Assembly: GCA_938041445.1 (NCBI GenBank)
Contig: CALISO010000051.1
Span: 1-64,000 of the forward strand
Source of the DNA: an uncultured Saprospiraceae bacterium
GTDB lineage: Bacteria > Bacteroidota > Bacteroidia > Chitinophagales > Saprospiraceae
DNA: 64,000 bases
Direction: 5' to 3'
The translations under genes and the position numbers were made by a program. The notes beneath the pieces are model-generated. The model was given only the letters and a program-made list of their open reading frames with translations, had not been told where the DNA came from and searched no databases. This document shows positions 1 to 64,000 of this stretch, piece by piece (position 1 is the first letter of the stretch; every line of letters begins with the position of its first letter).

Positions 1-315
1 ATAGTAAGGTGAATTATTGAACGTAATATACTGTAAATCAGGTGTATACAGAAGTGCTAAATGTTAATACAAAATGGTTGCACCAGTTATTATGGGCAGT
101 TGTAGGTAATAATAAACTATAATTACAAAAGGTCTATTAAACACAAATTAAAAACCTTGTTAATCTAAGATTTTATACAGAAATGTTAAAAAGTAGTCAC
201 TATTCAAAATAGTGTCAACCTAGGGATTTGGCTTAATTCTCTATAACGAATAATTGTATGCAGCGTCTCTACGACGAAGGAGTAGATATGCTGTCATACA
301 TAGTGTTAGTGACAG

Positions 316-1572
316 CTATTCTTTCTCTATTTGCTTTATTTTAAATGTTATCCAAATTTGATTTATAACTCCTTCAATTGATTGATTCTTCATGTCAAAT
401 TGCATTAAGTTAAACGATTTTTCAATTTTCTCTGTCACAGGATAACCGCTACCGACTGATCTTGTAAATTCTGTAACTTTTCCTTCCTTGTTTAAATTTA
501 CTCTATATACTTCTGTTATAATTAAATCTTGAGGTTTGTTGTTGTAAATATCTGGTGTTAAGTTAATTGCTTTTAGTACGTCTTCAAGATTCATTAATTC
601 GGGATAGACACCTGGAATAAATTTTTCATTATTTTCCAATCTTCTTTCGCTTGGCTTAATTGAAATTGATTTTGAAATGACTGGATTATCATACATAGGG
701 AAGTTTCGTTCAGCTTTTTCCATAATACCATTTCGCATATGAATTATTTCTTTAATTTTTCCATTCGGATAATACCAATAAGTTGGACCTTCTGTCTTCC
801 CATTTATATAGTTTGACTCACAATGTATTTGGCCTTCTTTAAATAAGGTTTCTTTTCCATTCCGTGTACCGTTTTGTATTTCGCAGGTTGATGCTAGTGA
901 TTTGTCTAAGTTATAATTGTAAAGTATGCCGTTTCCATTCTTTATTGAATAATTTCCTTCTTCATTAATTTGATTAATAAATTTCGTTTTATCATTTGTG
1001 TATTCTGTTTCTAATGCCAAAGAACCATTCATGTGATATACTTTACTAATTCCAGTTGGTTTACCTAGATGATTGTAATTTATTTCTTGGTGCAAATTTC
1101 CGTTTGAGTACCATCGCTTTAGTTTTCCAACAACTTTTAGTTCTTGGTTTACTGTAGATTGGCATATCAAGTTTCCATCTTTATCATATTCAAACGAGAT
1201 TAATAGATTTTTAGATTCTTTTATTTCTTGTTTTATCTCGCCATTTTCAAACCAAACAGTTTGAAATTTGTATCTCTTGCCATTTTTATATTCACCATAT
1301 AATCTATTATTTCCTGACTCGAAATATTCCTTTCGATATCCATGCAATTGATTTCTTTTTTGTGTCCATTTCCACTTCAATTTACCATTGTCATGGTATG
1401 TTTTATGTACCTCTAATATTTCTCCTTGATATTCTATAGTATCCATATTTTGACTCAGACCATTTTGCAGGATTAATGCTAATATGATAATTATAAGTTG
1501 TTTCAATTTTCTAGTTGTCACTAACAAGGTTATATCCGCACCTAATCTCCTAGAGTTACACATACATCTCAT
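316..1572 (-). CDS. MORN-like/YwqK-family repeat protein (toxin-antitoxin YwqK-type annotation)
   Basis: Repeated 'YxxGxxxxExxYxNGxxxG' units (YHDNGKLKWKWTQKRNQLHGYRKEYFESGNNRLYGEYKNGKRY...; WYSNGNLHQEINYNHLGK). The real start is probably the internal TTG near 1506 (LKQLIIIILALILQNGLSQ signal peptide). Confidence 0.75.
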   Translation of the reverse strand: MRCMCNSRRLGADITLLVTTRKLKQLIIIILALILQNGLSQNMDTIEYQGEILEVHKTYHDNGKLKWKWTQKRNQLHGYRKEYFESGNNRLYGEYKNGKRYKFQTVWFENGEIKQEIKESKNLLISFEYDKDGNLICQSTVNQELKVVGKLKRWYSNGNLHQEINYNHLGKPTGISKVYHMNGSLALETEYTNDKTKFINQINEEGNYSIKNGNGILYNYNLDKSLASTCEIQNGTRNGKETLFKEGQIHCESNYINGKTEGPTYWYYPNGKIKEIIHMRNGIMEKAERNFPMYDNPVISKSISIKPSERRLENNEKFIPGVYPELMNLEDVLKAINLTPDIYNNKPQDLIITEVYRVNLNKEGKVTEFTRSVGSGYPVTEKIEKSFNLMQFDMKNQSIEGVINQIWITFKIKQIEKE

Positions 1573-1705
1573 ATATGACTATCTCAATTTATAGCTTTTT
1601 CTGGCAGTTACACCAAAATTGACAATTCGAATCAACTTGTGGGATCGTTCTGACTCCTTCCCAACAAACCATTACTCTATAAACCGTCAAATCAAAACAA
1701 AAAAC

Positions 1706-2209
1706 CTACCCCTGCTCAAAATACCGTCGATATATGCGCTTTCTAGGATAAAAGCTCAACATAAGTGGCAAATAGATCAGGAAATCCAACCACTTCCTTC
1801 CAGACGAAAACGTGATATCATCTACAATGATAGAGTTGTGATCATCTACCTTCTCCACGATGTGTCGGTGTTTCCATTCTTTGAGTGGGAATGGAAGTAC
1901 TCTGCCTTCGTCGATAAAGTATGCTTGAGTGTGATCTGAACCGTGGTCAGTAATATCACTAATCCAGCTTGCTTTGATTGGACTGATGAACTTCAGCTCT
2001 ACGATATCACCAGTCTCTGATCCAGTAAACTGGACAACTTCCATCTTAGCACCTATGGGCTTAAGAGCTTCGAAAAGGTCTAGGTCAAATCGCTTCATCA
2101 CGTCAGTGTAGTAACCGTTGACTAGAGTTTTTAATACGAAGTTCATAGGTGTCAGATTTTGGTAGCTGTGAGTTATATAGAATAACATCATTCTCTCCAC
2201 CAAGTTCAT
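1706..2209 (-). CDS. SRPBCC/START-like hypothetical protein
   Basis: Compact 167-aa ORF in series with upstream genes; 'FTGSETGDIVELKFISPIKASWISDITDHG' resembles ligand-binding SRPBCC proteins. Family call is by impression. Confidence 0.5.
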   Translation of the reverse strand: MNLVERMMLFYITHSYQNLTPMNFVLKTLVNGYYTDVMKRFDLDLFEALKPIGAKMEVVQFTGSETGDIVELKFISPIKASWISDITDHGSDHTQAYFIDEGRVLPFPLKEWKHRHIVEKVDDHNSIIVDDITFSSGRKWLDFLIYLPLMLSFYPRKRIYRRYFEQG

Positions 2210-2223
2210 TTACGTTGTAGTTG

Positions 2224-2712
2224 TCAGACCTCAGATTTAGGCTTGAGCAATCCACCTATGTAGGATAATAATACTGATGCTGCTAGTAGGTAGAGACCAG
2301 CATGTGGTCGAGTCACTAGGTAGTCCGTCTTGTAGGCAAGTAGTAGCAGGATGGAGATCAAGAATACATCTACAAATGCCAATCTTGCTAAAAACTGCAT
2401 AAACCGCTCAACGCTGATATTCTGAATCCTGCTACCAAAGAACCCATACAGATATTTCAGTAATGGACCAACAAAGACAAAGAGTACAAGCAGTATAGAC
2501 ACAGTCCTATTCCCAGAATTGTACAAGTCTTTGATCGAACCGATATAGTCAAAGTACTCCCAATCAGATGTATGCTCATATGTGGTGATAATCAGATCCA
2601 CACTGACCTCTACCCTGGAGCTAAACAAGTCATACAATGATAGTGGGACCACTAGACACCAGAGCACAAATGCTAATAATTGTATTCCTAGATAGAGATA
2701 ATTACGTGACAT
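2224..2712 (-). CDS. Hypothetical integral membrane protein
   Basis: Several hydrophobic segments; start overlaps the 3' end of the SulP gene by 11 nt. Confidence 0.55.
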   Translation of the reverse strand: MSRNYLYLGIQLLAFVLWCLVVPLSLYDLFSSRVEVSVDLIITTYEHTSDWEYFDYIGSIKDLYNSGNRTVSILLVLFVFVGPLLKYLYGFFGSRIQNISVERFMQFLARLAFVDVFLISILLLLAYKTDYLVTRPHAGLYLLAASVLLSYIGGLLKPKSEV

Positions 2713-4393
2713 TGTTATCAGATTGATATTGAAGAATCGCCTTATGCACTGAGATATGGATATATTCTTGACCTATTGCATTGGTGATACCAGACTTTGA
2801 CAATTGATGTCTGAATCTTGCCATCCCACCACAGATATGGAGTTGGATCTGATTTTCCTTGAGATATTCTAGGATATCAAAAAGTGTATCTATCCCGCTA
2901 CTATCAATTTGGAAGATACTCTTGGCATCAAGAAATACATCTGTGATTCCTCGATTGTTGCTATCTACTAACCGTCGTAGTTCTTCATCGAAGAATTCAT
3001 TATTACCAAAAAACAACTGATCCTCTAATCTGATAATCAACGTACCATCTAATTCTTCTAAGTCGCTCAAGACACTTATATTCCTAAAGTTAGTTGTACC
3101 TGGCACTCTTCCTAAAGTGGAAATTTGAGGTTTACTACTTTGTTGTAAGACAAGTATCAATGAAAGTACAACACCGATTAATATTCCATATTGGATACCG
3201 AGGAGTAACGCAGCAATAAACGTAGCCAACATCACCAAAAAGTCTCTACGATGCGTATCGAATAAGTGCCTGAATGTCTTGATATCAAATAACTTCATCA
3301 CTGAGATAATGATGATGGCAGCAAGTGTAGGCTGGGGCAAATGATAGACAAGTGGTGTCAAAAACAATAGGGTTACCAATACAATAGCGGCAGCGATGAT
3401 TCCTGTCAATTGACTGACTGCACCTGCATCCTTGACAATTGCTGATCTGCTGAAGCTTCCTGATGTCGGGAATGTACTTGTAAATGCTCCACCAATCTTT
3501 GATAGACCTAGAGCGATAAACTCTTGATTTGGCTTGACTTGATGCGTCTTATCCTCTAGGGCCTTCCCCATACTAAGGCATTCAACAAGATTGACAACTG
3601 TAAGCGTCAATATCGTTGGCAATAATCCTAAGAATGACACCCTATTAATTGTAGGAATGGTAATACTTGGGAAGCCTTTGTCTACAGCACCAAGAACGTT
3701 GACACCGAATTCATCAAGTGCTAAATACTTAGTAACAATGATGGAGATCACTACGGTAATAAATGCTCTTGGCAGTCGCTTATTGAGCTTCTTGAGTATC
3801 CACATTATGATGACTGAACCCAAAAAGATTGCTGTAGCTATCCAATTCACTTCATTGATATGCTTCCCTATGGCAATGAGATTGTGCAAGATAGATGGTG
3901 GCCTTTCAATGTTCAACCCAAAGACACTCTTGAGTTGACTGACGATAATAATCAGGGATGCCGCTGCTATAAATCCCTTAACTACAGGATTAGCAATAAA
4001 GTTGACCAGTGAACCAAACTTGAAGACCCCTAGTAACAACTGAAGTACACCAACATAAAATCCGCATGTGATGACTAGTTGGATATACTCGGTGGAAAAT
4101 GGCTCAGCTAGTGTACTGACGCCTTGTAAGACTAGGATACTAGAGATAGCCACTGGACCTACTTCTAAGAATCTAGATGTCCCAAATATTGCATAAAGCA
4201 CAATCGGCAATAACGCTGCATATAGCCCATAGACTGCGGGCATACCAGCAAGTATAGCATAGGCTAAACCTTGTGGAATAAGTAAGACTGCAACACTCAA
4301 TCCAGCATTAGCATCTTTCCCAAAATCTGAGAAACTGTATGACCCTAATTGATCAAATAATGGTGAGATGATACGTTTACTCTGAGTCTTCAT
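2702..4393 (-). CDS. SulP family inorganic anion transporter with C-terminal STAS domain
   Basis: 'DANAGLSVAVLLIPQGLAYAILAGMPAVYGLYAALLP' SulP signature; 'FLDAKSIFQIDSSGIDTLFDIL' STAS motif. Confidence 0.95.
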   Translation of the reverse strand: MKTQSKRIISPLFDQLGSYSFSDFGKDANAGLSVAVLLIPQGLAYAILAGMPAVYGLYAALLPIVLYAIFGTSRFLEVGPVAISSILVLQGVSTLAEPFSTEYIQLVITCGFYVGVLQLLLGVFKFGSLVNFIANPVVKGFIAAASLIIIVSQLKSVFGLNIERPPSILHNLIAIGKHINEVNWIATAIFLGSVIIMWILKKLNKRLPRAFITVVISIIVTKYLALDEFGVNVLGAVDKGFPSITIPTINRVSFLGLLPTILTLTVVNLVECLSMGKALEDKTHQVKPNQEFIALGLSKIGGAFTSTFPTSGSFSRSAIVKDAGAVSQLTGIIAAAIVLVTLLFLTPLVYHLPQPTLAAIIIISVMKLFDIKTFRHLFDTHRRDFLVMLATFIAALLLGIQYGILIGVVLSLILVLQQSSKPQISTLGRVPGTTNFRNISVLSDLEELDGTLIIRLEDQLFFGNNEFFDEELRRLVDSNNRGITDVFLDAKSIFQIDSSGIDTLFDILEYLKENQIQLHICGGMARFRHQLSKSGITNAIGQEYIHISVHKAILQYQSDNNVT

Positions 4394-4407
4394 TCCTAAG
4401 AGGATAC

Positions 4408-5544
4408 TTATTTTTTACTCCCTTGATAGAGTTCGTACTTCATAAATTTGACAGGGATCGGACCATTAAATAGCTCGATACGTTGACTGGTAGATAATCC
4501 AACAAACTTAAGAGCATCCATATGTCCAGACAATATCCAAGCTGTGCTTCCTACAAACTTATGCTTCAGTCGAGTGCCGATATCTTGATAAAATCCAAGT
4601 ATATCATCTACCTCCAACTTATCATCGTATGGCGGGTTGATGACGATAAGCAACTGCCCTTCTCCCTCTGATCTAAGGAAGTCCTTTCGCTTAAATATGA
4701 TATTGTCAAGACCAAATGGCTCAAATGGCTCAAAATTTTGCTCTGTCTTACGAATGCTACTCATCTGCTTATCACGGCATATGATTTTACCTCCCCAGTC
4801 ATCGACAATTTCTGCATTTGCATCAGCGACTACCTTATCCCATATCTCAGGTTTGAAGTGTGACCATTGTTTAAAGCAGAAGTAATCTCTAAAATATCCA
4901 GCTGGAATATTTCGCTTGACCATATACGCTTCGAGGCCAAGGGTTCCACTTCCACACATTGGATCAAGGAGATCCTGCTCACCAGTATAACCAACCATCT
5001 TGAGCATACCAGCCGCAAGTACTTCACTCAATGGAGCTTCGATCTGGTGGATCTTATAATTACGCTTATGCAAAGATTCACCACTACTATCAAGAGAGAC
5101 GATACACTGCATCCGATTGATAAAGATGCTGACTTTGATATCTGGCTGGATTCTGTTGACATTGGGTCTCTTATGAAACTTCCTTCTGAATCGATCAACA
5201 ATAGCGTCCTTAGTTTTGAGAGCTACATATTGACTATGGGTAAATTTATCAGATGTCACTACTGAATCCACGGAGAACGTTTGATTGACATTGAAGTAAT
5301 CTTCCCATGGAATACTGTACACAAGGTCGTATAGTGCATCCTCATCTTTGACAGCACCCGTCTTGATATTGACTAAGATTCTGAGAGCGGTCCGTAGCAA
5401 GTAATTTGCTTTGTAAAGTACTTCAGTATTCCCATTGAAGAGGACTCCCCTTCTGACCTTTGTGATATCTTCTGCACCGATTCGATAGAGTTCTTTTTCA
5501 AGATAGTCTTCGAGGCCTGCGTATGTCTTAGCTACTAATTTCAT
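4408..5544 (-). CDS. THUMP-domain class I SAM-dependent RNA methyltransferase (RlmL-like)
   Basis: N-terminal THUMP region; 'LLDPMCGSGTLGLEAY' SAM motif and 'NPPYDDKL' catalytic motif. Confidence 0.92.
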   Translation of the reverse strand: MKLVAKTYAGLEDYLEKELYRIGAEDITKVRRGVLFNGNTEVLYKANYLLRTALRILVNIKTGAVKDEDALYDLVYSIPWEDYFNVNQTFSVDSVVTSDKFTHSQYVALKTKDAIVDRFRRKFHKRPNVNRIQPDIKVSIFINRMQCIVSLDSSGESLHKRNYKIHQIEAPLSEVLAAGMLKMVGYTGEQDLLDPMCGSGTLGLEAYMVKRNIPAGYFRDYFCFKQWSHFKPEIWDKVVADANAEIVDDWGGKIICRDKQMSSIRKTEQNFEPFEPFGLDNIIFKRKDFLRSEGEGQLLIVINPPYDDKLEVDDILGFYQDIGTRLKHKFVGSTAWILSGHMDALKFVGLSTSQRIELFNGPIPVKFMKYELYQGSKK

Positions 5545-5548
5545 TGTT

Positions 5549-7174
5549 CTATGTCTGGATTACACCAGGATTAAATTTTGGGATTGGAGCCTTGGCAGAC
5601 ATCTTTAATGCTTCTGATAGTACTTGTCTAGTCTCTCGAGGATCAATGATCGCATCTACCCACAATCTTGCTGCCGCATAGTATGGAGTTGTCTGAGAAT
5701 CATACCTATCCTTGATAGAATCGACAAGTTTGATCTCATCGGCTTCACTATATTCTTCTCCTTTTTTCTTAGCACTACTGATTTGGATTTGGGCTAGGAC
5801 CTTGGCAGCCTGAGCTCCACCCATCACTGCAATCTTAGCTGTAGGCCAAGCAACGATCAATCTAGGATCATATGCCTTACCACACATGGCATAGTTACCT
5901 GCTCCATATGAGTTACCCATCACGACGCTGAATTTTGGTACTGTGCTATTTGCAACAGCATTAACCATCTTAGCACCATCCTTAATGATACCACCATGTT
6001 CTGATCGAGTACCGACCATAAAGCCAGTCACATCATGAAAGAAGACTAGAGGTACTTTCTTCTGATTGCAATTGAGTATAAATCGTGTTGCCTTATCTGC
6101 TGAATCACTGTAGATAACCCCACCTATCTGCATCTCTCTACTACTAGTCTTGATCACTTCACGATTATTCATCACGATCCCAACAGGCCACCCATCAATA
6201 CGTGCATAGGCGCAGTGAATCGTTCGACCATAGTCCTCTTTATAGAATGTCAACGAACCTTCATCTACGATGCACTCTAGCAGCTGAGCAGTATTATATG
6301 GTACTGTTCTCTTCTCTGGAATGTAGCCAAGGATGTCCTGGGGATTGATTGCAGGCTTTTTACTCTTCTTTCTGATATATTGATCAGGATCCGTAATGGA
6401 TAACTTATCCATAATATCTCTAATCTTATCCAAGCATGCTTCATCATTTTCTAGTTGATAATCTGTCACACCAGATATCTCACTATGTGTCTTAGCACCT
6501 CCAAGGGTTTCATTATCAACATCTTCGCCGATTGCTGCCTTCACTAAATATGGCCCTGCCAAATAGATACTGCCTGTACCTTTTACAATCAATGCCTCAT
6601 CAGACATGATTGGAAGATATGCTCCTCCAGCTACACAGCTACCCATGACAGCAGCAATCTGTGAGATACCCATACTAGACATCACGGCATTATTCCGAAA
6701 GATGCGACCGAAGTGCTCCTTATCTGGAAATATTTCATCTTGCATAGGGAGATAAACACCTGCACTATCTACGAGATAGATGATAGGCAATCTATTTTCA
6801 ATTGAGATTTCTTGGGCTCTGAGATTCTTCTTACCTGTAATGGGAAACCAAGCACCTGCCTTTACAGTGGCATCATTAGCAACGACAATACACTGCACAT
6901 CACTTACGTACCCAATCACAACAACAACACCACCAGCTGGACATCCTCCATGCTCTTCATACATCTCATATCCTGCTAAATGTCCAATCTCCAATTGCGG
7001 AGTATCATCGTCTAGAAGAAAGTTAATACGTTCTCTGGCGGTTAGTTTGCCTTTAGCATGTTGTTTATCGATTTTCTTCTGTCCACCACCCTTTGAAATT
7101 CGATCTTTTATCCGAGTTAACTTGGACAATTGGAGGCTTATCTCATCCTTGTTCTTTTCAAATGTAATATCCAT
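5549..7174 (-). CDS. Acyl-CoA carboxylase subunit beta (biotin-dependent carboxyltransferase)
   Basis: 'GKLTARERINFLLDD', 'VDSAGVYLPMQDEIFPDKEHFGRIFRN', 'NSYGAGNYAMCGKAYDPR', 'MGGAQAAKVL'. Confidence 0.95.
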   Translation of the reverse strand: MDITFEKNKDEISLQLSKLTRIKDRISKGGGQKKIDKQHAKGKLTARERINFLLDDDTPQLEIGHLAGYEMYEEHGGCPAGGVVVVIGYVSDVQCIVVANDATVKAGAWFPITGKKNLRAQEISIENRLPIIYLVDSAGVYLPMQDEIFPDKEHFGRIFRNNAVMSSMGISQIAAVMGSCVAGGAYLPIMSDEALIVKGTGSIYLAGPYLVKAAIGEDVDNETLGGAKTHSEISGVTDYQLENDEACLDKIRDIMDKLSITDPDQYIRKKSKKPAINPQDILGYIPEKRTVPYNTAQLLECIVDEGSLTFYKEDYGRTIHCAYARIDGWPVGIVMNNREVIKTSSREMQIGGVIYSDSADKATRFILNCNQKKVPLVFFHDVTGFMVGTRSEHGGIIKDGAKMVNAVANSTVPKFSVVMGNSYGAGNYAMCGKAYDPRLIVAWPTAKIAVMGGAQAAKVLAQIQISSAKKKGEEYSEADEIKLVDSIKDRYDSQTTPYYAAARLWVDAIIDPRETRQVLSEALKMSAKAPIPKFNPGVIQT

Positions 7175-7332
7175 AATGAGTCGTAATGTCTATTTGGTTA
7201 GCAAGGTACGTTGATTTTTTATTGGTGACAGTATGATATACCGTTTGATGCTATTGGAGTGAGTCAACTTGTATACATTTGCGACCCGTTAGACAATCAT
7301 AAATCATTTTTAGTTAATTCATCCCAGCAATT

Positions 7333-8523
7333 ATGCCGACAACTTCAAATCGTGGAATGCAAATAGGTGCATCTCCAATCAGGAGCCTTCTACCCTATGC
7401 ACGACAGGCTAAGAATGATGGGGTACATATCTATCATCTCAACATTGGTCAGCCAGATATCGAAACACCATTAGCCGCAAGGCGATACCTAGCTGCCGAC
7501 GATGAACCTATCATCGGTTATGGACCTTCAGAAGGTCTTCCAGAGTTGAGAACTGCGATTGCAGACTATTATCAAAAGTTTGATGGTGGATTGACATCTG
7601 AGGATGTACTAGTCACAACAGGTGCTTCTGAAGCGATTCTATTTACAATGATGAGCTGCCTAGATCATGGAAGCCAAGTGATCATCCCCGAACCTTTCTA
7701 TGCCAACTATATTGGGTTCTCAGCAATGAGTGGAGTGGATATCGTACCCATTACGAGTACAATAGATACGCAATTCACACTGCCAACCATTGAAGAATTT
7801 GAGCAAATCATTACTGACAAGACAAAAGCAATCTTTCTCTGCAACCCTGGTAATCCAACGGGGCAACTCTACGATAAAGCCCAGTTACAAGCATTATCCG
7901 ATCTAGTCAAAAAGTACGACCTATTTCTAATCGTAGATGAGGTGTATAAAGAATTTGTGTATGACGGAGAGTTTACATCAGTACTCTCGCTTCCGCAAAT
8001 AGAAGATCACGTGATAGTTATTGACTCTATATCAAAGGTGTTTTCTGCATGCGGTGCAAGAGTAGGTTGCTTGATTACTAAGAATGCAGCTGTCAAGTCG
8101 AGTGTGCTGAAATATGCCCAACTCCGGTTGTGTCCACCATTTCACGGTCAAAAATTGGCACTAGCTTGCTACGCTGGTACGGATCATTACATCCAATCAG
8201 CTATCCAAACATATCAAAAGCGAAGAGAAATTCTCTTTAATGCACTGAGCGAAATCGAAGGTGTAACATGCTACAAACCAAAGGCAGCATTCTATAATAT
8301 AGCCGCTCTACCAGTCGATGATGCTGAGGATTTTTGTCGATGGCTATTGACAGATTTTAGAGTGAATAAAAGCACATTAATGTTAGCTCCAGCGAATGGA
8401 TTTTACTTCAATAAGTCATTGGGCAAGTCAGAGGTACGCATCGCCTACATTCTGAATAAAGAAGATTTGACCATTGCTATTGACATCCTCAGTAAGGCAT
8501 TGATTGCTTATAAAGAAAAATAG
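7333..8523 (+). CDS. Pyridoxal-phosphate aminotransferase class I/II (aspartate aminotransferase-like)
   Basis: 'LNIGQPDIETP', 'CNPGNPTGQLYDK', 'SISKVFSACGARVGCL' PLP-lysine region. Confidence 0.92.
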   Translation: MPTTSNRGMQIGASPIRSLLPYARQAKNDGVHIYHLNIGQPDIETPLAARRYLAADDEPIIGYGPSEGLPELRTAIADYYQKFDGGLTSEDVLVTTGASEAILFTMMSCLDHGSQVIIPEPFYANYIGFSAMSGVDIVPITSTIDTQFTLPTIEEFEQIITDKTKAIFLCNPGNPTGQLYDKAQLQALSDLVKKYDLFLIVDEVYKEFVYDGEFTSVLSLPQIEDHVIVIDSISKVFSACGARVGCLITKNAAVKSSVLKYAQLRLCPPFHGQKLALACYAGTDHYIQSAIQTYQKRREILFNALSEIEGVTCYKPKAAFYNIAALPVDDAEDFCRWLLTDFRVNKSTLMLAPANGFYFNKSLGKSEVRIAYILNKEDLTIAIDILSKALIAYKEK

Positions 8524-8711
8524 ACATGAAAGTCGCTCTTTATCAATCTTGGTCTTTGGTATGAGATTTGGTGCTTTATGATGAGAAAGGATAGACAATA
8601 ACTTCCTTATTCACGTTACAGATGTACTGTTTTTATTATTTACCCGAGTTAAAACAAATCTCTTTGATACTCATAGGTAAATGTCATACATTGCAATAAG
8701 CACCCTAAACA

Positions 8712-9464
8712 TTGACAGCGATGAACTATCGTCAAAAAATTGAACATTTTGTAGAACTCACTCTTGATGTGCTCTACCCTAGTCGACTAGGACAAGTCAA
8801 GCCAACTAGCCATCAATACTGCCACCTAGAAAAGCCAATGTATGACTTGATGGTTGGAAATATTGCAGACTGCTGTCTCGACGCTGATATAGTTAGCAAG
8901 CAGTTTGTTGAAGCATTGCCAGAGATTCATAAGAAGTTAGACAAAGACATAGAGGCCTTATATGATGGAGACCCAGCAGCAGCAACAATCCTAGAGGTAG
9001 TCATCGCCTATCCAGGATTTCACGGCATAGCAAGTTACCGAATAGCGAATGTTCTTTATCAGCTAGAGGTCCCGCTTATCCCAAGAATTATTACGGAATA
9101 CTCACACTCTTACACAGGTATTGACATTCATCCTGGTGCTACAATCGGAGAATCGATCTGTATTGACCATGGTACTGGTGTCGTCATTGGTGAGACCTGT
9201 GTCATCGGTGACAATGTCAAGATCTATCAAGGCGTGACCCTCGGAGCACTCAGTATTCCCAAGGATAAGAGCAAAGCAAAAAGGCATCCTACTATAGAGG
9301 ACAATGTAGTGATCTATGCTCAAGCAACGATTCTAGGAGGCAACACAATTATCGGTGAGAATAGTATCATCGGCGGTAATGTCTGGATAACGAGTTCGGT
9401 ACCACCCAACTCCAAGGTAATCTACGATGGAACAACCTTATCCAAACAACTTGAAATTACGTAA
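8712..9464 (+). CDS. cysE: Serine O-acetyltransferase
   Basis: Left-handed beta-helix hexapeptide repeats '[45 protein letters not shown]'; followed by cysteine synthase. Confidence 0.93.
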
Positions 9465-9475
9465 ATACCAACTCA

Positions 9476-10357
9476 ATGGGGATCGATAAACTTATCGGCA
9501 ATACACCGCTTGTAGAAATCAAAAAACTCAATCCAAACCCAAATGTCAAGCTCTATGCGAAACTTGAGGGTAACAACCCAGGTGGAAGTGTAAAGGATCG
9601 AGCAGCTTACCAGATGATTTCGCATGCGATGTCAACTGGGCAATTAGCCAAAGGAGATACATTGATAGAGGCTACTAGTGGCAATACTGGTATTGCATTA
9701 GCAATGATTGCAGCGGCATTTGACATCAATATCAAACTTGTGATGCCAGAAGGTGCAACTCCTGAAAGAGTGAATACCATGAAAGCTTACGGTGCTGAAG
9801 TCATCCTCACTCCTAGGGCAAAAACGATAGAATATTCTAGAGAATACGCAGCTGAGCAATCTGCTAAACACGGATATATAATCTTGGACCAATTCAATAA
9901 TCCTCAGAATAAACAAGCACATATCTTGACCACGGGGCCAGAGATCTGGAAGGATACAGATGGTCAGATTACTCACTTTGTTTCTACAATGGGGACAACA
10001 GGTACAATCACTGGAACCTCTACTTACCTAAAGGAGAAAAACCAGAATATCAATATCATCGGTGTCCAACCTGAAGAAGGTACTCGTATCCCAGGAATCA
10101 GAAAATGGTCACCAGAATTTCTTCCAGGTATATATGAACCAGATCGAGTTGACGACATTAGATTTGTCAATAAATCAGATGCTACAGCATCAAGCAGAGA
10201 CCTTGCTTCTATAGAAGGCATCTTTGCTGGTGAGAGTACTGGCGGAGCATTCACAATCGCTAAGCGTATCGCCTCAGAGTTAGATTCTGGATTAATCGTC
10301 TTCATCGCTTGCGATCGTGGAGATCGCTATTTGAGTTCAGAACTATATGCAAAATAG
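9476..10357 (+). CDS. cysM: Cysteine synthase B
   Basis: 'IGNTPLVEIKKL', 'EGNNPGGSVKDRAA', 'EATSGNTGIALAM', 'GTTGTITGTSTYLKE'. Confidence 0.94.
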   Translation: MGIDKLIGNTPLVEIKKLNPNPNVKLYAKLEGNNPGGSVKDRAAYQMISHAMSTGQLAKGDTLIEATSGNTGIALAMIAAAFDINIKLVMPEGATPERVNTMKAYGAEVILTPRAKTIEYSREYAAEQSAKHGYIILDQFNNPQNKQAHILTTGPEIWKDTDGQITHFVSTMGTTGTITGTSTYLKEKNQNINIIGVQPEEGTRIPGIRKWSPEFLPGIYEPDRVDDIRFVNKSDATASSRDLASIEGIFAGESTGGAFTIAKRIASELDSGLIVFIACDRGDRYLSSELYAK

Positions 10358-10362
10358 AATAT

Positions 10363-10827
10363 ATGAACAAGATTAGGCTAGTCCAAGAATCAGACATTCC
10401 TGAACTAAAACACATACTGGATTCTATCAATCTCTTTCCATCAGAAATGTTAGATGAGATGATATCTGGTTATCTAAATAATCCAGAAAATGAAGACATC
10501 TGGTTTACTGAAATTGAAAACGACAGACCTATCTCTATCGGATACTGTGCTCCAGAAACGCTTGCAGAAGGCACTTATAACCTTTATGCCCTCGGAGTAA
10601 AAAGCGATACCCAATCTAAAGGGACAGGTACTCGGATGATAGCTTTTATCGAAGACCACTTGAAACTACATAACCATAGAATTCTCATTGTTGAGACCTC
10701 TAGTATTGACGATTTCAAGTCAAGCCGAGAGTTCTATGAAAATCTCGGATATCACAAAGAAGCCGTCATTAGAGACTTCTGGAGTAAAGGTGATGATAAA
10801 GTTATCTATTGGAAAAAATTAAAGTAA
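10363..10827 (+). CDS. GNAT family N-acetyltransferase
   Basis: 'LYALGVKSDTQSKGTGTRMIAFIEDHL' acetyl-CoA motif; ATG at 10363 preferred over the longer ORF starting at 10309. Confidence 0.85.
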   Translation: MNKIRLVQESDIPELKHILDSINLFPSEMLDEMISGYLNNPENEDIWFTEIENDRPISIGYCAPETLAEGTYNLYALGVKSDTQSKGTGTRMIAFIEDHLKLHNHRILIVETSSIDDFKSSREFYENLGYHKEAVIRDFWSKGDDKVIYWKKLK

Positions 10828-10944
10828 CATCACTCTACTTCAATTATCCAAAGCATTGAAATTAGGGTAACTCTCCACTACTCCTACAAGCTGTATCACC
10901 ACTTTTTCTTGACTTCTATTATCTTAGATTCTAAATTACATAGA

Positions 10945-12057
10945 ATGAAAGCTAGAAATTCATTGTTGTTCTTGGTGGCATTTTGTATCATACTATCATG
11001 TGGTTCTCCATCAAAGTTATTGACGAGTGGCAAGTATGACAAGGCATTTGATAAGGCATTATCAGGCTTAGAAAAAGGAAAAAACAAACGCGAAAACAAG
11101 TCTGTCCTGCTTAAAGCATTCAATGAATCTGTCAAGTCTACAGAAGAACAAGTAGAAGTACTCCTTGTAAATCCAGATATCAAATATGCCGTAGAAGCTT
11201 ACGAAGAATATAGCCAACTTAGTAACCAGTACCAGAGTGGTAAAACTTGGCTTAGCGGAGATTACGCTAATAAAATGGCTGATATCAACGCTGATCAAGA
11301 GTCAGTCAGACTCAATATTGTTGACTCATACTGGGCATATAGTCAAGAGGATATTGACAATTATGAAAGCACGGAACAGAAAGTCTATGCACAATCAGCT
11401 TTTGAAAACTTAGAGAAATTTGAATATTACGGAGGAGAGTCACCAGATCTGAAGACTTTAAAAGAAACAATGTATGAAGCTGGAGTCATCAAGATTAATG
11501 TGAAGGCTGAACAACGTTGGGGATTCTCCAATAATTGGGACATTGACAATACCTTTGACGATCTTGAAAGAATCTCAACAAAGTGGTATGACATTACCTA
11601 TGATGGTATAGATCAAGATTATGATTGCTTAATGCAAATTTCTTTGTCAGATATCGATTATGATGTGAGACAAAATAGGGATACTCAACAGTACTCCGAA
11701 GAAGTACAAAATGGTTATACAACACAAGTAGATACCTCTGGAAATACTATCCAAATTCCCAAATATGAAACAGTCTATGGAAGTGTAATCACCTACCGTA
11801 CTAGGGTCACAGGAGAATGGTATGCAGATGTCGAATGGCTGAGCAGAAACGGTGACTGCGAATTTAGAAATGAAAGATTCTCAGCTGATGACTTTGAAGA
11901 TTGTGAATACTATGAGACAAGTGGAGATCAACGTGCTATCCCATCTCAATTTCTAAACCAATCTGCATTTAGAGACGACTGTGATGTCGAAGAAGAAATT
12001 CAAGACGAACTACTTGATGACTTATATGATGATATCCGGCGAGAATATTTCAGATAA
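10945..12057 (+). CDS. Hypothetical lipoprotein
   Basis: Signal peptide with lipobox 'MKARNSLLFLVAFCIILSCGSPSK'; Asp/Glu/Tyr-rich; ATG at 10945. Confidence 0.7.
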   Translation: MKARNSLLFLVAFCIILSCGSPSKLLTSGKYDKAFDKALSGLEKGKNKRENKSVLLKAFNESVKSTEEQVEVLLVNPDIKYAVEAYEEYSQLSNQYQSGKTWLSGDYANKMADINADQESVRLNIVDSYWAYSQEDIDNYESTEQKVYAQSAFENLEKFEYYGGESPDLKTLKETMYEAGVIKINVKAEQRWGFSNNWDIDNTFDDLERISTKWYDITYDGIDQDYDCLMQISLSDIDYDVRQNRDTQQYSEEVQNGYTTQVDTSGNTIQIPKYETVYGSVITYRTRVTGEWYADVEWLSRNGDCEFRNERFSADDFEDCEYYETSGDQRAIPSQFLNQSAFRDDCDVEEEIQDELLDDLYDDIRREYFR

Positions 12058-12084
12058 AGATATTTCTCTAATATTCATCTGTGT

Positions 12085-15000
12085 TTAATCAATCATCTTA
12101 ATCGCTCTTCCTGGAGTATATGGTGCATCAGCATCTTCAAGTTTTTGCTCAAGTGCATCAAGATCTTCTTTAGCAACCTTGACTAGCACATCTAATATTG
12201 GCCCAAATTCTTCTTCTGCGATACTGTAACTCATTCGATGAGTCTCGGTAGGATCAGAAGTAGAATTTCCTTGCTCATATTGAATCCATCCAATTCTTGA
12301 TGCGGGAGAAGGTGGCTGATCAATATCAAGTAATGACTTAAGATTATCTCCATATAGAGCATTCCTAACCTTCTTCATATCTTTCTTAATATTATCGTAG
12401 TCAGCATATAATCCATTATTCGGAGTTTCTACTTTTTCGATAGCGACTTTGATATATTTGAGTTTATTATCTATCTCAGAGATCATCTTACCTGCTCCTT
12501 GAATCTTTCGAGATAGCTCAGTGACATCCTGCTGAAACTTCAACTTAGCCGCTGTATCTGTTACTGGCATTACTGCATTATCTATACGTTTAACTTCAAA
12601 TGTCATTGGTTCAGAAATAGCTTCAAATTCACTACCAATTACCTTCTCCATTGTAACCGTATAATTTCCTGGAGAAACTAGTATCCCCTCATCACGACCG
12701 GCATAAGGATTAAAATGCTTAGGTCTATTGATACTGATTGGACGCTTAGATGCATAGCGTAGGTCCCACTGAAGTCTATGGATTCCCTGCTTTGCAGGAG
12801 CTGCAAGTTTCCTGACGACTTCTCCATTGGCGTCAGTGATCGTAAATAGAAGTTCTGGAGAATACTCATCTTTTTCTTCTTGAAGCTCTTCATATGTTGG
12901 ATATGGATCATCCTTACCTGTCTTATTCTTACTTTCAGATTTACGTTTTGCTTCAAGTGATTCTTCCTTAGTGGGATAGTAGTAGTCAATCAATGCCACT
13001 GGCTCCAGATCATCTCCCGAATAAAAACTATCACCTTGAAATGATTTACCCGATAAACCCATCGGATTGGATTGCTCATACTGAAGTGTTGGTCTTGCTG
13101 CAAAAATCTGAGCTTCATCTGCCATCTGACCATTACCAACTTCTCTAAGTAACGAATAGTCGTCTAAGACATAAAATCCTCTTCCAAAAGTCCCCAACAC
13201 AAGGTCATTTTCTCGTTCTTGAATTGCTAAATCTCTTACAGCAATAGTCGGCACACCCGCCTTCAACTGTCTCCATCGTTGTCCTCCATTAGGACTAAAG
13301 AATACACCAAATTCTGTCCCACAAAAGAGTAAATCAGGATCAACATGATCTTGCTCTATCGCATAGACAGAACCTCTGTCTGGCAAGTTACCACTGATTA
13401 ACTGCCAAGTTTGACCCTTATTAATTGACTTGACTAAGTAGGGTTTGAAGTCTCCATACTTGTGATGGTTAATTGCTGCAAATATGACATTCTCATCATG
13501 CTTAGAACAATAGACTGCATTAATGTAAGAGTTGTTTGGGACGCCTGAAATACTACTGATCTTCTTCCAATTACTACCACCATCAGTCGTGACGTGAATG
13601 AGTCCATCATCAGAACCTACTACGATTAAGTCCTTATCCAATGTTGATTCAGATAGTGCTACTAAAGTCCCATAAGGTGATGTTGAACGATTTTTGGCTA
13701 TCGTTTCTATACCCCATACCTTATCCATTATTCTGAGTTCATTCCTATTAATCTGCTGAGTCAGATCATCACTTAGTACTTCCCATGAATTTCCGTAATC
13801 ATCAGAACGGAACACTTTATTTGCTGCAAAGTAAATCCTCCCTGAAACGTGACTACTCGCCTGCAACGGTGCATCCCAATTCCATCGATAGCTATCTTCT
13901 GCCTTTCGTTCTTTTGGTTGGATACCGACTTCTTCTCCACTCTTGCGATCATATCGAACTAAGACTCCATATTGTGATTGAGAGTAGACGATATCTGGAT
14001 TTTCCGGATCGACCTGTGTCTCAAACCCATCTCCACCATGAGTAATATACCAGTCACTGTTGACTATGCCGTGAGCTGTAGAAGTCCTAGATGGACCACC
14101 CATACTGTTATTATCTTGTGTACCTCCATAGATGTTATAAAATGGTTCGTCATTATCCACTGAAACTTTATAAAACTGCGTAATTGGAAGGTTCGCCTTG
14201 TAGTCCCAAGTCGCCGATGCATCCCAAGTTTCGTAGATTCCTCCATCACATCCAACTAGCCAGTGCTGAGTGTTATTTGGGTCAACCCAAATACAGTGAC
14301 TGTCTACATGCTTCGTCAATTCTTTAACTCGGTTAAATGACTTTCCTCCATCAGTACTCATACTCATCCAAGTATCCATGGAGTAAATGACATCTGGATT
14401 GACTGGATCAGAAATTATTTCTTGATAGTAATTTCCACTCGTAACATGCCCTCCTCTTTTCTCCCAAGTGGCACCACCATCTACTGTACGATAGACTCCA
14501 CTTTTATCATCTTGCGCTTCAACAATTGCATAGACCTTATTGGGATCAGCTGGTGAGACTGACAGTCCAATTCTACCTAGATCACCTCCAGGTAATCCAT
14601 TGTTAGTCTCATTCCATGTCTTTCCACCATCTACTGACTTATAGATACTACTCCCTGGACCACCACCAATATATGTGAATACATGTCTTGCTCTTTGGTG
14701 AGCAGCTGCATATAAAATATCAGGATTACTCGGATCAATAATCATATCTGCAATACCAGTGTATTTATCAATTGTCAAAACAGCCTTCCATGTAGAACCA
14801 CCATCAGTTGTCATATATACTCCTCTATCACCACCACTATTCCAGAGTGGCCCAACTGCCGCTACCCATACCACATCAGAGTTATCTGGATGTACAATAA
14901 TCTTGGAGATATGCTCTGAAGTCTTGAGTCCCATATTCTTCCATGTACTACCACCATCTATAGACTTGTAGATACCATCACCGTAGGCTACTGATCGTTG

Positions 15001-15384
15001 ATTATTATTCTCACCACTTCCTACCCAAACAACATTTTTGTCATTAGGATCAAGAGTGACACATCCTGTACTATAAGAAGCCTGACTATCAAAAATAGGT
15101 GTAAAAGTTGTTCCTGCATTGACAGTTTTCCACACACCACCAGAAGACACCGCAACATAGTAAGTGGAGGGATTGTCTGGATCTATCGCGAGGTCTGATA
15201 TTCGACCTGAAGTCTTAGATGGCCCAACCGAACGAAACTTAAGCGCTGAGATATTTAGGTCATCCAGTGGAGAAGTTACACTAGAATTAGTTTGAGAATT
15301 TTTCTTTTTAGATCGTTGTGCATTGATCTCACTGTAAGGCATAAGAAAAGTGAATATCATCACTATCAATAGTACTCTTCCCAT
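12085..15384 (-). CDS. VPS10/sortilin-like, BNR/WD40-type beta-propeller secreted protein (glycosyl hydrolase-like)
   Basis: Repeated 'S.DGG.TW' BNR motifs (KSIDGGSTWKNMG, TTDGGSTWKAV, KSVDGGKTWNET, TVDGGATWEKRG); signal peptide. Confidence 0.9.
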   Translation of the reverse strand: MGRVLLIVMIFTFLMPYSEINAQRSKKKNSQTNSSVTSPLDDLNISALKFRSVGPSKTSGRISDLAIDPDNPSTYYVAVSSGGVWKTVNAGTTFTPIFDSQASYSTGCVTLDPNDKNVVWVGSGENNNQRSVAYGDGIYKSIDGGSTWKNMGLKTSEHISKIIVHPDNSDVVWVAAVGPLWNSGGDRGVYMTTDGGSTWKAVLTIDKYTGIADMIIDPSNPDILYAAAHQRARHVFTYIGGGPGSSIYKSVDGGKTWNETNNGLPGGDLGRIGLSVSPADPNKVYAIVEAQDDKSGVYRTVDGGATWEKRGGHVTSGNYYQEIISDPVNPDVIYSMDTWMSMSTDGGKSFNRVKELTKHVDSHCIWVDPNNTQHWLVGCDGGIYETWDASATWDYKANLPITQFYKVSVDNDEPFYNIYGGTQDNNSMGGPSRTSTAHGIVNSDWYITHGGDGFETQVDPENPDIVYSQSQYGVLVRYDRKSGEEVGIQPKERKAEDSYRWNWDAPLQASSHVSGRIYFAANKVFRSDDYGNSWEVLSDDLTQQINRNELRIMDKVWGIETIAKNRSTSPYGTLVALSESTLDKDLIVVGSDDGLIHVTTDGGSNWKKISSISGVPNNSYINAVYCSKHDENVIFAAINHHKYGDFKPYLVKSINKGQTWQLISGNLPDRGSVYAIEQDHVDPDLLFCGTEFGVFFSPNGGQRWRQLKAGVPTIAVRDLAIQERENDLVLGTFGRGFYVLDDYSLLREVGNGQMADEAQIFAARPTLQYEQSNPMGLSGKSFQGDSFYSGDDLEPVALIDYYYPTKEESLEAKRKSESKNKTGKDDPYPTYEELQEEKDEYSPELLFTITDANGEVVRKLAAPAKQGIHRLQWDLRYASKRPISINRPKHFNPYAGRDEGILVSPGNYTVTMEKVIGSEFEAISEPMTFEVKRIDNAVMPVTDTAAKLKFQQDVTELSRKIQGAGKMISEIDNKLKYIKVAIEKVETPNNGLYADYDNIKKDMKKVRNALYGDNLKSLLDIDQPPSPASRIGWIQYEQGNSTSDPTETHRMSYSIAEEEFGPILDVLVKVAKEDLDALEQKLEDADAPYTPGRAIKMID

Positions 15385-15504
15385 TGTGGTTGTGTTAGGT
15401 GTAGTTACAAAATAGACTTATTGAGCAATAGCTAAAGTAGGGAATAAATATGAACTAAGCGGTCAACTTCAGTGCTTATTGAAGACTTGATACTAAAAGA
15501 AAAA

Positions 15505-15531
15505 AGGGCAATAATCAGTGATTACTACCCT
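15505..15531 (-). terminator. Intrinsic terminator of the 15566-16723 gene
   Basis: Minus-strand AGGGTAGTAATCACTGATTATTGCCCT followed by TTTTTCTTTT. Confidence 0.7.
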
Positions 15532-15565
15532 CTTGTTTACTCAAATTTATCTTTTCTTTGAAGAC

Positions 15566-16723
15566 TTACCTTACATAGCACCTCTGGGTGATATTATGAA
15601 AAGAGAGTAATTCAGTAAGAGAGTCTCCCATCTCGATAAACTCTTCTCCATCTTTCTCGTCTTCACCCCATCTTACGAATTCTTGACCAATAGCTGTAGT
15701 CTTATCTGGCATATCGAGGTAATAGTAAAGTGTAGCAAGATTCCACATCGTCGCAGATTTAAGTTTCACATCTTGCTTATCATCACTGCTATACTTCCCT
15801 TTTACACCTTCAAAATATTCGATGATAGGAGCTAAGTCAGAGACTAAAGATTCCATTGGTTCATTCCATTTCTTAGTTTCTAAGATTTTGAACATTGCAT
15901 CAGTTGCTTGATTATACATTTCGTTCTCTGGATGCTTCTTAGAGTCCAACACCTTAAATTTCACATAGTCTGATCCTTTGCTAAAGCCATAGACACCATT
16001 AATGAAGTTATTAGTCGAATTGACAAGGTCATTAGGATAATCAGCTCTAAAAGCAGATAACTTGCTGTTAGTCAAATTCAATAGAGCTGTTCTAGCCTTA
16101 GTAGAAGATGTGTATTCACTCGTCTCATAACTATAGGTTCTTGTCAAGTCACCAAATGCGATACGATCAGATCCTTCAGCAGCATCTTCCAATTCTTCTC
16201 CAGCAGATGTACCTGACAAAAATGGATTTGAATTTACTTCTTCTTTCTTTTCAGCAGCTTCTTCTGCAGCTTTCGCTGCTTGCTTTTTCTCCCACTTACT
16301 TATTGCCATTTTGTTTTCAGGACCATATACATATCCAGCAGCTTTCCCAACTCCTCCTTGTGTCCATTTATAATAGTTCGTTCTGCTCGTTACGTTTCCT
16401 TCTTTGTCTTTTTTCTCGTCAACTCTTTTGACTTCTTGAGGATCTGTAAGACCAACACTCCCTGCGCTTACTTTAATCTTAGCATTAGCGTCTTCATCTA
16501 CTTGTTCCCATCCGTTGATAAATATTTGATCATAAAAGAATTCTGGATCAATTCCTGATGAGCCGACTAGCTCGACAACAAAAGTTCGTTGATCTTCTGG
16601 TACGTAATGAGTTGGGCATTTGGCAAACTCTACCGACATACGTTTGTTATCAATATCAACTCGTTGTCCGAAGGCCATCAGAATCAAACATCCGCATATT
16701 GCGGTTAGCATTAACTTTTTCAT
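15566..16723 (-). CDS. Hypothetical secreted protein
   Basis: Signal peptide 'MKKLMLTAICGCLILMAFGQ'; no recognised catalytic domain. Confidence 0.65.
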   Translation of the reverse strand: MKKLMLTAICGCLILMAFGQRVDIDNKRMSVEFAKCPTHYVPEDQRTFVVELVGSSGIDPEFFYDQIFINGWEQVDEDANAKIKVSAGSVGLTDPQEVKRVDEKKDKEGNVTSRTNYYKWTQGGVGKAAGYVYGPENKMAISKWEKKQAAKAAEEAAEKKEEVNSNPFLSGTSAGEELEDAAEGSDRIAFGDLTRTYSYETSEYTSSTKARTALLNLTNSKLSAFRADYPNDLVNSTNNFINGVYGFSKGSDYVKFKVLDSKKHPENEMYNQATDAMFKILETKKWNEPMESLVSDLAPIIEYFEGVKGKYSSDDKQDVKLKSATMWNLATLYYYLDMPDKTTAIGQEFVRWGEDEKDGEEFIEMGDSLTELLSFHNITQRCYVR

Positions 16724-16879
16724 TTTACTTTAATTTTGTTTATAATTTTAGTCTAAGTCGAGTCTAAATTAGCAGAATGACTCATAATAACAAACTAAAA
16801 TCGACGAAAACCTACCTATATTATGGAGTAGAATGATTAGTTGACTGTAATCGCTAGCTTAAATTTTCACTTTTTGACT

Positions 16880-18067
16880 CTAGTCTATGTCAGGATGGTT
16901 CTCGATAAATGTTGCTAGATCTTTGTCGCCTCTTCCAGACAAGTTGATCACCACAACCTCCTCTGACTTTAGATCCATCTTACCCAATATCGCCAATCCA
17001 TGAGCAGTCTCAAGTGCAGGAATGATACCTTCTATAGCACTCAACTCATAAGCAGCATCCAAGGCTTCTTGATCTGTAGCGGAGTAGACCTGTGCTCTAC
17101 CTGTGTCTATCAAGTGAGCATGCATTGGACCAATACCTGGATAATCCAAACCTGCCGATAAAGAATATGGTTCAATGATCTGACCATCCTCTGTCTGCAT
17201 CAACATAGTCTTGCTACCATGGATGACACCAATAGATCCCAGTACACTCGTCGCTGCGGATTCGCCAGATTCAATCCCCTTCCCTGCTGCTTCTGAAAGT
17301 ACAATCTTGACACTAGGATCATCCAGGTAGTGATAGATAATACCGGCTGCATTACTACCACCGCCCACACAAGCAACGACATAGTCTGGAAGTTCACTTC
17401 CTGTTTTTTCCTTCAGTTGCCATCTCACTTCTTCACTTATGACTGATTGAAATCTCGCCACCATATCAGGATACGGATGAGGTCCCACTACTGATCCAAT
17501 GATATAATGTGTCTCTTCTGGATGATTTATCCAATCTCGAATTGCCTCGTTGGTTGCATCTTTCAATGTCTGACTTCCACTAGTAGCTGGTATTACAGTT
17601 GCACCAAGCATTTTCATCCTTGCTACATTTGGCGCTTGACGCTTAATATCATGAGCCCCCATATACACAAGGCACTCCATACCCATCAATGCACAGACTG
17701 TGGCAGTAGCGACACCATGCTGACCAGCCCCAGTCTCGGCAATTATCCGAGTCTTTCCAATGTGCTTAGCCAACAGAATTTGACCTATGGTATTATTAAT
17801 CTTATGACTACCTGTGTGGTTTAGATCTTCTCTTTTGAGATAAATCTTACCTCCATATTTTTGAGATAGCCTAGGAGCAAAATACAAAGGTGATGGACGA
17901 CCAACATAGTCCCGAAGTAGGTCATCAAAGTCCTTCTTAAAATTATCTAGCTCTGCAATCTGTCGATAGTTTTTCTGTAGATAATCTATATTACTATAGA
18001 GCATCTCAGGTATAAATGCCCCTCCAAACTTGCCGTAAAATCCATTTGTGTCTACTTGATAAGTCAT
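16880..18067 (-). CDS. trpB: Tryptophan synthase beta chain
   Basis: '[15 protein letters not shown]' PLP-lysine motif, '[16 protein letters not shown]', 'GGGSNAAGI'. Confidence 0.97.
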
Positions 18068-18070
18068 ATA

Positions 18071-18685
18071 TTATTTATTGGGTGTTCTATTGAGTTCAGT
18101 GATAAATGATTGAATTAATGCTACATCCTTCTTTCCTGGACTCAGTTCAAATCTACTATTGATATCAATCCCGAAATACTTAGGATGATGAAATTCATTC
18201 AACGCTGCTATCGAGTGCGGTCCGATGCCACCACTCAATAAAAAGGGTGTCTCACCTGTGTAAGCACTCAAGGACTGCCAGTCAAATGCAATTCCAGATC
18301 CTCCATAATCGCTTGTATAAGTGTCAAATAAAAATAAGTCACAAAACTCATAGTCTGCTACTTGTGAAAAATCAAATTCTTCATTAACTCTGAAGACTTT
18401 TATGACTTTGGTAAATCTGCGGACGGCTTGACAAACTGGTACAGATTCATCTCCGTGTAATTGTGCATAGTCTAGCTTGTCCCGATTGACCAAAGATTCA
18501 ATATTTGCGATATCTGCATTGACAAAGACCCCTATCCTCTTGACTTTAGAATCAGCAATATTCAATGTGCAATCAAGGTATCGCTTAGATTTTGGATAGT
18601 AGTTGAATCCGACCATTTGTATACCAGTATCGATCACAGCATCCAAATTTTGTTGTATTTTTAGTCCACACACTTTGATAATCAT
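18071..18685 (-). CDS. trpF: Phosphoribosylanthranilate isomerase
   Basis: 'MIIKVCGLKIQQNLDAV', 'QLHGDESV', 'LLSGGIGPHS', 'GIDINSRFELSPGKKD'. Start placed at the internal ATG (18685) rather than the ORF start at 18796. Confidence 0.92.
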   Translation of the reverse strand: MIIKVCGLKIQQNLDAVIDTGIQMVGFNYYPKSKRYLDCTLNIADSKVKRIGVFVNADIANIESLVNRDKLDYAQLHGDESVPVCQAVRRFTKVIKVFRVNEEFDFSQVADYEFCDLFLFDTYTSDYGGSGIAFDWQSLSAYTGETPFLLSGGIGPHSIAALNEFHHPKYFGIDINSRFELSPGKKDVALIQSFITELNRTPNK

Positions 18686-18698
18686 TGGATTTACATTT

Positions 18699-19223
18699 AT
18701 GAAAATTGCTATTCTATTTTTAACTATTACAATTCTAGCCTCTGCTTGTGGCAATGACTGTGATGATTTTACACCTGAGATAATGAACGTGAGCAACGAG
18801 ATGCTTATCTGTTTTGACTCAGTTGACCTTCCTGAAAATTGCTCAACATTTATAAAAGGAGAATCTCAAGCCTTCCTGATTCCAGTTGAGTTTACACAGA
18901 ATCCTGACTGTCCAAATAATCCTTATTCTTTCAGCATCACAAATACTAAAGTCACTAGTGACAGCGACATATTGATTAACAACAGTGTCTTGATCAACGC
19001 CGGCACCAATCTGCTTGCCTTAGGAATCGATGCAGGTCCTGTCCTTAATGATCAAAGAATATTCCTATCAACTACAGAAGAATTTCTCCTACTAGGTCTA
19101 GACTCTAATATAAGTTCGCTAGCTACTATCTACGGACAAGAATCAGCAGTCTTTAACTTTGAATTTACCGCCAGAGATACTGATACTTATTATGGGTCTA
19201 ACACCTTTATGTTTGACCAATAG
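18699..19223 (+). CDS. Small hypothetical lipoprotein encoded antisense inside the trp cluster
   Basis: 'MKIAILFLTITILASACGNDCDDF' signal plus lipobox; ATG at 18699, 13 nt from the divergent trpF start. Confidence 0.7.
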   Translation: MKIAILFLTITILASACGNDCDDFTPEIMNVSNEMLICFDSVDLPENCSTFIKGESQAFLIPVEFTQNPDCPNNPYSFSITNTKVTSDSDILINNSVLINAGTNLLALGIDAGPVLNDQRIFLSTTEEFLLLGLDSNISSLATIYGQESAVFNFEFTARDTDTYYGSNTFMFDQ

Positions 19224-19237
19224 GTTTTCCTATTTCT

Positions 19238-20011
19238 TTATTTCAGATAATTAGAAATCATTTCTGCACAAGCTTGTCCAGGATCGTTTGTTGCCATAAA
19301 TTTCTCACCGATTAAGAAGCCATCAAATCCTGCTGCCGCAAGATCACACATCACTTCTACACTAGTTATTCCACTTTCAGCAATCTTACATAAGTCACTT
19401 GGCAGTTGACTGATCAAGTCAATCGACTGTTGGTAGTCAACTTCAAATGTGTCAAGATTACGATTATTGATACCTATCAAATCTGGCATTACTTTCACTT
19501 TTTCTAACTCTTCTGGATTATGCACTTCAATCAATACTTCAAGATTGAGTGAGTGAGCAATATCTACAAAGTGAGTAATCTGATTGGCATTCAATATTCT
19601 TGCGATTAACAATATACAATCAGCTCCAAGATGTCTAGCTTCGTAAATCTGGTAAGGATCAATGATAAAGTCCTTTCTCAATAATGGTATCTGATTAACT
19701 TTTCTTGCAGCTTGAATATCTTCATCGCTTCCTCCAAAAAAATGGGCATCTGTCAACACAGATATTCCTGATGCGCCTCCATGCTCATAGTCAGGTGTCA
19801 CCTTCTCAACTACAGCATCAAGATTGATCGTCGGCTTACTTGGTGATCTCCTTTTAAATTCGGCTATCACACCACTACCATCGAGTATATGCTGTCGCAT
19901 TGATCTTGGCTGATACTCCCACTTTCGGACTAACTCCAACTGCGGAGTTTTAAATTTCCGCCCTTCGACTTCTTTGTTTTTATGTGCAACTATAGTATCT
20001 AGAATATGCAT
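19238..20011 (-). CDS. trpC: Indole-3-glycerol phosphate synthase
   Basis: 'GVIAEFKRRSPSK', 'LLRKDFIIDPYQIYEAR', 'GINNRNLDTFEVD', 'AESGI'. Confidence 0.96.
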   Translation of the reverse strand: MHILDTIVAHKNKEVEGRKFKTPQLELVRKWEYQPRSMRQHILDGSGVIAEFKRRSPSKPTINLDAVVEKVTPDYEHGGASGISVLTDAHFFGGSDEDIQAARKVNQIPLLRKDFIIDPYQIYEARHLGADCILLIARILNANQITHFVDIAHSLNLEVLIEVHNPEELEKVKVMPDLIGINNRNLDTFEVDYQQSIDLISQLPSDLCKIAESGITSVEVMCDLAAAGFDGFLIGEKFMATNDPGQACAEMISNYLK

Positions 20012-20016
20012 CTTGA

Positions 20017-21009
20017 TTAATTCATTGCGATTAATTGTTCTAGTGTCTTGATACCTTTACCAGCAAGTAAGGCTTCCTCTGCTTCAGCAACACAATCCCC
20101 AATAACCTGCTCAGGTTTAAAGGTTTGGATAGCAAGACCTGCATTTGCTTTGACTACTGCATTCTGTGCTTCTGTTCCATTTCCCATTAGGACATTGACA
20201 AATATTTTCGCTGCAGACTCAACATCATCTCCACCAAAAATTGATTCTTGGCTCAATTCACTTGACGTAAAATAGGCTGGATCAACTAACTTCTCGGCTC
20301 CATTTTGAATCAACTTTGTATCTCCAGTCAGAGATACTTCATCATAGCCGTCGATAGCGTGAACTACTGTATACTGCCTGTTACTTTGCTGAAGTAAGTA
20401 TTGATACAACTTTAAAATCTTCAAACTAAACACTCCAACTAACTGATGTGTTGGCTGACATGGGTTAACTAATGGACCTAGAAGATTAAAGAATGTTTTC
20501 ACCCGTAAGTCTCTTCGGATCGGCCCTACTGAAGCTAATGCTGGGTGAAATAACGGAGCATGAAAGAAGCAGATATTTGTGTTGTCTAGTTCTCGTTTGA
20601 GTTGATCAATATCAGTTGTAAATGCATATCCCAAAGACTCCAACACATTACTTGATCCACATACTGATGATACTCCATAGTTACCGTGTTTGGATACTTT
20701 ATAGCCTGCTCCAGCTAATACAAATGCCGTAGCAGTAGAGATATTAAAGGTATTCTTTCCATCTCCGCCAGTACCACATACGTCAATGCTTTCAACTCCT
20801 TCTAGATCTACTGGAATACAAAGCTCAAGCAATGCTTCTCTGAAGCCATCTAACTCTTCTACTGATATAGTCCGCATCAAATACACACTAATAAATGCAG
20901 CAATCTGGCTTGGATTATATTCTCCTTTACTCATATTAATCAGAACATCTTTCGCCTGATCTCGAGTCAGTTTTTGATGGTTAAACAGTTGGTTCAGTAT
21001 GGCCTTCAT
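20017..21009 (-). CDS. trpD: Anthranilate phosphoribosyltransferase
   Basis: 'DVCGTGGDGKNTFNISTATAFVLAGAGYKVSKHGN', 'FFNLLGPLVNP'. Confidence 0.96.
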   Translation of the reverse strand: MKAILNQLFNHQKLTRDQAKDVLINMSKGEYNPSQIAAFISVYLMRTISVEELDGFREALLELCIPVDLEGVESIDVCGTGGDGKNTFNISTATAFVLAGAGYKVSKHGNYGVSSVCGSSNVLESLGYAFTTDIDQLKRELDNTNICFFHAPLFHPALASVGPIRRDLRVKTFFNLLGPLVNPCQPTHQLVGVFSLKILKLYQYLLQQSNRQYTVVHAIDGYDEVSLTGDTKLIQNGAEKLVDPAYFTSSELSQESIFGGDDVESAAKIFVNVLMGNGTEAQNAVVKANAGLAIQTFKPEQVIGDCVAEAEEALLAGKGIKTLEQLIAMN

Positions 21010-21014
21010 TATGA

Positions 21015-21593
21015 TTATGAGTTGTGGGATAAGAAGTTAGAAATGATCTGCTTCCCCATCGGTGTCAAGATTGACTCGGGGTGATATTGGACTCCATAGA
21101 TTGGGTACTCTCGATGCTCGATGGACATAATCTCACCTGTCGCGTCTACGCTTGTAACTGTAATCATCTCTGGAACAGTGCTTTCATCTATCGCCCAGGA
21201 ATGATAACGGCCTACTTGTATTTCTTCTTCAATACCACTGTAAAGAATTGAAGTATTCTCAGTCAATTGAATACTTGTCTGGATTCCATGATAAACTTGC
21301 GGAAGATTCTTGAGCTTAGCGCCAAATACTTCTGCAATGGATTGTAGCCCAAGGCAAACACCAAGGATAGGTTTCTTCCCAGCGTACTCAGCTATTACCG
21401 CTTTGGTGATTCCTGCTTCATCAGGTATGCCTGGACCAGGAGATAAAATAATCTTGTCATACTCTGCTAGTGAAGCTACTGTGACTTGATCATTTTTGAC
21501 TACAGTAATCTCATATCCTAGCACTTCGTAGAATAAGTGAACAAGATTATAAGTAAATGAGTCATAGTTGTCTATTAATACTATTCTATCCAT
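21015..21593 (-). CDS. trpG: Anthranilate synthase component II (glutamine amidotransferase)
   Basis: 'LIDNYDSFTYNLVH', 'SPGPGIPDEAG', 'ILGVCLGLQSI', 'QYHPESI'. Confidence 0.95.
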   Translation of the reverse strand: MDRIVLIDNYDSFTYNLVHLFYEVLGYEITVVKNDQVTVASLAEYDKIILSPGPGIPDEAGITKAVIAEYAGKKPILGVCLGLQSIAEVFGAKLKNLPQVYHGIQTSIQLTENTSILYSGIEEEIQVGRYHSWAIDESTVPEMITVTSVDATGEIMSIEHREYPIYGVQYHPESILTPMGKQIISNFLSHNS

Positions 21594-21596
21594 AGG

Positions 21597-22958
21597 TTAG
21601 ATTGTTTGAGCTAGTTCTAATGCTTTATTTAATGCTGCAAGCTTATTACGTACTTCTTCCATTTCGCTTTGTTCATTGGAGGAAATGACTAGCCCTGCAC
21701 CCGCTTGGTAAGTCAATTGATTATTCTGAGATAAAAATGATCTGATGATAATCGCGTGATTGAAATTTCCGTCAAACCCTATCATCCCTATTCCTCCTCC
21801 ATAGCATCCTCGAGGAGTTGGTTCATATAATCGAATGAGTTCCATTGCCTTGTACTTGGGTGCTCCTGAGAGTGTTCCAGCTGGAAATGTATCAGCGAAT
21901 ATTTGATAGCCAGAGACACCATCTTTGATCTTGCCCTTAACTACAGAAGTCAAATGAATCACATGGCTGAAATACTGGACTTGCTTATACGCTGTGACCT
22001 CAACATCTTGACAATTTTTACTCAAATCATTACGAGCCAAATCAACTAGCATCACATGCTCTGCTGATTCTTTTGGGTCATTGCTAAGTTCAATAGCAAG
22101 TTCTGCATCTCTTACTGGATCGAGTGTTCGCCTAAATGTACCTGCAATTGGGTGAATCTCGGCAACTCCATCTTCTACCTTGAGTTGTGCCTCGGGCGAT
22201 GAACCAAATATCTTATATGAACCATAGTCAAAGTAAAACAAGTATGGACTTGGATTTATTGATCTTAGTGCTCTGTAAACGTTGATATCATCCCCAGTAA
22301 ACTCTTGCTTGAATCGCCTTGACAACACCATCTGAAAAACATCTCCACGTTGGCAATGAGACTTGGCTTTCGTTACAAGACCCTTATAGTCTAGATCAGT
22401 CATATTTGAAGATTCTGATCCAGTGAGGCTGAATGGATGGGTCTGATAGTCTTGTATTTTAAGTAACCGCGCGACTTCGTCTATAGAGGATTCTGAGCCT
22501 ACTGGACAGTGCTCCTCAATAGTCAACCGATTAGTAAAATGATCAAATATGATGACAAACCTAAAAAAGTCATACCTGACAAGTGGATAGTCGCTTCGAT
22601 TCTCAGATCGATCAAATGGTAAATCATCCAAGTCATCAATGGCATCAAATGCTGTATAACCAAATACTCCATCTGACTGAGAAATACCTTCTCCATTAAA
22701 TTGAGATAAGAACGTATCAATATCTGATACCGCAGATGCTGAATTGCTTTCTACACTTACAGTATCATCAACTTCCATCTTGAATGTCTTCAACACATCA
22801 AAGCACAAAAATGACTTGCTATCCTCTTTAGAAGAGTAGTCAGAACTTTCTAGTAATAAGACAATCGGATAATTATCTCTAAGCTTAAGGTAGGCACCCA
22901 ACGGAGTTATTAAGTCCGCCATCAATTGCATTTGGTAATTTGTATACTTCATTATCAT
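21597..22958 (-). CDS. trpE: Anthranilate synthase component I
   Basis: 'DVFQMVLSRRF', 'GSSPEAQLKVEDG', 'HPIAGTFRR', 'TFPAGTLSGAPKYKAMELI'. The ORF track starts at a TTG (22967); ATG at 22958 or 22952 is more likely. Confidence 0.95.
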   Translation of the reverse strand: MIMKYTNYQMQLMADLITPLGAYLKLRDNYPIVLLLESSDYSSKEDSKSFLCFDVLKTFKMEVDDTVSVESNSASAVSDIDTFLSQFNGEGISQSDGVFGYTAFDAIDDLDDLPFDRSENRSDYPLVRYDFFRFVIIFDHFTNRLTIEEHCPVGSESSIDEVARLLKIQDYQTHPFSLTGSESSNMTDLDYKGLVTKAKSHCQRGDVFQMVLSRRFKQEFTGDDINVYRALRSINPSPYLFYFDYGSYKIFGSSPEAQLKVEDGVAEIHPIAGTFRRTLDPVRDAELAIELSNDPKESAEHVMLVDLARNDLSKNCQDVEVTAYKQVQYFSHVIHLTSVVKGKIKDGVSGYQIFADTFPAGTLSGAPKYKAMELIRLYEPTPRGCYGGGIGMIGFDGNFNHAIIIRSFLSQNNQLTYQAGAGLVISSNEQSEMEEVRNKLAALNKALELAQTI

Positions 22959-22973
22959 TATGTTCAATAAAAA

Positions 22974-23001
22974 AAGGCTTATCGAGAATCCGATAAGCCT
23001 T
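22974..23001 (-). terminator. trp attenuator terminator hairpin
   Basis: Minus strand AAGGCTTATCG-GATTCT-CGATAAGCCTT (perfect 11-bp stem, 6-nt loop) followed by TTTTTATT, just before the trpE start. Confidence 0.93.
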
Positions 23002-23030
23002 CAGTTATATCTATTTGACATTAACAAATC

Positions 23031-23099
23031 TTAGATCGTGATTCTGCCTGAAGGACGGAAGCACCACCACCAATTTTGATCTGTTATTGTGTTTATCAT
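23031..23099 (-). CDS. trpL: trp operon leader peptide MINTITDQNWWWCFRPSGRITI
   Basis: 22-codon ORF with three consecutive TGG codons (23064-23072) upstream of the trpE terminator hairpin. Too short for the supplied ORF track. Confidence 0.9.
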   Translation of the reverse strand: MINTITDQNWWWCFRPSGRITI

Positions 23100-23103
23100 A
23101 TAC

Positions 23104-23136
23104 CAAAGTTAAGTATAATTCTGATACGATACCAAA
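23104..23136 (-). promoter_or_regulatory. Candidate Bacteroidota-type trp promoter (TTTG, 21 nt, TAACTTTG)
   Basis: Minus strand TTTG (23133-23136), 21-nt spacer, TAACTTTG (23104-23111), matching the -33 TTTG / -7 TAnnTTTG consensus. Confidence 0.6.
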
Positions 23137-23203
23137 TTATGTAATTGTCAAATTCCCAGTAAGAGTATACTACTCACATTAAAAAATAGTGTAGATATAA
23201 AAA

Positions 23204-23236
23204 AAGATGATTAACCTCTGGGAGATTAATCATCTT
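23204..23236 (-). terminator. Intrinsic terminator, probably for asnB
   Basis: Minus strand AAGATGATTAAtCTCccaGAGgTTAATCATCTT followed by TTTTTATATC. Confidence 0.8.
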
Positions 23237-23500
23237 GGACTTTGTAACTAAAATATTATTAATAAACCAAAATAAACTTGGACTGTAATCTTTGTCTACT
23301 TTATCAAGGTGTCTGCATTGCTAGAAAACCAAAACTAACAATACTCTAAAGTTATTTTATACATCACTTTTATACTCAGCATATGAACATACGACACATC
23401 TCGTCGAGAATTCGTTATCTCTGAATGAGAATTCGTTTGACGCAATTAACATATTTGGAATTATTTAATATTAATCTGATTGATAATGTGAGAGTTATTC

Positions 23501-25162
23501 TTAATATGAATCATCGTGTATCATCTTGATTGCTCGTCCTGATGGCTCATTCTGATTTTTGAATGACGCATCCCATTCTAATGCTACAGGAGTACTACAG
23601 GCGATGGAAGGTACTGATGGCACAGTTGATGCCGAAGCATCCGATGGAAAATGTTCTTCAAATAACGTTCGATAATAGTATTCTTCTTTTGTAGCGGGTG
23701 GATTGATTGGGAATCGATGAGAGACTGTTTCCATTTCTACATCAGTTACAGTATCATCTACCAATTCTTTAAGAGAATCAATCCAGTCATATCCGACACC
23801 ATCACTGAATTGTTCCTTTTGTCTCCAGGCTACTTCATGAGGAAGGTAATCTTCAAATGTTTCTCTGAGGATATGCTTTTCAATCTTTCCATTGCCACAC
23901 ATCTTTGCCTCAGGATTGAGTCGCATCGCTACGTCCATAAAGTCCTTATCCAAGAAAGGCACCCTGCCTTCGACACCCCAAGCTGCGAGTGACTTATTAG
24001 CTCTCAAGCAATCATACAGATAAAGGGTAGATAACTTTCTGACCGACTCTTCGTGAAAGGCCTTAGCATTTGGAGCTTTATGAAAGTAAAGATATCCACC
24101 AAAGATCTCATCTGCACCCTCGCCAGAAAGCACCATTTTGATTCCCATACTTTTGATGACGCGAGATAATAGATACATAGGAGTAGATGCCCTGATAGTC
24201 GTAATATCATATGTCTCTAGATGGTATATAACATCTTTGATTGCATCAAGCCCTTCTTGAATAGTGAATGTCACTTCGTGGTGTACAGTGCCTATCTGAT
24301 CTGCAACCTTTCTTGAGGCGGCTAAGTCCGGTGATCCTTCCAAGCCAATTGCAAATGAATGCAGAGTTGGGTACCATGCTTCAGACTTATCTTCTGATTC
24401 GATTCTTTTAGAAGCATACATTTTTGCAATAGCAGCAGTTAATGAAGAATCTAACCCTCCTGACAACAGGACTCCATAAGGCACATCTGACATTAAATGA
24501 GTCTTTACAGATTTTTCAAGTGCCGCTTTTAGTTCTTGTGGATTGGCTGGATTATCCTTGACCGCATCATATTGCATCCAGTCTCTATCATACCATTTGA
24601 CTAGATCACTCTTACCCAGCTTATAATGCCCAGGTAAGAAGACCTCAATAACATTGCAGACGCCTTCTAGAGATTTTAACTCAGAAGCTACGTAGTAATT
24701 ACCGCCTTTATCTGTGCCTTGATACAGTGGAATGATACCCATATGATCTCTGCTGATCAGATATGTATTTTCACCAGCATCATAAAGTGCAAACGCAAAC
24801 ATACCGGTCAATTTATCAATAAAGTCTGCTCCATATTTCTGATAAAGAGGAATGATGACTTCACAATCTGATTCTGTCTTAAATTTATATATCCCTTCGA
24901 ATTCTTTCTTGAGTTCTTGGTGATTATATATCTCACCATTTACTGCAAGTACGACACTACCATCTGTGCTATACAGTGGTTGTCCACCTGATATCGGATC
25001 TACAATAGCTAGACGTTCGTGAGCAAGTACTGCCTTTTCACTCACGTAAATACCGGACCAATCTGGACCACGGTGCCTAATTTTTTTAGCCATATCTAAG
25101 GCACGAGCTCTCATCTCTTCAACTGGAGACTTAAAGTCAAAGATTCCTATGATTCCACACAT
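23501..25162 (-). CDS. asnB: Asparagine synthase B (glutamine-hydrolysing)
   Basis: 'MCGIIGIFDFKSP' Ntn nucleophile Cys2, 'RHRGPDWSGIY', 'LLSGGLDSSLTAAIA', 'GEGADEIFGGYLYFHKAP'. Confidence 0.97.
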   Translation of the reverse strand: MCGIIGIFDFKSPVEEMRARALDMAKKIRHRGPDWSGIYVSEKAVLAHERLAIVDPISGGQPLYSTDGSVVLAVNGEIYNHQELKKEFEGIYKFKTESDCEVIIPLYQKYGADFIDKLTGMFAFALYDAGENTYLISRDHMGIIPLYQGTDKGGNYYVASELKSLEGVCNVIEVFLPGHYKLGKSDLVKWYDRDWMQYDAVKDNPANPQELKAALEKSVKTHLMSDVPYGVLLSGGLDSSLTAAIAKMYASKRIESEDKSEAWYPTLHSFAIGLEGSPDLAASRKVADQIGTVHHEVTFTIQEGLDAIKDVIYHLETYDITTIRASTPMYLLSRVIKSMGIKMVLSGEGADEIFGGYLYFHKAPNAKAFHEESVRKLSTLYLYDCLRANKSLAAWGVEGRVPFLDKDFMDVAMRLNPEAKMCGNGKIEKHILRETFEDYLPHEVAWRQKEQFSDGVGYDWIDSLKELVDDTVTDVEMETVSHRFPINPPATKEEYYYRTLFEEHFPSDASASTVPSVPSIACSTPVALEWDASFKNQNEPSGRAIKMIHDDSY

Positions 25163-25172
25163 ATATTTATAT

Positions 25173-25210
25173 TTTAAATAATTTGATGCAGTAAAAATAT
25201 ATTATTTAAA
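25173..25210. promoter_or_regulatory. 10-bp inverted repeat in the asnB / Lrp-AsnC divergent intergenic region
   Basis: TTTAAATAAT (25173-25182) and ATTATTTAAA (25201-25210), perfect inverted repeat. Confidence 0.4.
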
Positions 25211-25240
25211 CTAATTTAGCAATTTAAATTAACATTATTA

Positions 25241-25690
25241 ATGATAGACGAAACAGATCTTAAGATTTTAAATGCTTTATTGAGTAATAGTAGAGCTAGT
25301 ACGACTAAAATAGCTTCACAGTTAAACATCTCCAATGTGGCTACACAAGCGAGAATTAACAAGATGGAAAAATTGGGAATCATCAAGTCCTATACAGCGC
25401 AGATTGACTATAACTTGATTGATTATAAGACCACCGCTTATATTGGGATATATCTAGAAAAAGCTAAGAATTACCCAGAAGTCTTAGCCCAGCTAGAACA
25501 AGTACCCTACATTACAGAAGCACATTTTACAACTGGCACATATAGCATATTCGCTAAGATCTTAGCAAAAGACAATCTCCATTTAATGGAAATCTTAAGT
25601 GAGCAAATTCAAAATATTGATGGAATTGCGAGAACTGAAACCTTTATCTCATTAAACAAGGGGATTCATAAATCAATGCAGTTGACTTAG
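25241..25690 (+). CDS. Lrp/AsnC family transcriptional regulator
   Basis: 'LKILNALLSNSRASTTKIASQLNISNVATQARINKMEKLGIIKSYTAQID' HTH plus RAM-like domain; divergent from asnB. Confidence 0.93.
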   Translation: MIDETDLKILNALLSNSRASTTKIASQLNISNVATQARINKMEKLGIIKSYTAQIDYNLIDYKTTAYIGIYLEKAKNYPEVLAQLEQVPYITEAHFTTGTYSIFAKILAKDNLHLMEILSEQIQNIDGIARTETFISLNKGIHKSMQLT

Positions 25691-25699
25691 GATACTATC

Positions 25700-26485
25700 T
25701 TGAACCTTACCTTCGTCATTATGAATGAATGGCACATTGTCATAGCAGTATTTGGAGGGTTCATTGCAGGTGTGATCAATACATTTGCAGGAAATGGGTC
25801 TGCAATTACACTAAGTATTCTTACAGAAGTATTGGGACTACCCGCTAATGTTGCCAATGGAAGCAATCGAGTCGGTGCTATGCTACAGTCTTCGACGTCA
25901 ACGTTAGTATTTTACAAGAATGGTAAGCTAAACCTAAGTGAAAGTAGGTCAATCATCATCTTAACTGTAATCGGTGCATTTGTAGGTGTTTGGGCAGCAA
26001 TCAACATTCCAAATGCTCAATTTGAAGTCGTTTTCAAGTATCTGATGCTCTTTATGTTAGTTGTCATTTTGGTCAATCCTAAACGCTGGATGAGGGAAGC
26101 TGATATGTTGTATAAAATGCCGCTTGGATTACAAGTTCCTATCTTTCTTGCACTAGGATTCTACGGTGGATTTATCCAAATGGGTATGGGTATTTTTTAT
26201 CTAGCTTCTTTAGTTTTGATTGCCAAATACGACCTCATTAGAGCGAATGCAATAAAGATATTCGTGGTTTTCGCATATACAGGGGTGGTGCTTGCTATCT
26301 TTCATTGGAAGGGATTGGTAGATTGGAAGTATGGTGGTATCATCGCAATCGGCCAGGCTACAGGCGGATACTTTGCTGCTCAGATTGCTTCTACTTCTCC
26401 TAAGGCCAATATCTGGGCCTATAGAATCCTAGTTATTGTAGTAATTGTAGTCGTATTGAGATTATTTGGGCTCTTACCATTTTAG
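25700..26485 (+). CDS. TauE/SafE family sulfite exporter-like permease
   Basis: 'GGFIAGVINTFAGNGSAITLSILTEVLGLPANVANGSNRVG'; multiple TM segments. Confidence 0.88.
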   Translation: MNLTFVIMNEWHIVIAVFGGFIAGVINTFAGNGSAITLSILTEVLGLPANVANGSNRVGAMLQSSTSTLVFYKNGKLNLSESRSIIILTVIGAFVGVWAAINIPNAQFEVVFKYLMLFMLVVILVNPKRWMREADMLYKMPLGLQVPIFLALGFYGGFIQMGMGIFYLASLVLIAKYDLIRANAIKIFVVFAYTGVVLAIFHWKGLVDWKYGGIIAIGQATGGYFAAQIASTSPKANIWAYRILVIVVIVVVLRLFGLLPF

Positions 26486-26630
26486 GCAACTCTATTGACA
26501 AGTCTACTATTTATCACAATTATTTAGCTGACAATCAGATTGATATGACGTATGATGCGAGGAGGTCATAGTTTATCTGTACTTTTATGGTATATGACAT
26601 TAGTCAGATTACACATTATCCACCCTATAT

Positions 26631-27911
26631 ATGACATTTAAGGAATTAGGTATGAGTGAAGTGTTGCTTGAGGGGCTCTCTTATATGGGCTTTGAATCAG
26701 CAACACCAATCCAAGAACAAGCAATCCCTCTTATTCTTGAGGAAAAAGATCTACTTGCTTGTGCCCAAACAGGTACAGGAAAAACTGCTGCATTTATTCT
26801 ACCAGTACTAGATGTGCTATCTCGGATGGACCGCAACCATACTTCTACGTTAGTCGTAGCACCTACAAGAGAACTTGCGATTCAAATTGAAAGACAAATA
26901 CAAGCGTTTTCATACTTTGCTGGCATCAGTTCTATTGCGATATATGGTGGTGGAGATGGTAATAGTTTCGTAGAACAGAAAAAGGCGTTGTCAACCGGTG
27001 TTGATGTTGTTGTTGCTACTCCTGGTAAATTGATTTCTCACCTGAATATGGGTTATGTCAAATTTGACAAAGTGAGTCACTTTATCTTAGATGAGGCAGA
27101 TCGTATGTTGGATATGGGATTCTTTGATGATATTAAGTTTATCGCTAGTCACATCCCTGAAAAAAGACAGACCCTACTCTTCAGCGCAACAATGCCACCG
27201 AAGATTAGAAAGCTTGCAAAAACTATCCTTAAAGAATATAGTGAAATCAGTATTGCTATTTCTAAACCCGCTGAAGGAGTCCTTCAAGCAGCTTATCTAG
27301 TTGACAATCACGCTAAGTCAGCACTCATAAGAGAATTGATCAAAGATAAAGATGCTTACCATAGTATTATCATCTTCACCTCGACTAAGAAAAATGTCAA
27401 CAACATAGTCAGGGCAATCAGTAACCAAGGATACGAAGTCCAAGCAGTCTCGTCTGACCTCAAGCAAGAAGACAGAGAGCTTGCCTTGCGCAAGTTCAGG
27501 GCAAAGACAACAAGAGTCCTTGTCGCAACTGATGTCTTGTCTAGAGGTATAGATATCAAAGACATCAACTTGGTCATCAACTATGACGTACCTAATGATG
27601 CCGAAGATTACGTCCACAGAATAGGTCGTACAGCAAGAGCTGATACGACTGGAGTTGCACTCACACTTGTCAATCAAGATGATATGTACAAGTTTGATAA
27701 AATCGAAAAGCTGATCGAAGCTAAAGTACAAAAGCTTCCAGTCCCTAGCCACATCGGCGATACACTCGAATGGAATCCTAAAGGAGGTAGCGGTGGTCGT
27801 GGCGGATATAGAAGTGGCGGTAATAGAAGCGGAGGAGGCAGAAACAATCGTGGCAAATCCAACTCTAGAAACAACAAAAAACACTACAGTAAGCGACCTA
27901 AAAAATCCTAA
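26631..27911 (+). CDS. DEAD-box RNA helicase with RGG-like C-terminal tail
   Basis: 'ACAQTGTGKTAAFILP', 'DEADRMLDMGF', 'SAT', 'HRIGRTARA'; C-terminal 'GGSGGRGGYRSGGNRSGGGRNNRGKSN'. Confidence 0.96.
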   Translation: MTFKELGMSEVLLEGLSYMGFESATPIQEQAIPLILEEKDLLACAQTGTGKTAAFILPVLDVLSRMDRNHTSTLVVAPTRELAIQIERQIQAFSYFAGISSIAIYGGGDGNSFVEQKKALSTGVDVVVATPGKLISHLNMGYVKFDKVSHFILDEADRMLDMGFFDDIKFIASHIPEKRQTLLFSATMPPKIRKLAKTILKEYSEISIAISKPAEGVLQAAYLVDNHAKSALIRELIKDKDAYHSIIIFTSTKKNVNNIVRAISNQGYEVQAVSSDLKQEDRELALRKFRAKTTRVLVATDVLSRGIDIKDINLVINYDVPNDAEDYVHRIGRTARADTTGVALTLVNQDDMYKFDKIEKLIEAKVQKLPVPSHIGDTLEWNPKGGSGGRGGYRSGGNRSGGGRNNRGKSNSRNNKKHYSKRPKKS

Positions 27912-27918
27912 TTAGCTG

Positions 27919-28785
27919 ATGAACCTAGGTGAATACAATACATTAACTGCTCTACGATTCAAAGAACAAGGGTGCTACCTTGGACCAGAAGGTCAAGATG
28001 TAGGCGGAGTTCTCCTCCCAAATGCCTATGTTCCAGAAGGATTGAATATCGGAGATAAAATAGAGGTCTTTATCTATCATGATTTTGAAGATAGACTTAT
28101 CGCAACCACGATCAAGCCAGCTGTACAACTGCACGGCTTTGCGCCATTAAAGGTGAAGGACATCACTTCTGTAGGTGTATTTATGGATTGGGGACTTCCT
28201 AAAAACCTCTTTGTCCCTTTTGCGGAGCAAGGAAGTAGTGAGATGATAGTTGGTCAGACTTATGTGATATTCTTATATATAGATACCGAGACTTCAAGGT
28301 TAGTAGGTTCAGCTCAAGTGGAGAATATCTTGGACAATGAAGAGATAAATGTCAAACAAGATGAAGAAGTTGATCTGATTATCTATCGAGAATCCCCACT
28401 TGGCTATATGGCGATCATCAACAATGAGAATATTGGACTCATTTATAAGTCATCGACTTTCCAACCACTTCATCGAGGACTGCAACTCAAAGGATTCATT
28501 CAGAAGATTAGAGACGATAATAAAATAGATCTAGTGATCCAAAAGCAAGGACATCTTGCAATGGAGAGTAATGCTCAGCACGTTCTGGATATATTAAAGG
28601 AGAATAATGGCTTCCTGCCTTTCACTGACAAGTCAGATCCTGAAAAAATCAGGGAAACATTTAAAATAAGTAAAAAAGTCTTCAAGAGGGCAGTTGGCAA
28701 TTTATACAAACAACGTATCGTCAGATTAGCCGCAGAAGGATTTTATCTAATCGAAGATGGTTCAATCCAAGAAAAGGAACAGTAG
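27919..28785 (+). CDS. S1-like RNA-binding protein (CvfB family)
   Basis: 'VGVFMDWGLPKNLFVPFAEQ', repeated S1-like modules, C-terminal winged-helix-like 'FKISKKVFKRAVGNLYKQRIV'. Confidence 0.9.
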   Translation: MNLGEYNTLTALRFKEQGCYLGPEGQDVGGVLLPNAYVPEGLNIGDKIEVFIYHDFEDRLIATTIKPAVQLHGFAPLKVKDITSVGVFMDWGLPKNLFVPFAEQGSSEMIVGQTYVIFLYIDTETSRLVGSAQVENILDNEEINVKQDEEVDLIIYRESPLGYMAIINNENIGLIYKSSTFQPLHRGLQLKGFIQKIRDDNKIDLVIQKQGHLAMESNAQHVLDILKENNGFLPFTDKSDPEKIRETFKISKKVFKRAVGNLYKQRIVRLAAEGFYLIEDGSIQEKEQ

Positions 28786-28807
28786 TCACAATTCCTATAA
28801 AGCTTAG

Positions 28808-29377
28808 ATGTCGACGTATATTATATACAAGCCATATGGGATGCTAAGCCAATTTACTCGTGAAGTACCTAGCCACATCACATTAGCTGATCTAGATTAT
28901 ACTTTTGAATCAGATGTATATCCTGTAGGTAGGCTAGATGCAGATAGTGAAGGACTCCTCATCTTGACGAATGATAAGAGTCTAAACAATAGACTTCTCA
29001 ATCCGAAGAACAAGTCACCCAAGACTTACCTAATCCAAGTGGAAGGAAAACCCAGTAAAGAAGCTATAGAGGAAATAGCCGCAGGAGTCACCATTAGAAT
29101 AAAAGGAAAGAGTCATCAGACACAACCTTGCTTAGTATCCATTCTAGGTTACGAACCGATACTACCAGATCGTAACCCTCCAATAAGAGTCAGACGAACT
29201 ATCCCCACGACTTGGTTATCCATAACTCTTACAGAAGGTAAGAATCGTCAAGTACGAAGGATGCTAGCAGTTGTAAATCACCCAGTTCTTAGACTTGTCA
29301 GATCTAAAATCTGGACTTACGAACTCAATGTAGCACCTCTAAACCTTATAAAATCAGGTGCAGTTGTGAAACTCTAG
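28808..29377 (+). CDS. rRNA pseudouridine synthase (RsuA/RluE-like)
   Basis: 'YPVGRLDADSEGLLILTND' catalytic Asp motif, 'LTEGKNRQVRRMLAVVNHPVLRLVR'. Confidence 0.93.
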   Translation: MSTYIIYKPYGMLSQFTREVPSHITLADLDYTFESDVYPVGRLDADSEGLLILTNDKSLNNRLLNPKNKSPKTYLIQVEGKPSKEAIEEIAAGVTIRIKGKSHQTQPCLVSILGYEPILPDRNPPIRVRRTIPTTWLSITLTEGKNRQVRRMLAVVNHPVLRLVRSKIWTYELNVAPLNLIKSGAVVKL

Positions 29378-29532
29378 TCTACTCAAGAAAATCAAAAATA
29401 TTTTTCAAGTTAAATCATCTATTGCTAAGTCATTAGCTATCAGTCGGATACAAAATCATAATCCTACATATGTTAAGAAATAAGACAACTTTAAACATAT
29501 TATGAAATATTGGCATATGTTTTGCTCCTTGT

Positions 29533-30369
29533 ATGGTGTTGAGATTTTTATCATTAAAGACAACGAGCATGAGATACTTGCAACAATCACTTACGGTAAT
29601 CGCGGTCATCCTGTTTTCAGGAGTAATCGCAAATGGACACGACATGTTACTAAGGGACTATGATCCTAAAACTTCAGTCACATTCTATAATGGATCTTTT
29701 GATTCTGCTAAGGTAAAGGCCAAAGGAGAAGGGAAGTTATTCTTTGTAGACTTCTACGCTAGCTGGTGTACACCATGCAAGTGGATGGAAGAGTCAACAT
29801 TCAGAGACCCAGAAGTAGTAAAACTAATGAGTAGTAATTATGTACCTTATAAGGTAGATATAGATAACCAAGAAGGTTACAAGTTAAAGCAAAAGTATGG
29901 CGTCAAATTGCTACCGACTTTACTGATCTTTAATAAAGAAGGTGAGCTAGTGGAGCGAATTGAAGAGACCCTAGATGCAAGAAAACTCAGCACATTATTG
30001 AAGTTCCACTCTGAAAACTCTGTGTCTGGCATAAGTCATACACCTAATAAGAGTCCGTCAAGATCAGCACAACCATCTGCTGAAAAGGAAGAACTTGAAG
30101 AATTATACAAGAACTACAGAGACAAACTCGAAAGAGAAAATAGAACCTTCAATGCTCAAGTTGGCACATTTGACAACTATCAAGAAGCATCTGAATACGT
30201 AAGAACAATCAAAAAGCAATTCCTAGAGCCGATTATCGTATTAGCAGACTACAATAATGGTACTACTTATTACAAAGTATTACTTGGACAGTTTGGTACT
30301 ATCGAAGAAGCTGATTCATTTGTGAAAATATTGATTAGAGACTTTAATATGTCTGCAATCATTCACTAA
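29533..30369 (+). CDS. Thioredoxin-fold protein with C-terminal SPOR-like domain
   Basis: 'FFVDFYASWCTPCKWMEE' CxxC; C-terminal 'NAQVGTFDNYQEASEYVRTIKKQ...YYKVLLGQFGTIEEADSFVKIL' SPOR-like. Start probably at the internal ATG (29572). Confidence 0.85.
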   Translation: MVLRFLSLKTTSMRYLQQSLTVIAVILFSGVIANGHDMLLRDYDPKTSVTFYNGSFDSAKVKAKGEGKLFFVDFYASWCTPCKWMEESTFRDPEVVKLMSSNYVPYKVDIDNQEGYKLKQKYGVKLLPTLLIFNKEGELVERIEETLDARKLSTLLKFHSENSVSGISHTPNKSPSRSAQPSAEKEELEELYKNYRDKLERENRTFNAQVGTFDNYQEASEYVRTIKKQFLEPIIVLADYNNGTTYYKVLLGQFGTIEEADSFVKILIRDFNMSAIIH

Positions 30370-30407
30370 ACTATTTTAGACACTTGACTAACCATACACC
30401 CAATTCT

Positions 30408-31655
30408 ATGATACAATATCCCAAAAACATTGTCATTAGAAACATTGGAACCTTGTATGGCCTATCGCAAGAGCCTTATTCCTTCAAAAGGGGTAAGGCT
30501 CTCGCCGTTGTGCAATCTGCAAGCAATCAATATCTCTATATTAAAGACGGAAAGATTGCTAAATTCGGAAATGATGACTCCTGCCCTATCCAAGATGCCA
30601 AAGTGATAGATGCCGAGGGCGGTATCGTGATGCCTACCTATATTGATACCCATACACACATTGTCTTCGCCGCAAGTAGAGATGAAGAATTTGTGATGCG
30701 GATAGAGGGTGCTTCATATGAAGAAATCGCAAAAAATGGAGGTGGTATTCTCAACTCTGCCAAGAAACTCAGAGACACCGATCAAGCAGATCTCTATGCT
30801 TCTGCAAAAGCCCGCTTAGACCAAATGGTTCAGATGGGTACTGGAGCTGTTGAGATTAAAAGTGGCTACGGACTTTCTACAGAAAGCGAGATTAAAATGC
30901 TTGAAGTGATCAAAGAACTTAACCTTAATACGGATGTAGATATCAAGGCAACATTCTTAGGAGCTCACGCAATCCCTACCCCATACAAGGCTGATAGACA
31001 GCAATATATCAGTAAAATTATCAATGAAATGCTACCGCATATCGCCAAACATAGTCTCGCTGATTACTGTGATGTATTCTGTGATAAAGGATTCTATACA
31101 GTAGAAGAGACGGCACAGATTCTCACTGCAGCCGCTGAGTATGGCTTGAAACCAAAAATCCATGCAAACGAACTAGATGTCTCAGGTGGTGTGCAAGTAG
31201 GGATACAACATAGTGCTCTCTCTGTAGATCATCTAGAATGTACGACACCTGAGGAGTGGAAGGCATTAAGTGAATCCTCAACCATTCCTACTCTATTACC
31301 AGGTACATCATTCTTTTTGAAAATAGCTTACGGTGAAGCTCGTCAGATGATAGATTATGGTCTTGGACTTGTTCTAGCTAGTGATTTTAACCCAGGATCT
31401 ACTCCCGCAGGAAGTATGCACTTTATCCAATCACTCGGATGCATTTATATGCAAATGTTACCCAGTGAAACGTTCAACGCTACAACCTATAATGCCGCTG
31501 CTGCAATCGAAGTAGAAGATACCTTAGGACGTATTGATATAGGTATGCAAGCAAATGTTCAGATACTAAAATCTGTAACTAATATCAATCAGATTCCTTA
31601 CTATTATGGTAGTAACCCAACGGATGTCACAATCTTAAGAGGAAAGATTCAGTAA
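30408..31655 (+). CDS. hutI: Imidazolonepropionase
   Basis: 'MPTYIDTHTHIVFAASRDEEF', 'GTGAVEIKSGYGLSTESE', 'HANELDVSGGVQVG', 'ASDFNPGSTP'. ATG at 30408 preferred over TTG at 30384. Confidence 0.94.
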   Translation: MIQYPKNIVIRNIGTLYGLSQEPYSFKRGKALAVVQSASNQYLYIKDGKIAKFGNDDSCPIQDAKVIDAEGGIVMPTYIDTHTHIVFAASRDEEFVMRIEGASYEEIAKNGGGILNSAKKLRDTDQADLYASAKARLDQMVQMGTGAVEIKSGYGLSTESEIKMLEVIKELNLNTDVDIKATFLGAHAIPTPYKADRQQYISKIINEMLPHIAKHSLADYCDVFCDKGFYTVEETAQILTAAAEYGLKPKIHANELDVSGGVQVGIQHSALSVDHLECTTPEEWKALSESSTIPTLLPGTSFFLKIAYGEARQMIDYGLGLVLASDFNPGSTPAGSMHFIQSLGCIYMQMLPSETFNATTYNAAAAIEVEDTLGRIDIGMQANVQILKSVTNINQIPYYYGSNPTDVTILRGKIQ

Positions 31656-31660
31656 GAGAG

Positions 31661-32440
31661 TTATATCTCTACACTACCGGTATAGACTTTCTGAGCAGGA
31701 CCAATCAACGAGATATCCTTGAATACGTCTCCATCTTTCTCGCCAATCGTTACCGTGAGCAATCCTCCATTAGTCTGTAAGTTGATAGAGCTACCTGCGT
31801 CATAATATTGGCTCAACACAAGAGCAGCTGCGGTCACTCCAGTCCCACAGGCATCAGTCTCAGCTTCTACACCACGTTCATATGTACGGATACGATATTG
31901 ACTTCCAACCTTCTCAACAAAGTTGACATTAATTCCCGCCGCAGCAAATGCATCAGAATTCCTGATACCTCTACCCTGCTCAAAGACGTCATATTGCTCG
32001 ATATCTTGCACCATCCTCACATAATGCGGTGATCCTGTATTTAAGACAAAGTCATCTGCTTGTAGAGAAATACCATCTACATCGCTCATATTCAGTTTTA
32101 CGATCCCGTCTTTGGATATTTCTGCAGAATGCACACCATCTATGGCTTCAAATGTACATTTGGTATTGATCACGCCTAAGGCTTTTGCAAATGCCACAAT
32201 ACATCGACCACCATTACCACACATTGTACTTTCATTCCCATCAGCATTATAGTAGATCATTTTGAAGTCTTCAGTTCCTGATTGACATAATAAGATAAGA
32301 CCATCAGCTCCAATTCCATACCGTCTACTACAGAGAGAATTGACTAGCTTACTATCCAATCTGCCACCAAGATGATCATCCAGGTTATTAATCATAACAA
32401 AATCGTTACCACAACCATGATATTTGTCAAAATTCATCAT
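31661..32440 (-). CDS. dapF: Diaminopimelate epimerase
   Basis: 'FDKYHGCGNDFVMINN', 'GNESTMCGNGGRCI', 'TDACGTGVTAAA' catalytic Cys pair. Confidence 0.96.
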   Translation of the reverse strand: MMNFDKYHGCGNDFVMINNLDDHLGGRLDSKLVNSLCSRRYGIGADGLILLCQSGTEDFKMIYYNADGNESTMCGNGGRCIVAFAKALGVINTKCTFEAIDGVHSAEISKDGIVKLNMSDVDGISLQADDFVLNTGSPHYVRMVQDIEQYDVFEQGRGIRNSDAFAAAGINVNFVEKVGSQYRIRTYERGVEAETDACGTGVTAAALVLSQYYDAGSSINLQTNGGLLTVTIGEKDGDVFKDISLIGPAQKVYTGSVEI

Positions 32441-32554
32441 TATTAACTGTCACTTTATCAACATTTTACCTATTACAATAATGCATAATATGTAATTTTA
32501 TCTTAATTTTACCCTTCGTTAAGCAAATTAGTAGAATTTTTCTGTTCATAGATT

Positions 32555-33967
32555 ATGCAATCAACTATTTCGACATTTATCATCTGCATATTGACAAGTA
32601 TCATTACCATACTTGGCTATCACGCATTTATGTCCAATCATCAAGCTGAAGTATCAGCAGATAATTATTCATACGCGGTCAGTAATAATGATTTGAATCT
32701 TGGGGGTAACTTAAGAGAACACTTCTACTCCGCTAAGCCTAATGACTTTATCAATTCTGCTAAATCAAGTATACCAGCTGTGGTATCAATCTCCACAACA
32801 TCTGGCAACAAACCAAAAAGAGGTGGAAATTCTAATACTAGCGGTAGCGGAGTTATGATTAGCAGCAATGGCCATATTGTGACAAACCTCCACGTCATAG
32901 AAGGTGGCAACAAAATCAAGGTAATGGATAACGATGGGACTGAATATGTCGCAAAGCTTATCGGTAGTGATAAGTCAACGGACATCGCTGTTCTAAAAAT
33001 AGAAAAATCAAATGCACCCTACTTGATCTTTGGTAACTCTGATTCTATCCAAGTAGGAGAATGGGTACTAGCCGTTGGTAACCCATTCAAGTTGAATAGT
33101 ACAGTTACTGCTGGTATAGTCAGTGCAAAAGGAAGAGATATAGACTTTCTGTCTAGACAAGGGATTGAGTCTTTTATACAGACTGATGCCGCGATCAACC
33201 CTGGTAATAGCGGTGGAGCTCTAGTTAATACTAACCAAGAGCTTATAGGTATTAACACGGCTATTCTTAGTTCTAGCGGAAAATATGAAGGATTTTCTTT
33301 CGCAATTCCAAGTAACATCGTTCAGAAAATCACTAATGATATCTTAACGTATGGTGCTGTCCAAAGAGGCTGGATCGGACTAAATATTCTAGATATTGAC
33401 CCTGCCACACAAGACAGACTCAATCTCTCCAATAGTAATGGAGTACTCATCCACTTAGTAGAGAAAGAAAGTGCTGCTGCAGATGCTGGATTGAGAAAAG
33501 AAGATGTCATCACTCACATAGAACAAATAGGAATCTTATCAACTGCTACTTTCAATGAACAGATTGCCATCAGAAGACCAGGCGATCAGGCAATCATTCA
33601 TTATATCAGAGATGGTAGAGCTCAACAGGCTACAGTTACTCTAAGAAATCAACTCAATAGCACCGACTTCATTGCTGTCCGCAAAGATGCTGAGTTTGCT
33701 GATTTAGGGATGGAAGTACGAGACCTTGATCAAATAGAAGAAGCTAGACTAGGTAGAAACGGTGTCTATGTCGTTTCTATATCACATGGGACAAAAATTG
33801 CCAATACCAATATGGAGCCAGGCTATATCATCGAAACCTTCAATGGCAATCCGATTAACTCCGTTGATCAACTACTCTCACAACTCAAGTCAGCAAAAGG
33901 CAATGTGTTTCTAGAAGGGTTTTATGAAAAGTACCCTGGACAGTTTCCTTATGCGTTTGCTATGTAA
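32555..33967 (+). CDS. Do/DegP-like trypsin-like serine protease with PDZ domains
   Basis: 'GSGVMISSNGHIVTNLHVIEG', 'STDIAVLKIE', 'QTDAAINPGNSGGALVNTNQELIGINTAI'; C-terminal PDZ repeats. Confidence 0.95.
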   Translation: MQSTISTFIICILTSIITILGYHAFMSNHQAEVSADNYSYAVSNNDLNLGGNLREHFYSAKPNDFINSAKSSIPAVVSISTTSGNKPKRGGNSNTSGSGVMISSNGHIVTNLHVIEGGNKIKVMDNDGTEYVAKLIGSDKSTDIAVLKIEKSNAPYLIFGNSDSIQVGEWVLAVGNPFKLNSTVTAGIVSAKGRDIDFLSRQGIESFIQTDAAINPGNSGGALVNTNQELIGINTAILSSSGKYEGFSFAIPSNIVQKITNDILTYGAVQRGWIGLNILDIDPATQDRLNLSNSNGVLIHLVEKESAAADAGLRKEDVITHIEQIGILSTATFNEQIAIRRPGDQAIIHYIRDGRAQQATVTLRNQLNSTDFIAVRKDAEFADLGMEVRDLDQIEEARLGRNGVYVVSISHGTKIANTNMEPGYIIETFNGNPINSVDQLLSQLKSAKGNVFLEGFYEKYPGQFPYAFAM

Positions 33968-34121
33968 GCACTAGTTTTTTTTGAATTTATTTATTAAGAC
34001 GATGGAATATGATGCTGTGATCATTAAGGCCTACCGCTATGTATAATATTCCAGTAACTACAGAACTATAATGATCTCAACTACCAAAAACTTTATATAT
34101 TGGGGTAAATTAATTACGATT

Positions 34122-34616
34122 ATGAAATTTCAGCTGATTTTCTGCTTGCTCCTTGCTATTACGTTTATCTCGTGTGATGATGATGCCGATGCATCTATGG
34201 ATATGGAACAAGAAACTCTATTGACGGGTGTTGTGAGAGGTATCGACTTCACTTACGGTTCAGGAAGAGTCGTGGACTTTGGAAATGAGTTTGACGAGTA
34301 TACGATCCGTATAGACAATGCTGGGCCGATGGTTACTGACTCATGTACGACTAATTCAGATGATGCGTATATACGATTGGATGTTGATAGAAGTCTGGGG
34401 CTTGGTCAAAGGGATTTATTCTTTGACAATTCTACTGGAGATGGCATCACAGTTATATTCCACCATCCAGATATCTTCCAAAATTTAATCGTTAGCAGCG
34501 GTGGCTGGTATAATATTATATCAAAAACTGATGATGAAGTTGAGATAGAATTTGATATTGATGCAGGAGAAGACAATAATCTGAAAGGATCATGTATTGT
34601 CTACAGGTGCAACTAG
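34122..34616 (+). CDS. Hypothetical lipoprotein
   Basis: 'MKFQLIFCLLLAITFISCDDDADASM' lipobox; internal ATG at 34122 preferred. Confidence 0.6.
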   Translation: MKFQLIFCLLLAITFISCDDDADASMDMEQETLLTGVVRGIDFTYGSGRVVDFGNEFDEYTIRIDNAGPMVTDSCTTNSDDAYIRLDVDRSLGLGQRDLFFDNSTGDGITVIFHHPDIFQNLIVSSGGWYNIISKTDDEVEIEFDIDAGEDNNLKGSCIVYRCN

Positions 34617-34637
34617 TCTCAAAGGTCTATACTGCTG

Positions 34638-35915
34638 CTATACAGTAGGATAAATAGAATACTTAGACATCTTGGCTTCTACTTGCTTTCCAATGTCTGC
34701 AATCATAGAATCATTGTCTGAATTCTTCAAAACAGCGTCGACCCATTCTACAATCTGGACACAATCTGCCTCGACTAGTCCCCTACTTGTAATTGCTGGA
34801 CTGCCAATTCGGATACCACTTGTAACGAATGGTGACTTGTCATCAAATGGGACCATGTTTTTATTCACTGTGATATGAGCTCTACCAAGTGCAGCATCCG
34901 CCACCTTTCCTGAGATATCTAGGTTATGTCTAAGATCTAGTAACATCAAGTGATTAACTGTACCGCCACTGATAATCTTATAACCAAGATCAACAAAGGC
35001 ATCTGCCATTGCATCTGCATTAGCCTTTACTTGTTTTTGATATGTTGCAAATCCAGGAGACAGTGCTTCATTGAAGGCAACCGCCTTAGCTGCAATGATA
35101 TGCTCTAATGGACCACCTTGCATTCCTGGAAATACACCACTATTCAAGACACTAGACATCATAATCGGACTACCCTTTCGCGTTGTCCTTCCCCAAGGAT
35201 TCTCAAAATCTTTTCCCATCATAAAGACTCCACCTCTAGGACCTCTTAGCGTCTTGTGAGTTGTGGTACTTACTATATGACAGTGAGGTACTGGATCATT
35301 AAGAAGTCCGGTTGCAATCATCCCAGCTGGATGAGAGATATCTGCTAGTAATAGTGCACCTACAGAATCAGCTATTGCTCTGAATCTTATATAATCCCAA
35401 TCTTGAGAGTAAGCTGAAGCACCACAGATAATCAACTTAGGTTGACAGGCTTCTGCTTTAGCAGCTACCTTATCCATATCTATAAGGCCAGACTGTTCTT
35501 CGACACCGTAGAACTGAGCATCGTAGATTTTTCCCGAAAAATTGACACTCGATCCATGTGACAAGTGGCCACCGTGAGAGAGGTCAAATCCAAGTACAGT
35601 ATCTCCTGCTTGGAGTGTTGCTAAAAAAATAGCAGCATTGGCTTGTGCTCCTGAGTGTGGTTGCACATTGGCATACTCAGCTCCGAAGAGTTTCTTCAGT
35701 CGGTCTATCGCTATAGACTCTACTTTATCTACTACATCACATCCTCCATAATACCGCTTGCCAGGATAGCCCTCAGCATATTTATTAGTAAAGACATTCG
35801 CCATTGCATCGATTACCTCCTTACTTGCATAGTTTTCGGAAGCGATTAACTCTACACCATTAACTTGTCTAGTCGTCTCTGCTTGTATCAGCTGTTGGAT
35901 TTCAGTATCTCTCAT
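34638..35915 (-). CDS. glyA: Serine hydroxymethyltransferase
   Basis: '[15 protein letters not shown]', '[13 protein letters not shown]', '[14 protein letters not shown]' PLP-Lys motif. Confidence 0.97.
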
Positions 35916-35977
35916 TAGTTGATTTAAAATATATAAGAATCAGATATACAAAAGTACTATAAAGTCGGCTTCTGCAT

Positions 35978-36002
35978 TCAGAATATTCTGAGAGAATTTC
36001 TC
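35978..36002. promoter_or_regulatory. Adjacent palindromes upstream of glyA
   Basis: TCAGAATATTCTGA (35978-35991, perfect) immediately followed by GAGAATTTCTC (35992-36002). Confidence 0.4.
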
Positions 36003-36022
36003 CAGAATGTAAGGCCAATAAA

Positions 36023-36055
36023 AAAGGGTCTGTTGGATGATCCAACAGACCCTTT
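36023..36055 (-). terminator. Intrinsic terminator of the mechanosensitive channel gene
   Basis: AAAGGGTCTGTTGGATGATCCAACAGACCCTTT with a T-run on the minus strand. Confidence 0.92.
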
Positions 36056-36106
36056 AAGTAGGTTTTTCATATTGTCGACAATGACAATTCTATTTTTCTA
36101 TAACGC

Positions 36107-37294
36107 TTAGAATTTATCTAAGAATTTACCCATTTGCTTGCTAGCAGCTTCTTTACCACCAAGTCCGAATGAAAGCGCAAATGCTACTGCAACTGCACCT
36201 AGCGTCAATCCGAATGCAAGGTTTACGATATCGTCTGCAAGACCCATATACTTAAGAGCCATCGCTACGAATAATCCAAGTGTTGCAAATCTTACGATAG
36301 ATGCCATCGCTGGAGAATCTCCTTTCTTGAAGTAATCGCTTGCCATTTGTGACAATTTGTTACCAATTAATAAGATGATACCACCAAATAATATCTGTCC
36401 TGACATCGCTAAGATTGTATCAAGAATTCCTGACAATTGAGTGAATTGTAACTTTTCTACTGCAGTCACCACACCAAAGAACATAATGAAGAAGTAAAGT
36501 AGTTTAGTAATGATGTCAGAGATATTTGCTCCGTTAGTGATACTTCCGATACCCATATCGTTAGCATACTTATCAACATTCAGATTCTTAAGTAACTCGC
36601 TTACGATACCTACTACGAACTTTCCTACGATGTAGAATACTCCTAGTACGATTGCAGCAGCTATAATATTAGGGATTGCGTCAAATAGTGAAGTCAACAT
36701 CTTCTTAGCAGGATCTGATACAGCCTTCATATCAAGTGTATCTAGTGCAATCAATAAGATTGGGAAGAAAATAATGACAAATACGATTTGCTTGATAAGT
36801 CCTGTAAGATCGAAATCTTTGCTAAGACCATACTTGTCAGTAAAGTGCTCAACAGAACCTGATATAAATCCAACTCCTTCTTTAGCAATATTTGCAAGAG
36901 TGTATCCAACGAAACCGATGATTCCAGCACCTATAATCTTAGGTAAGTAGCCTGTAATCTGGTTAAGCATATTTTGTAATGGCTCAAGTGCATCAGTGAT
37001 ACCCATCATATTTAACACAGCCATTAAGACTATTACTACGATTACGTAGTAGATAAGCTTACTTACTGCATTAGAAAGAGAGAATGAAGATGAACTCAAT
37101 CTAGAATCAACACCGCTTCTTCTCAACGCTTTTGCAATCAATCGTCTGATTACACCAGCAAGAAAAAGACCGATAATCAACACCAATAATGCTGTTAGTA
37201 CCTTAGGTAAAGCTCCTCCCATATTAGTCGAAAGAGAATCAGTAAGGTTATCTACCCATGGGATACGTGTTTGAAGGAATAATAAATTTGTCAT
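36107..37294 (-). CDS. Mechanosensitive ion channel family protein
   Basis: Multiple TM helices, 'GNKLSQMASDYFKKGDSPAMASIVRFATLGLFVAMALKYMGLADDIVNLAFGLTLGAVAVAFALSFGLGGKEAA'. Confidence 0.88.
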   Translation of the reverse strand: MTNLLFLQTRIPWVDNLTDSLSTNMGGALPKVLTALLVLIIGLFLAGVIRRLIAKALRRSGVDSRLSSSSFSLSNAVSKLIYYVIVVIVLMAVLNMMGITDALEPLQNMLNQITGYLPKIIGAGIIGFVGYTLANIAKEGVGFISGSVEHFTDKYGLSKDFDLTGLIKQIVFVIIFFPILLIALDTLDMKAVSDPAKKMLTSLFDAIPNIIAAAIVLGVFYIVGKFVVGIVSELLKNLNVDKYANDMGIGSITNGANISDIITKLLYFFIMFFGVVTAVEKLQFTQLSGILDTILAMSGQILFGGIILLIGNKLSQMASDYFKKGDSPAMASIVRFATLGLFVAMALKYMGLADDIVNLAFGLTLGAVAVAFALSFGLGGKEAASKQMGKFLDKF

Positions 37295-37408
37295 AAGTTA
37301 TTTTATAGTTTATATAATGGAAATGTTTAGTTAAGACTAAAATAATCGCTCAAGTCACCTCAAACAAGAAATAAAATTAACATTTTTTAACAAAAGCAGC
37401 TTTTGATG

Positions 37409-37711
37409 TTACGAAAAGGTGGAATTCCACTCTAGAACACCTCCTAGTAGGTTCCTGACTTTGGTAAACCCATGTTGTGCCATCATCTGCTTAGCCATAC
37501 CACTTCGTTTGCCTGATCTACAATGAATGACAATTTCTTCATCTTTCTTATCTGAATACTTTTCAAGATTCTCCATCAGAGTACCTAGAGGGATTAAATC
37601 TGCCCCGAGGTTAAATTCTTCGTATTCGTAGTCTTCTCGGACATCTATGAACACAAAGGACTCTTTAGCGTCCATCTTTTGCTTCAATTCTTGTACTGTG
37701 ATATCTTCCAT
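37409..37711 (-). CDS. Rhodanese-like domain protein
   Basis: 'FIDVREDYEYEEFNLGADLIPLG', 'IVIHCRSGKRSGMA' active-site loop. Confidence 0.92.
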   Translation of the reverse strand: MEDITVQELKQKMDAKESFVFIDVREDYEYEEFNLGADLIPLGTLMENLEKYSDKKDEEIVIHCRSGKRSGMAKQMMAQHGFTKVRNLLGGVLEWNSTFS

Positions 37712-37732
37712 TGTAATTGGGGAATATTAAGA

Positions 37733-38521
37733 TTATTGACAATTGTCTGATTTTGCTTGAGCAATAGTAAGAATCATAGTCTCACCCATATTGATCATTT
37801 GCCCAGGCACATATGCTGGCTCTTGGAGGACCACATAGGCACTATTCCTATCGGCAATGGGTCCTTCATCGATAACTTCACCGAGTTTAAGGTTGCTAGA
37901 TTCTAAGATAAACTTAGCCGCACCATAAGTTCCACACTGGAGATTAGGTATTTCAACTAATCCACCTTGTCTCTTACTAAGGACAAACTGGAGTTTACTA
38001 CCCTTCTTGATCTCTACTTCATCCTTTCTACCAGAGCCTGTGATAATTGGTCTTCCTTCGTACCACACTTCTAGGATGTGATCAGGCTCTCCAGGGTCAT
38101 ATTCATAGCCTTTTATTTCACTCTCGATATTGAGGTGAGTCAGTTCATTCTTCTTACTCTCGTAGTCTTGCCCGTACATCACACCTAATGAACCAGTCTT
38201 GAGAACATCTGCATTGTACTTAGTGATTGTCACATACACCTTTCTATTTTCTTTGACTTTAGCGTAAGCTGGAGGGTTCTGAGATACGACCTCTCCTCCT
38301 GGTCTACCTACGATATGGATACTATCACTTACTACGAGTTGAAATGTCTGATCATCTCCGACATCTTCTGCCTTCTCATAATCCATCCCAACAAAGTCAG
38401 GTAGCTCGAGCTTCTGGCCGTGATGTGTGTAGGTCTTGAGCCAAAATAATACTCCTAGAAACAACAAGGTCATTACCAATAATAGTAACAACATACTTCG
38501 TAAAAACTGCTTGAATGTCAC
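37733..38521 (-). CDS. PASTA-domain membrane protein
   Basis: N-terminal TM; repeated PASTA-like units 'LELPDFVGMDYEKAEDV', 'VVSQNPPAYAKVKENRKVYVTITK', 'VEIPNLQCGTYGAAKFILESSNLKLGEV'. Confidence 0.88.
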   Translation of the reverse strand: MTFKQFLRSMLLLLLVMTLLFLGVLFWLKTYTHHGQKLELPDFVGMDYEKAEDVGDDQTFQLVVSDSIHIVGRPGGEVVSQNPPAYAKVKENRKVYVTITKYNADVLKTGSLGVMYGQDYESKKNELTHLNIESEIKGYEYDPGEPDHILEVWYEGRPIITGSGRKDEVEIKKGSKLQFVLSKRQGGLVEIPNLQCGTYGAAKFILESSNLKLGEVIDEGPIADRNSAYVVLQEPAYVPGQMINMGETMILTIAQAKSDNCQ

Positions 38522-38532
38522 GTTTTGTTGGT

Positions 38533-41208
38533 TTAGTGAGTTGAGATTAGGGTTGACTCAGATTTCTGTTGCCCAAAGTTGAGTATTTTATCAATAAAAC
38601 TGAAAGGTTTGTAGTGATTAATGGCGCATTGGTGAAAGATACAAGTAGCTGGAGTTACTCCTGGCAAGCTATTTACTTCGATAATGATTGTTTCAACTCG
38701 ACCATCACTATAAATCCTTACAAATGCGTCAATTCTACAATACCCTTCGACTCCTAATAGTTCCGCTGCTTGTTGAAGTGTTTGCTTTACTTCAGCTGAA
38801 ATGCGGTTATATTGGGATTGGTCGCTGCCAAATCTTGCTGGAGTAATGTTCTGGCCCTGTCCAGCAAGGAATTTTTCTTCAAGACTCAGGATTTCGTCAC
38901 CAGCCAATACTTCTGATGGTTCAAATACTTCAATCTTTATCTTACCACCATCTTCTGCATGATATAGCATACCACCTGTCACTTCTAGAAAATCAGGAGC
39001 ACCATTATCATCAATCAAAGATTCAATCAGTACTTCTGACTTTTGAGGAAACTCTTCATTGTGGGCAAGTCCTAGTGCTGATCGTGCCGCTGCATCCAAT
39101 GCCTCTTCAGATCTAAATAATGCATTAAGGTATTGCTCCAACTGTGCCCTAGACTTAATCTTCACTACAGCACTACTGCATCCATCATCTACTGGCTTTG
39201 CGATGAAGGGATAGTTAAATTGATCTTCAATGAGTGTGTACCATTCATCATTATCTATATACTGAGATCGTTGATAGCGCAATTGATCGGCAACCATAAA
39301 TCCATGAGACTTGAGTAATTGCAATGTCTCATACTTGTCTATCGTAAGCGATGAGCTTTTTGGACCAGATCCGTTATATGGAATGCAATTTTCCTCTAAA
39401 AATGCTTGAATAGTACCATCCTCACCAGGACGACCGTGCAATGCAATAAATGCTAGATCGATGTGGTCAGCAATAGAGTTTGTAATATCAATAGGCGCTG
39501 TAATTGCAGAAGCATTACCATACTTGCTTAAGAGATGTTGTTGGTCTGTTCGCAAGGTCTTAGTGATAGTATGCGTCTCATAATTGGTAATCGAATCTCG
39601 GATATCGTCAGCATTATCCTTCAATAAAATATTGATAGGGATTTGATACAATTTATCTGTCGCCTTGCCATCTCCATATAGAAAAATCGGCACCACGGCA
39701 TACTTACCACTACTTGCAAGTTTCTCATAAATATTACGGCCACTTTCTACACTGATGTGTCTTTCAAATGAATAACCTCCAAGAATCACCCCTACTCTTT
39801 GCTTCTGTATGGCATTTGACTGAATAGAACCAATAGCAGCATCAAGTGTTGTCAGCATTGTTTTGTACCGGTTCAATGTGAGACTATACCTATCTCTTTC
39901 GGCAATACTGTTTCGGATAATAAATGTGATAAACCCAGAAGGATCAAGCCCCAACTCGGCAGCTTGGTGAAAGAAGAATGAGGATGGCAACATTCCAGAT
40001 GTTGTATTAGGATCGTTGAGAAGTACTCGACCATCCTTTGTAAAAAATCCATCAATTCTTGCATACACCTTAAACCCAAGCATCTTGTAGAGTGCAACGC
40101 ATTCTGATTGAATGAGCTTTATTTCAGCTTCAGCTAATTCGATAGGGGTTATTTTTCTGCTCCTACCAGGCATATATTTAGACTGATAGTCATATACTTC
40201 CTCCCCTTTCATGATCTGTGTTGGCGGTAAAGCAAAAGCTGTACCTGCTTCATCTACAGTCACTACACAGCTAAACTCCATTCCATCAATGAATGCTTCA
40301 CAGATAACAGTCTGCTCTGAGTCCACTGCCTTGATTGTGATATTTTCGGTGGCATTAGCCAATCTATTATGAAATACTGACGCTTGATGAACAAGCTCTC
40401 CATTTACATATGCAGGTAATCCTATATTAGATTTTGGATCTATTAATTCTTTAACCAAGCCCGTAATCTGTTCTTCAGTGAGTGCTTGCAAGTCATCTGT
40501 ATTGTACTCAACGGTAAAAAAGGCTTGTCCTACAGCTTGCTCGAATATGTTAGGATTGTCACTATTGATAATCGCTACGCCTATTGATGAACCTTGATGT
40601 GCTGGTCTGACGACAAATGGAAAACCTACTTTGGACTTGACCTCATGATAGTTCAATTGACCAGATTCAAAATCGTGTCGAGATATTTCCACAAATGGTG
40701 CTGTCTCAAATCGTGAAGTCTCCATCCAACGTTTCTGAAGTGCCTTGCTCATACCAACTGATGATCCGACAACATCACTTCCAGAATAAGGTATACTCAT
40801 ATAATCAAGCAACCCTTGAATCTCTCCATCTTCTCCAGATCGACCATGCAATGCAAGAAATGCGAAGTCGATTTTTTGTGATAATTCTGAGATTTCAATA
40901 CGCTTACCAATACTATTGATTGCCAATTGATATTCTGTATCACTGAGATTGAGTGATTCTATATAGATCTGATAATCTTGCTCAGTAGAAGGAATAGACT
41001 CTACAGGTGGGTAAAAGTCTCTAATCGTACCCTTGTACACATACTCCCAATCGAGTTCAATCAGCGTATTATACGAATCGACAAATATCAAGACTGGCTC
41101 AAAAAGTGCCTTGTCAAGGTTGTCATAAACTGTCCTTCCTCCTGCAAAAGAAATTTCTCTTTCTCTAGAAGGTCCACCAAATAATATCCCAACTTTAATC
41201 TTCGACAT
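38533..41208 (-). CDS. Tandem D-alanine--D-alanine ligase fusion (two Ddl/ATP-grasp modules)
   Basis: Module 1 'KVGILFGGPSREREISFAGG...LALHGRSGEDGEIQGLLDYMSIPYSGS'; module 2 'RVGVILGGYSFERHISVESG...IALHGRPGEDGTIQAFLEENCIPYNGSG...IIIEVNSLPGVTP'. Start set at the internal ATG (41208); the ORF extends to 41238. Confidence 0.92.
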   Translation of the reverse strand: MSKIKVGILFGGPSREREISFAGGRTVYDNLDKALFEPVLIFVDSYNTLIELDWEYVYKGTIRDFYPPVESIPSTEQDYQIYIESLNLSDTEYQLAINSIGKRIEISELSQKIDFAFLALHGRSGEDGEIQGLLDYMSIPYSGSDVVGSSVGMSKALQKRWMETSRFETAPFVEISRHDFESGQLNYHEVKSKVGFPFVVRPAHQGSSIGVAIINSDNPNIFEQAVGQAFFTVEYNTDDLQALTEEQITGLVKELIDPKSNIGLPAYVNGELVHQASVFHNRLANATENITIKAVDSEQTVICEAFIDGMEFSCVVTVDEAGTAFALPPTQIMKGEEVYDYQSKYMPGRSRKITPIELAEAEIKLIQSECVALYKMLGFKVYARIDGFFTKDGRVLLNDPNTTSGMLPSSFFFHQAAELGLDPSGFITFIIRNSIAERDRYSLTLNRYKTMLTTLDAAIGSIQSNAIQKQRVGVILGGYSFERHISVESGRNIYEKLASSGKYAVVPIFLYGDGKATDKLYQIPINILLKDNADDIRDSITNYETHTITKTLRTDQQHLLSKYGNASAITAPIDITNSIADHIDLAFIALHGRPGEDGTIQAFLEENCIPYNGSGPKSSSLTIDKYETLQLLKSHGFMVADQLRYQRSQYIDNDEWYTLIEDQFNYPFIAKPVDDGCSSAVVKIKSRAQLEQYLNALFRSEEALDAAARSALGLAHNEEFPQKSEVLIESLIDDNGAPDFLEVTGGMLYHAEDGGKIKIEVFEPSEVLAGDEILSLEEKFLAGQGQNITPARFGSDQSQYNRISAEVKQTLQQAAELLGVEGYCRIDAFVRIYSDGRVETIIIEVNSLPGVTPATCIFHQCAINHYKPFSFIDKILNFGQQKSESTLISTH

Positions 41209-41387
41209 ATTCCTGCTATAATCCCATAAAGATGGCACTTTCTTTCATATTAACCATAATATCAATATGTAATTTGCCAAGGTGATAAAATAACGTAATT
41301 GCTACTGTACTAAATACATCATATTTGCCAGAATAATTCTTAGAGACATTTAGCTCAACGTCAGGGCTAAGCCCAAATACAGACGAA

Positions 41388-42491
41388 TTACGAAACCAAC
41401 GCAAGAGTCCCACCTTTACCAAATTGCTTTAAAACCTGTAAGTGAGATTGAATAGCTTGCATAAGTCTTTTGTGCTCATAATACGGTAGTCCAAAGTCAG
41501 CAACTGTCTCTCGAACTATTTTTGCAATCTGCGGATAATGGACATGGCATATATTAGGAAATAAGTGATGTTCAATTTGATGATTCAAACCACCACTAAT
41601 CCAAGTGATGAATTTACTCTGAGTACTGAAATTGGCTGTTGTCAATAATTGGTGGATGGCCCAAGTATTCTCTACTGAACCGGCCTGATGAGTCACCGCA
41701 TGATGGTGCTCTGGACCTTCAACCACATGGGCAAGTTGAAAGATGGTAGTAATATATACTCCTGCAAAAAAATGCATCAACATAAATCCTAGTATAACGA
41801 TATACCAATCAACACCAAGAATAATTGGTAGCCCAATCACAGCAAATACATAGAGACCCTTACCTAAAATCATCTTTACCGATTCCTTAGTTGGATGAAA
41901 GCCATTTTTCAGAGTAAGACCTTCTCTATTGTAGTTGACTAATTGCTTAAAGTCTTTATAAAACACCCAGCTTACTGTGGCTAAAGAGTAAATCACCAAG
42001 GCGTACATATGTTGAAATTGGTGATAGCGCTTCCATTTCCCATGAGGCGATAAACGCAAAAATGGTTTGTCATCAATGTCCTCATCAATCTCATACATAT
42101 TGGTGTAAGTATGGTGGAGGACGTTGTGTTGAATTTTCCATGTAAAGGCACTACCACCAACTGCATTGAGTGAGTAGCTCAAAAGTTTATTAACAAATTT
42201 ATTGGTTGAGTAAGACCCATGGTTTGCATCATGCATGATACATAAGCCTATCCCTGACATCCCCATCCCCATCAGCAGGTAGGCCAATACTATCCACCAC
42301 CCTGTGAGAAGACTACTAAGTATGATTATCAAAGGGATAAAATACAAGCCTAGAAAGACAGCAGTCTTAGTATACATTCTAATATTGCCAGTTCTTCTAA
42401 GATGATTGGTCTGAAAGTATTGGTTCACACGAGTATTCAGAGTCCTGAAAAAGCCGTCTGGCAAACTCTTGCTAAATTTTAAATGCGACAT
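41388..42491 (-). CDS. Fatty acid desaturase / acyl-CoA desaturase
   Basis: Three His boxes: 'HDANHG', 'HNVLHHTYTN', 'GLNHQIEHHLFP'. Confidence 0.93.
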   Translation of the reverse strand: MSHLKFSKSLPDGFFRTLNTRVNQYFQTNHLRRTGNIRMYTKTAVFLGLYFIPLIIILSSLLTGWWIVLAYLLMGMGMSGIGLCIMHDANHGSYSTNKFVNKLLSYSLNAVGGSAFTWKIQHNVLHHTYTNMYEIDEDIDDKPFLRLSPHGKWKRYHQFQHMYALVIYSLATVSWVFYKDFKQLVNYNREGLTLKNGFHPTKESVKMILGKGLYVFAVIGLPIILGVDWYIVILGFMLMHFFAGVYITTIFQLAHVVEGPEHHHAVTHQAGSVENTWAIHQLLTTANFSTQSKFITWISGGLNHQIEHHLFPNICHVHYPQIAKIVRETVADFGLPYYEHKRLMQAIQSHLQVLKQFGKGGTLALVS

Positions 42492-42533
42492 GCTCTATTT
42501 AAATGTTGATTGTGCTGAATGAGATTTGCTCAG

Positions 42534-43781
42534 TTATTTTTCTTCTATTGATTTTTTGATCCCAAGTGCAATGGCTTTGGCCAAAAGAGGAGGAACTGCA
42601 TTTCCGATTTGCACCATTTGCTTTCCCTTTGCGCCTTTAAAAATAAAGTCATCTGGAAAAGATTGCAGTCTAGCCATTTCTCTTACTGTAATGACTCTAG
42701 GCTCTATGGGATGAATATTGACTCCTCCGTGATTTTCCTTGATTGTACAGCTTGCTTCGTTCCAAGGACACTTCTTCCATGAATCGGAATAGTTATCATA
42801 AAGGCTTTTGCCTTCGGGCACAGCAGCCAATCTGATTTTCATTTCCTCTTTATGCTTTGTTCTGATGTGATTAATGTCCTTATTATCCTCTACAGTAATC
42901 AGGTCACTGATCGCTTCTCTAGTGGTAATGTAGGATCCTTCCTCTAGAAGCGGTGATGGGTGATAATTATTCTTCTCAATTCTATTTGCAATGAATATGA
43001 TTCTTTCTCTTTTCTGAGGAACATAGTAATCTGCTGAGTTCAGGACGGTAACATTGACCTCATAGCCCAATTCCTTAATGTCTCTTTTGATCTTGTCCTC
43101 GACTTTTCCTTTGAGCATTGAACGCAAACCTTTGACATTCTCGGCGACTATATACTGGGGTCGCAACTCATTGATAATTTCTAACATATCCTTGTACAGT
43201 GAGTTTCTAGGATCTTCTACAATCCTACTACCTGACATACTAAAGCCTTGACATGGAAAACCACCAGAAAGTACAGTCAAATCTTTGCCTTTCAGCTTAT
43301 TCTTCACCGTATCAATAAATTGTTTCTTGACTTCGGTACTAGTAATATCTCCTTCGATTAATGGATGTTCAAAGTTGTGGCGATAAGTCATTCCTGCTTC
43401 CTTGAACCAATCCAAACCTGCTACTTGATTGAATCCTGCCATTTCGAAACCCTTAGCCATACCACCAGCACCACAAAACAAATCTGCAGAAGAAAACTTA
43501 TTGGGCTTAATATTCTCCCATTCATCGGAAATATCTATCCAATTAACTATGTCTGTTTTAGTAGACTTACGAGTACTGGACTTGACGACTTCTTTGGGTT
43601 CTACCTCGTGCAACGAAAGGTTAATGAAATGCTGAAGCTCACTTTCTTCAATACGATGAACACCACCAATCTTATTTGACTTAAGCTTACCAGAATGAAT
43701 GTATCTTCTTACTGATTTTTGCGAAACATTGAGCTTTGCAGCGACATCTTCGATTCGGAGCATTTTAGTGATAGTGTCCAT
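42534..43781 (-). CDS. DNA (cytosine-5-)-methyltransferase with N-terminal excisionase/MerR-type HTH
   Basis: HTH 'MLRIEDVAAKLNVSQKSVRRYIHSGKLKSNKIGGVHRIEESEL'; m5C motifs I 'DLFCGAGGMAKGF', IV 'GGFPCQGFS', VI 'AENVKG', VIII 'QKRERIIFIA', IX 'RVITVREMARLQSFPD', X 'QIGNAVPPLLAKAI'. Confidence 0.95.
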   Translation of the reverse strand: MDTITKMLRIEDVAAKLNVSQKSVRRYIHSGKLKSNKIGGVHRIEESELQHFINLSLHEVEPKEVVKSSTRKSTKTDIVNWIDISDEWENIKPNKFSSADLFCGAGGMAKGFEMAGFNQVAGLDWFKEAGMTYRHNFEHPLIEGDITSTEVKKQFIDTVKNKLKGKDLTVLSGGFPCQGFSMSGSRIVEDPRNSLYKDMLEIINELRPQYIVAENVKGLRSMLKGKVEDKIKRDIKELGYEVNVTVLNSADYYVPQKRERIIFIANRIEKNNYHPSPLLEEGSYITTREAISDLITVEDNKDINHIRTKHKEEMKIRLAAVPEGKSLYDNYSDSWKKCPWNEASCTIKENHGGVNIHPIEPRVITVREMARLQSFPDDFIFKGAKGKQMVQIGNAVPPLLAKAIALGIKKSIEEK

Positions 43782-43783
43782 AC

Positions 43784-43801
43784 TTGTCCAATTTTGGGCA
43801 A
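43784..43801. promoter_or_regulatory. Near-palindrome just upstream of the methyltransferase start, overlapping a TATATTTG -7-like element
   Basis: TTGTCCAA-TT-TTGGGCAA (one mismatch between arms); minus-strand TATATTTG at 43799-43806. Confidence 0.5.
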
Positions 43802-43808
43802 ATATAGC

Positions 43809-44465
43809 CTAAACAATCATATAGTGGAAATCATTATCTGTGTTTTCAATGATAAATATACACTTTGCAGTGACTGATTTATATTTAACAAGTTTGAGTG
43901 CTGAGTCGCTCAACAATTGATTGAAATCCTGATAGGCTGCATTCTTTAAATCCCAATGACATCTCAAAAATCTACTACGATCATTGTTCCTAAATGAGTG
44001 GTGTACGATAAAGAGTCGGTTTTGGATATTGTACCTCACGCCTCTACTTTGCTTTTCATAGTAAAACTTGATTAACTCTGATTCACACTCTTGATTAACC
44101 ACTAAATCTTTTCGCAATGATTGAGGAACGACAGTACCTTTTACATCGAATTGTATAGAGTCATTAAATTCGACATCCCAAGTCTGATCTTTGTGATCTG
44201 GATTCTTTCTTACATTTTCTAAATTGTAAAAAAGGTATTCGTCAACTTGGGAGCACTTCCATAAAAACCAGCGGTATCTAAAATAATCTTGCTCTTCAAA
44301 AGATAATCCAGATATCGCACTCTCAAGTGAATCTCTGCTTCTGCAAGCAAACATGTTAACCTTGCTATCACACCTATCATTCTGCACTTTACCCCAATTT
44401 AGAGGTATCACTTTGGATAGACTTTGTAATTCCTTACTCAATATGGCGAAGTCACTATATGTCAT
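43809..44465 (-). CDS. Putative PD-(D/E)XK-type nuclease-like protein of a restriction-modification-like operon
   Basis: 'TWDVEFNDSIQFDVKGTVVP' resembles a D...DxK core; start overlaps the upstream gene's stop by 4 nt (ATGA). Family not recognised. Confidence 0.5.
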   Translation of the reverse strand: MTYSDFAILSKELQSLSKVIPLNWGKVQNDRCDSKVNMFACRSRDSLESAISGLSFEEQDYFRYRWFLWKCSQVDEYLFYNLENVRKNPDHKDQTWDVEFNDSIQFDVKGTVVPQSLRKDLVVNQECESELIKFYYEKQSRGVRYNIQNRLFIVHHSFRNNDRSRFLRCHWDLKNAAYQDFNQLLSDSALKLVKYKSVTAKCIFIIENTDNDFHYMIV

Positions 44466-45877
44466 CGATTCAAACTTAGAAGGTTACCAAAATTAAATCT
44501 AAATTTTAATGAATTTCTTGCGGTATGGATCTGAAATTCTCCAATAGACACTTTCTTGGACACTCCATACTTGATTGTCACACTACTCTTTTCTGTAAAG
44601 TCATTACTATAATCAATCAATTCTGAGTCAAAACATATCCCTTCTAACTCTGATTTACTAATAAGTGCGGATGAGATATTGCTTTCACTTAAATATCTGG
44701 ACCAAAGTACATAGTCACATTCATTCAAGAATCTCACATACTCCTTGAGAAGTAGAGATACTATATTCCTATTTCTAACAAGCTCTCGAAACTTACCTTC
44801 ATCAATGTTACCTTCATACCAACCTCGCTCAGAGAAATACAAGTCAAATGTCTTGGGCGATGGTTGACCTATTTCTGGTGGGCAAACCTTGTAGGATTTC
44901 GACTTATTGGTTTTGACTGAAAGTGAATGATCATCTTCAAGATAAAAATCAACCCCACTTTTACTACTGCTTCCTCTTGCCCTCTTTGCTGTGCCAGCAT
45001 ACTTGATAGGCGCTAATGGAAACAATTTCTTGCGATTATTACCATAGTGACTTTTTAAGGACTCTAATATTTCTTGGTCTGAGTTATTGATAAGTCTATC
45101 ACTATCATTTCCAGGATCAAGATTGAAAATTTTGCAAATAGCCAGTTCTGCAGTATCGCCTAGAGTTGAATTATTAATGACTTTTTCCTTCTTCAAAAGT
45201 TCTGGAAAATTGTCACGGTGCAGTCTAATTTTAAAACCACTTCTATTGGCGTGCAATTGAAGTTCTAGGACAGTTTTACCTTTAAATTTTACTGTATTGG
45301 ATTCATTCCAAGTCTCTTCAGTAGCCTTTGTAAATGAAAAATCCTTGAAGTCATAGGTTAAATCTGCTAAATCCTCTCGCTTCAGAATCTCATACCTATA
45401 GGTTGCATTCTCACGATAAAACCAGCAGTTATAGTCACTAACTATCGCATAGTCAACTACTATTGGAAGTATTTCATTAATCTTGGATAAACAGAAATGT
45501 CTAAAGTTACTCCGGTCAATTACCTTGGAATATAGATCACCAAAAAAATGGTTAAACGTTTCGTTACCCGCTTGTCCTACAACCTTTGGTGCAAACATTT
45601 TTCCTTTCCCTTTAAAGGTTCTTACAGAAAACGTTTCATCATTATCAAGTAAAAAATTATGAGGGCATCTTTTGATGTAAGGTGATGTGAACTGCGTTGA
45701 AGAAGTGAGATATTCAATGGGCTTGGGTTTCCCTTTGAATATACTGTCAATGATGTTAGACTTCAGGAATGATGAGAGCAAGTCTTGATCTACCCGACTT
45801 ATGGAAATGTCATTTACAATCTCAAATTGCTTGCAGATTGCATATTGAAATGTCATTCCAAAAGTTTCATTATTCAT
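44462..45877 (-). CDS. Putative restriction endonuclease with tandem-duplicated nuclease-like domain
   Basis: Internal duplication: 'HNFLLDNDETFSVRTFKGKGKMFAPKVVGQAGNETFNHFF' vs 'VDFYLEDDHSLSVKTNKSKSYKVCPPEIGQPSPKTFDLYF', and 'ELQLHANRSGFKIRL' vs 'EFQIHTARNSLKFRF'. Operon with a C5 MTase. Confidence 0.55.
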   Translation of the reverse strand: MNNETFGMTFQYAICKQFEIVNDISISRVDQDLLSSFLKSNIIDSIFKGKPKPIEYLTSSTQFTSPYIKRCPHNFLLDNDETFSVRTFKGKGKMFAPKVVGQAGNETFNHFFGDLYSKVIDRSNFRHFCLSKINEILPIVVDYAIVSDYNCWFYRENATYRYEILKREDLADLTYDFKDFSFTKATEETWNESNTVKFKGKTVLELQLHANRSGFKIRLHRDNFPELLKKEKVINNSTLGDTAELAICKIFNLDPGNDSDRLINNSDQEILESLKSHYGNNRKKLFPLAPIKYAGTAKRARGSSSKSGVDFYLEDDHSLSVKTNKSKSYKVCPPEIGQPSPKTFDLYFSERGWYEGNIDEGKFRELVRNRNIVSLLLKEYVRFLNECDYVLWSRYLSESNISSALISKSELEGICFDSELIDYSNDFTEKSSVTIKYGVSKKVSIGEFQIHTARNSLKFRFNFGNLLSLNR

Positions 45878-45988
45878 TTCAAGTTATTTTTACCAATTTA
45901 CGATTTTCCTATTTTATTCTCATTAATATTCTTATTGCAGGATTATGTATTTTCGTCCTAATTGATTTAAAACTAAAACCGCAACGTA

Positions 45989-46855
45989 TTGAAACTTTAC
46001 TCAACCAGACTCCATCTCTTATTATGCCTACAGATATTGTGTTTTGTTGCTTGCAATAATGAAGACACACCTGCTGAAGTAGAAGAAGAGGAGGAACAAG
46101 AAGTCATAATTGGAGAATGGGAGCTTTCCTTTGAGGAAGATTTCTCTGGAGATTTATCCCTTTGGAATATTTGGGAAGGTGGTGCCTTCAATGAAGAAAT
46201 TCAGTTGTACCGAGAAAATCAACTTTCTATAAGCAATGGTATACTCACAATCACAGCACAACGAGATAATGTAAATGGAGCGACTAATCCATTTGACGCT
46301 ACACCTAAGAGTTTCGAATATGTCTCCGCGAGAATTGAAAGTAAAGAGCTGTTCGGGCCAACATTGGTAAATGGCAATAGAGAAATCCGGATGATGGCAA
46401 GCATCAAACTACCTTCTGGAAATGGTATGTGGCCTGCTTTTTGGTCATATGGAGATCCTTGGCCGACACAGGGAGAGATTGATATCTTAGAAGCACGAGG
46501 AAGTACACCTTTAGAATTCCAGTCTAACCTATTTTATGGCCCAACTGCCAACATTAATGTCAATCAAGGAAATGAGAAAGTATACGATATTGGACAAAAC
46601 TTGACAGAAGAATTCCATATTTACGAAATGATTTGGACCGCCAATTCGATACAAATACTATTTGATGGGCAAGTCCAACATACCTATTTAGCTGACTCTA
46701 ATAACAACATCAGCAATATGCTCAATAAGCAGCAAATGGTGGTGTTAAATACCGCTGTCGGTGGATTATTCTTCTCTAATAACAATCAAGACTCTGCAAA
46801 TTATGCAGATACAGCCACGATGGAAGTAGACTGGGTAAAAGTCTACAGTAGGTAA
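45989..46855 (+). CDS. Glycoside hydrolase family 16 (laminarinase-like) lipoprotein
   Basis: 'WPAFWSYGDPWPTQGEIDILEARG' GH16 catalytic motif E-I-D-I-x-E; lipobox 'LQILCFVACNN'; TTG start. Confidence 0.93.
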   Translation: MKLYSTRLHLLLCLQILCFVACNNEDTPAEVEEEEEQEVIIGEWELSFEEDFSGDLSLWNIWEGGAFNEEIQLYRENQLSISNGILTITAQRDNVNGATNPFDATPKSFEYVSARIESKELFGPTLVNGNREIRMMASIKLPSGNGMWPAFWSYGDPWPTQGEIDILEARGSTPLEFQSNLFYGPTANINVNQGNEKVYDIGQNLTEEFHIYEMIWTANSIQILFDGQVQHTYLADSNNNISNMLNKQQMVVLNTAVGGLFFSNNNQDSANYADTATMEVDWVKVYSR

Positions 46856-46864
46856 TTCTAGGTA

Positions 46865-48166
46865 TTATACTCTACCTAACAAGTAACCTTTAAAATCTTC
46901 ATACCTATTGCTGAGTCCTGTTGCTGTTTTTTGCTTATCACTTAGCTTTTCTAGTCTTTGAGGAATATCAATATTTTGATCGAGAGCTGACTCTACCGTA
47001 TCTAGAAATTTAGCTGGATGAGCAGTCTCAAGAACTGTCACATGAGTATCACTTGATGCTGACTTGAGATACTCTTTTGCTGCTAGGAACCCAACTGCAC
47101 CATGTGGATCAGCTACATACTTGGTCTGGGTATAGATATCTGCCATCTCCGTTGTTGTTGAATCATCGGAATAGTGATATCCCACAATATCAGAAGTAAT
47201 TGCGTTATGATTCGATTGATAGAGCTCTTGTATTCTCACAAAATTTGATGGAGCTCCTACATCCATTGCGTTAGATAATGTAGCAATAGATGGTTGTGGA
47301 TTATATGTTCCTGTAGACAAGTATTCAGGTACTACTTTGTTGGCATTAGTAGCAGCAATAAACTTAGAGATATTGAGTCCCATTTTCTTGGCTAGTAATC
47401 CAGCTGTAAGATTACCAAAATTACCACTTGGAATACAAAAGACATTTTGCTGACTACTATCCAACTGTTTCATTGCTTCAAAGTAATAGAAAGACTGCGG
47501 AATCAGTCGTGCAATATTTATTGAATTAGCTGAACTCAAGTTATACTTACTATTGAGATCATCATCTAGGAAGGCAGTCTTGACGATTGCTTGGCAGTCA
47601 TCAAAACTTCCTAAAATCTCACAAGCTGAAATATTTCCACCTAATGTGGTCAATTGTTTTTCTTGGAGAGGACTTACCCTCCCTGATGGATACAAGATGA
47701 TGACCTCGATACCAGGAGTGTTGTGAAATCCAGCAGCAACGGCTCCACCTGTATCGCCACTTGTCGCAACCAATATTGTAAGTGGATCATTGGAGTCCTT
47801 AGTAAAGTATGACATCAATTGAGCCATATACCTTGCACCAAAATCTTTAAAGGCTAGTGAAGGTCCATGCCATAACTCGAGTGAAGATATGTTGTCATAG
47901 ACTGGTACTACTGGCGCTTCAAAGTTGATTGCATTCTCGCAAATCTGCCATAAATCCCAATTATCAATTGTCTCACCAAATAAATTCTTAGACACTTGAA
48001 ATGCGATCTCAACAAAAGAAAAATGATCTAAATTATCCAAAAAGGCTTGAGGCAATCTTGGAATATCTGCTGGCATATACAACCCATTATCCACTGCTAG
48101 TGACTTGAGGACTGCTTCCTTTAGATCAACCGTATTATTCTTATTGTTTGTGCTGTATAGTTGCAT
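46865..48166 (-). CDS. thrC: Threonine synthase
   Basis: 'MQLYSTNNKNNTVDLKEAVLKSLAVDNGLYMP', 'GPSLAFKDFGARYMAQL', 'ATSGDTGGAVAAGF'. Confidence 0.96.
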   Translation of the reverse strand: MQLYSTNNKNNTVDLKEAVLKSLAVDNGLYMPADIPRLPQAFLDNLDHFSFVEIAFQVSKNLFGETIDNWDLWQICENAINFEAPVVPVYDNISSLELWHGPSLAFKDFGARYMAQLMSYFTKDSNDPLTILVATSGDTGGAVAAGFHNTPGIEVIILYPSGRVSPLQEKQLTTLGGNISACEILGSFDDCQAIVKTAFLDDDLNSKYNLSSANSINIARLIPQSFYYFEAMKQLDSSQQNVFCIPSGNFGNLTAGLLAKKMGLNISKFIAATNANKVVPEYLSTGTYNPQPSIATLSNAMDVGAPSNFVRIQELYQSNHNAITSDIVGYHYSDDSTTTEMADIYTQTKYVADPHGAVGFLAAKEYLKSASSDTHVTVLETAHPAKFLDTVESALDQNIDIPQRLEKLSDKQKTATGLSNRYEDFKGYLLGRV

Positions 48167-48210
48167 CTGTAATTATCGTTTACGTAGAGATTCCTTAAGT
48201 TCGATTGTAT

Positions 48211-49143
48211 CTATCCAATCACTTTTGCACCTTCTGTATTTACTTTAGACGTAAAAATATCGGCCTTAATCCTATTTTCCTCTAAGTATTGAGCAAACTG
48301 TTCTAGGATGTTATCCGCTGTATCCTTTCCTTTACACAAGGCAAACATTGATGGACCAGCTCCACTAATACTAAACCCAAGAGCACCATTATTCAAAGCG
48401 ATCTCCTTGTAATCATAAAACCCAGATATTAAATGAGCACGCTGTGGCTCAATAATTACATCTGTAAGTGATTGGCCTATCTTGTCATAATTAGACTCAT
48501 AACATCCAGCAATAAATGTTGCGATATTACCAGTCTGAGCAATCATATTTAAGAGAGATACATTCTCACTTAAAATTGCTCTTGATTCACTTGTCAGCAC
48601 CTCGATATGAGGATAGACCATAGAAAGATATAAATCAGAAGGCACCGGTATCTGGGTAATTTCAAGTGTTTCATTTGACCTGATCAATATAATACCACCT
48701 AGCAGACTTGGGGCAACATTATCCGCATGATAGGCTCCATCAGCTTTTTGCTCCCCCTCCACACAGAACTTTAGCAAGTCTTCTTTACCGACTGGTTGGC
48801 CTAGATAGGCATTGACTCCAAAAACTCCTGCCACTGCACTTGCTGCACTACTCCCAAGCCCTGTCCCCATTGCCATCTTTTTATGAATTTCCATTTCAAT
48901 TGGCAATTGATCCTTGCCGATGGACCTCAAATATTGTAATGCAGCAAAGCCAGCCGTATTCTTCTCAATGTCATACGGTAATTTACCTCCATCACCTGTA
49001 ATCTTTGATATTGTCAACCCAGGTTTAGTCCCAATCTTGACGACTACTTCATCACCGGGTGACTCCAAAGCTAAGCCAAGAATATCATATCCTACGGCAA
49101 GATTGGCTACAGATGCTGGCGCAAATACACGTACTTGTTTCAT
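48211..49143 (-). CDS. thrB: Homoserine kinase
   Basis: 'VRVFAPASVANLAVGYDILGLAL', 'KKMAMGTGLGSSAASAVAG' GHMP kinase motif, 'GFSISGAGPSMFAL'. Confidence 0.96.
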   Translation of the reverse strand: MKQVRVFAPASVANLAVGYDILGLALESPGDEVVVKIGTKPGLTISKITGDGGKLPYDIEKNTAGFAALQYLRSIGKDQLPIEMEIHKKMAMGTGLGSSAASAVAGVFGVNAYLGQPVGKEDLLKFCVEGEQKADGAYHADNVAPSLLGGIILIRSNETLEITQIPVPSDLYLSMVYPHIEVLTSESRAILSENVSLLNMIAQTGNIATFIAGCYESNYDKIGQSLTDVIIEPQRAHLISGFYDYKEIALNNGALGFSISGAGPSMFALCKGKDTADNILEQFAQYLEENRIKADIFTSKVNTEGAKVIG

Positions 49144-49145
49144 GA

Positions 49146-51611
49146 TTAACTGACTGAATTGGCGATTGAAATAATTTCTGCAAAGACTCCTGCTGCTGTC
49201 ACATCAGCACCTGCTCCAGGTCCTTTGATCACAAGAGGCCGCTTATCATAACGCTTAGTTGTGAAAACAAGCATATTGTCACTACCACCTAAATTATAGA
49301 ATGGACTCTTCTGCGTCACTTCCTGCAATGCGACACTAGCTTCACCACTTTTAGTCATTGTAGCGATAAATCGCAATTTTTTATTCTTACTAGCAGCACG
49401 AGTAGCCATTGCCTCGAAATGCTCATCCATCTTCTCCAGTTCTACAAAGAAGTCAGATACTGATTCCGCTTCAAGGCACGCTTTATTTAAGATACCTTTT
49501 AGCTTGACTTGCGACATATTGACTGGATGACCAGCCTCTCTTGCAAGGATTGTAATCTTACGTTTGACATCAAGTCCACTGAGGTCATCTCTGGGGTCCG
49601 GCTCTGTATAACCTAGCTTCTTAGCCTCAAGGACTACTTCACTAAATTTCTTCTCTGGAGAAAAGGTATTAAAAATGTAAGAGATAGATCCTGATAAGAC
49701 AGCTTCCAACTTGATGATCTGGTCGCCTGAAGACACAAGGTCTTCTATGGTCTTTATAACTGGCAACCCAGCTCCGACATTGGTTTCATATAGAAATGGA
49801 GCCTTATGTTTTTTAGATATTGCTTTTAACTTTTGATAGTTACGATAGCTTGATGATGTCGCCACTTTATTTGGTGTCACTACAGCGATGTTATTCTCGA
49901 GAATACTACTATAGTAATCTGGTATAGTTGCGCTTGCAGTACTGTCTATAAAGATAGAGTTAGGTAGGTTCATCTCTATCATCTCTTTGATATATTGATC
50001 GATATTAGCCTTAGATTTAGAGCTGGCAAGTTTTTCTTCCCACTTACTGATTTCAATGCCATTCTCATCAATCACCATTTTCTTGGTATTTGATATTGCG
50101 TTAACCTTAAGATTGATTTGTAGATTCTTCTTTAGCTTATTAACCTGAGACTTCAATTGATCTAGCAAAGTCCCACCAATCACTCCTATGCCAATCATGA
50201 AAATATTGATGTCCTTATAGGCTGACAAAAAGAAGGCATCGTGAATCAGATTAAGTGCTTTTATTTCATCGGACTTATTCACAACAAAGGAGATATTACA
50301 CTCCGACGATCCTTGAGCAATTGCCATGATGTTTATGCCTTCTCTTCCTAGAGAAGTGAACAACTTGCCTGCAACCCCAGGCTGCTTTCGCATTTGTTCA
50401 CTGACAATCGCAATGATATTCAAATCTGTCTCGACTAACACTTCATCAATGAGTCCACTTTTCACCTCAGGTTCAAATGCCTTTTCTATTGCTTTTTTAG
50501 CATTCTTAGCATCAGATGCTTTGACAGCAAAACTGATGGCATACTCTGAAGATCCTTGAGTAATAAGGATGATATTAATCTCCTTCTCAGCCATAGAAGA
50601 AAATAGTCTTGCAGCGATACCAGGTATCCCTACCATTCCTCCACCTTGAAGTCTAATCAATGCAACATCACTTAGAGAAGATAGACCAGTTATCTCCTTA
50701 GCGATAGATGACTTAACTCTGTGATCGATCATTGTTCCTTCGAACTTTGGATCAAATGTATTCCGGATGAGAATAGGAATCTTACGTTGAAGCGCTGGCT
50801 GTATAGTCGGTGGATAGATGACCTTGGCTCCGAAGTGAGATAGCTCCATTGCTTCTAAATAAGATAATGTGGGTACAGTAAATGCCTTCTTTACCTTACG
50901 AGGATCACAAGTGAGCACGCCATTAACATCTGTCCATATTTCCAATCTTTTTGCTCTAAGGCTAGATGCCAAAATCGAAGCAGTATAGTCCGATCCTCCT
51001 CTTCCTAAAGTAGTGGTTAGACCTCCGGCATCAGCAGCAATGAATCCAGTGACTATATGTACTTGCTTCTCATTTTCCTTATAGTACTTCGTGACTTTTT
51101 TCTGTGTCTCTTTGAAATTCACATTCGCCGTACCAAACTTTTTGTCCGTGACAATGATGTTTCTCGCATCAAGGTACGCAGCATCGATTTTATGCTCTTT
51201 CAGTGCATTAGCAATGATGAACGCTGAGTTTCGTTCTCCGAAACTCTTTACATAATCCATAGTCCTTGGTGATGCTTCCCTGACTAGATAGATTCCTTTG
51301 AGGAGGTTATCAAGTGTATCGTGATTAATCTTTAGATCTTTTTCAACTTGACGAAATTGCTTAATCGATAACAATTCTTTAGCCGTCTCTAAGTGTCTTG
51401 TTTTGAAACCTTGAAGTATACCTTTGTATGCATCATCTCCTTTAGACGCAAGCTTACTCATTTTTATCAATGAGTCAGTCACTCCACCAAATGCAGATAC
51501 GACCACAGTATATCTAGTCTTCTTCTGAAATTGGGTTCTGAGTATTTCTTTTACCTTGAGTATGTTCTCAGCATTCTTAACTGAGCTTCCTCCAAATTTT
51601 AATACAATCAT
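49146..51611 (-). CDS. thrA: Bifunctional aspartate kinase / homoserine dehydrogenase
   Basis: 'VLKFGGSSVKNAENI', 'GRGGSDYTASILASSL', ACT domains, then 'IGVIGGTLLDQL' and 'GYTEPDPRDDLSGLDVKRKITILAREAG'. Confidence 0.96.
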   Translation of the reverse strand: MIVLKFGGSSVKNAENILKVKEILRTQFQKKTRYTVVVSAFGGVTDSLIKMSKLASKGDDAYKGILQGFKTRHLETAKELLSIKQFRQVEKDLKINHDTLDNLLKGIYLVREASPRTMDYVKSFGERNSAFIIANALKEHKIDAAYLDARNIIVTDKKFGTANVNFKETQKKVTKYYKENEKQVHIVTGFIAADAGGLTTTLGRGGSDYTASILASSLRAKRLEIWTDVNGVLTCDPRKVKKAFTVPTLSYLEAMELSHFGAKVIYPPTIQPALQRKIPILIRNTFDPKFEGTMIDHRVKSSIAKEITGLSSLSDVALIRLQGGGMVGIPGIAARLFSSMAEKEINIILITQGSSEYAISFAVKASDAKNAKKAIEKAFEPEVKSGLIDEVLVETDLNIIAIVSEQMRKQPGVAGKLFTSLGREGINIMAIAQGSSECNISFVVNKSDEIKALNLIHDAFFLSAYKDINIFMIGIGVIGGTLLDQLKSQVNKLKKNLQINLKVNAISNTKKMVIDENGIEISKWEEKLASSKSKANIDQYIKEMIEMNLPNSIFIDSTASATIPDYYSSILENNIAVVTPNKVATSSSYRNYQKLKAISKKHKAPFLYETNVGAGLPVIKTIEDLVSSGDQIIKLEAVLSGSISYIFNTFSPEKKFSEVVLEAKKLGYTEPDPRDDLSGLDVKRKITILAREAGHPVNMSQVKLKGILNKACLEAESVSDFFVELEKMDEHFEAMATRAASKNKKLRFIATMTKSGEASVALQEVTQKSPFYNLGGSDNMLVFTTKRYDKRPLVIKGPGAGADVTAAGVFAEIISIANSVS

Positions 51612-51635
51612 TGGTCTATAGGTGTCTTTCGTTGT

Positions 51636-52628
51636 TTAGTATTCTTTCAGTCTATTTTGAGTCTGATAAAACTCTGATATCTGTGTTGTTATTTCCTCTA
51701 CCTCTATCAAAAATCCATCGTGGCCGTATAGGGATTCTATCTCTTTATAAGTACTGTTAGGCAGCAAGTCTGCCATCTCCTGTTGAAAAAATGCTGGAAT
51801 CAGTATATCAGAATCAATAGCGATGACCAAAGACGATATTTCAATCTTTTTCAAAGCCTTCTGATATCCTCCCCTGCCTCTTCCAATATCGTGTGTGTCA
51901 AGACTCTTAGTAAGATAGTAGTATGAGATAGCATCAAATCGATCAGCAAACTTATCACCTTGATATTGCATATAAGATGCCGCTTTGAAATCATAAAGTT
52001 TCTCTTCGCTATCTTTCTGGGTGCTGATAAACGAGTTAGCAGTTCGGTAAGTCACCATCCCAATTGCTCTAGCTGCTTTTAGACCTAACCTGTTTGTACT
52101 TTTTGTTCCAAATGCTGGATCTGCCATCAATGCCATCCGTTGCGCTTCATGTATGGCAATCGACCAAGGGCTTTCTTTAGGACCAGCTGCAATTGTAATC
52201 ATATGTTGAACTTTTCCTGGATAGCTATAGGCAAATTCTATCACTTGGCTACCACCACAACTTCCCCCTATCAAGGTATGTATATGGTCGATGCCTAAAT
52301 GTGCTGCTAATTCAATTTCAGCGGTCACTGTATCTCTGACTGAGAACAATGGAAAGTCCAAATCCTGAGGGCAAGAACTTCCATATGGAGAACCGATAAT
52401 ATTAGCACAGATGATAAAATGGTCTTTAGGATTATAAAGACAACCATCTCCAAATAATCCTGGCCACCACTCTAGGACTTTACTATTTGCCGTCAAAGCA
52501 TGAAATACCCAGATGACATTTGACCTGTCTATATTAATCTGTCCATAGGTAGAATAAGAAACTCTAAGACAATCAATCTTACCTCCACCTTCAAATTCAA
52601 AATTTGGTATTTCAAATACTTCTACCAT
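51636..52628 (-). CDS. metX: Homoserine O-acetyltransferase
   Basis: 'VSYSTYGQINIDRSNVIWVFHALTANS', 'IGGSCGGSQVIEFAYSYP', 'YGHDGFLIE' alpha/beta hydrolase. Confidence 0.93.
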   Translation of the reverse strand: MVEVFEIPNFEFEGGGKIDCLRVSYSTYGQINIDRSNVIWVFHALTANSKVLEWWPGLFGDGCLYNPKDHFIICANIIGSPYGSSCPQDLDFPLFSVRDTVTAEIELAAHLGIDHIHTLIGGSCGGSQVIEFAYSYPGKVQHMITIAAGPKESPWSIAIHEAQRMALMADPAFGTKSTNRLGLKAARAIGMVTYRTANSFISTQKDSEEKLYDFKAASYMQYQGDKFADRFDAISYYYLTKSLDTHDIGRGRGGYQKALKKIEISSLVIAIDSDILIPAFFQQEMADLLPNSTYKEIESLYGHDGFLIEVEEITTQISEFYQTQNRLKEY

Positions 52629-53803
52629 TATCTTGATTGTCTAAGAGATTGTTCAATATCTTCAAGAATGTCATCAATATGTTCCAGTCCAACAGATAGT
52701 CTCAAATAGCCAGGGGTCACACCAGCATCCAATTGCTCTTCAGTATTCATCTTACTATGTGTCGTTGTAGCCGGATGCGTAGCGATACTTCTTGTGTCTC
52801 CAAGATTCGCTGTAAGGCTATGCAATTTGAGTCCATTAAAAAATGACATCACACGTGATGCTCCACCTTGTAACTGACATCCTACAAGACCTCCTCCTTG
52901 TGACATTTGCTGTTGAGCAATATCTAACTGTGGATTAGAAGGGTGATGAGGGTAAGTAATATAATCCACTTCAGAATGTTTGTTCAAATAATCGGCAACT
53001 GCAGCCGCATTACTGCAGTGTCTATCCATTCTAACTGCTAAGGTTTCTAGGGACTTAGATAATACCCAGGCATTGAATGGAGAGAGTGATGCTCCAGTTC
53101 TTCTAAGAAAATCCGAACACTTAACGATTAATTCTGACCGCCCTAAGATTGCACCCCCAAGCACTCTGCCCTGTCCATCTATATATTTAGTAGCTGAGTG
53201 AATAACAAGGTCAGCTCCAAACTTCACAGGCTGTTGCAAATACGGTGTCGCAAAACAATTGTCAACTGAGAAGATGGAATTATGTGCCTTACACAATTCG
53301 CCTATCTTCCTCATATCCAATGTTGTCAGTGTTGGATTTGATGGAGTCTCTATGTAGATCATCGCTGTATTTGGCCGAAAGGCAGATGCCCACTCATCCA
53401 GGTCTGTACCGTCTACAAAGGTTACTTCCACACCTCTCTCAGCAATGAACTTCTGGAGAACATATGTGGAGTTTCCAAAGATTCGTTTACTTGATATAAT
53501 ATGATCACCTGAGTTCAACAACGCAGCAAAACTTGTGTACACCGCTGCCATTCCAGATGCAGTCACCATCCCAGATTCAGCTCCTTCAAGCAAGCACAAC
53601 TTTTGGACGAGTTCTTCACAGTTTGGGTTGGTATATCGTGAGTATACATTAGCCTTCTGTTCACCCTTAAATACCGCAGAGGCATGCTCAGCACTATCAT
53701 AGGTGAAGCTTGATGTCATAAAGACTGGTACGGAGTGTTCCTTTTGATCAGTCTGCTTTGACTGAGTCCTGATGGCGATTGTTTCAAAATGTCTCTTCTG
53801 CAT
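52628..53803 (-). CDS. metZ: O-acetyl/O-succinylhomoserine sulfhydrylase-type PLP enzyme
   Basis: 'YSRYTNPNCEELVQKLCLLEGAE', 'SVDNCFATPYLQQPVKFGADLVIHSATKYIDGQGR'. Confidence 0.93.
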   Translation of the reverse strand: MQKRHFETIAIRTQSKQTDQKEHSVPVFMTSSFTYDSAEHASAVFKGEQKANVYSRYTNPNCEELVQKLCLLEGAESGMVTASGMAAVYTSFAALLNSGDHIISSKRIFGNSTYVLQKFIAERGVEVTFVDGTDLDEWASAFRPNTAMIYIETPSNPTLTTLDMRKIGELCKAHNSIFSVDNCFATPYLQQPVKFGADLVIHSATKYIDGQGRVLGGAILGRSELIVKCSDFLRRTGASLSPFNAWVLSKSLETLAVRMDRHCSNAAAVADYLNKHSEVDYITYPHHPSNPQLDIAQQQMSQGGGLVGCQLQGGASRVMSFFNGLKLHSLTANLGDTRSIATHPATTTHSKMNTEEQLDAGVTPGYLRLSVGLEHIDDILEDIEQSLRQSR

Positions 53804-53882
53804 AACTTTTATTACATCGTTATCAAGAGTGATTTAACAATAGCCTATAACTACAAGGATCAAAAGAAGAGATTATCTTCAG

Positions 53883-53984
53883 AATTATCTTGCTCTTTAT
53901 GAGCTGGAATTAGCACCTTCTTTGGCAGGACCAAGGGTTGCTAAGGTTTCTCCGGGCCATTCCCTCCACCTTTCTTGATAAGAC
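53883..53984 (-). ncRNA. SAM-I riboswitch (S-box leader) upstream of metZ-metX-thrABC
   Basis: Minus strand GTCTTATCAAGAAAGGTGGAGGGAATGGCCCGGAGAAACCTTAGCAACCCTTGGTCCTGCCAAAGAAGGTGCTAATTCCAGCTCATAAAGAGCAAGATAA, matching conserved S-box blocks. Confidence 0.97.
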
Positions 53985-54115
53985 AATATTAATTTTAAAA
54001 TTAATTAAATGATCCTACTTATAGAATCCTTACAAAAGTAATCCATATCTCTTGGTCACGTATGATTATTTAGATTTTATTTGAACTTGACGTTTAAAAT
54101 CATATCAGGATCGTA

Positions 54116-56434
54116 TTAGACTTGAGGAATGAAACGATACTTGATCCCAAGCGTAGCAACAATATTTCGAGGCATTCCAGGATAAAAATATCTAGGCAGA
54201 TTACCCCCAAAACTACTTGCATTGACTAGGACCATTGCTGCGTAATTTTGATCGAGTAGGTTATTGAGATTGACTCTAGAATAGATTGTCAATTTATCGT
54301 CTTCAAGAAAATCCAATTGATATCCAAGGCTTGCATTCAACAATGAGTAATTGTCGGCATAGATTGTATTCGCGTCATCGATAGGTAACCTGCTTCGATA
54401 TTGATAATCGAGTCTTAGGTCTAATCCTTTATACTGAGCTTGCCATCTAGCTGCTGCGGTTAGTGGTGCTATCCCTGTCACATCATTACCTGCAAACTGA
54501 ATATCTTCAAGTACAAAATTTTCAAATCGATTATGACTTAATGATAACATTGCTGTCAAATTGTGAGTGATTTCACTTGTCCTGAGGTTATCATAATATC
54601 CTACTATCTCCAAGCCAAAATGTCGAGTCTTACCTGCATTCACCCCGATAGTAATCTCTTCACTGATCCGCTGAGGGACAAGTAGGTTGTCAGTAGGCAT
54701 AAAGAATGCGGTGATATCATACTTAAACCTATTGCGATAGTCCTTAGCACCTACTTCGAATGTCCACCCAGTCTCTGGCTGTATCATAGTGTTGATTGAG
54801 TTATTACTATTGAGGATCTCATCAGAATTAGGTGGAGAAAATCCTCTTGCAACAGAGATGTATTGGCTAGTATTGTAAGACCTACTTCGCTTGAACTTAA
54901 GGCTCGGCGACAGATTGTAGTATCGCTTGGTATCTGATACGATTGGAGTCATAAGGGCATTGTCTAGGTCATATCGATGTTGGGAAGTACTGACTCCTAA
55001 TTGAATCTCACTAAAGCCTGCGATGCGAAATTTGAGATTGAGAAATTGCATATAGTTACGAGCACGATCAGCAAAATCACCAGTGAGGTCATTATTCACC
55101 GTAGTATCCCAGTATCTTATCTCCTTGATCATCTCAATCCCAGTCTCTAGCCTTAATTCACTGACAAACAGCTCATCCTTGGACGCTGTCATCCGCAAAC
55201 TTGCCCCTCCGGTATCCTCGGAGAGTATATTGAATGGTCTAACTTCATCATTATCGAACGAGAAATTACTATAAGCCGCCTTGAATACCCAATTGGATAA
55301 AGTAGCATATTGCACAGAAAGCCCTAATCTATTGCGATGATAATCTTCATGACCATTAACCGCTAACCAATTGCTTGCTGCTAGCGATGGATCAGTACTA
55401 AAGTCATCAGCATTTATGGAACTTGGTATCTCACCATACACATCGGTATTGAAGAAAAACGCGGAAATAACAATGTTACTCAACTTTCCAGCTGTATACG
55501 TTAAGTGACCATTAATGTTATTTCTCTCATATCTACTATTCTGCCTCCAGCCGTCACTAGAGAATCGTGTAAAACCCAGTTTGCCCTTGAGGCGATTAGA
55601 CATCGCTGAAAAATGTGATAGGTATGATTGATTGATCAAGCCATAACTCCCTATCGAAAACCGAGATTCTAATCCTGAATATCGAGGCATAGATGTCTGC
55701 ATATCTAATACTCCACCAAGTGCTGATCCATAATTAACACTTGTAGGTCCTCTCATCACATCTACATTATCTATAAAGTCTAAGTTAAGATCATCGATTG
55801 CAAGTTCTCCCCTAGTGTTAGTGATCGGTATACCATTCCAATAGCCAAGTATCTTTGCTGTTCCAAACTGATTGCGACTCCCTATCCCACGCATAGTCAA
55901 TCTACTTGTACCATACGTCCCAGATTGCATCAAGACTCCAGGAGTAAAATTGAGAGGTTCGCTAATATTTGTAGCTGGATTAGTAATAAGATCTTGTCTA
56001 TCTAGTCTTGAGAAATTCTGCGCAGCTCTTACCTCAGGTGCAAGAATGACTACTGAGCAACTCGGCATAAAGCTCATAGTATCAATTGGCAGATATAATT
56101 CTATAAATTGACCAGTTGCTTTAATTTCTTGTTTCTCATATCCGATATAGCTGACTTCCAACGTAGAAGTATCTTGCACCAATTTAAGATTGAATTCACC
56201 ATCAAAGTCTGTAACTGTGCCGTTAGTCGTGTTGACTTCATAAATAGTCACACCTACCATCGGAATAGAGTCTGTTGTCATTACAACACCTGCAATAACA
56301 GACTGACACTGAATAGATTGAATCCAAAACAAATTAAAACAAAGTAGTATCGTGAGAAATCGCAGGCTATAAAAGAAAAATCTTACCCCTCGAGATAAAA
56401 GAAACGAACTGTCCTGTAGTAAGAAATTCTGCAT
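54116..56434 (-). CDS. TonB-dependent outer membrane receptor with N-terminal carboxypeptidase-regulatory-like domain
   Basis: 'GVTIYEVNTTNGTVTDFDGEFNLKL', plug 'LTMRGIGSRNQFGTAKILGYWNGIPITNTRGE...DVMRGPTSVNYGSALGGVLDM', C-terminal barrel. Confidence 0.94.
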   Translation of the reverse strand: MQNFLLQDSSFLLSRGVRFFFYSLRFLTILLCFNLFWIQSIQCQSVIAGVVMTTDSIPMVGVTIYEVNTTNGTVTDFDGEFNLKLVQDTSTLEVSYIGYEKQEIKATGQFIELYLPIDTMSFMPSCSVVILAPEVRAAQNFSRLDRQDLITNPATNISEPLNFTPGVLMQSGTYGTSRLTMRGIGSRNQFGTAKILGYWNGIPITNTRGELAIDDLNLDFIDNVDVMRGPTSVNYGSALGGVLDMQTSMPRYSGLESRFSIGSYGLINQSYLSHFSAMSNRLKGKLGFTRFSSDGWRQNSRYERNNINGHLTYTAGKLSNIVISAFFFNTDVYGEIPSSINADDFSTDPSLAASNWLAVNGHEDYHRNRLGLSVQYATLSNWVFKAAYSNFSFDNDEVRPFNILSEDTGGASLRMTASKDELFVSELRLETGIEMIKEIRYWDTTVNNDLTGDFADRARNYMQFLNLKFRIAGFSEIQLGVSTSQHRYDLDNALMTPIVSDTKRYYNLSPSLKFKRSRSYNTSQYISVARGFSPPNSDEILNSNNSINTMIQPETGWTFEVGAKDYRNRFKYDITAFFMPTDNLLVPQRISEEITIGVNAGKTRHFGLEIVGYYDNLRTSEITHNLTAMLSLSHNRFENFVLEDIQFAGNDVTGIAPLTAAARWQAQYKGLDLRLDYQYRSRLPIDDANTIYADNYSLLNASLGYQLDFLEDDKLTIYSRVNLNNLLDQNYAAMVLVNASSFGGNLPRYFYPGMPRNIVATLGIKYRFIPQV

Positions 56435-56521
56435 ATGGTATTAATTCTTGTAGACTAAGTCAAAGCTAACTGATAATCATCAATTGCAATCGACCTTAAT
56501 AACAAAAAGAGAATTCTCATA

Positions 56522-56929
56522 TCACTCATCTTCTGAATTGTCAGATTTAAGTAGTGTAAGTATTTGCTGCAAACTTTCAACCCTCATTGGTTTGATTTCG
56601 AATTTTAAAACTATGTCATATTCCAATGAATTTTTCACATATTCTGGATTATTGGATGTTGTGAGAATAACTATTCGCGTCTTCGACATTGGAAATGAAT
56701 GGCTAAAGGCATCTAAAAACTGCCAACCATCCATCACAGGCATATTAATATCTAGAAATATTAAATCGGGAAGCTTAAGACTTTCGTCTTTATATCGACT
56801 CAAAAGATTTTTTGAGTCATCAAAAAATTCAATAGAACATTGATTCTCTTTCGTGTAAGATGACAGTGTTAGTTCATGAAATCGATTGATCGCATAATCG
56901 TCATCAAGAAAATGTAGGGTAAGTTCCAT
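56522..56929 (-). CDS. Orphan response regulator receiver domain protein
   Basis: 'LTLHFLDDDYAINR', 'DLIFLDINMPVMDGWQFLDAF', 'IVILTTS', 'IKP'. Probable start at the internal ATG (56929); ORF extends to 56947. Confidence 0.9.
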   Translation of the reverse strand: MELTLHFLDDDYAINRFHELTLSSYTKENQCSIEFFDDSKNLLSRYKDESLKLPDLIFLDINMPVMDGWQFLDAFSHSFPMSKTRIVILTTSNNPEYVKNSLEYDIVLKFEIKPMRVESLQQILTLLKSDNSEDE

Positions 56930-57183
56930 ATAATAATTGTGAAACACATTTGACTTAGATAAGTAATTTGAGCCTTACGCTTGTCACTTCAACATAGAAG
57001 AGAAAGAAGCTCTACTATTCTCATTATTTACTTTTCTAGTCCAGGGCAGTATCTGCTATCCTTGTATAACATTTCAAAGATATTGGATAATATGAATACC
57101 TGTAAAAGAAGAAATCTTGAAAGATTACTGTAAAAAAGAATACAACTACGCCATTATCGTTGGTATGGGTCAAAAATATCAAC

Positions 57184-57209
57184 TGCTCATTCGTGAATTT
57201 CACTGAGCA
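57184..57209. repeat. Interrupted inverted repeat upstream of the T9SS cargo gene
   Basis: TGCTCA-ttc-GTGAA-t-TTCAC-TGAGCA. Confidence 0.35.
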
Positions 57210-57246
57210 TTCATTAACTTCAACTCCTACTTAAAAATAGATACTT

Positions 57247-59100
57247 ATGCGATTATACTTTACTTTGGCTTTGATGAGTAGTTTGTTTATCCAACTGACA
57301 TCACAATCAGTGACCTATGAAAAAACTTTAGTTGATCCGATCGTGCCACTTGGTGTAGTTGATGTTCAAGACATTAAGGACCAATACCTTTTCAATCTAA
57401 CCAATATAGAAACTCAAGATGCATCGGCACATATCATCAAACATAAGCTGATAGATATCAAACATCAAATCGATGAAGAGTATCCCAAGAAAGATATCAA
57501 TCCTGTTAATACCCGAGGTGATAGTGAACCGCCCGTAATTCAGTATGGATTCAATGGACAACTGGCAACTCCAGGTGTTCCGTTGGATAATAGCCTTGCA
57601 TCGAATGGAGAACAAATACTTATCGCTATGAATAATCACTTTGCGATGAGAAGGATTGATGGCTCAGCTATCGTCGGATTCTCACTGGATCATTTTGCAG
57701 CTGATGTTGGCCTAGAGGGCAGCACATTTGACCCTAGAGTCGTCTATGATCCAGAATCTGACAGATACATCGGCGTATTCTTGCACGGGTTCGAAAGTGG
57801 AGATACAGGAATCGGGATTATGTTTTCGCAGTCAAATGATATCACTGGTGAATGGGCAGTCTATGCCTTACCTGGGAATCCATTCTCTAATACAACTTGG
57901 AGTGATTACCCAATGATTAATGTCACATCGACAGATCTTGTCATCACAATGAATTTGATACGTGATAATGAACCATGGGAGACAGGCTTCGATGAAACTA
58001 TACTCTGGCAACTGGATAAGTCAAAAGGGTACGTCAATGAAGATATGAACTCAATACTATGGCAAGGAATCGAATTCAATGGCCAGAATATCAGAAATCT
58101 CTGTCCAATGGAAAGTGCTGATGCCACACTAGAATCCAACAGTTATTACTTATCAAACCGAAACTTTGACATAGAGAATGATACAATCTTCTTTGTAGAA
58201 TTGAGTGGAGGAATCGACGATGATGATGCTACATTAAGTATAGAGGCATTGATTACAGATATGCCTTATGGTGCCCCACCAAATGCTGATCAATCCATTG
58301 GATTTCTGCAGACTAATGATGCAAGAGTTCTAGAAGGATTCTATCAAGATGATCAAATTCAATTTGTGGGTAACACACGTAATCCGATCAATAATAAAGC
58401 TGGAATCTATCACGGTATCATCCGTAATGTATCAGGTGCAAAGGATATCAGCCTTGAACATATAATTCCAGAGGATTTGGAAATTGGTTATCCAGGAATT
58501 ACCTACACTGGACTTGAGCCGACTGATCTTGATGCGATTATCCATTTCAGTCATACGTCATCTACCGTCTTCGCTGGTACATCAGCAATGTATTATCACC
58601 CAGATGATGGGTATTCTGATATTATAGAGTTAAAGTCTGGAGACAATTATATTGATTACCTACAAGGAGATGTAGAACGATGGGGAGACTATGCTGGATC
58701 TCAGCGAGAGTTCAATTCACCAGGTCAATGCCTTGTCTCAGGGACAATTGGGATTGCCACAAGAGATCATCGAGCATGGATCACAAGACTTTCTCGACCA
58801 GCACCTATATCTAATACAGATGACGAAATAGTAGCTGACCAATCAATCGAAGTATTTCCTAATCCGGTTTCTCACAGAGTAAACTTCAATTTCAATGTGC
58901 CTGATGGAACAAAGAAACTCAGAGTAGCAATCTATGATGTAAGCGGTCAGGTTGTACATATCCTCAAGAATGGAGCAGTGCAAAAAACTGGAGAATCCAC
59001 GATGAGTTTTGAAATTAATCATCTTTCGCCAGGACTTTATACTGTCTCTGTATCATCAGATGACAGGCCAGTGCTTTCTGAGACTTTCATCAGACAGTAG
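57247..59100 (+). CDS. Secreted protein with type IX secretion (T9SS type A) C-terminal sorting domain
   Basis: Signal peptide; C-terminal 'VFPNPVSHRVNFNFNVPDGTKKLRVAIYDVSGQVVHILKNG...LSPGLYTVSVSSDDRPVLSETFIRQ'. Confidence 0.9.
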   Translation: MRLYFTLALMSSLFIQLTSQSVTYEKTLVDPIVPLGVVDVQDIKDQYLFNLTNIETQDASAHIIKHKLIDIKHQIDEEYPKKDINPVNTRGDSEPPVIQYGFNGQLATPGVPLDNSLASNGEQILIAMNNHFAMRRIDGSAIVGFSLDHFAADVGLEGSTFDPRVVYDPESDRYIGVFLHGFESGDTGIGIMFSQSNDITGEWAVYALPGNPFSNTTWSDYPMINVTSTDLVITMNLIRDNEPWETGFDETILWQLDKSKGYVNEDMNSILWQGIEFNGQNIRNLCPMESADATLESNSYYLSNRNFDIENDTIFFVELSGGIDDDDATLSIEALITDMPYGAPPNADQSIGFLQTNDARVLEGFYQDDQIQFVGNTRNPINNKAGIYHGIIRNVSGAKDISLEHIIPEDLEIGYPGITYTGLEPTDLDAIIHFSHTSSTVFAGTSAMYYHPDDGYSDIIELKSGDNYIDYLQGDVERWGDYAGSQREFNSPGQCLVSGTIGIATRDHRAWITRLSRPAPISNTDDEIVADQSIEVFPNPVSHRVNFNFNVPDGTKKLRVAIYDVSGQVVHILKNGAVQKTGESTMSFEINHLSPGLYTVSVSSDDRPVLSETFIRQ

Positions 59101-59120
59101 TCTGATTGGTTTGACATCCT

Positions 59121-60257
59121 ATGGTACGCAGTGGAATATCGTATTGGGAGGCAGATAGCTGGTATGATAATCAAGATTATGTCATCGTTGGTTCAGGCAT
59201 TGTAGGTCTGACGACAGCTCTATACCTCAGAGAGGCCTTCCCAAGTGCTAGAATACTTATTGTAGATCGAGGGCATTTACCAACAGGTGGCAGTACTAAG
59301 AATGCAGGATTTCTGTGCTTTGGCAGTGTTGGTGAGCTCATAGCAAATATCAATCTTCACGATGAAGAGCAGGTAATCCAAATCATCAAGCGTAGAATTG
59401 AAGGATTAATTCTTCTGAGAGAAATTACTGATGGTGAAGATATTGGGTACAAGAATTGTGGAGGCTATGAAGTAAGCACCAGTGTATCCATAATGGAAAG
59501 TTTAGTAACACATCTTCCCTATCTCAATGATCTTATTCACGAACATTTTGGTTCTAAGGAGACATTTAGGTTGACTAATCATTCTATAGGAAAACTGGCT
59601 AAAACACAAATCTTAAACCAATACGAAGGGAGCATCCATACAGGAAAATTAATCTCCACACTCATCCGTAAATGTCATATTGATAAAATAGCATTTCTTC
59701 AATCCACAGAAATAGAATCTATCACAGCATATCAGGACCAACAGGTATTGCATTCAAACCGTGGAGAAATTACAAGCAAGGCGGTGATCTGCTGCACTAA
59801 TGCATTTACTGATAAGTTAATCTCAGATGTAAATATCCGACCTCATCGCAACCAAGTGATCTTAACTTCTCCATTAAATCACAATCTTCCGGAAAGTTGT
59901 TTTCACTGCGATGAAGGTTATCTCTATTTCAGGCCTATCGGCAACCGTCTGTTGATAGGTGGAGCTCGCAATAAATATGCAACTACTGAAGCAACAGACA
60001 GATTTGGCAACACAACAGAATTGACTGAGTATCTCCGTAAATGGATAAGGTCAAATCTTGTCCCAAATCAACCTGTAGATATTGAAATGCAATGGAGTGG
60101 AATCCTCGGCACTGGCTCAAACCTACACCCTATCGTCAAGCAAGTCAGATCTAACGTCTATGTAGCAGCAAGGATGAATGGAATGGGAGTTGCAATCGGT
60201 ACAAAAGTAGGAAAAGACGTTGTCAATCTAATTGTGAGTGATGTAAACCTAACCTAG
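59121..60257 (+). CDS. FAD-dependent oxidoreductase (DAO family)
   Basis: 'DYVIVGSGIVGLTTALYLREAFPSARILIVDRG' Rossmann motif; C-terminal 'NVYVAARMNGMGVAIGTKVGKDV'. Confidence 0.93.
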   Translation: MVRSGISYWEADSWYDNQDYVIVGSGIVGLTTALYLREAFPSARILIVDRGHLPTGGSTKNAGFLCFGSVGELIANINLHDEEQVIQIIKRRIEGLILLREITDGEDIGYKNCGGYEVSTSVSIMESLVTHLPYLNDLIHEHFGSKETFRLTNHSIGKLAKTQILNQYEGSIHTGKLISTLIRKCHIDKIAFLQSTEIESITAYQDQQVLHSNRGEITSKAVICCTNAFTDKLISDVNIRPHRNQVILTSPLNHNLPESCFHCDEGYLYFRPIGNRLLIGGARNKYATTEATDRFGNTTELTEYLRKWIRSNLVPNQPVDIEMQWSGILGTGSNLHPIVKQVRSNVYVAARMNGMGVAIGTKVGKDVVNLIVSDVNLT

Positions 60258-60418
60258 CTACATTACGGGTATTTTGTCCAAAAATCTTGTCAACATTAAG
60301 TTGAGTTGTTACCCTTTTCATAAAATCGAGCAGTAAGTACGCTTGATAGCAGCAAAATGAATTAGATGTGTCTAAATTTGGTTATTATTTGACATAATCA
60401 GTTCAGATCTTCAGCACC

Positions 60419-62395
60419 TTGACTAACAGGCTCATCACATATCGACATATCACAAAGTGGCTCACTCAGCTGCTGATGTCTATTATTGCGATCACTCCTA
60501 TGATTACATTTGCCCAAGCAGATGATACTTCTACACAAAGTGATACGATCTATGACCCAATCAGAGTGGTCTATGCAGATAGATTTGTGGCAGATAATAA
60601 AAATGAAGACGCTACTCAATACTATACTGGGGATGTCAAAATTGTGCATGACAGTACATTCTTTCAATGTGATAGTGCTGTAACTACAGAGAAATATCTA
60701 GTGGCATTTGACAATGTGACCATCATCAAGTCAGATACCATCGAAACTTTCAGCAATATTCTTCACTATGATGCAATCACTGAAGTCGCTACTCTTGTTG
60801 ATGATGTGGCAGTGATCAATGGTCAACAAGAGCTCTACACTGATACTTGCTACTATGACCTAGTCAGAAATATTGTGAGTTATCCAGATACAGCATTGAT
60901 GATATCTGAGAATAGTAAGCTCAGCAGTCGAAGTGGTCGCTACGAACTAAATAATAAATTCGCCTATTTCTACCAGGATGTAGTCGTCATAGATTCGGCT
61001 TTTACATTATTGACGGATACGCTACATTATGATATTGCAAGTAGTAAGGCATCATTCTTTGGACCAAGTTTCATCACTCAAGATGCAACGCAGATCTACG
61101 CTGAGAAGGGATATTACAATACAAGCACAGGTGATGCTTTTTTTGAGAAAAATGCCAAGTATAATAGCGAAACTGGAAAAGCTACTAGTGATATTATGCG
61201 CTACCTCCCCGATGAATCCAAGGTCATCCTCGAAGGAAATGCTATCGTGAAAGACTCAAGCTACTATGCAACAGCGGATCGCATCGAATATGATGATAAG
61301 GATAGTACGATTATCATGGTAGGTAATGCTTTTTTTAAAGATGATGAATCTAGGGCAGAAGGAGAAACGATCAAGCTCAATCAAAAGACTGGCGATATCC
61401 AGATCTATGGCAATGGTTGGTATCAAAATGGGAATACAGAACTCTCAAGTGACACTATCCTATACAATGAAAAAACCAAGATCGGTAAGACAACTGGTAA
61501 GTCAGTATTCACCGATAATGAAAATGATAGAAGATTGTATGCTGACCATCTTGACTATAAAGCCGATGGAAGCTACATCGCTTACAATGATACTAGTCGT
61601 CCATACATTGAACAAGTAGATAAGGGGGATACTACCTACTTAGCTGCGGATACGCTGTACTCCTACTCTGTCCCTCGAGATAGTACAGGAGTTGATTCAG
61701 TAGAGTATTTTATTGGGTACCCAAATGTCAGGATATTTTCAGAACGGTTTCAAGCGGTAGCGGATTCACTTTCTTATGCCCTGCAAGATTCTACATTGAG
61801 CTTGTTTGGCAATCCAATTGCTTGGGCAGATACTTCGCAGTTTGCTGGAGATACGGTAATTATGAAAAATGATGATGAAGGTATCAGTGATATCCATCTT
61901 TATGGAAAGGCGAATATCATCAACTTTTTAGATGACAGACATCAAGATCAAATAAAGGGAAAGACTATCCATGCAGAACTCGATAGTCAGAGTATGAAGC
62001 ATATGGCTGTCGTTGGTAACGCAGAGACCATATACTTCTTGAGAGATGAGATAGGTCACTACATCGGTGCTAATAAGACAATCTGTAGTTATATCAATTT
62101 TATATTTGAAGAAGGAGAGTTGAGTGATGTAAAGTTCCACGGCGAGCCAGTCTCTGAAATGAATCCTATCGGGGTAGCAACAGATGATGCTCTTTATCTA
62201 AGTGATATCAAGTGGAATGAATCCAATCGACCTAGTAGCAAAGATGACTTGCTGACCGACACGATGAACACTCAAGGCATAGATCCTGAATCACAAGATT
62301 CAGATGCCGAACAAGAGTTGGAAAAAGACAAAGAAGTTGATACTTTTGAAGCGGAAATCAAAGAAGCCCTGAAAAAGAATAAGCGCAAAAAGTAA
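60419..62395 (+). CDS. OstA/LptA-like outer-membrane biogenesis protein
   Basis: OstA-like repeats 'YYTGDVKIVHDSTFFQCDSAV', 'VILEGNAIVKDSSYYATADRIEYDDKDSTIIMVGNAFFKDDES'; TTG start in the ORF track. Confidence 0.87.
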   Translation: MTNRLITYRHITKWLTQLLMSIIAITPMITFAQADDTSTQSDTIYDPIRVVYADRFVADNKNEDATQYYTGDVKIVHDSTFFQCDSAVTTEKYLVAFDNVTIIKSDTIETFSNILHYDAITEVATLVDDVAVINGQQELYTDTCYYDLVRNIVSYPDTALMISENSKLSSRSGRYELNNKFAYFYQDVVVIDSAFTLLTDTLHYDIASSKASFFGPSFITQDATQIYAEKGYYNTSTGDAFFEKNAKYNSETGKATSDIMRYLPDESKVILEGNAIVKDSSYYATADRIEYDDKDSTIIMVGNAFFKDDESRAEGETIKLNQKTGDIQIYGNGWYQNGNTELSSDTILYNEKTKIGKTTGKSVFTDNENDRRLYADHLDYKADGSYIAYNDTSRPYIEQVDKGDTTYLAADTLYSYSVPRDSTGVDSVEYFIGYPNVRIFSERFQAVADSLSYALQDSTLSLFGNPIAWADTSQFAGDTVIMKNDDEGISDIHLYGKANIINFLDDRHQDQIKGKTIHAELDSQSMKHMAVVGNAETIYFLRDEIGHYIGANKTICSYINFIFEEGELSDVKFHGEPVSEMNPIGVATDDALYLSDIKWNESNRPSSKDDLLTDTMNTQGIDPESQDSDAEQELEKDKEVDTFEAEIKEALKKNKRKK

Positions 62396-63144
62396 TGAAG
62401 GTATTCAGCAGTCTAGTTATTCTATTATGCTCAGTCATATTTCTCTCTGGTCAAGGAGACCAAGCATTCAATGCTGGTAATTCTTCTTATGAAAACAAGC
62501 GATATGGTGATGCCATCATCGCATACAATAGCGTGATTAACGATGGCAAGGTTAGTCCAGAACTGTATCATAATCTTGGCAATGCTTACTATCAAAACAA
62601 GCAAATTGGTAATGCGATGCTTGCTTACGAAAGAGGCCTTAAGTTAGATCCAGCCAATGCCGAAATCATCCGAGATAGAGACTTTCTTAAGGATGTGATT
62701 GAGTCAGATATTTTTGAGGTTCCTGCATTTTTACCAGTAAGAATATGGAATGCATTCTGTAGGTTCCTCCCAGCCAATATTTGGGTATTATTACAACTTT
62801 TAGGATTGATTGGGATTGTTGGGTATCTCTTTGTCTTTTGGCTAAGACCAACATCGATGCATCCATCATGGCTCTCCACATTGAAGACTGTCAGTACGAT
62901 AGTTGTACTCATCTCTACACTTGTCTTACTCTCGATATGGTATCAAGATCGATCAGATAATAGTGCTATTATAATGGAAGAGACTACTCTCTATACAGGT
63001 GCAGATGAACGTAGCGAAGAAGTCGGACCAATTAAAGCTGGTGAAAAAGTGAAAGTCTTAGAACTGTTCAATGATTGGGCTAGAGTACAATTGCTAAATC
63101 TTGAAGAAGGGTTTGTGTTGAATGATCACTTGGAAAAAATCTAA
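62395..63144 (+). CDS. BatE-like TPR and SH3-domain protein
   Basis: TPR 'ELYHNLGNAYYQNKQIGNAMLAYERGLKLDPANAEI'; TM pair; C-terminal SH3-like 'EVGPIKAGEKVKVLELFNDWARVQLLNLEEGFV'. Confidence 0.85.
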   Translation: MKVFSSLVILLCSVIFLSGQGDQAFNAGNSSYENKRYGDAIIAYNSVINDGKVSPELYHNLGNAYYQNKQIGNAMLAYERGLKLDPANAEIIRDRDFLKDVIESDIFEVPAFLPVRIWNAFCRFLPANIWVLLQLLGLIGIVGYLFVFWLRPTSMHPSWLSTLKTVSTIVVLISTLVLLSIWYQDRSDNSAIIMEETTLYTGADERSEEVGPIKAGEKVKVLELFNDWARVQLLNLEEGFVLNDHLEKI

Positions 63145-63171
63145 AATAGTCCAGAAATCAGGCAAACCTCT

Positions 63172-64000
63172 TTAGCCAAATACTTGGTAAGCGATCAAAG
63201 CCGCGACATAAGCTAACCCTGTCATAAATACAAATTGAATAATTGGCCACTTCCAACTGCCAGTCTCTTGCTTAGTCACAGCTAGTGTGCTCATGCATTG
63301 CATAGCAAAGACATAGAATAACAACAGCGATAAAGCAGTCCCCATATCGTATCGTTTACCACCTGTTATCGGATTGATTTCGAGCGCCATCCGTTGTCGG
63401 ACTGTGAGTTCGTCTTCAGTAGATCCGAGACTATAGATGGTCGCCATCGTCCCTACGAATACTTCTCTTGCAGCGAATGATGTTAGCACCGCTATACTCA
63501 TCTTCCAATCAAAGCCTAGCGGTCTGAATATTGGTTCAATTGCTTTTCCCAGGTGACCAATGTAACTTGCTTCTAATTTCTTAGCAGCTAGAGCATTGTC
63601 ATAGTCATCCGAAGTAATATTCCCTGCTTGCTGCTCCTCTATTGTCAATTGCTCTGCCCTATCCATTGCTGCTGACGGACCAAAAGTAGAAAGCAACCAG
63701 ATTACAATGGATATCACAAAGATGATTTTACCCGCTTCTATGATAAATGAAACAACTTTACTGATTGCATTAGAAATGACAGAACGCCATCGAGGTTGTT
63801 GGTAAGTCGGTAACTCTATCATTAAAGAAGATTGGTGCCTTGACTTAATAATCTTCTTAAAGACATATGCTGAGGCTAATGCTCCGATGATACCTAGCAA
63901 GTAAAGTCCCATAAATGCCAATCCTTGGATATTGAATACACCCCATTTGCCAGCAGGCACCACAAAACCAACTAACACCGCATACACTGGGATACGAGCA
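63172..64000 (-). CDS. feoB: Ferrous iron transport protein B, C-terminal part (truncated by window edge)
   Basis: 'ARIPVYAVLVGFVV...GLYLLGIIGALASAYVFKKI', 'MIELPTYQQPRWRSV', 'SFAAREVFVGTMATIYSLG'; frame is open through position 64000. Confidence 0.9.
   Translation of the reverse strand, partial: ARIPVYAVLVGFVVPAGKWGVFNIQGLAFMGLYLLGIIGALASAYVFKKIIKSRHQSSLMIELPTYQQPRWRSVISNAISKVVSFIIEAGKIIFVISIVIWLLSTFGPSAAMDRAEQLTIEEQQAGNITSDDYDNALAAKKLEASYIGHLGKAIEPIFRPLGFDWKMSIAVLTSFAAREVFVGTMATIYSLGSTEDELTVRQRMALEINPITGGKRYDMGTALSLLLFYVFAMQCMSTLAVTKQETGSWKWPIIQFVFMTGLAYVAALIAYQVFG

Follow-up and report, generated by a model that had tools for sequence, protein, structure and literature searches.

Two unrelated predicted nucleases beside a single m5C methyltransferase in a probable CATG-specific, Type IIP-like restriction-modification operon of a Saprospiraceae bacterium

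Several described restriction-modification (R-M) systems resemble, each in a different respect, the operon reported here. UpaP162 of Ureaplasma parvum (CA^TG, with the methyltransferase (MTase) UPV229) is a CATG cutter whose MTase shields these sites against both UpaP162 and NlaIII, the authors leaving open whether the modified base is m5C or m6A (PMC6191088). The predicted target of our operon is the same, and relatives of its MTase in Mesomycoplasma hyorhinis and M. cynos directly adjoin UpaP162-family nucleases; however, it has two nucleases rather than one, neither of which shows a likeness to UpaP162 detectable by BLAST or matches the UpaP162 family (NCBIfam NF045956) at E<=1. The predicted target is also that of NlaIII and of the IceA1-HpyIM system: IceA1 is 52% identical to NlaIII (PMC2749054) and recognises CATG according to the title of Xu et al. 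2002, as cited in PMC3261200. These nucleases constitute a separate family, ICEA (PF05315), with a weak HNH match, and this Pfam model matches neither nuclease of our operon. The MTase families that accompany ICEA genes, D12 and N6_N4, also serve relatives of our smaller nuclease elsewhere, whereas the present operon combines an m5C MTase with two nucleases. Two different nuclease genes per system are likewise seen in the Type IIT enzymes BtsI, BsrDI and BbvCI and in the α2-β2 enzyme BslI, but these are obligate heteromers; here, each nuclease type is found separately with this type of MTase, there is one MTase and the predicted site is a palindrome. Finally, Sau3AI is a single chain of roughly 490 amino acids with two homologous tandem MutH-like domains, one of them catalytic, and recognises the 4-bp palindrome GATC. 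It differs from our larger, 471-aa nuclease in motif type, we see no evidence of common ancestry between the two, and the Pfam MutH model matches neither nuclease at E<=1.

The window, by which we mean the entire 64,000-nucleotide stretch analysed, comes from an uncultured Saprospiraceae bacterium. On its minus strand, a 471-aa ORF (44462..45877, from the ORF list) is followed by a 218-aa ORF (43809..44465), whose start overlaps the stop of the former by 4 nt (ATGA), and then, after a 27-nt gap, by the 415-aa m5C MTase (42534..43781). An initial sequence-only reading had already placed these three ORFs, the overlap, the gap and the complete MTase in this way, and its proposal of an R-M operon that combines one m5C MTase with two different nucleases is borne out by our analysis. 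The 471-aa and 218-aa proteins have no detectable homology to each other. The same reading called the MTase orphan-looking, which it is not. A nuclease gene adjoins a DNA MTase of cognate type, as is characteristic of Type IIP systems, and such pairs recur in the viral contigs L297 and L298 discussed below. No D12, N6_N4 or ICEA gene is present in this genome, and the operon's m5C MTase gene is its only intact one. A short fragment of another m5C MTase, spanning 46 profile positions, lies elsewhere in the same genome (G000:C25:14545-14694; L275). Other genes occupy the desaturase gene/thr operon interval in the congeners G178 and G233, and G089 has a different gene order; the three-gene operon was not found at the corresponding slot in any of the three. 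Its absence between the corresponding flanking genes of these congeners marks the operon as an acquired cassette. The window additionally codes, at 38533-41238 on the minus strand, for a 901-aa ORF resembling two tandemly fused D-alanine-D-alanine-ligase-like (ATP-grasp) units.

The MTase is complete, with the Pfam DNA_methylase domain (PF00145) covering residues 97-409 (E 3e-70). Pfam and NCBIfam searches further recovered an N-terminal helix-turn-helix (HTH) domain of the HTH_17 (PF12728) or excisionase-like type (residues 7-54; 43620..43763, minus strand), a possible autoregulator, which is alignable in the MTases of M. hyorhinis and L298 and absent from that of L297. The best relative in the plasmid collection is the M. 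hyorhinis enzyme, the neighbour of a UpaP162-family nuclease, which is 48.7% identical over the full length. The target-recognition core (residues 300-361; 42699..42884, minus strand) is 71% identical between the two MTases, as against 51% in the catalytic motifs. The core is also well kept in the viral relatives, with 42/62 residues identical to the window MTase in L298 and 38/62 in L297. We accordingly regard the window MTase as a predicted CATG-specific enzyme.

The 471-aa protein matches the PADLOC REase_II model PDLC03458 as a whole protein (E 4e-21), and both of its halves match the same part of this 342-position model (positions 184-332; E 1e-15 and 6e-7). It is a tandem duplication, the halves of which align over their full length with 27% identity (E 1e-14); in this duplication, and in leaving the first 183 model positions unmatched, it departs from the PDLC03458 architecture. 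From the half-versus-half alignment, the N-terminal copy (residues 1-238; 45164..45877, minus strand) is predicted to be catalytically dead, with N74 replacing D, R86 replacing K and V99 replacing E. The C-terminal copy, in contrast, has the predicted catalytic motif D310...S320-V-K322...E335 (GVDF / SLSVKT / CPPE; 44873..44950, minus strand). A 500-aa homologue encoded by L298, which is 38% identical over the full length and likewise duplicated, retains this C-half motif as YDF / TLSVKS / CPPE, and its N-half displays D-to-N and K-to-R losses identical to those of the window protein. Since the N-terminal domain is dead in this homologue as well, its condition appears to be an old, maintained state rather than one of recent decay, and we interpret the 471-aa protein as a long-standing pseudo-dimer in which one site is predicted to be live. 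We consider it a putative nuclease from its REase_II match, its motif and its gene context; an AlphaFold model of its C-half, computed from a two-row alignment, reached a pLDDT of 40 and was discarded. The L298 homologue is the only one recovered in all our searches: plasmids, phages, 295 family genomes and 396 phylum genomes contained no real homologue, a direct scan of viral contigs with the single sequence gave no match, and the protein belongs to no Pfam, NCBIfam, PHROGs or PDB-sequence family. Weak matches in G436 and L003 proved on inspection to be unrelated DUF-like proteins, C-half matches in L280 and L283 were rejected as chance FtsZ-like matches, and an equation of PDLC03458 with CviAII, based on length alone, was dropped.

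The 218-aa protein used as a single query returned nothing in direct scans of GTDB contigs or viral contigs, and it has no match in PHROGs or among PDB sequences. A two-sequence profile of this protein and a homologue from a Priestia plasmid opened up a family (hereafter the 218 family): about ten of the 396 phylum genomes have strong matches, and scanning one genome per species gave at least 212 loci. Neither the window protein nor the family members tested are matched by any Pfam, NCBIfam or PADLOC model, and the family may already have an enzyme name in REBASE. In a 40-sequence alignment, E76, D97, D107 and K109 are invariant, and all four are present in the window protein (E76 codon at 44238-44240; D97...D107-x-K109 segment at 44139..44177; both minus strand). 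An AlphaFold model based on these 40 sequences (pLDDT 81) has an α-β-β-β-α-β core made up of helix 56-80 (with E76), strands 85-87, 98-100 (with D97) and 104-112 (with D107 and K109), helix 125-137 and strand 150-156. Model and alignment thus combine the core and the E...D...(D/E)xK signature of the PD-(D/E)XK nucleases, and we predict the 218-aa protein to be one of these with an intact active site. A Foldseek search with the model gave nothing at E<=0.001 in the PDB, where the restriction enzymes 3ndh and NhoI appear at E about 1, and no significant match in the viral library. The description of both ORFs as nuclease-like in the sequence-only reading agrees with the REase_II match of the one and the invariant residues of the other, and no characterised enzyme of the same architecture was matched, while the 218-aa protein does model with a nuclease core. 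Its statement that neither ORF could be assigned to a named restriction family holds for Pfam, NCBIfam and PHROGs, but in PADLOC the 471-aa protein has the REase_II model.

The neighbors of the 218 family at the loci inspected are chiefly D12 adenine MTases (59), followed by N6_N4 MTases (15) and both together (5), with no recognised MTase at nine. Such loci without a recognised neighbouring MTase include L054, L065, L080, L085, L101, L125 and L127; either their MTase lies at some other place, or such copies serve a different function. Larger members are fused to a D12 MTase or lie beside a long N6_N4 MTase: L041 codes for a 728-aa single-chain fusion with a D12 MTase, and L040, L042 and L043 have relatives of about 365 aa beside an N6_N4 MTase of roughly 510 aa. 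Within its family the window protein diverges most, retaining 23 of 38 near-invariant positions where its relatives retain 90% or more, so its specificity or its independence may have changed.

An MTase-alignment scan of viral contigs uncovered 13 close relatives of the window MTase (50-64% identity). In L297, an MTase sharing 59% identity with the window enzyme is preceded at 8 nt by a 218-type gene, with no 471-type gene; in L298, a 471-type gene (HMM E 1e-82) lies upstream of an MTase with 50% identity, with no 218-type gene. As L297 and L298 carry one nuclease each with this MTase type, the window operon appears to combine two nucleases that otherwise serve singly, each arrangement being represented by one example on a metagenomic viral contig. 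The window shares the HTH-bearing MTase form with L298, and the L297 MTase has no HTH; hence, it is plausible that a 471-MTase pair came first and later received the 218-aa gene. Elsewhere among the 13, the MTase gene of L289 is convergent with a weakly ICEA-like one, and several contigs code for the MTase without a recognised nuclease.

Taken with the features of the individual proteins, these pairs lead us to propose that the locus is probably a Type IIP-like R-M operon directed against CATG, with two separately sufficient nucleases and one MTase, and not an obligate heteromer. The HTH-fused MTase would methylate the cytosine in CATG and thereby protect the chromosome, and unmethylated CATG in incoming DNA would be cut both by the 218-aa PD-(D/E)XK enzyme and by the 471-aa pseudo-dimer, which has one dead and one predicted live domain. 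With each nuclease sufficient alone and the MTase common to both, this would amount to a composite double-nuclease system, presumably deployed in phage defence. The suggestion of the sequence-only reading that the operon is an R-M system plus an accessory comes close to this, except that both nucleases look like full restriction enzymes. We give a lesser but real chance to a division of labour between the two nucleases on CATG, or an optional complex of both, in place of mere redundancy. For example, one nuclease might tolerate a phage DNA modification or cut hemi-modified sites that the other cannot, and the dead half of the 471-aa protein might serve as an allosteric second-site sensor.

The same reading had also raised the possibility of a heteromeric restriction enzyme. 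In a BtsI/BsrDI-like Type IIT arrangement, recognition would fall to the 471-aa protein, and each of the two proteins would contribute an active site. A layout of large and small subunits is known for Type IIT (PMC4081073) and for BtsI, the overlapping ATGA start suggests coupled translation of the two genes, there is a single predicted live site per protein, and the 218-aa protein is its family's outlier. Because the genes overlap and each contributes one predicted live site, this retains some plausibility, but the data do not require it and it leaves the separate pairs unexplained: each nuclease occurs without the other beside this MTase type, and dozens of genomes have a 218 relative on its own with an MTase. 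Moreover, Type IIT enzymes have asymmetric sites and usually two MTases (PMC4081073), as opposed to the predicted palindrome and single MTase here; neither an obligate catalytic pair nor an asymmetric site with two MTases is what the genomic context and the predicted site display. We therefore do not favour a heteromer and judge it unlikely. Similarly doubtful is the idea that one nuclease works while the other is decaying or has another role, such as cutting differently modified DNA, or is a relic being lost. The loss of 15 of the 38 near-invariant positions from the 218-aa protein and the dead half of the 471-aa protein would fit this; against it, both ORFs are intact with their catalytic motifs kept, and the dead N-terminal domain shared with the L298 homologue bespeaks an old, maintained condition.

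Returning to the proposed CATG-directed operon with two self-sufficient nucleases, its target can be approached through site avoidance, an established signature of Type II systems, of which lost systems leave traces too (PMC4687349). Over 457 kb of this genome no other 4-mer is as depleted as CATG, with 725 occurrences observed and 1770 expected (O/E 0.41), compared to a mild depletion (O/E 0.72-0.80) in the three congeners without the operon. The depletion in this genome does not tell which of the nucleases is behind it, and it may be the trace of a lost system. In all five sampled 218-family genomes, which have other MTase classes, CATG is the first or second most depleted 4-mer (O/E 0.11-0.51). 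Its median O/E at 218-family loci is 0.48 with D12 partners and 0.44 with N6_N4 partners, versus 0.80 in controls drawn from the window organism's own family and not taxon-matched to those loci. The related viral contigs L294-L296 and L299, which carry the MTase with no recognised nuclease, have a CATG O/E of 0.03-0.06, or 1-2 sites in about 11 kb where about 30 are expected, a near-absence that fits pressure from CATG restriction. An additional pointer comes from loci with ICEA genes. In the Bacteroidota, L152 has an N6_N4 MTase followed by ICEA, with the start of a D12 gene at the contig end, and in L153 an ICEA remnant adjoins a D12 MTase of 69.5% identity; among viral contigs, L278 and L288 combine ICEA with D12, and L277 a 218-type gene with D12. 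Since the D12 and N6_N4 MTase families are common to both, the 218 and ICEA/NlaIII nuclease families look interchangeable. In L060, L066, L071, L100, L111 and L152, cassettes comprise an N6_N4 MTase, a nuclease of either the 218 or the ICEA/NlaIII type and a D12 MTase, and the nuclease swap between them is an apparent non-homologous replacement. Four independent lines, namely the identity of the target-recognition core, CATG depletion in this genome, its depletion in 218-family genomes and the MTases common to NlaIII/IceA loci, thus point to CATG as the palindromic site that both nucleases and the MTase would share. That the operon is not CATG-specific and the depletion stems from a lost R-M system, mutational bias or the like draws on such traces, on the known general avoidance of palindromes (PMC4687349) and on the milder depletion in the congeners, but is improbable given this convergence and the scarcity of CATG in viral contigs with this MTase type.

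Type II R-M systems are well known as a kind, and what is new here is the arrangement of two nucleases with one MTase and the uncatalogued 218 family. As R-M architectures go, it is unusual for a single MTase to guard against two unrelated nucleases that share an inferred target, and the operon offers a natural test of why cells keep redundant cutters, be it phage escape, modified phage DNA or backup after loss. The 218 family is widespread, yet missing from the family libraries used; CATG is predicted as its target by three independent lines, it appears to be exchangeable with the NlaIII/IceA-type nuclease in otherwise similar cassettes, and four MTase classes serve as its partners (D12, N6_N4, fused D12 and m5C). 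In one further locus, L067 of Epilithonimonas hominis, a stretch of about 4.4 kb contains a 218-type nuclease together with a D12 MTase and a different m5C MTase; this may be one R-M system nested in another.
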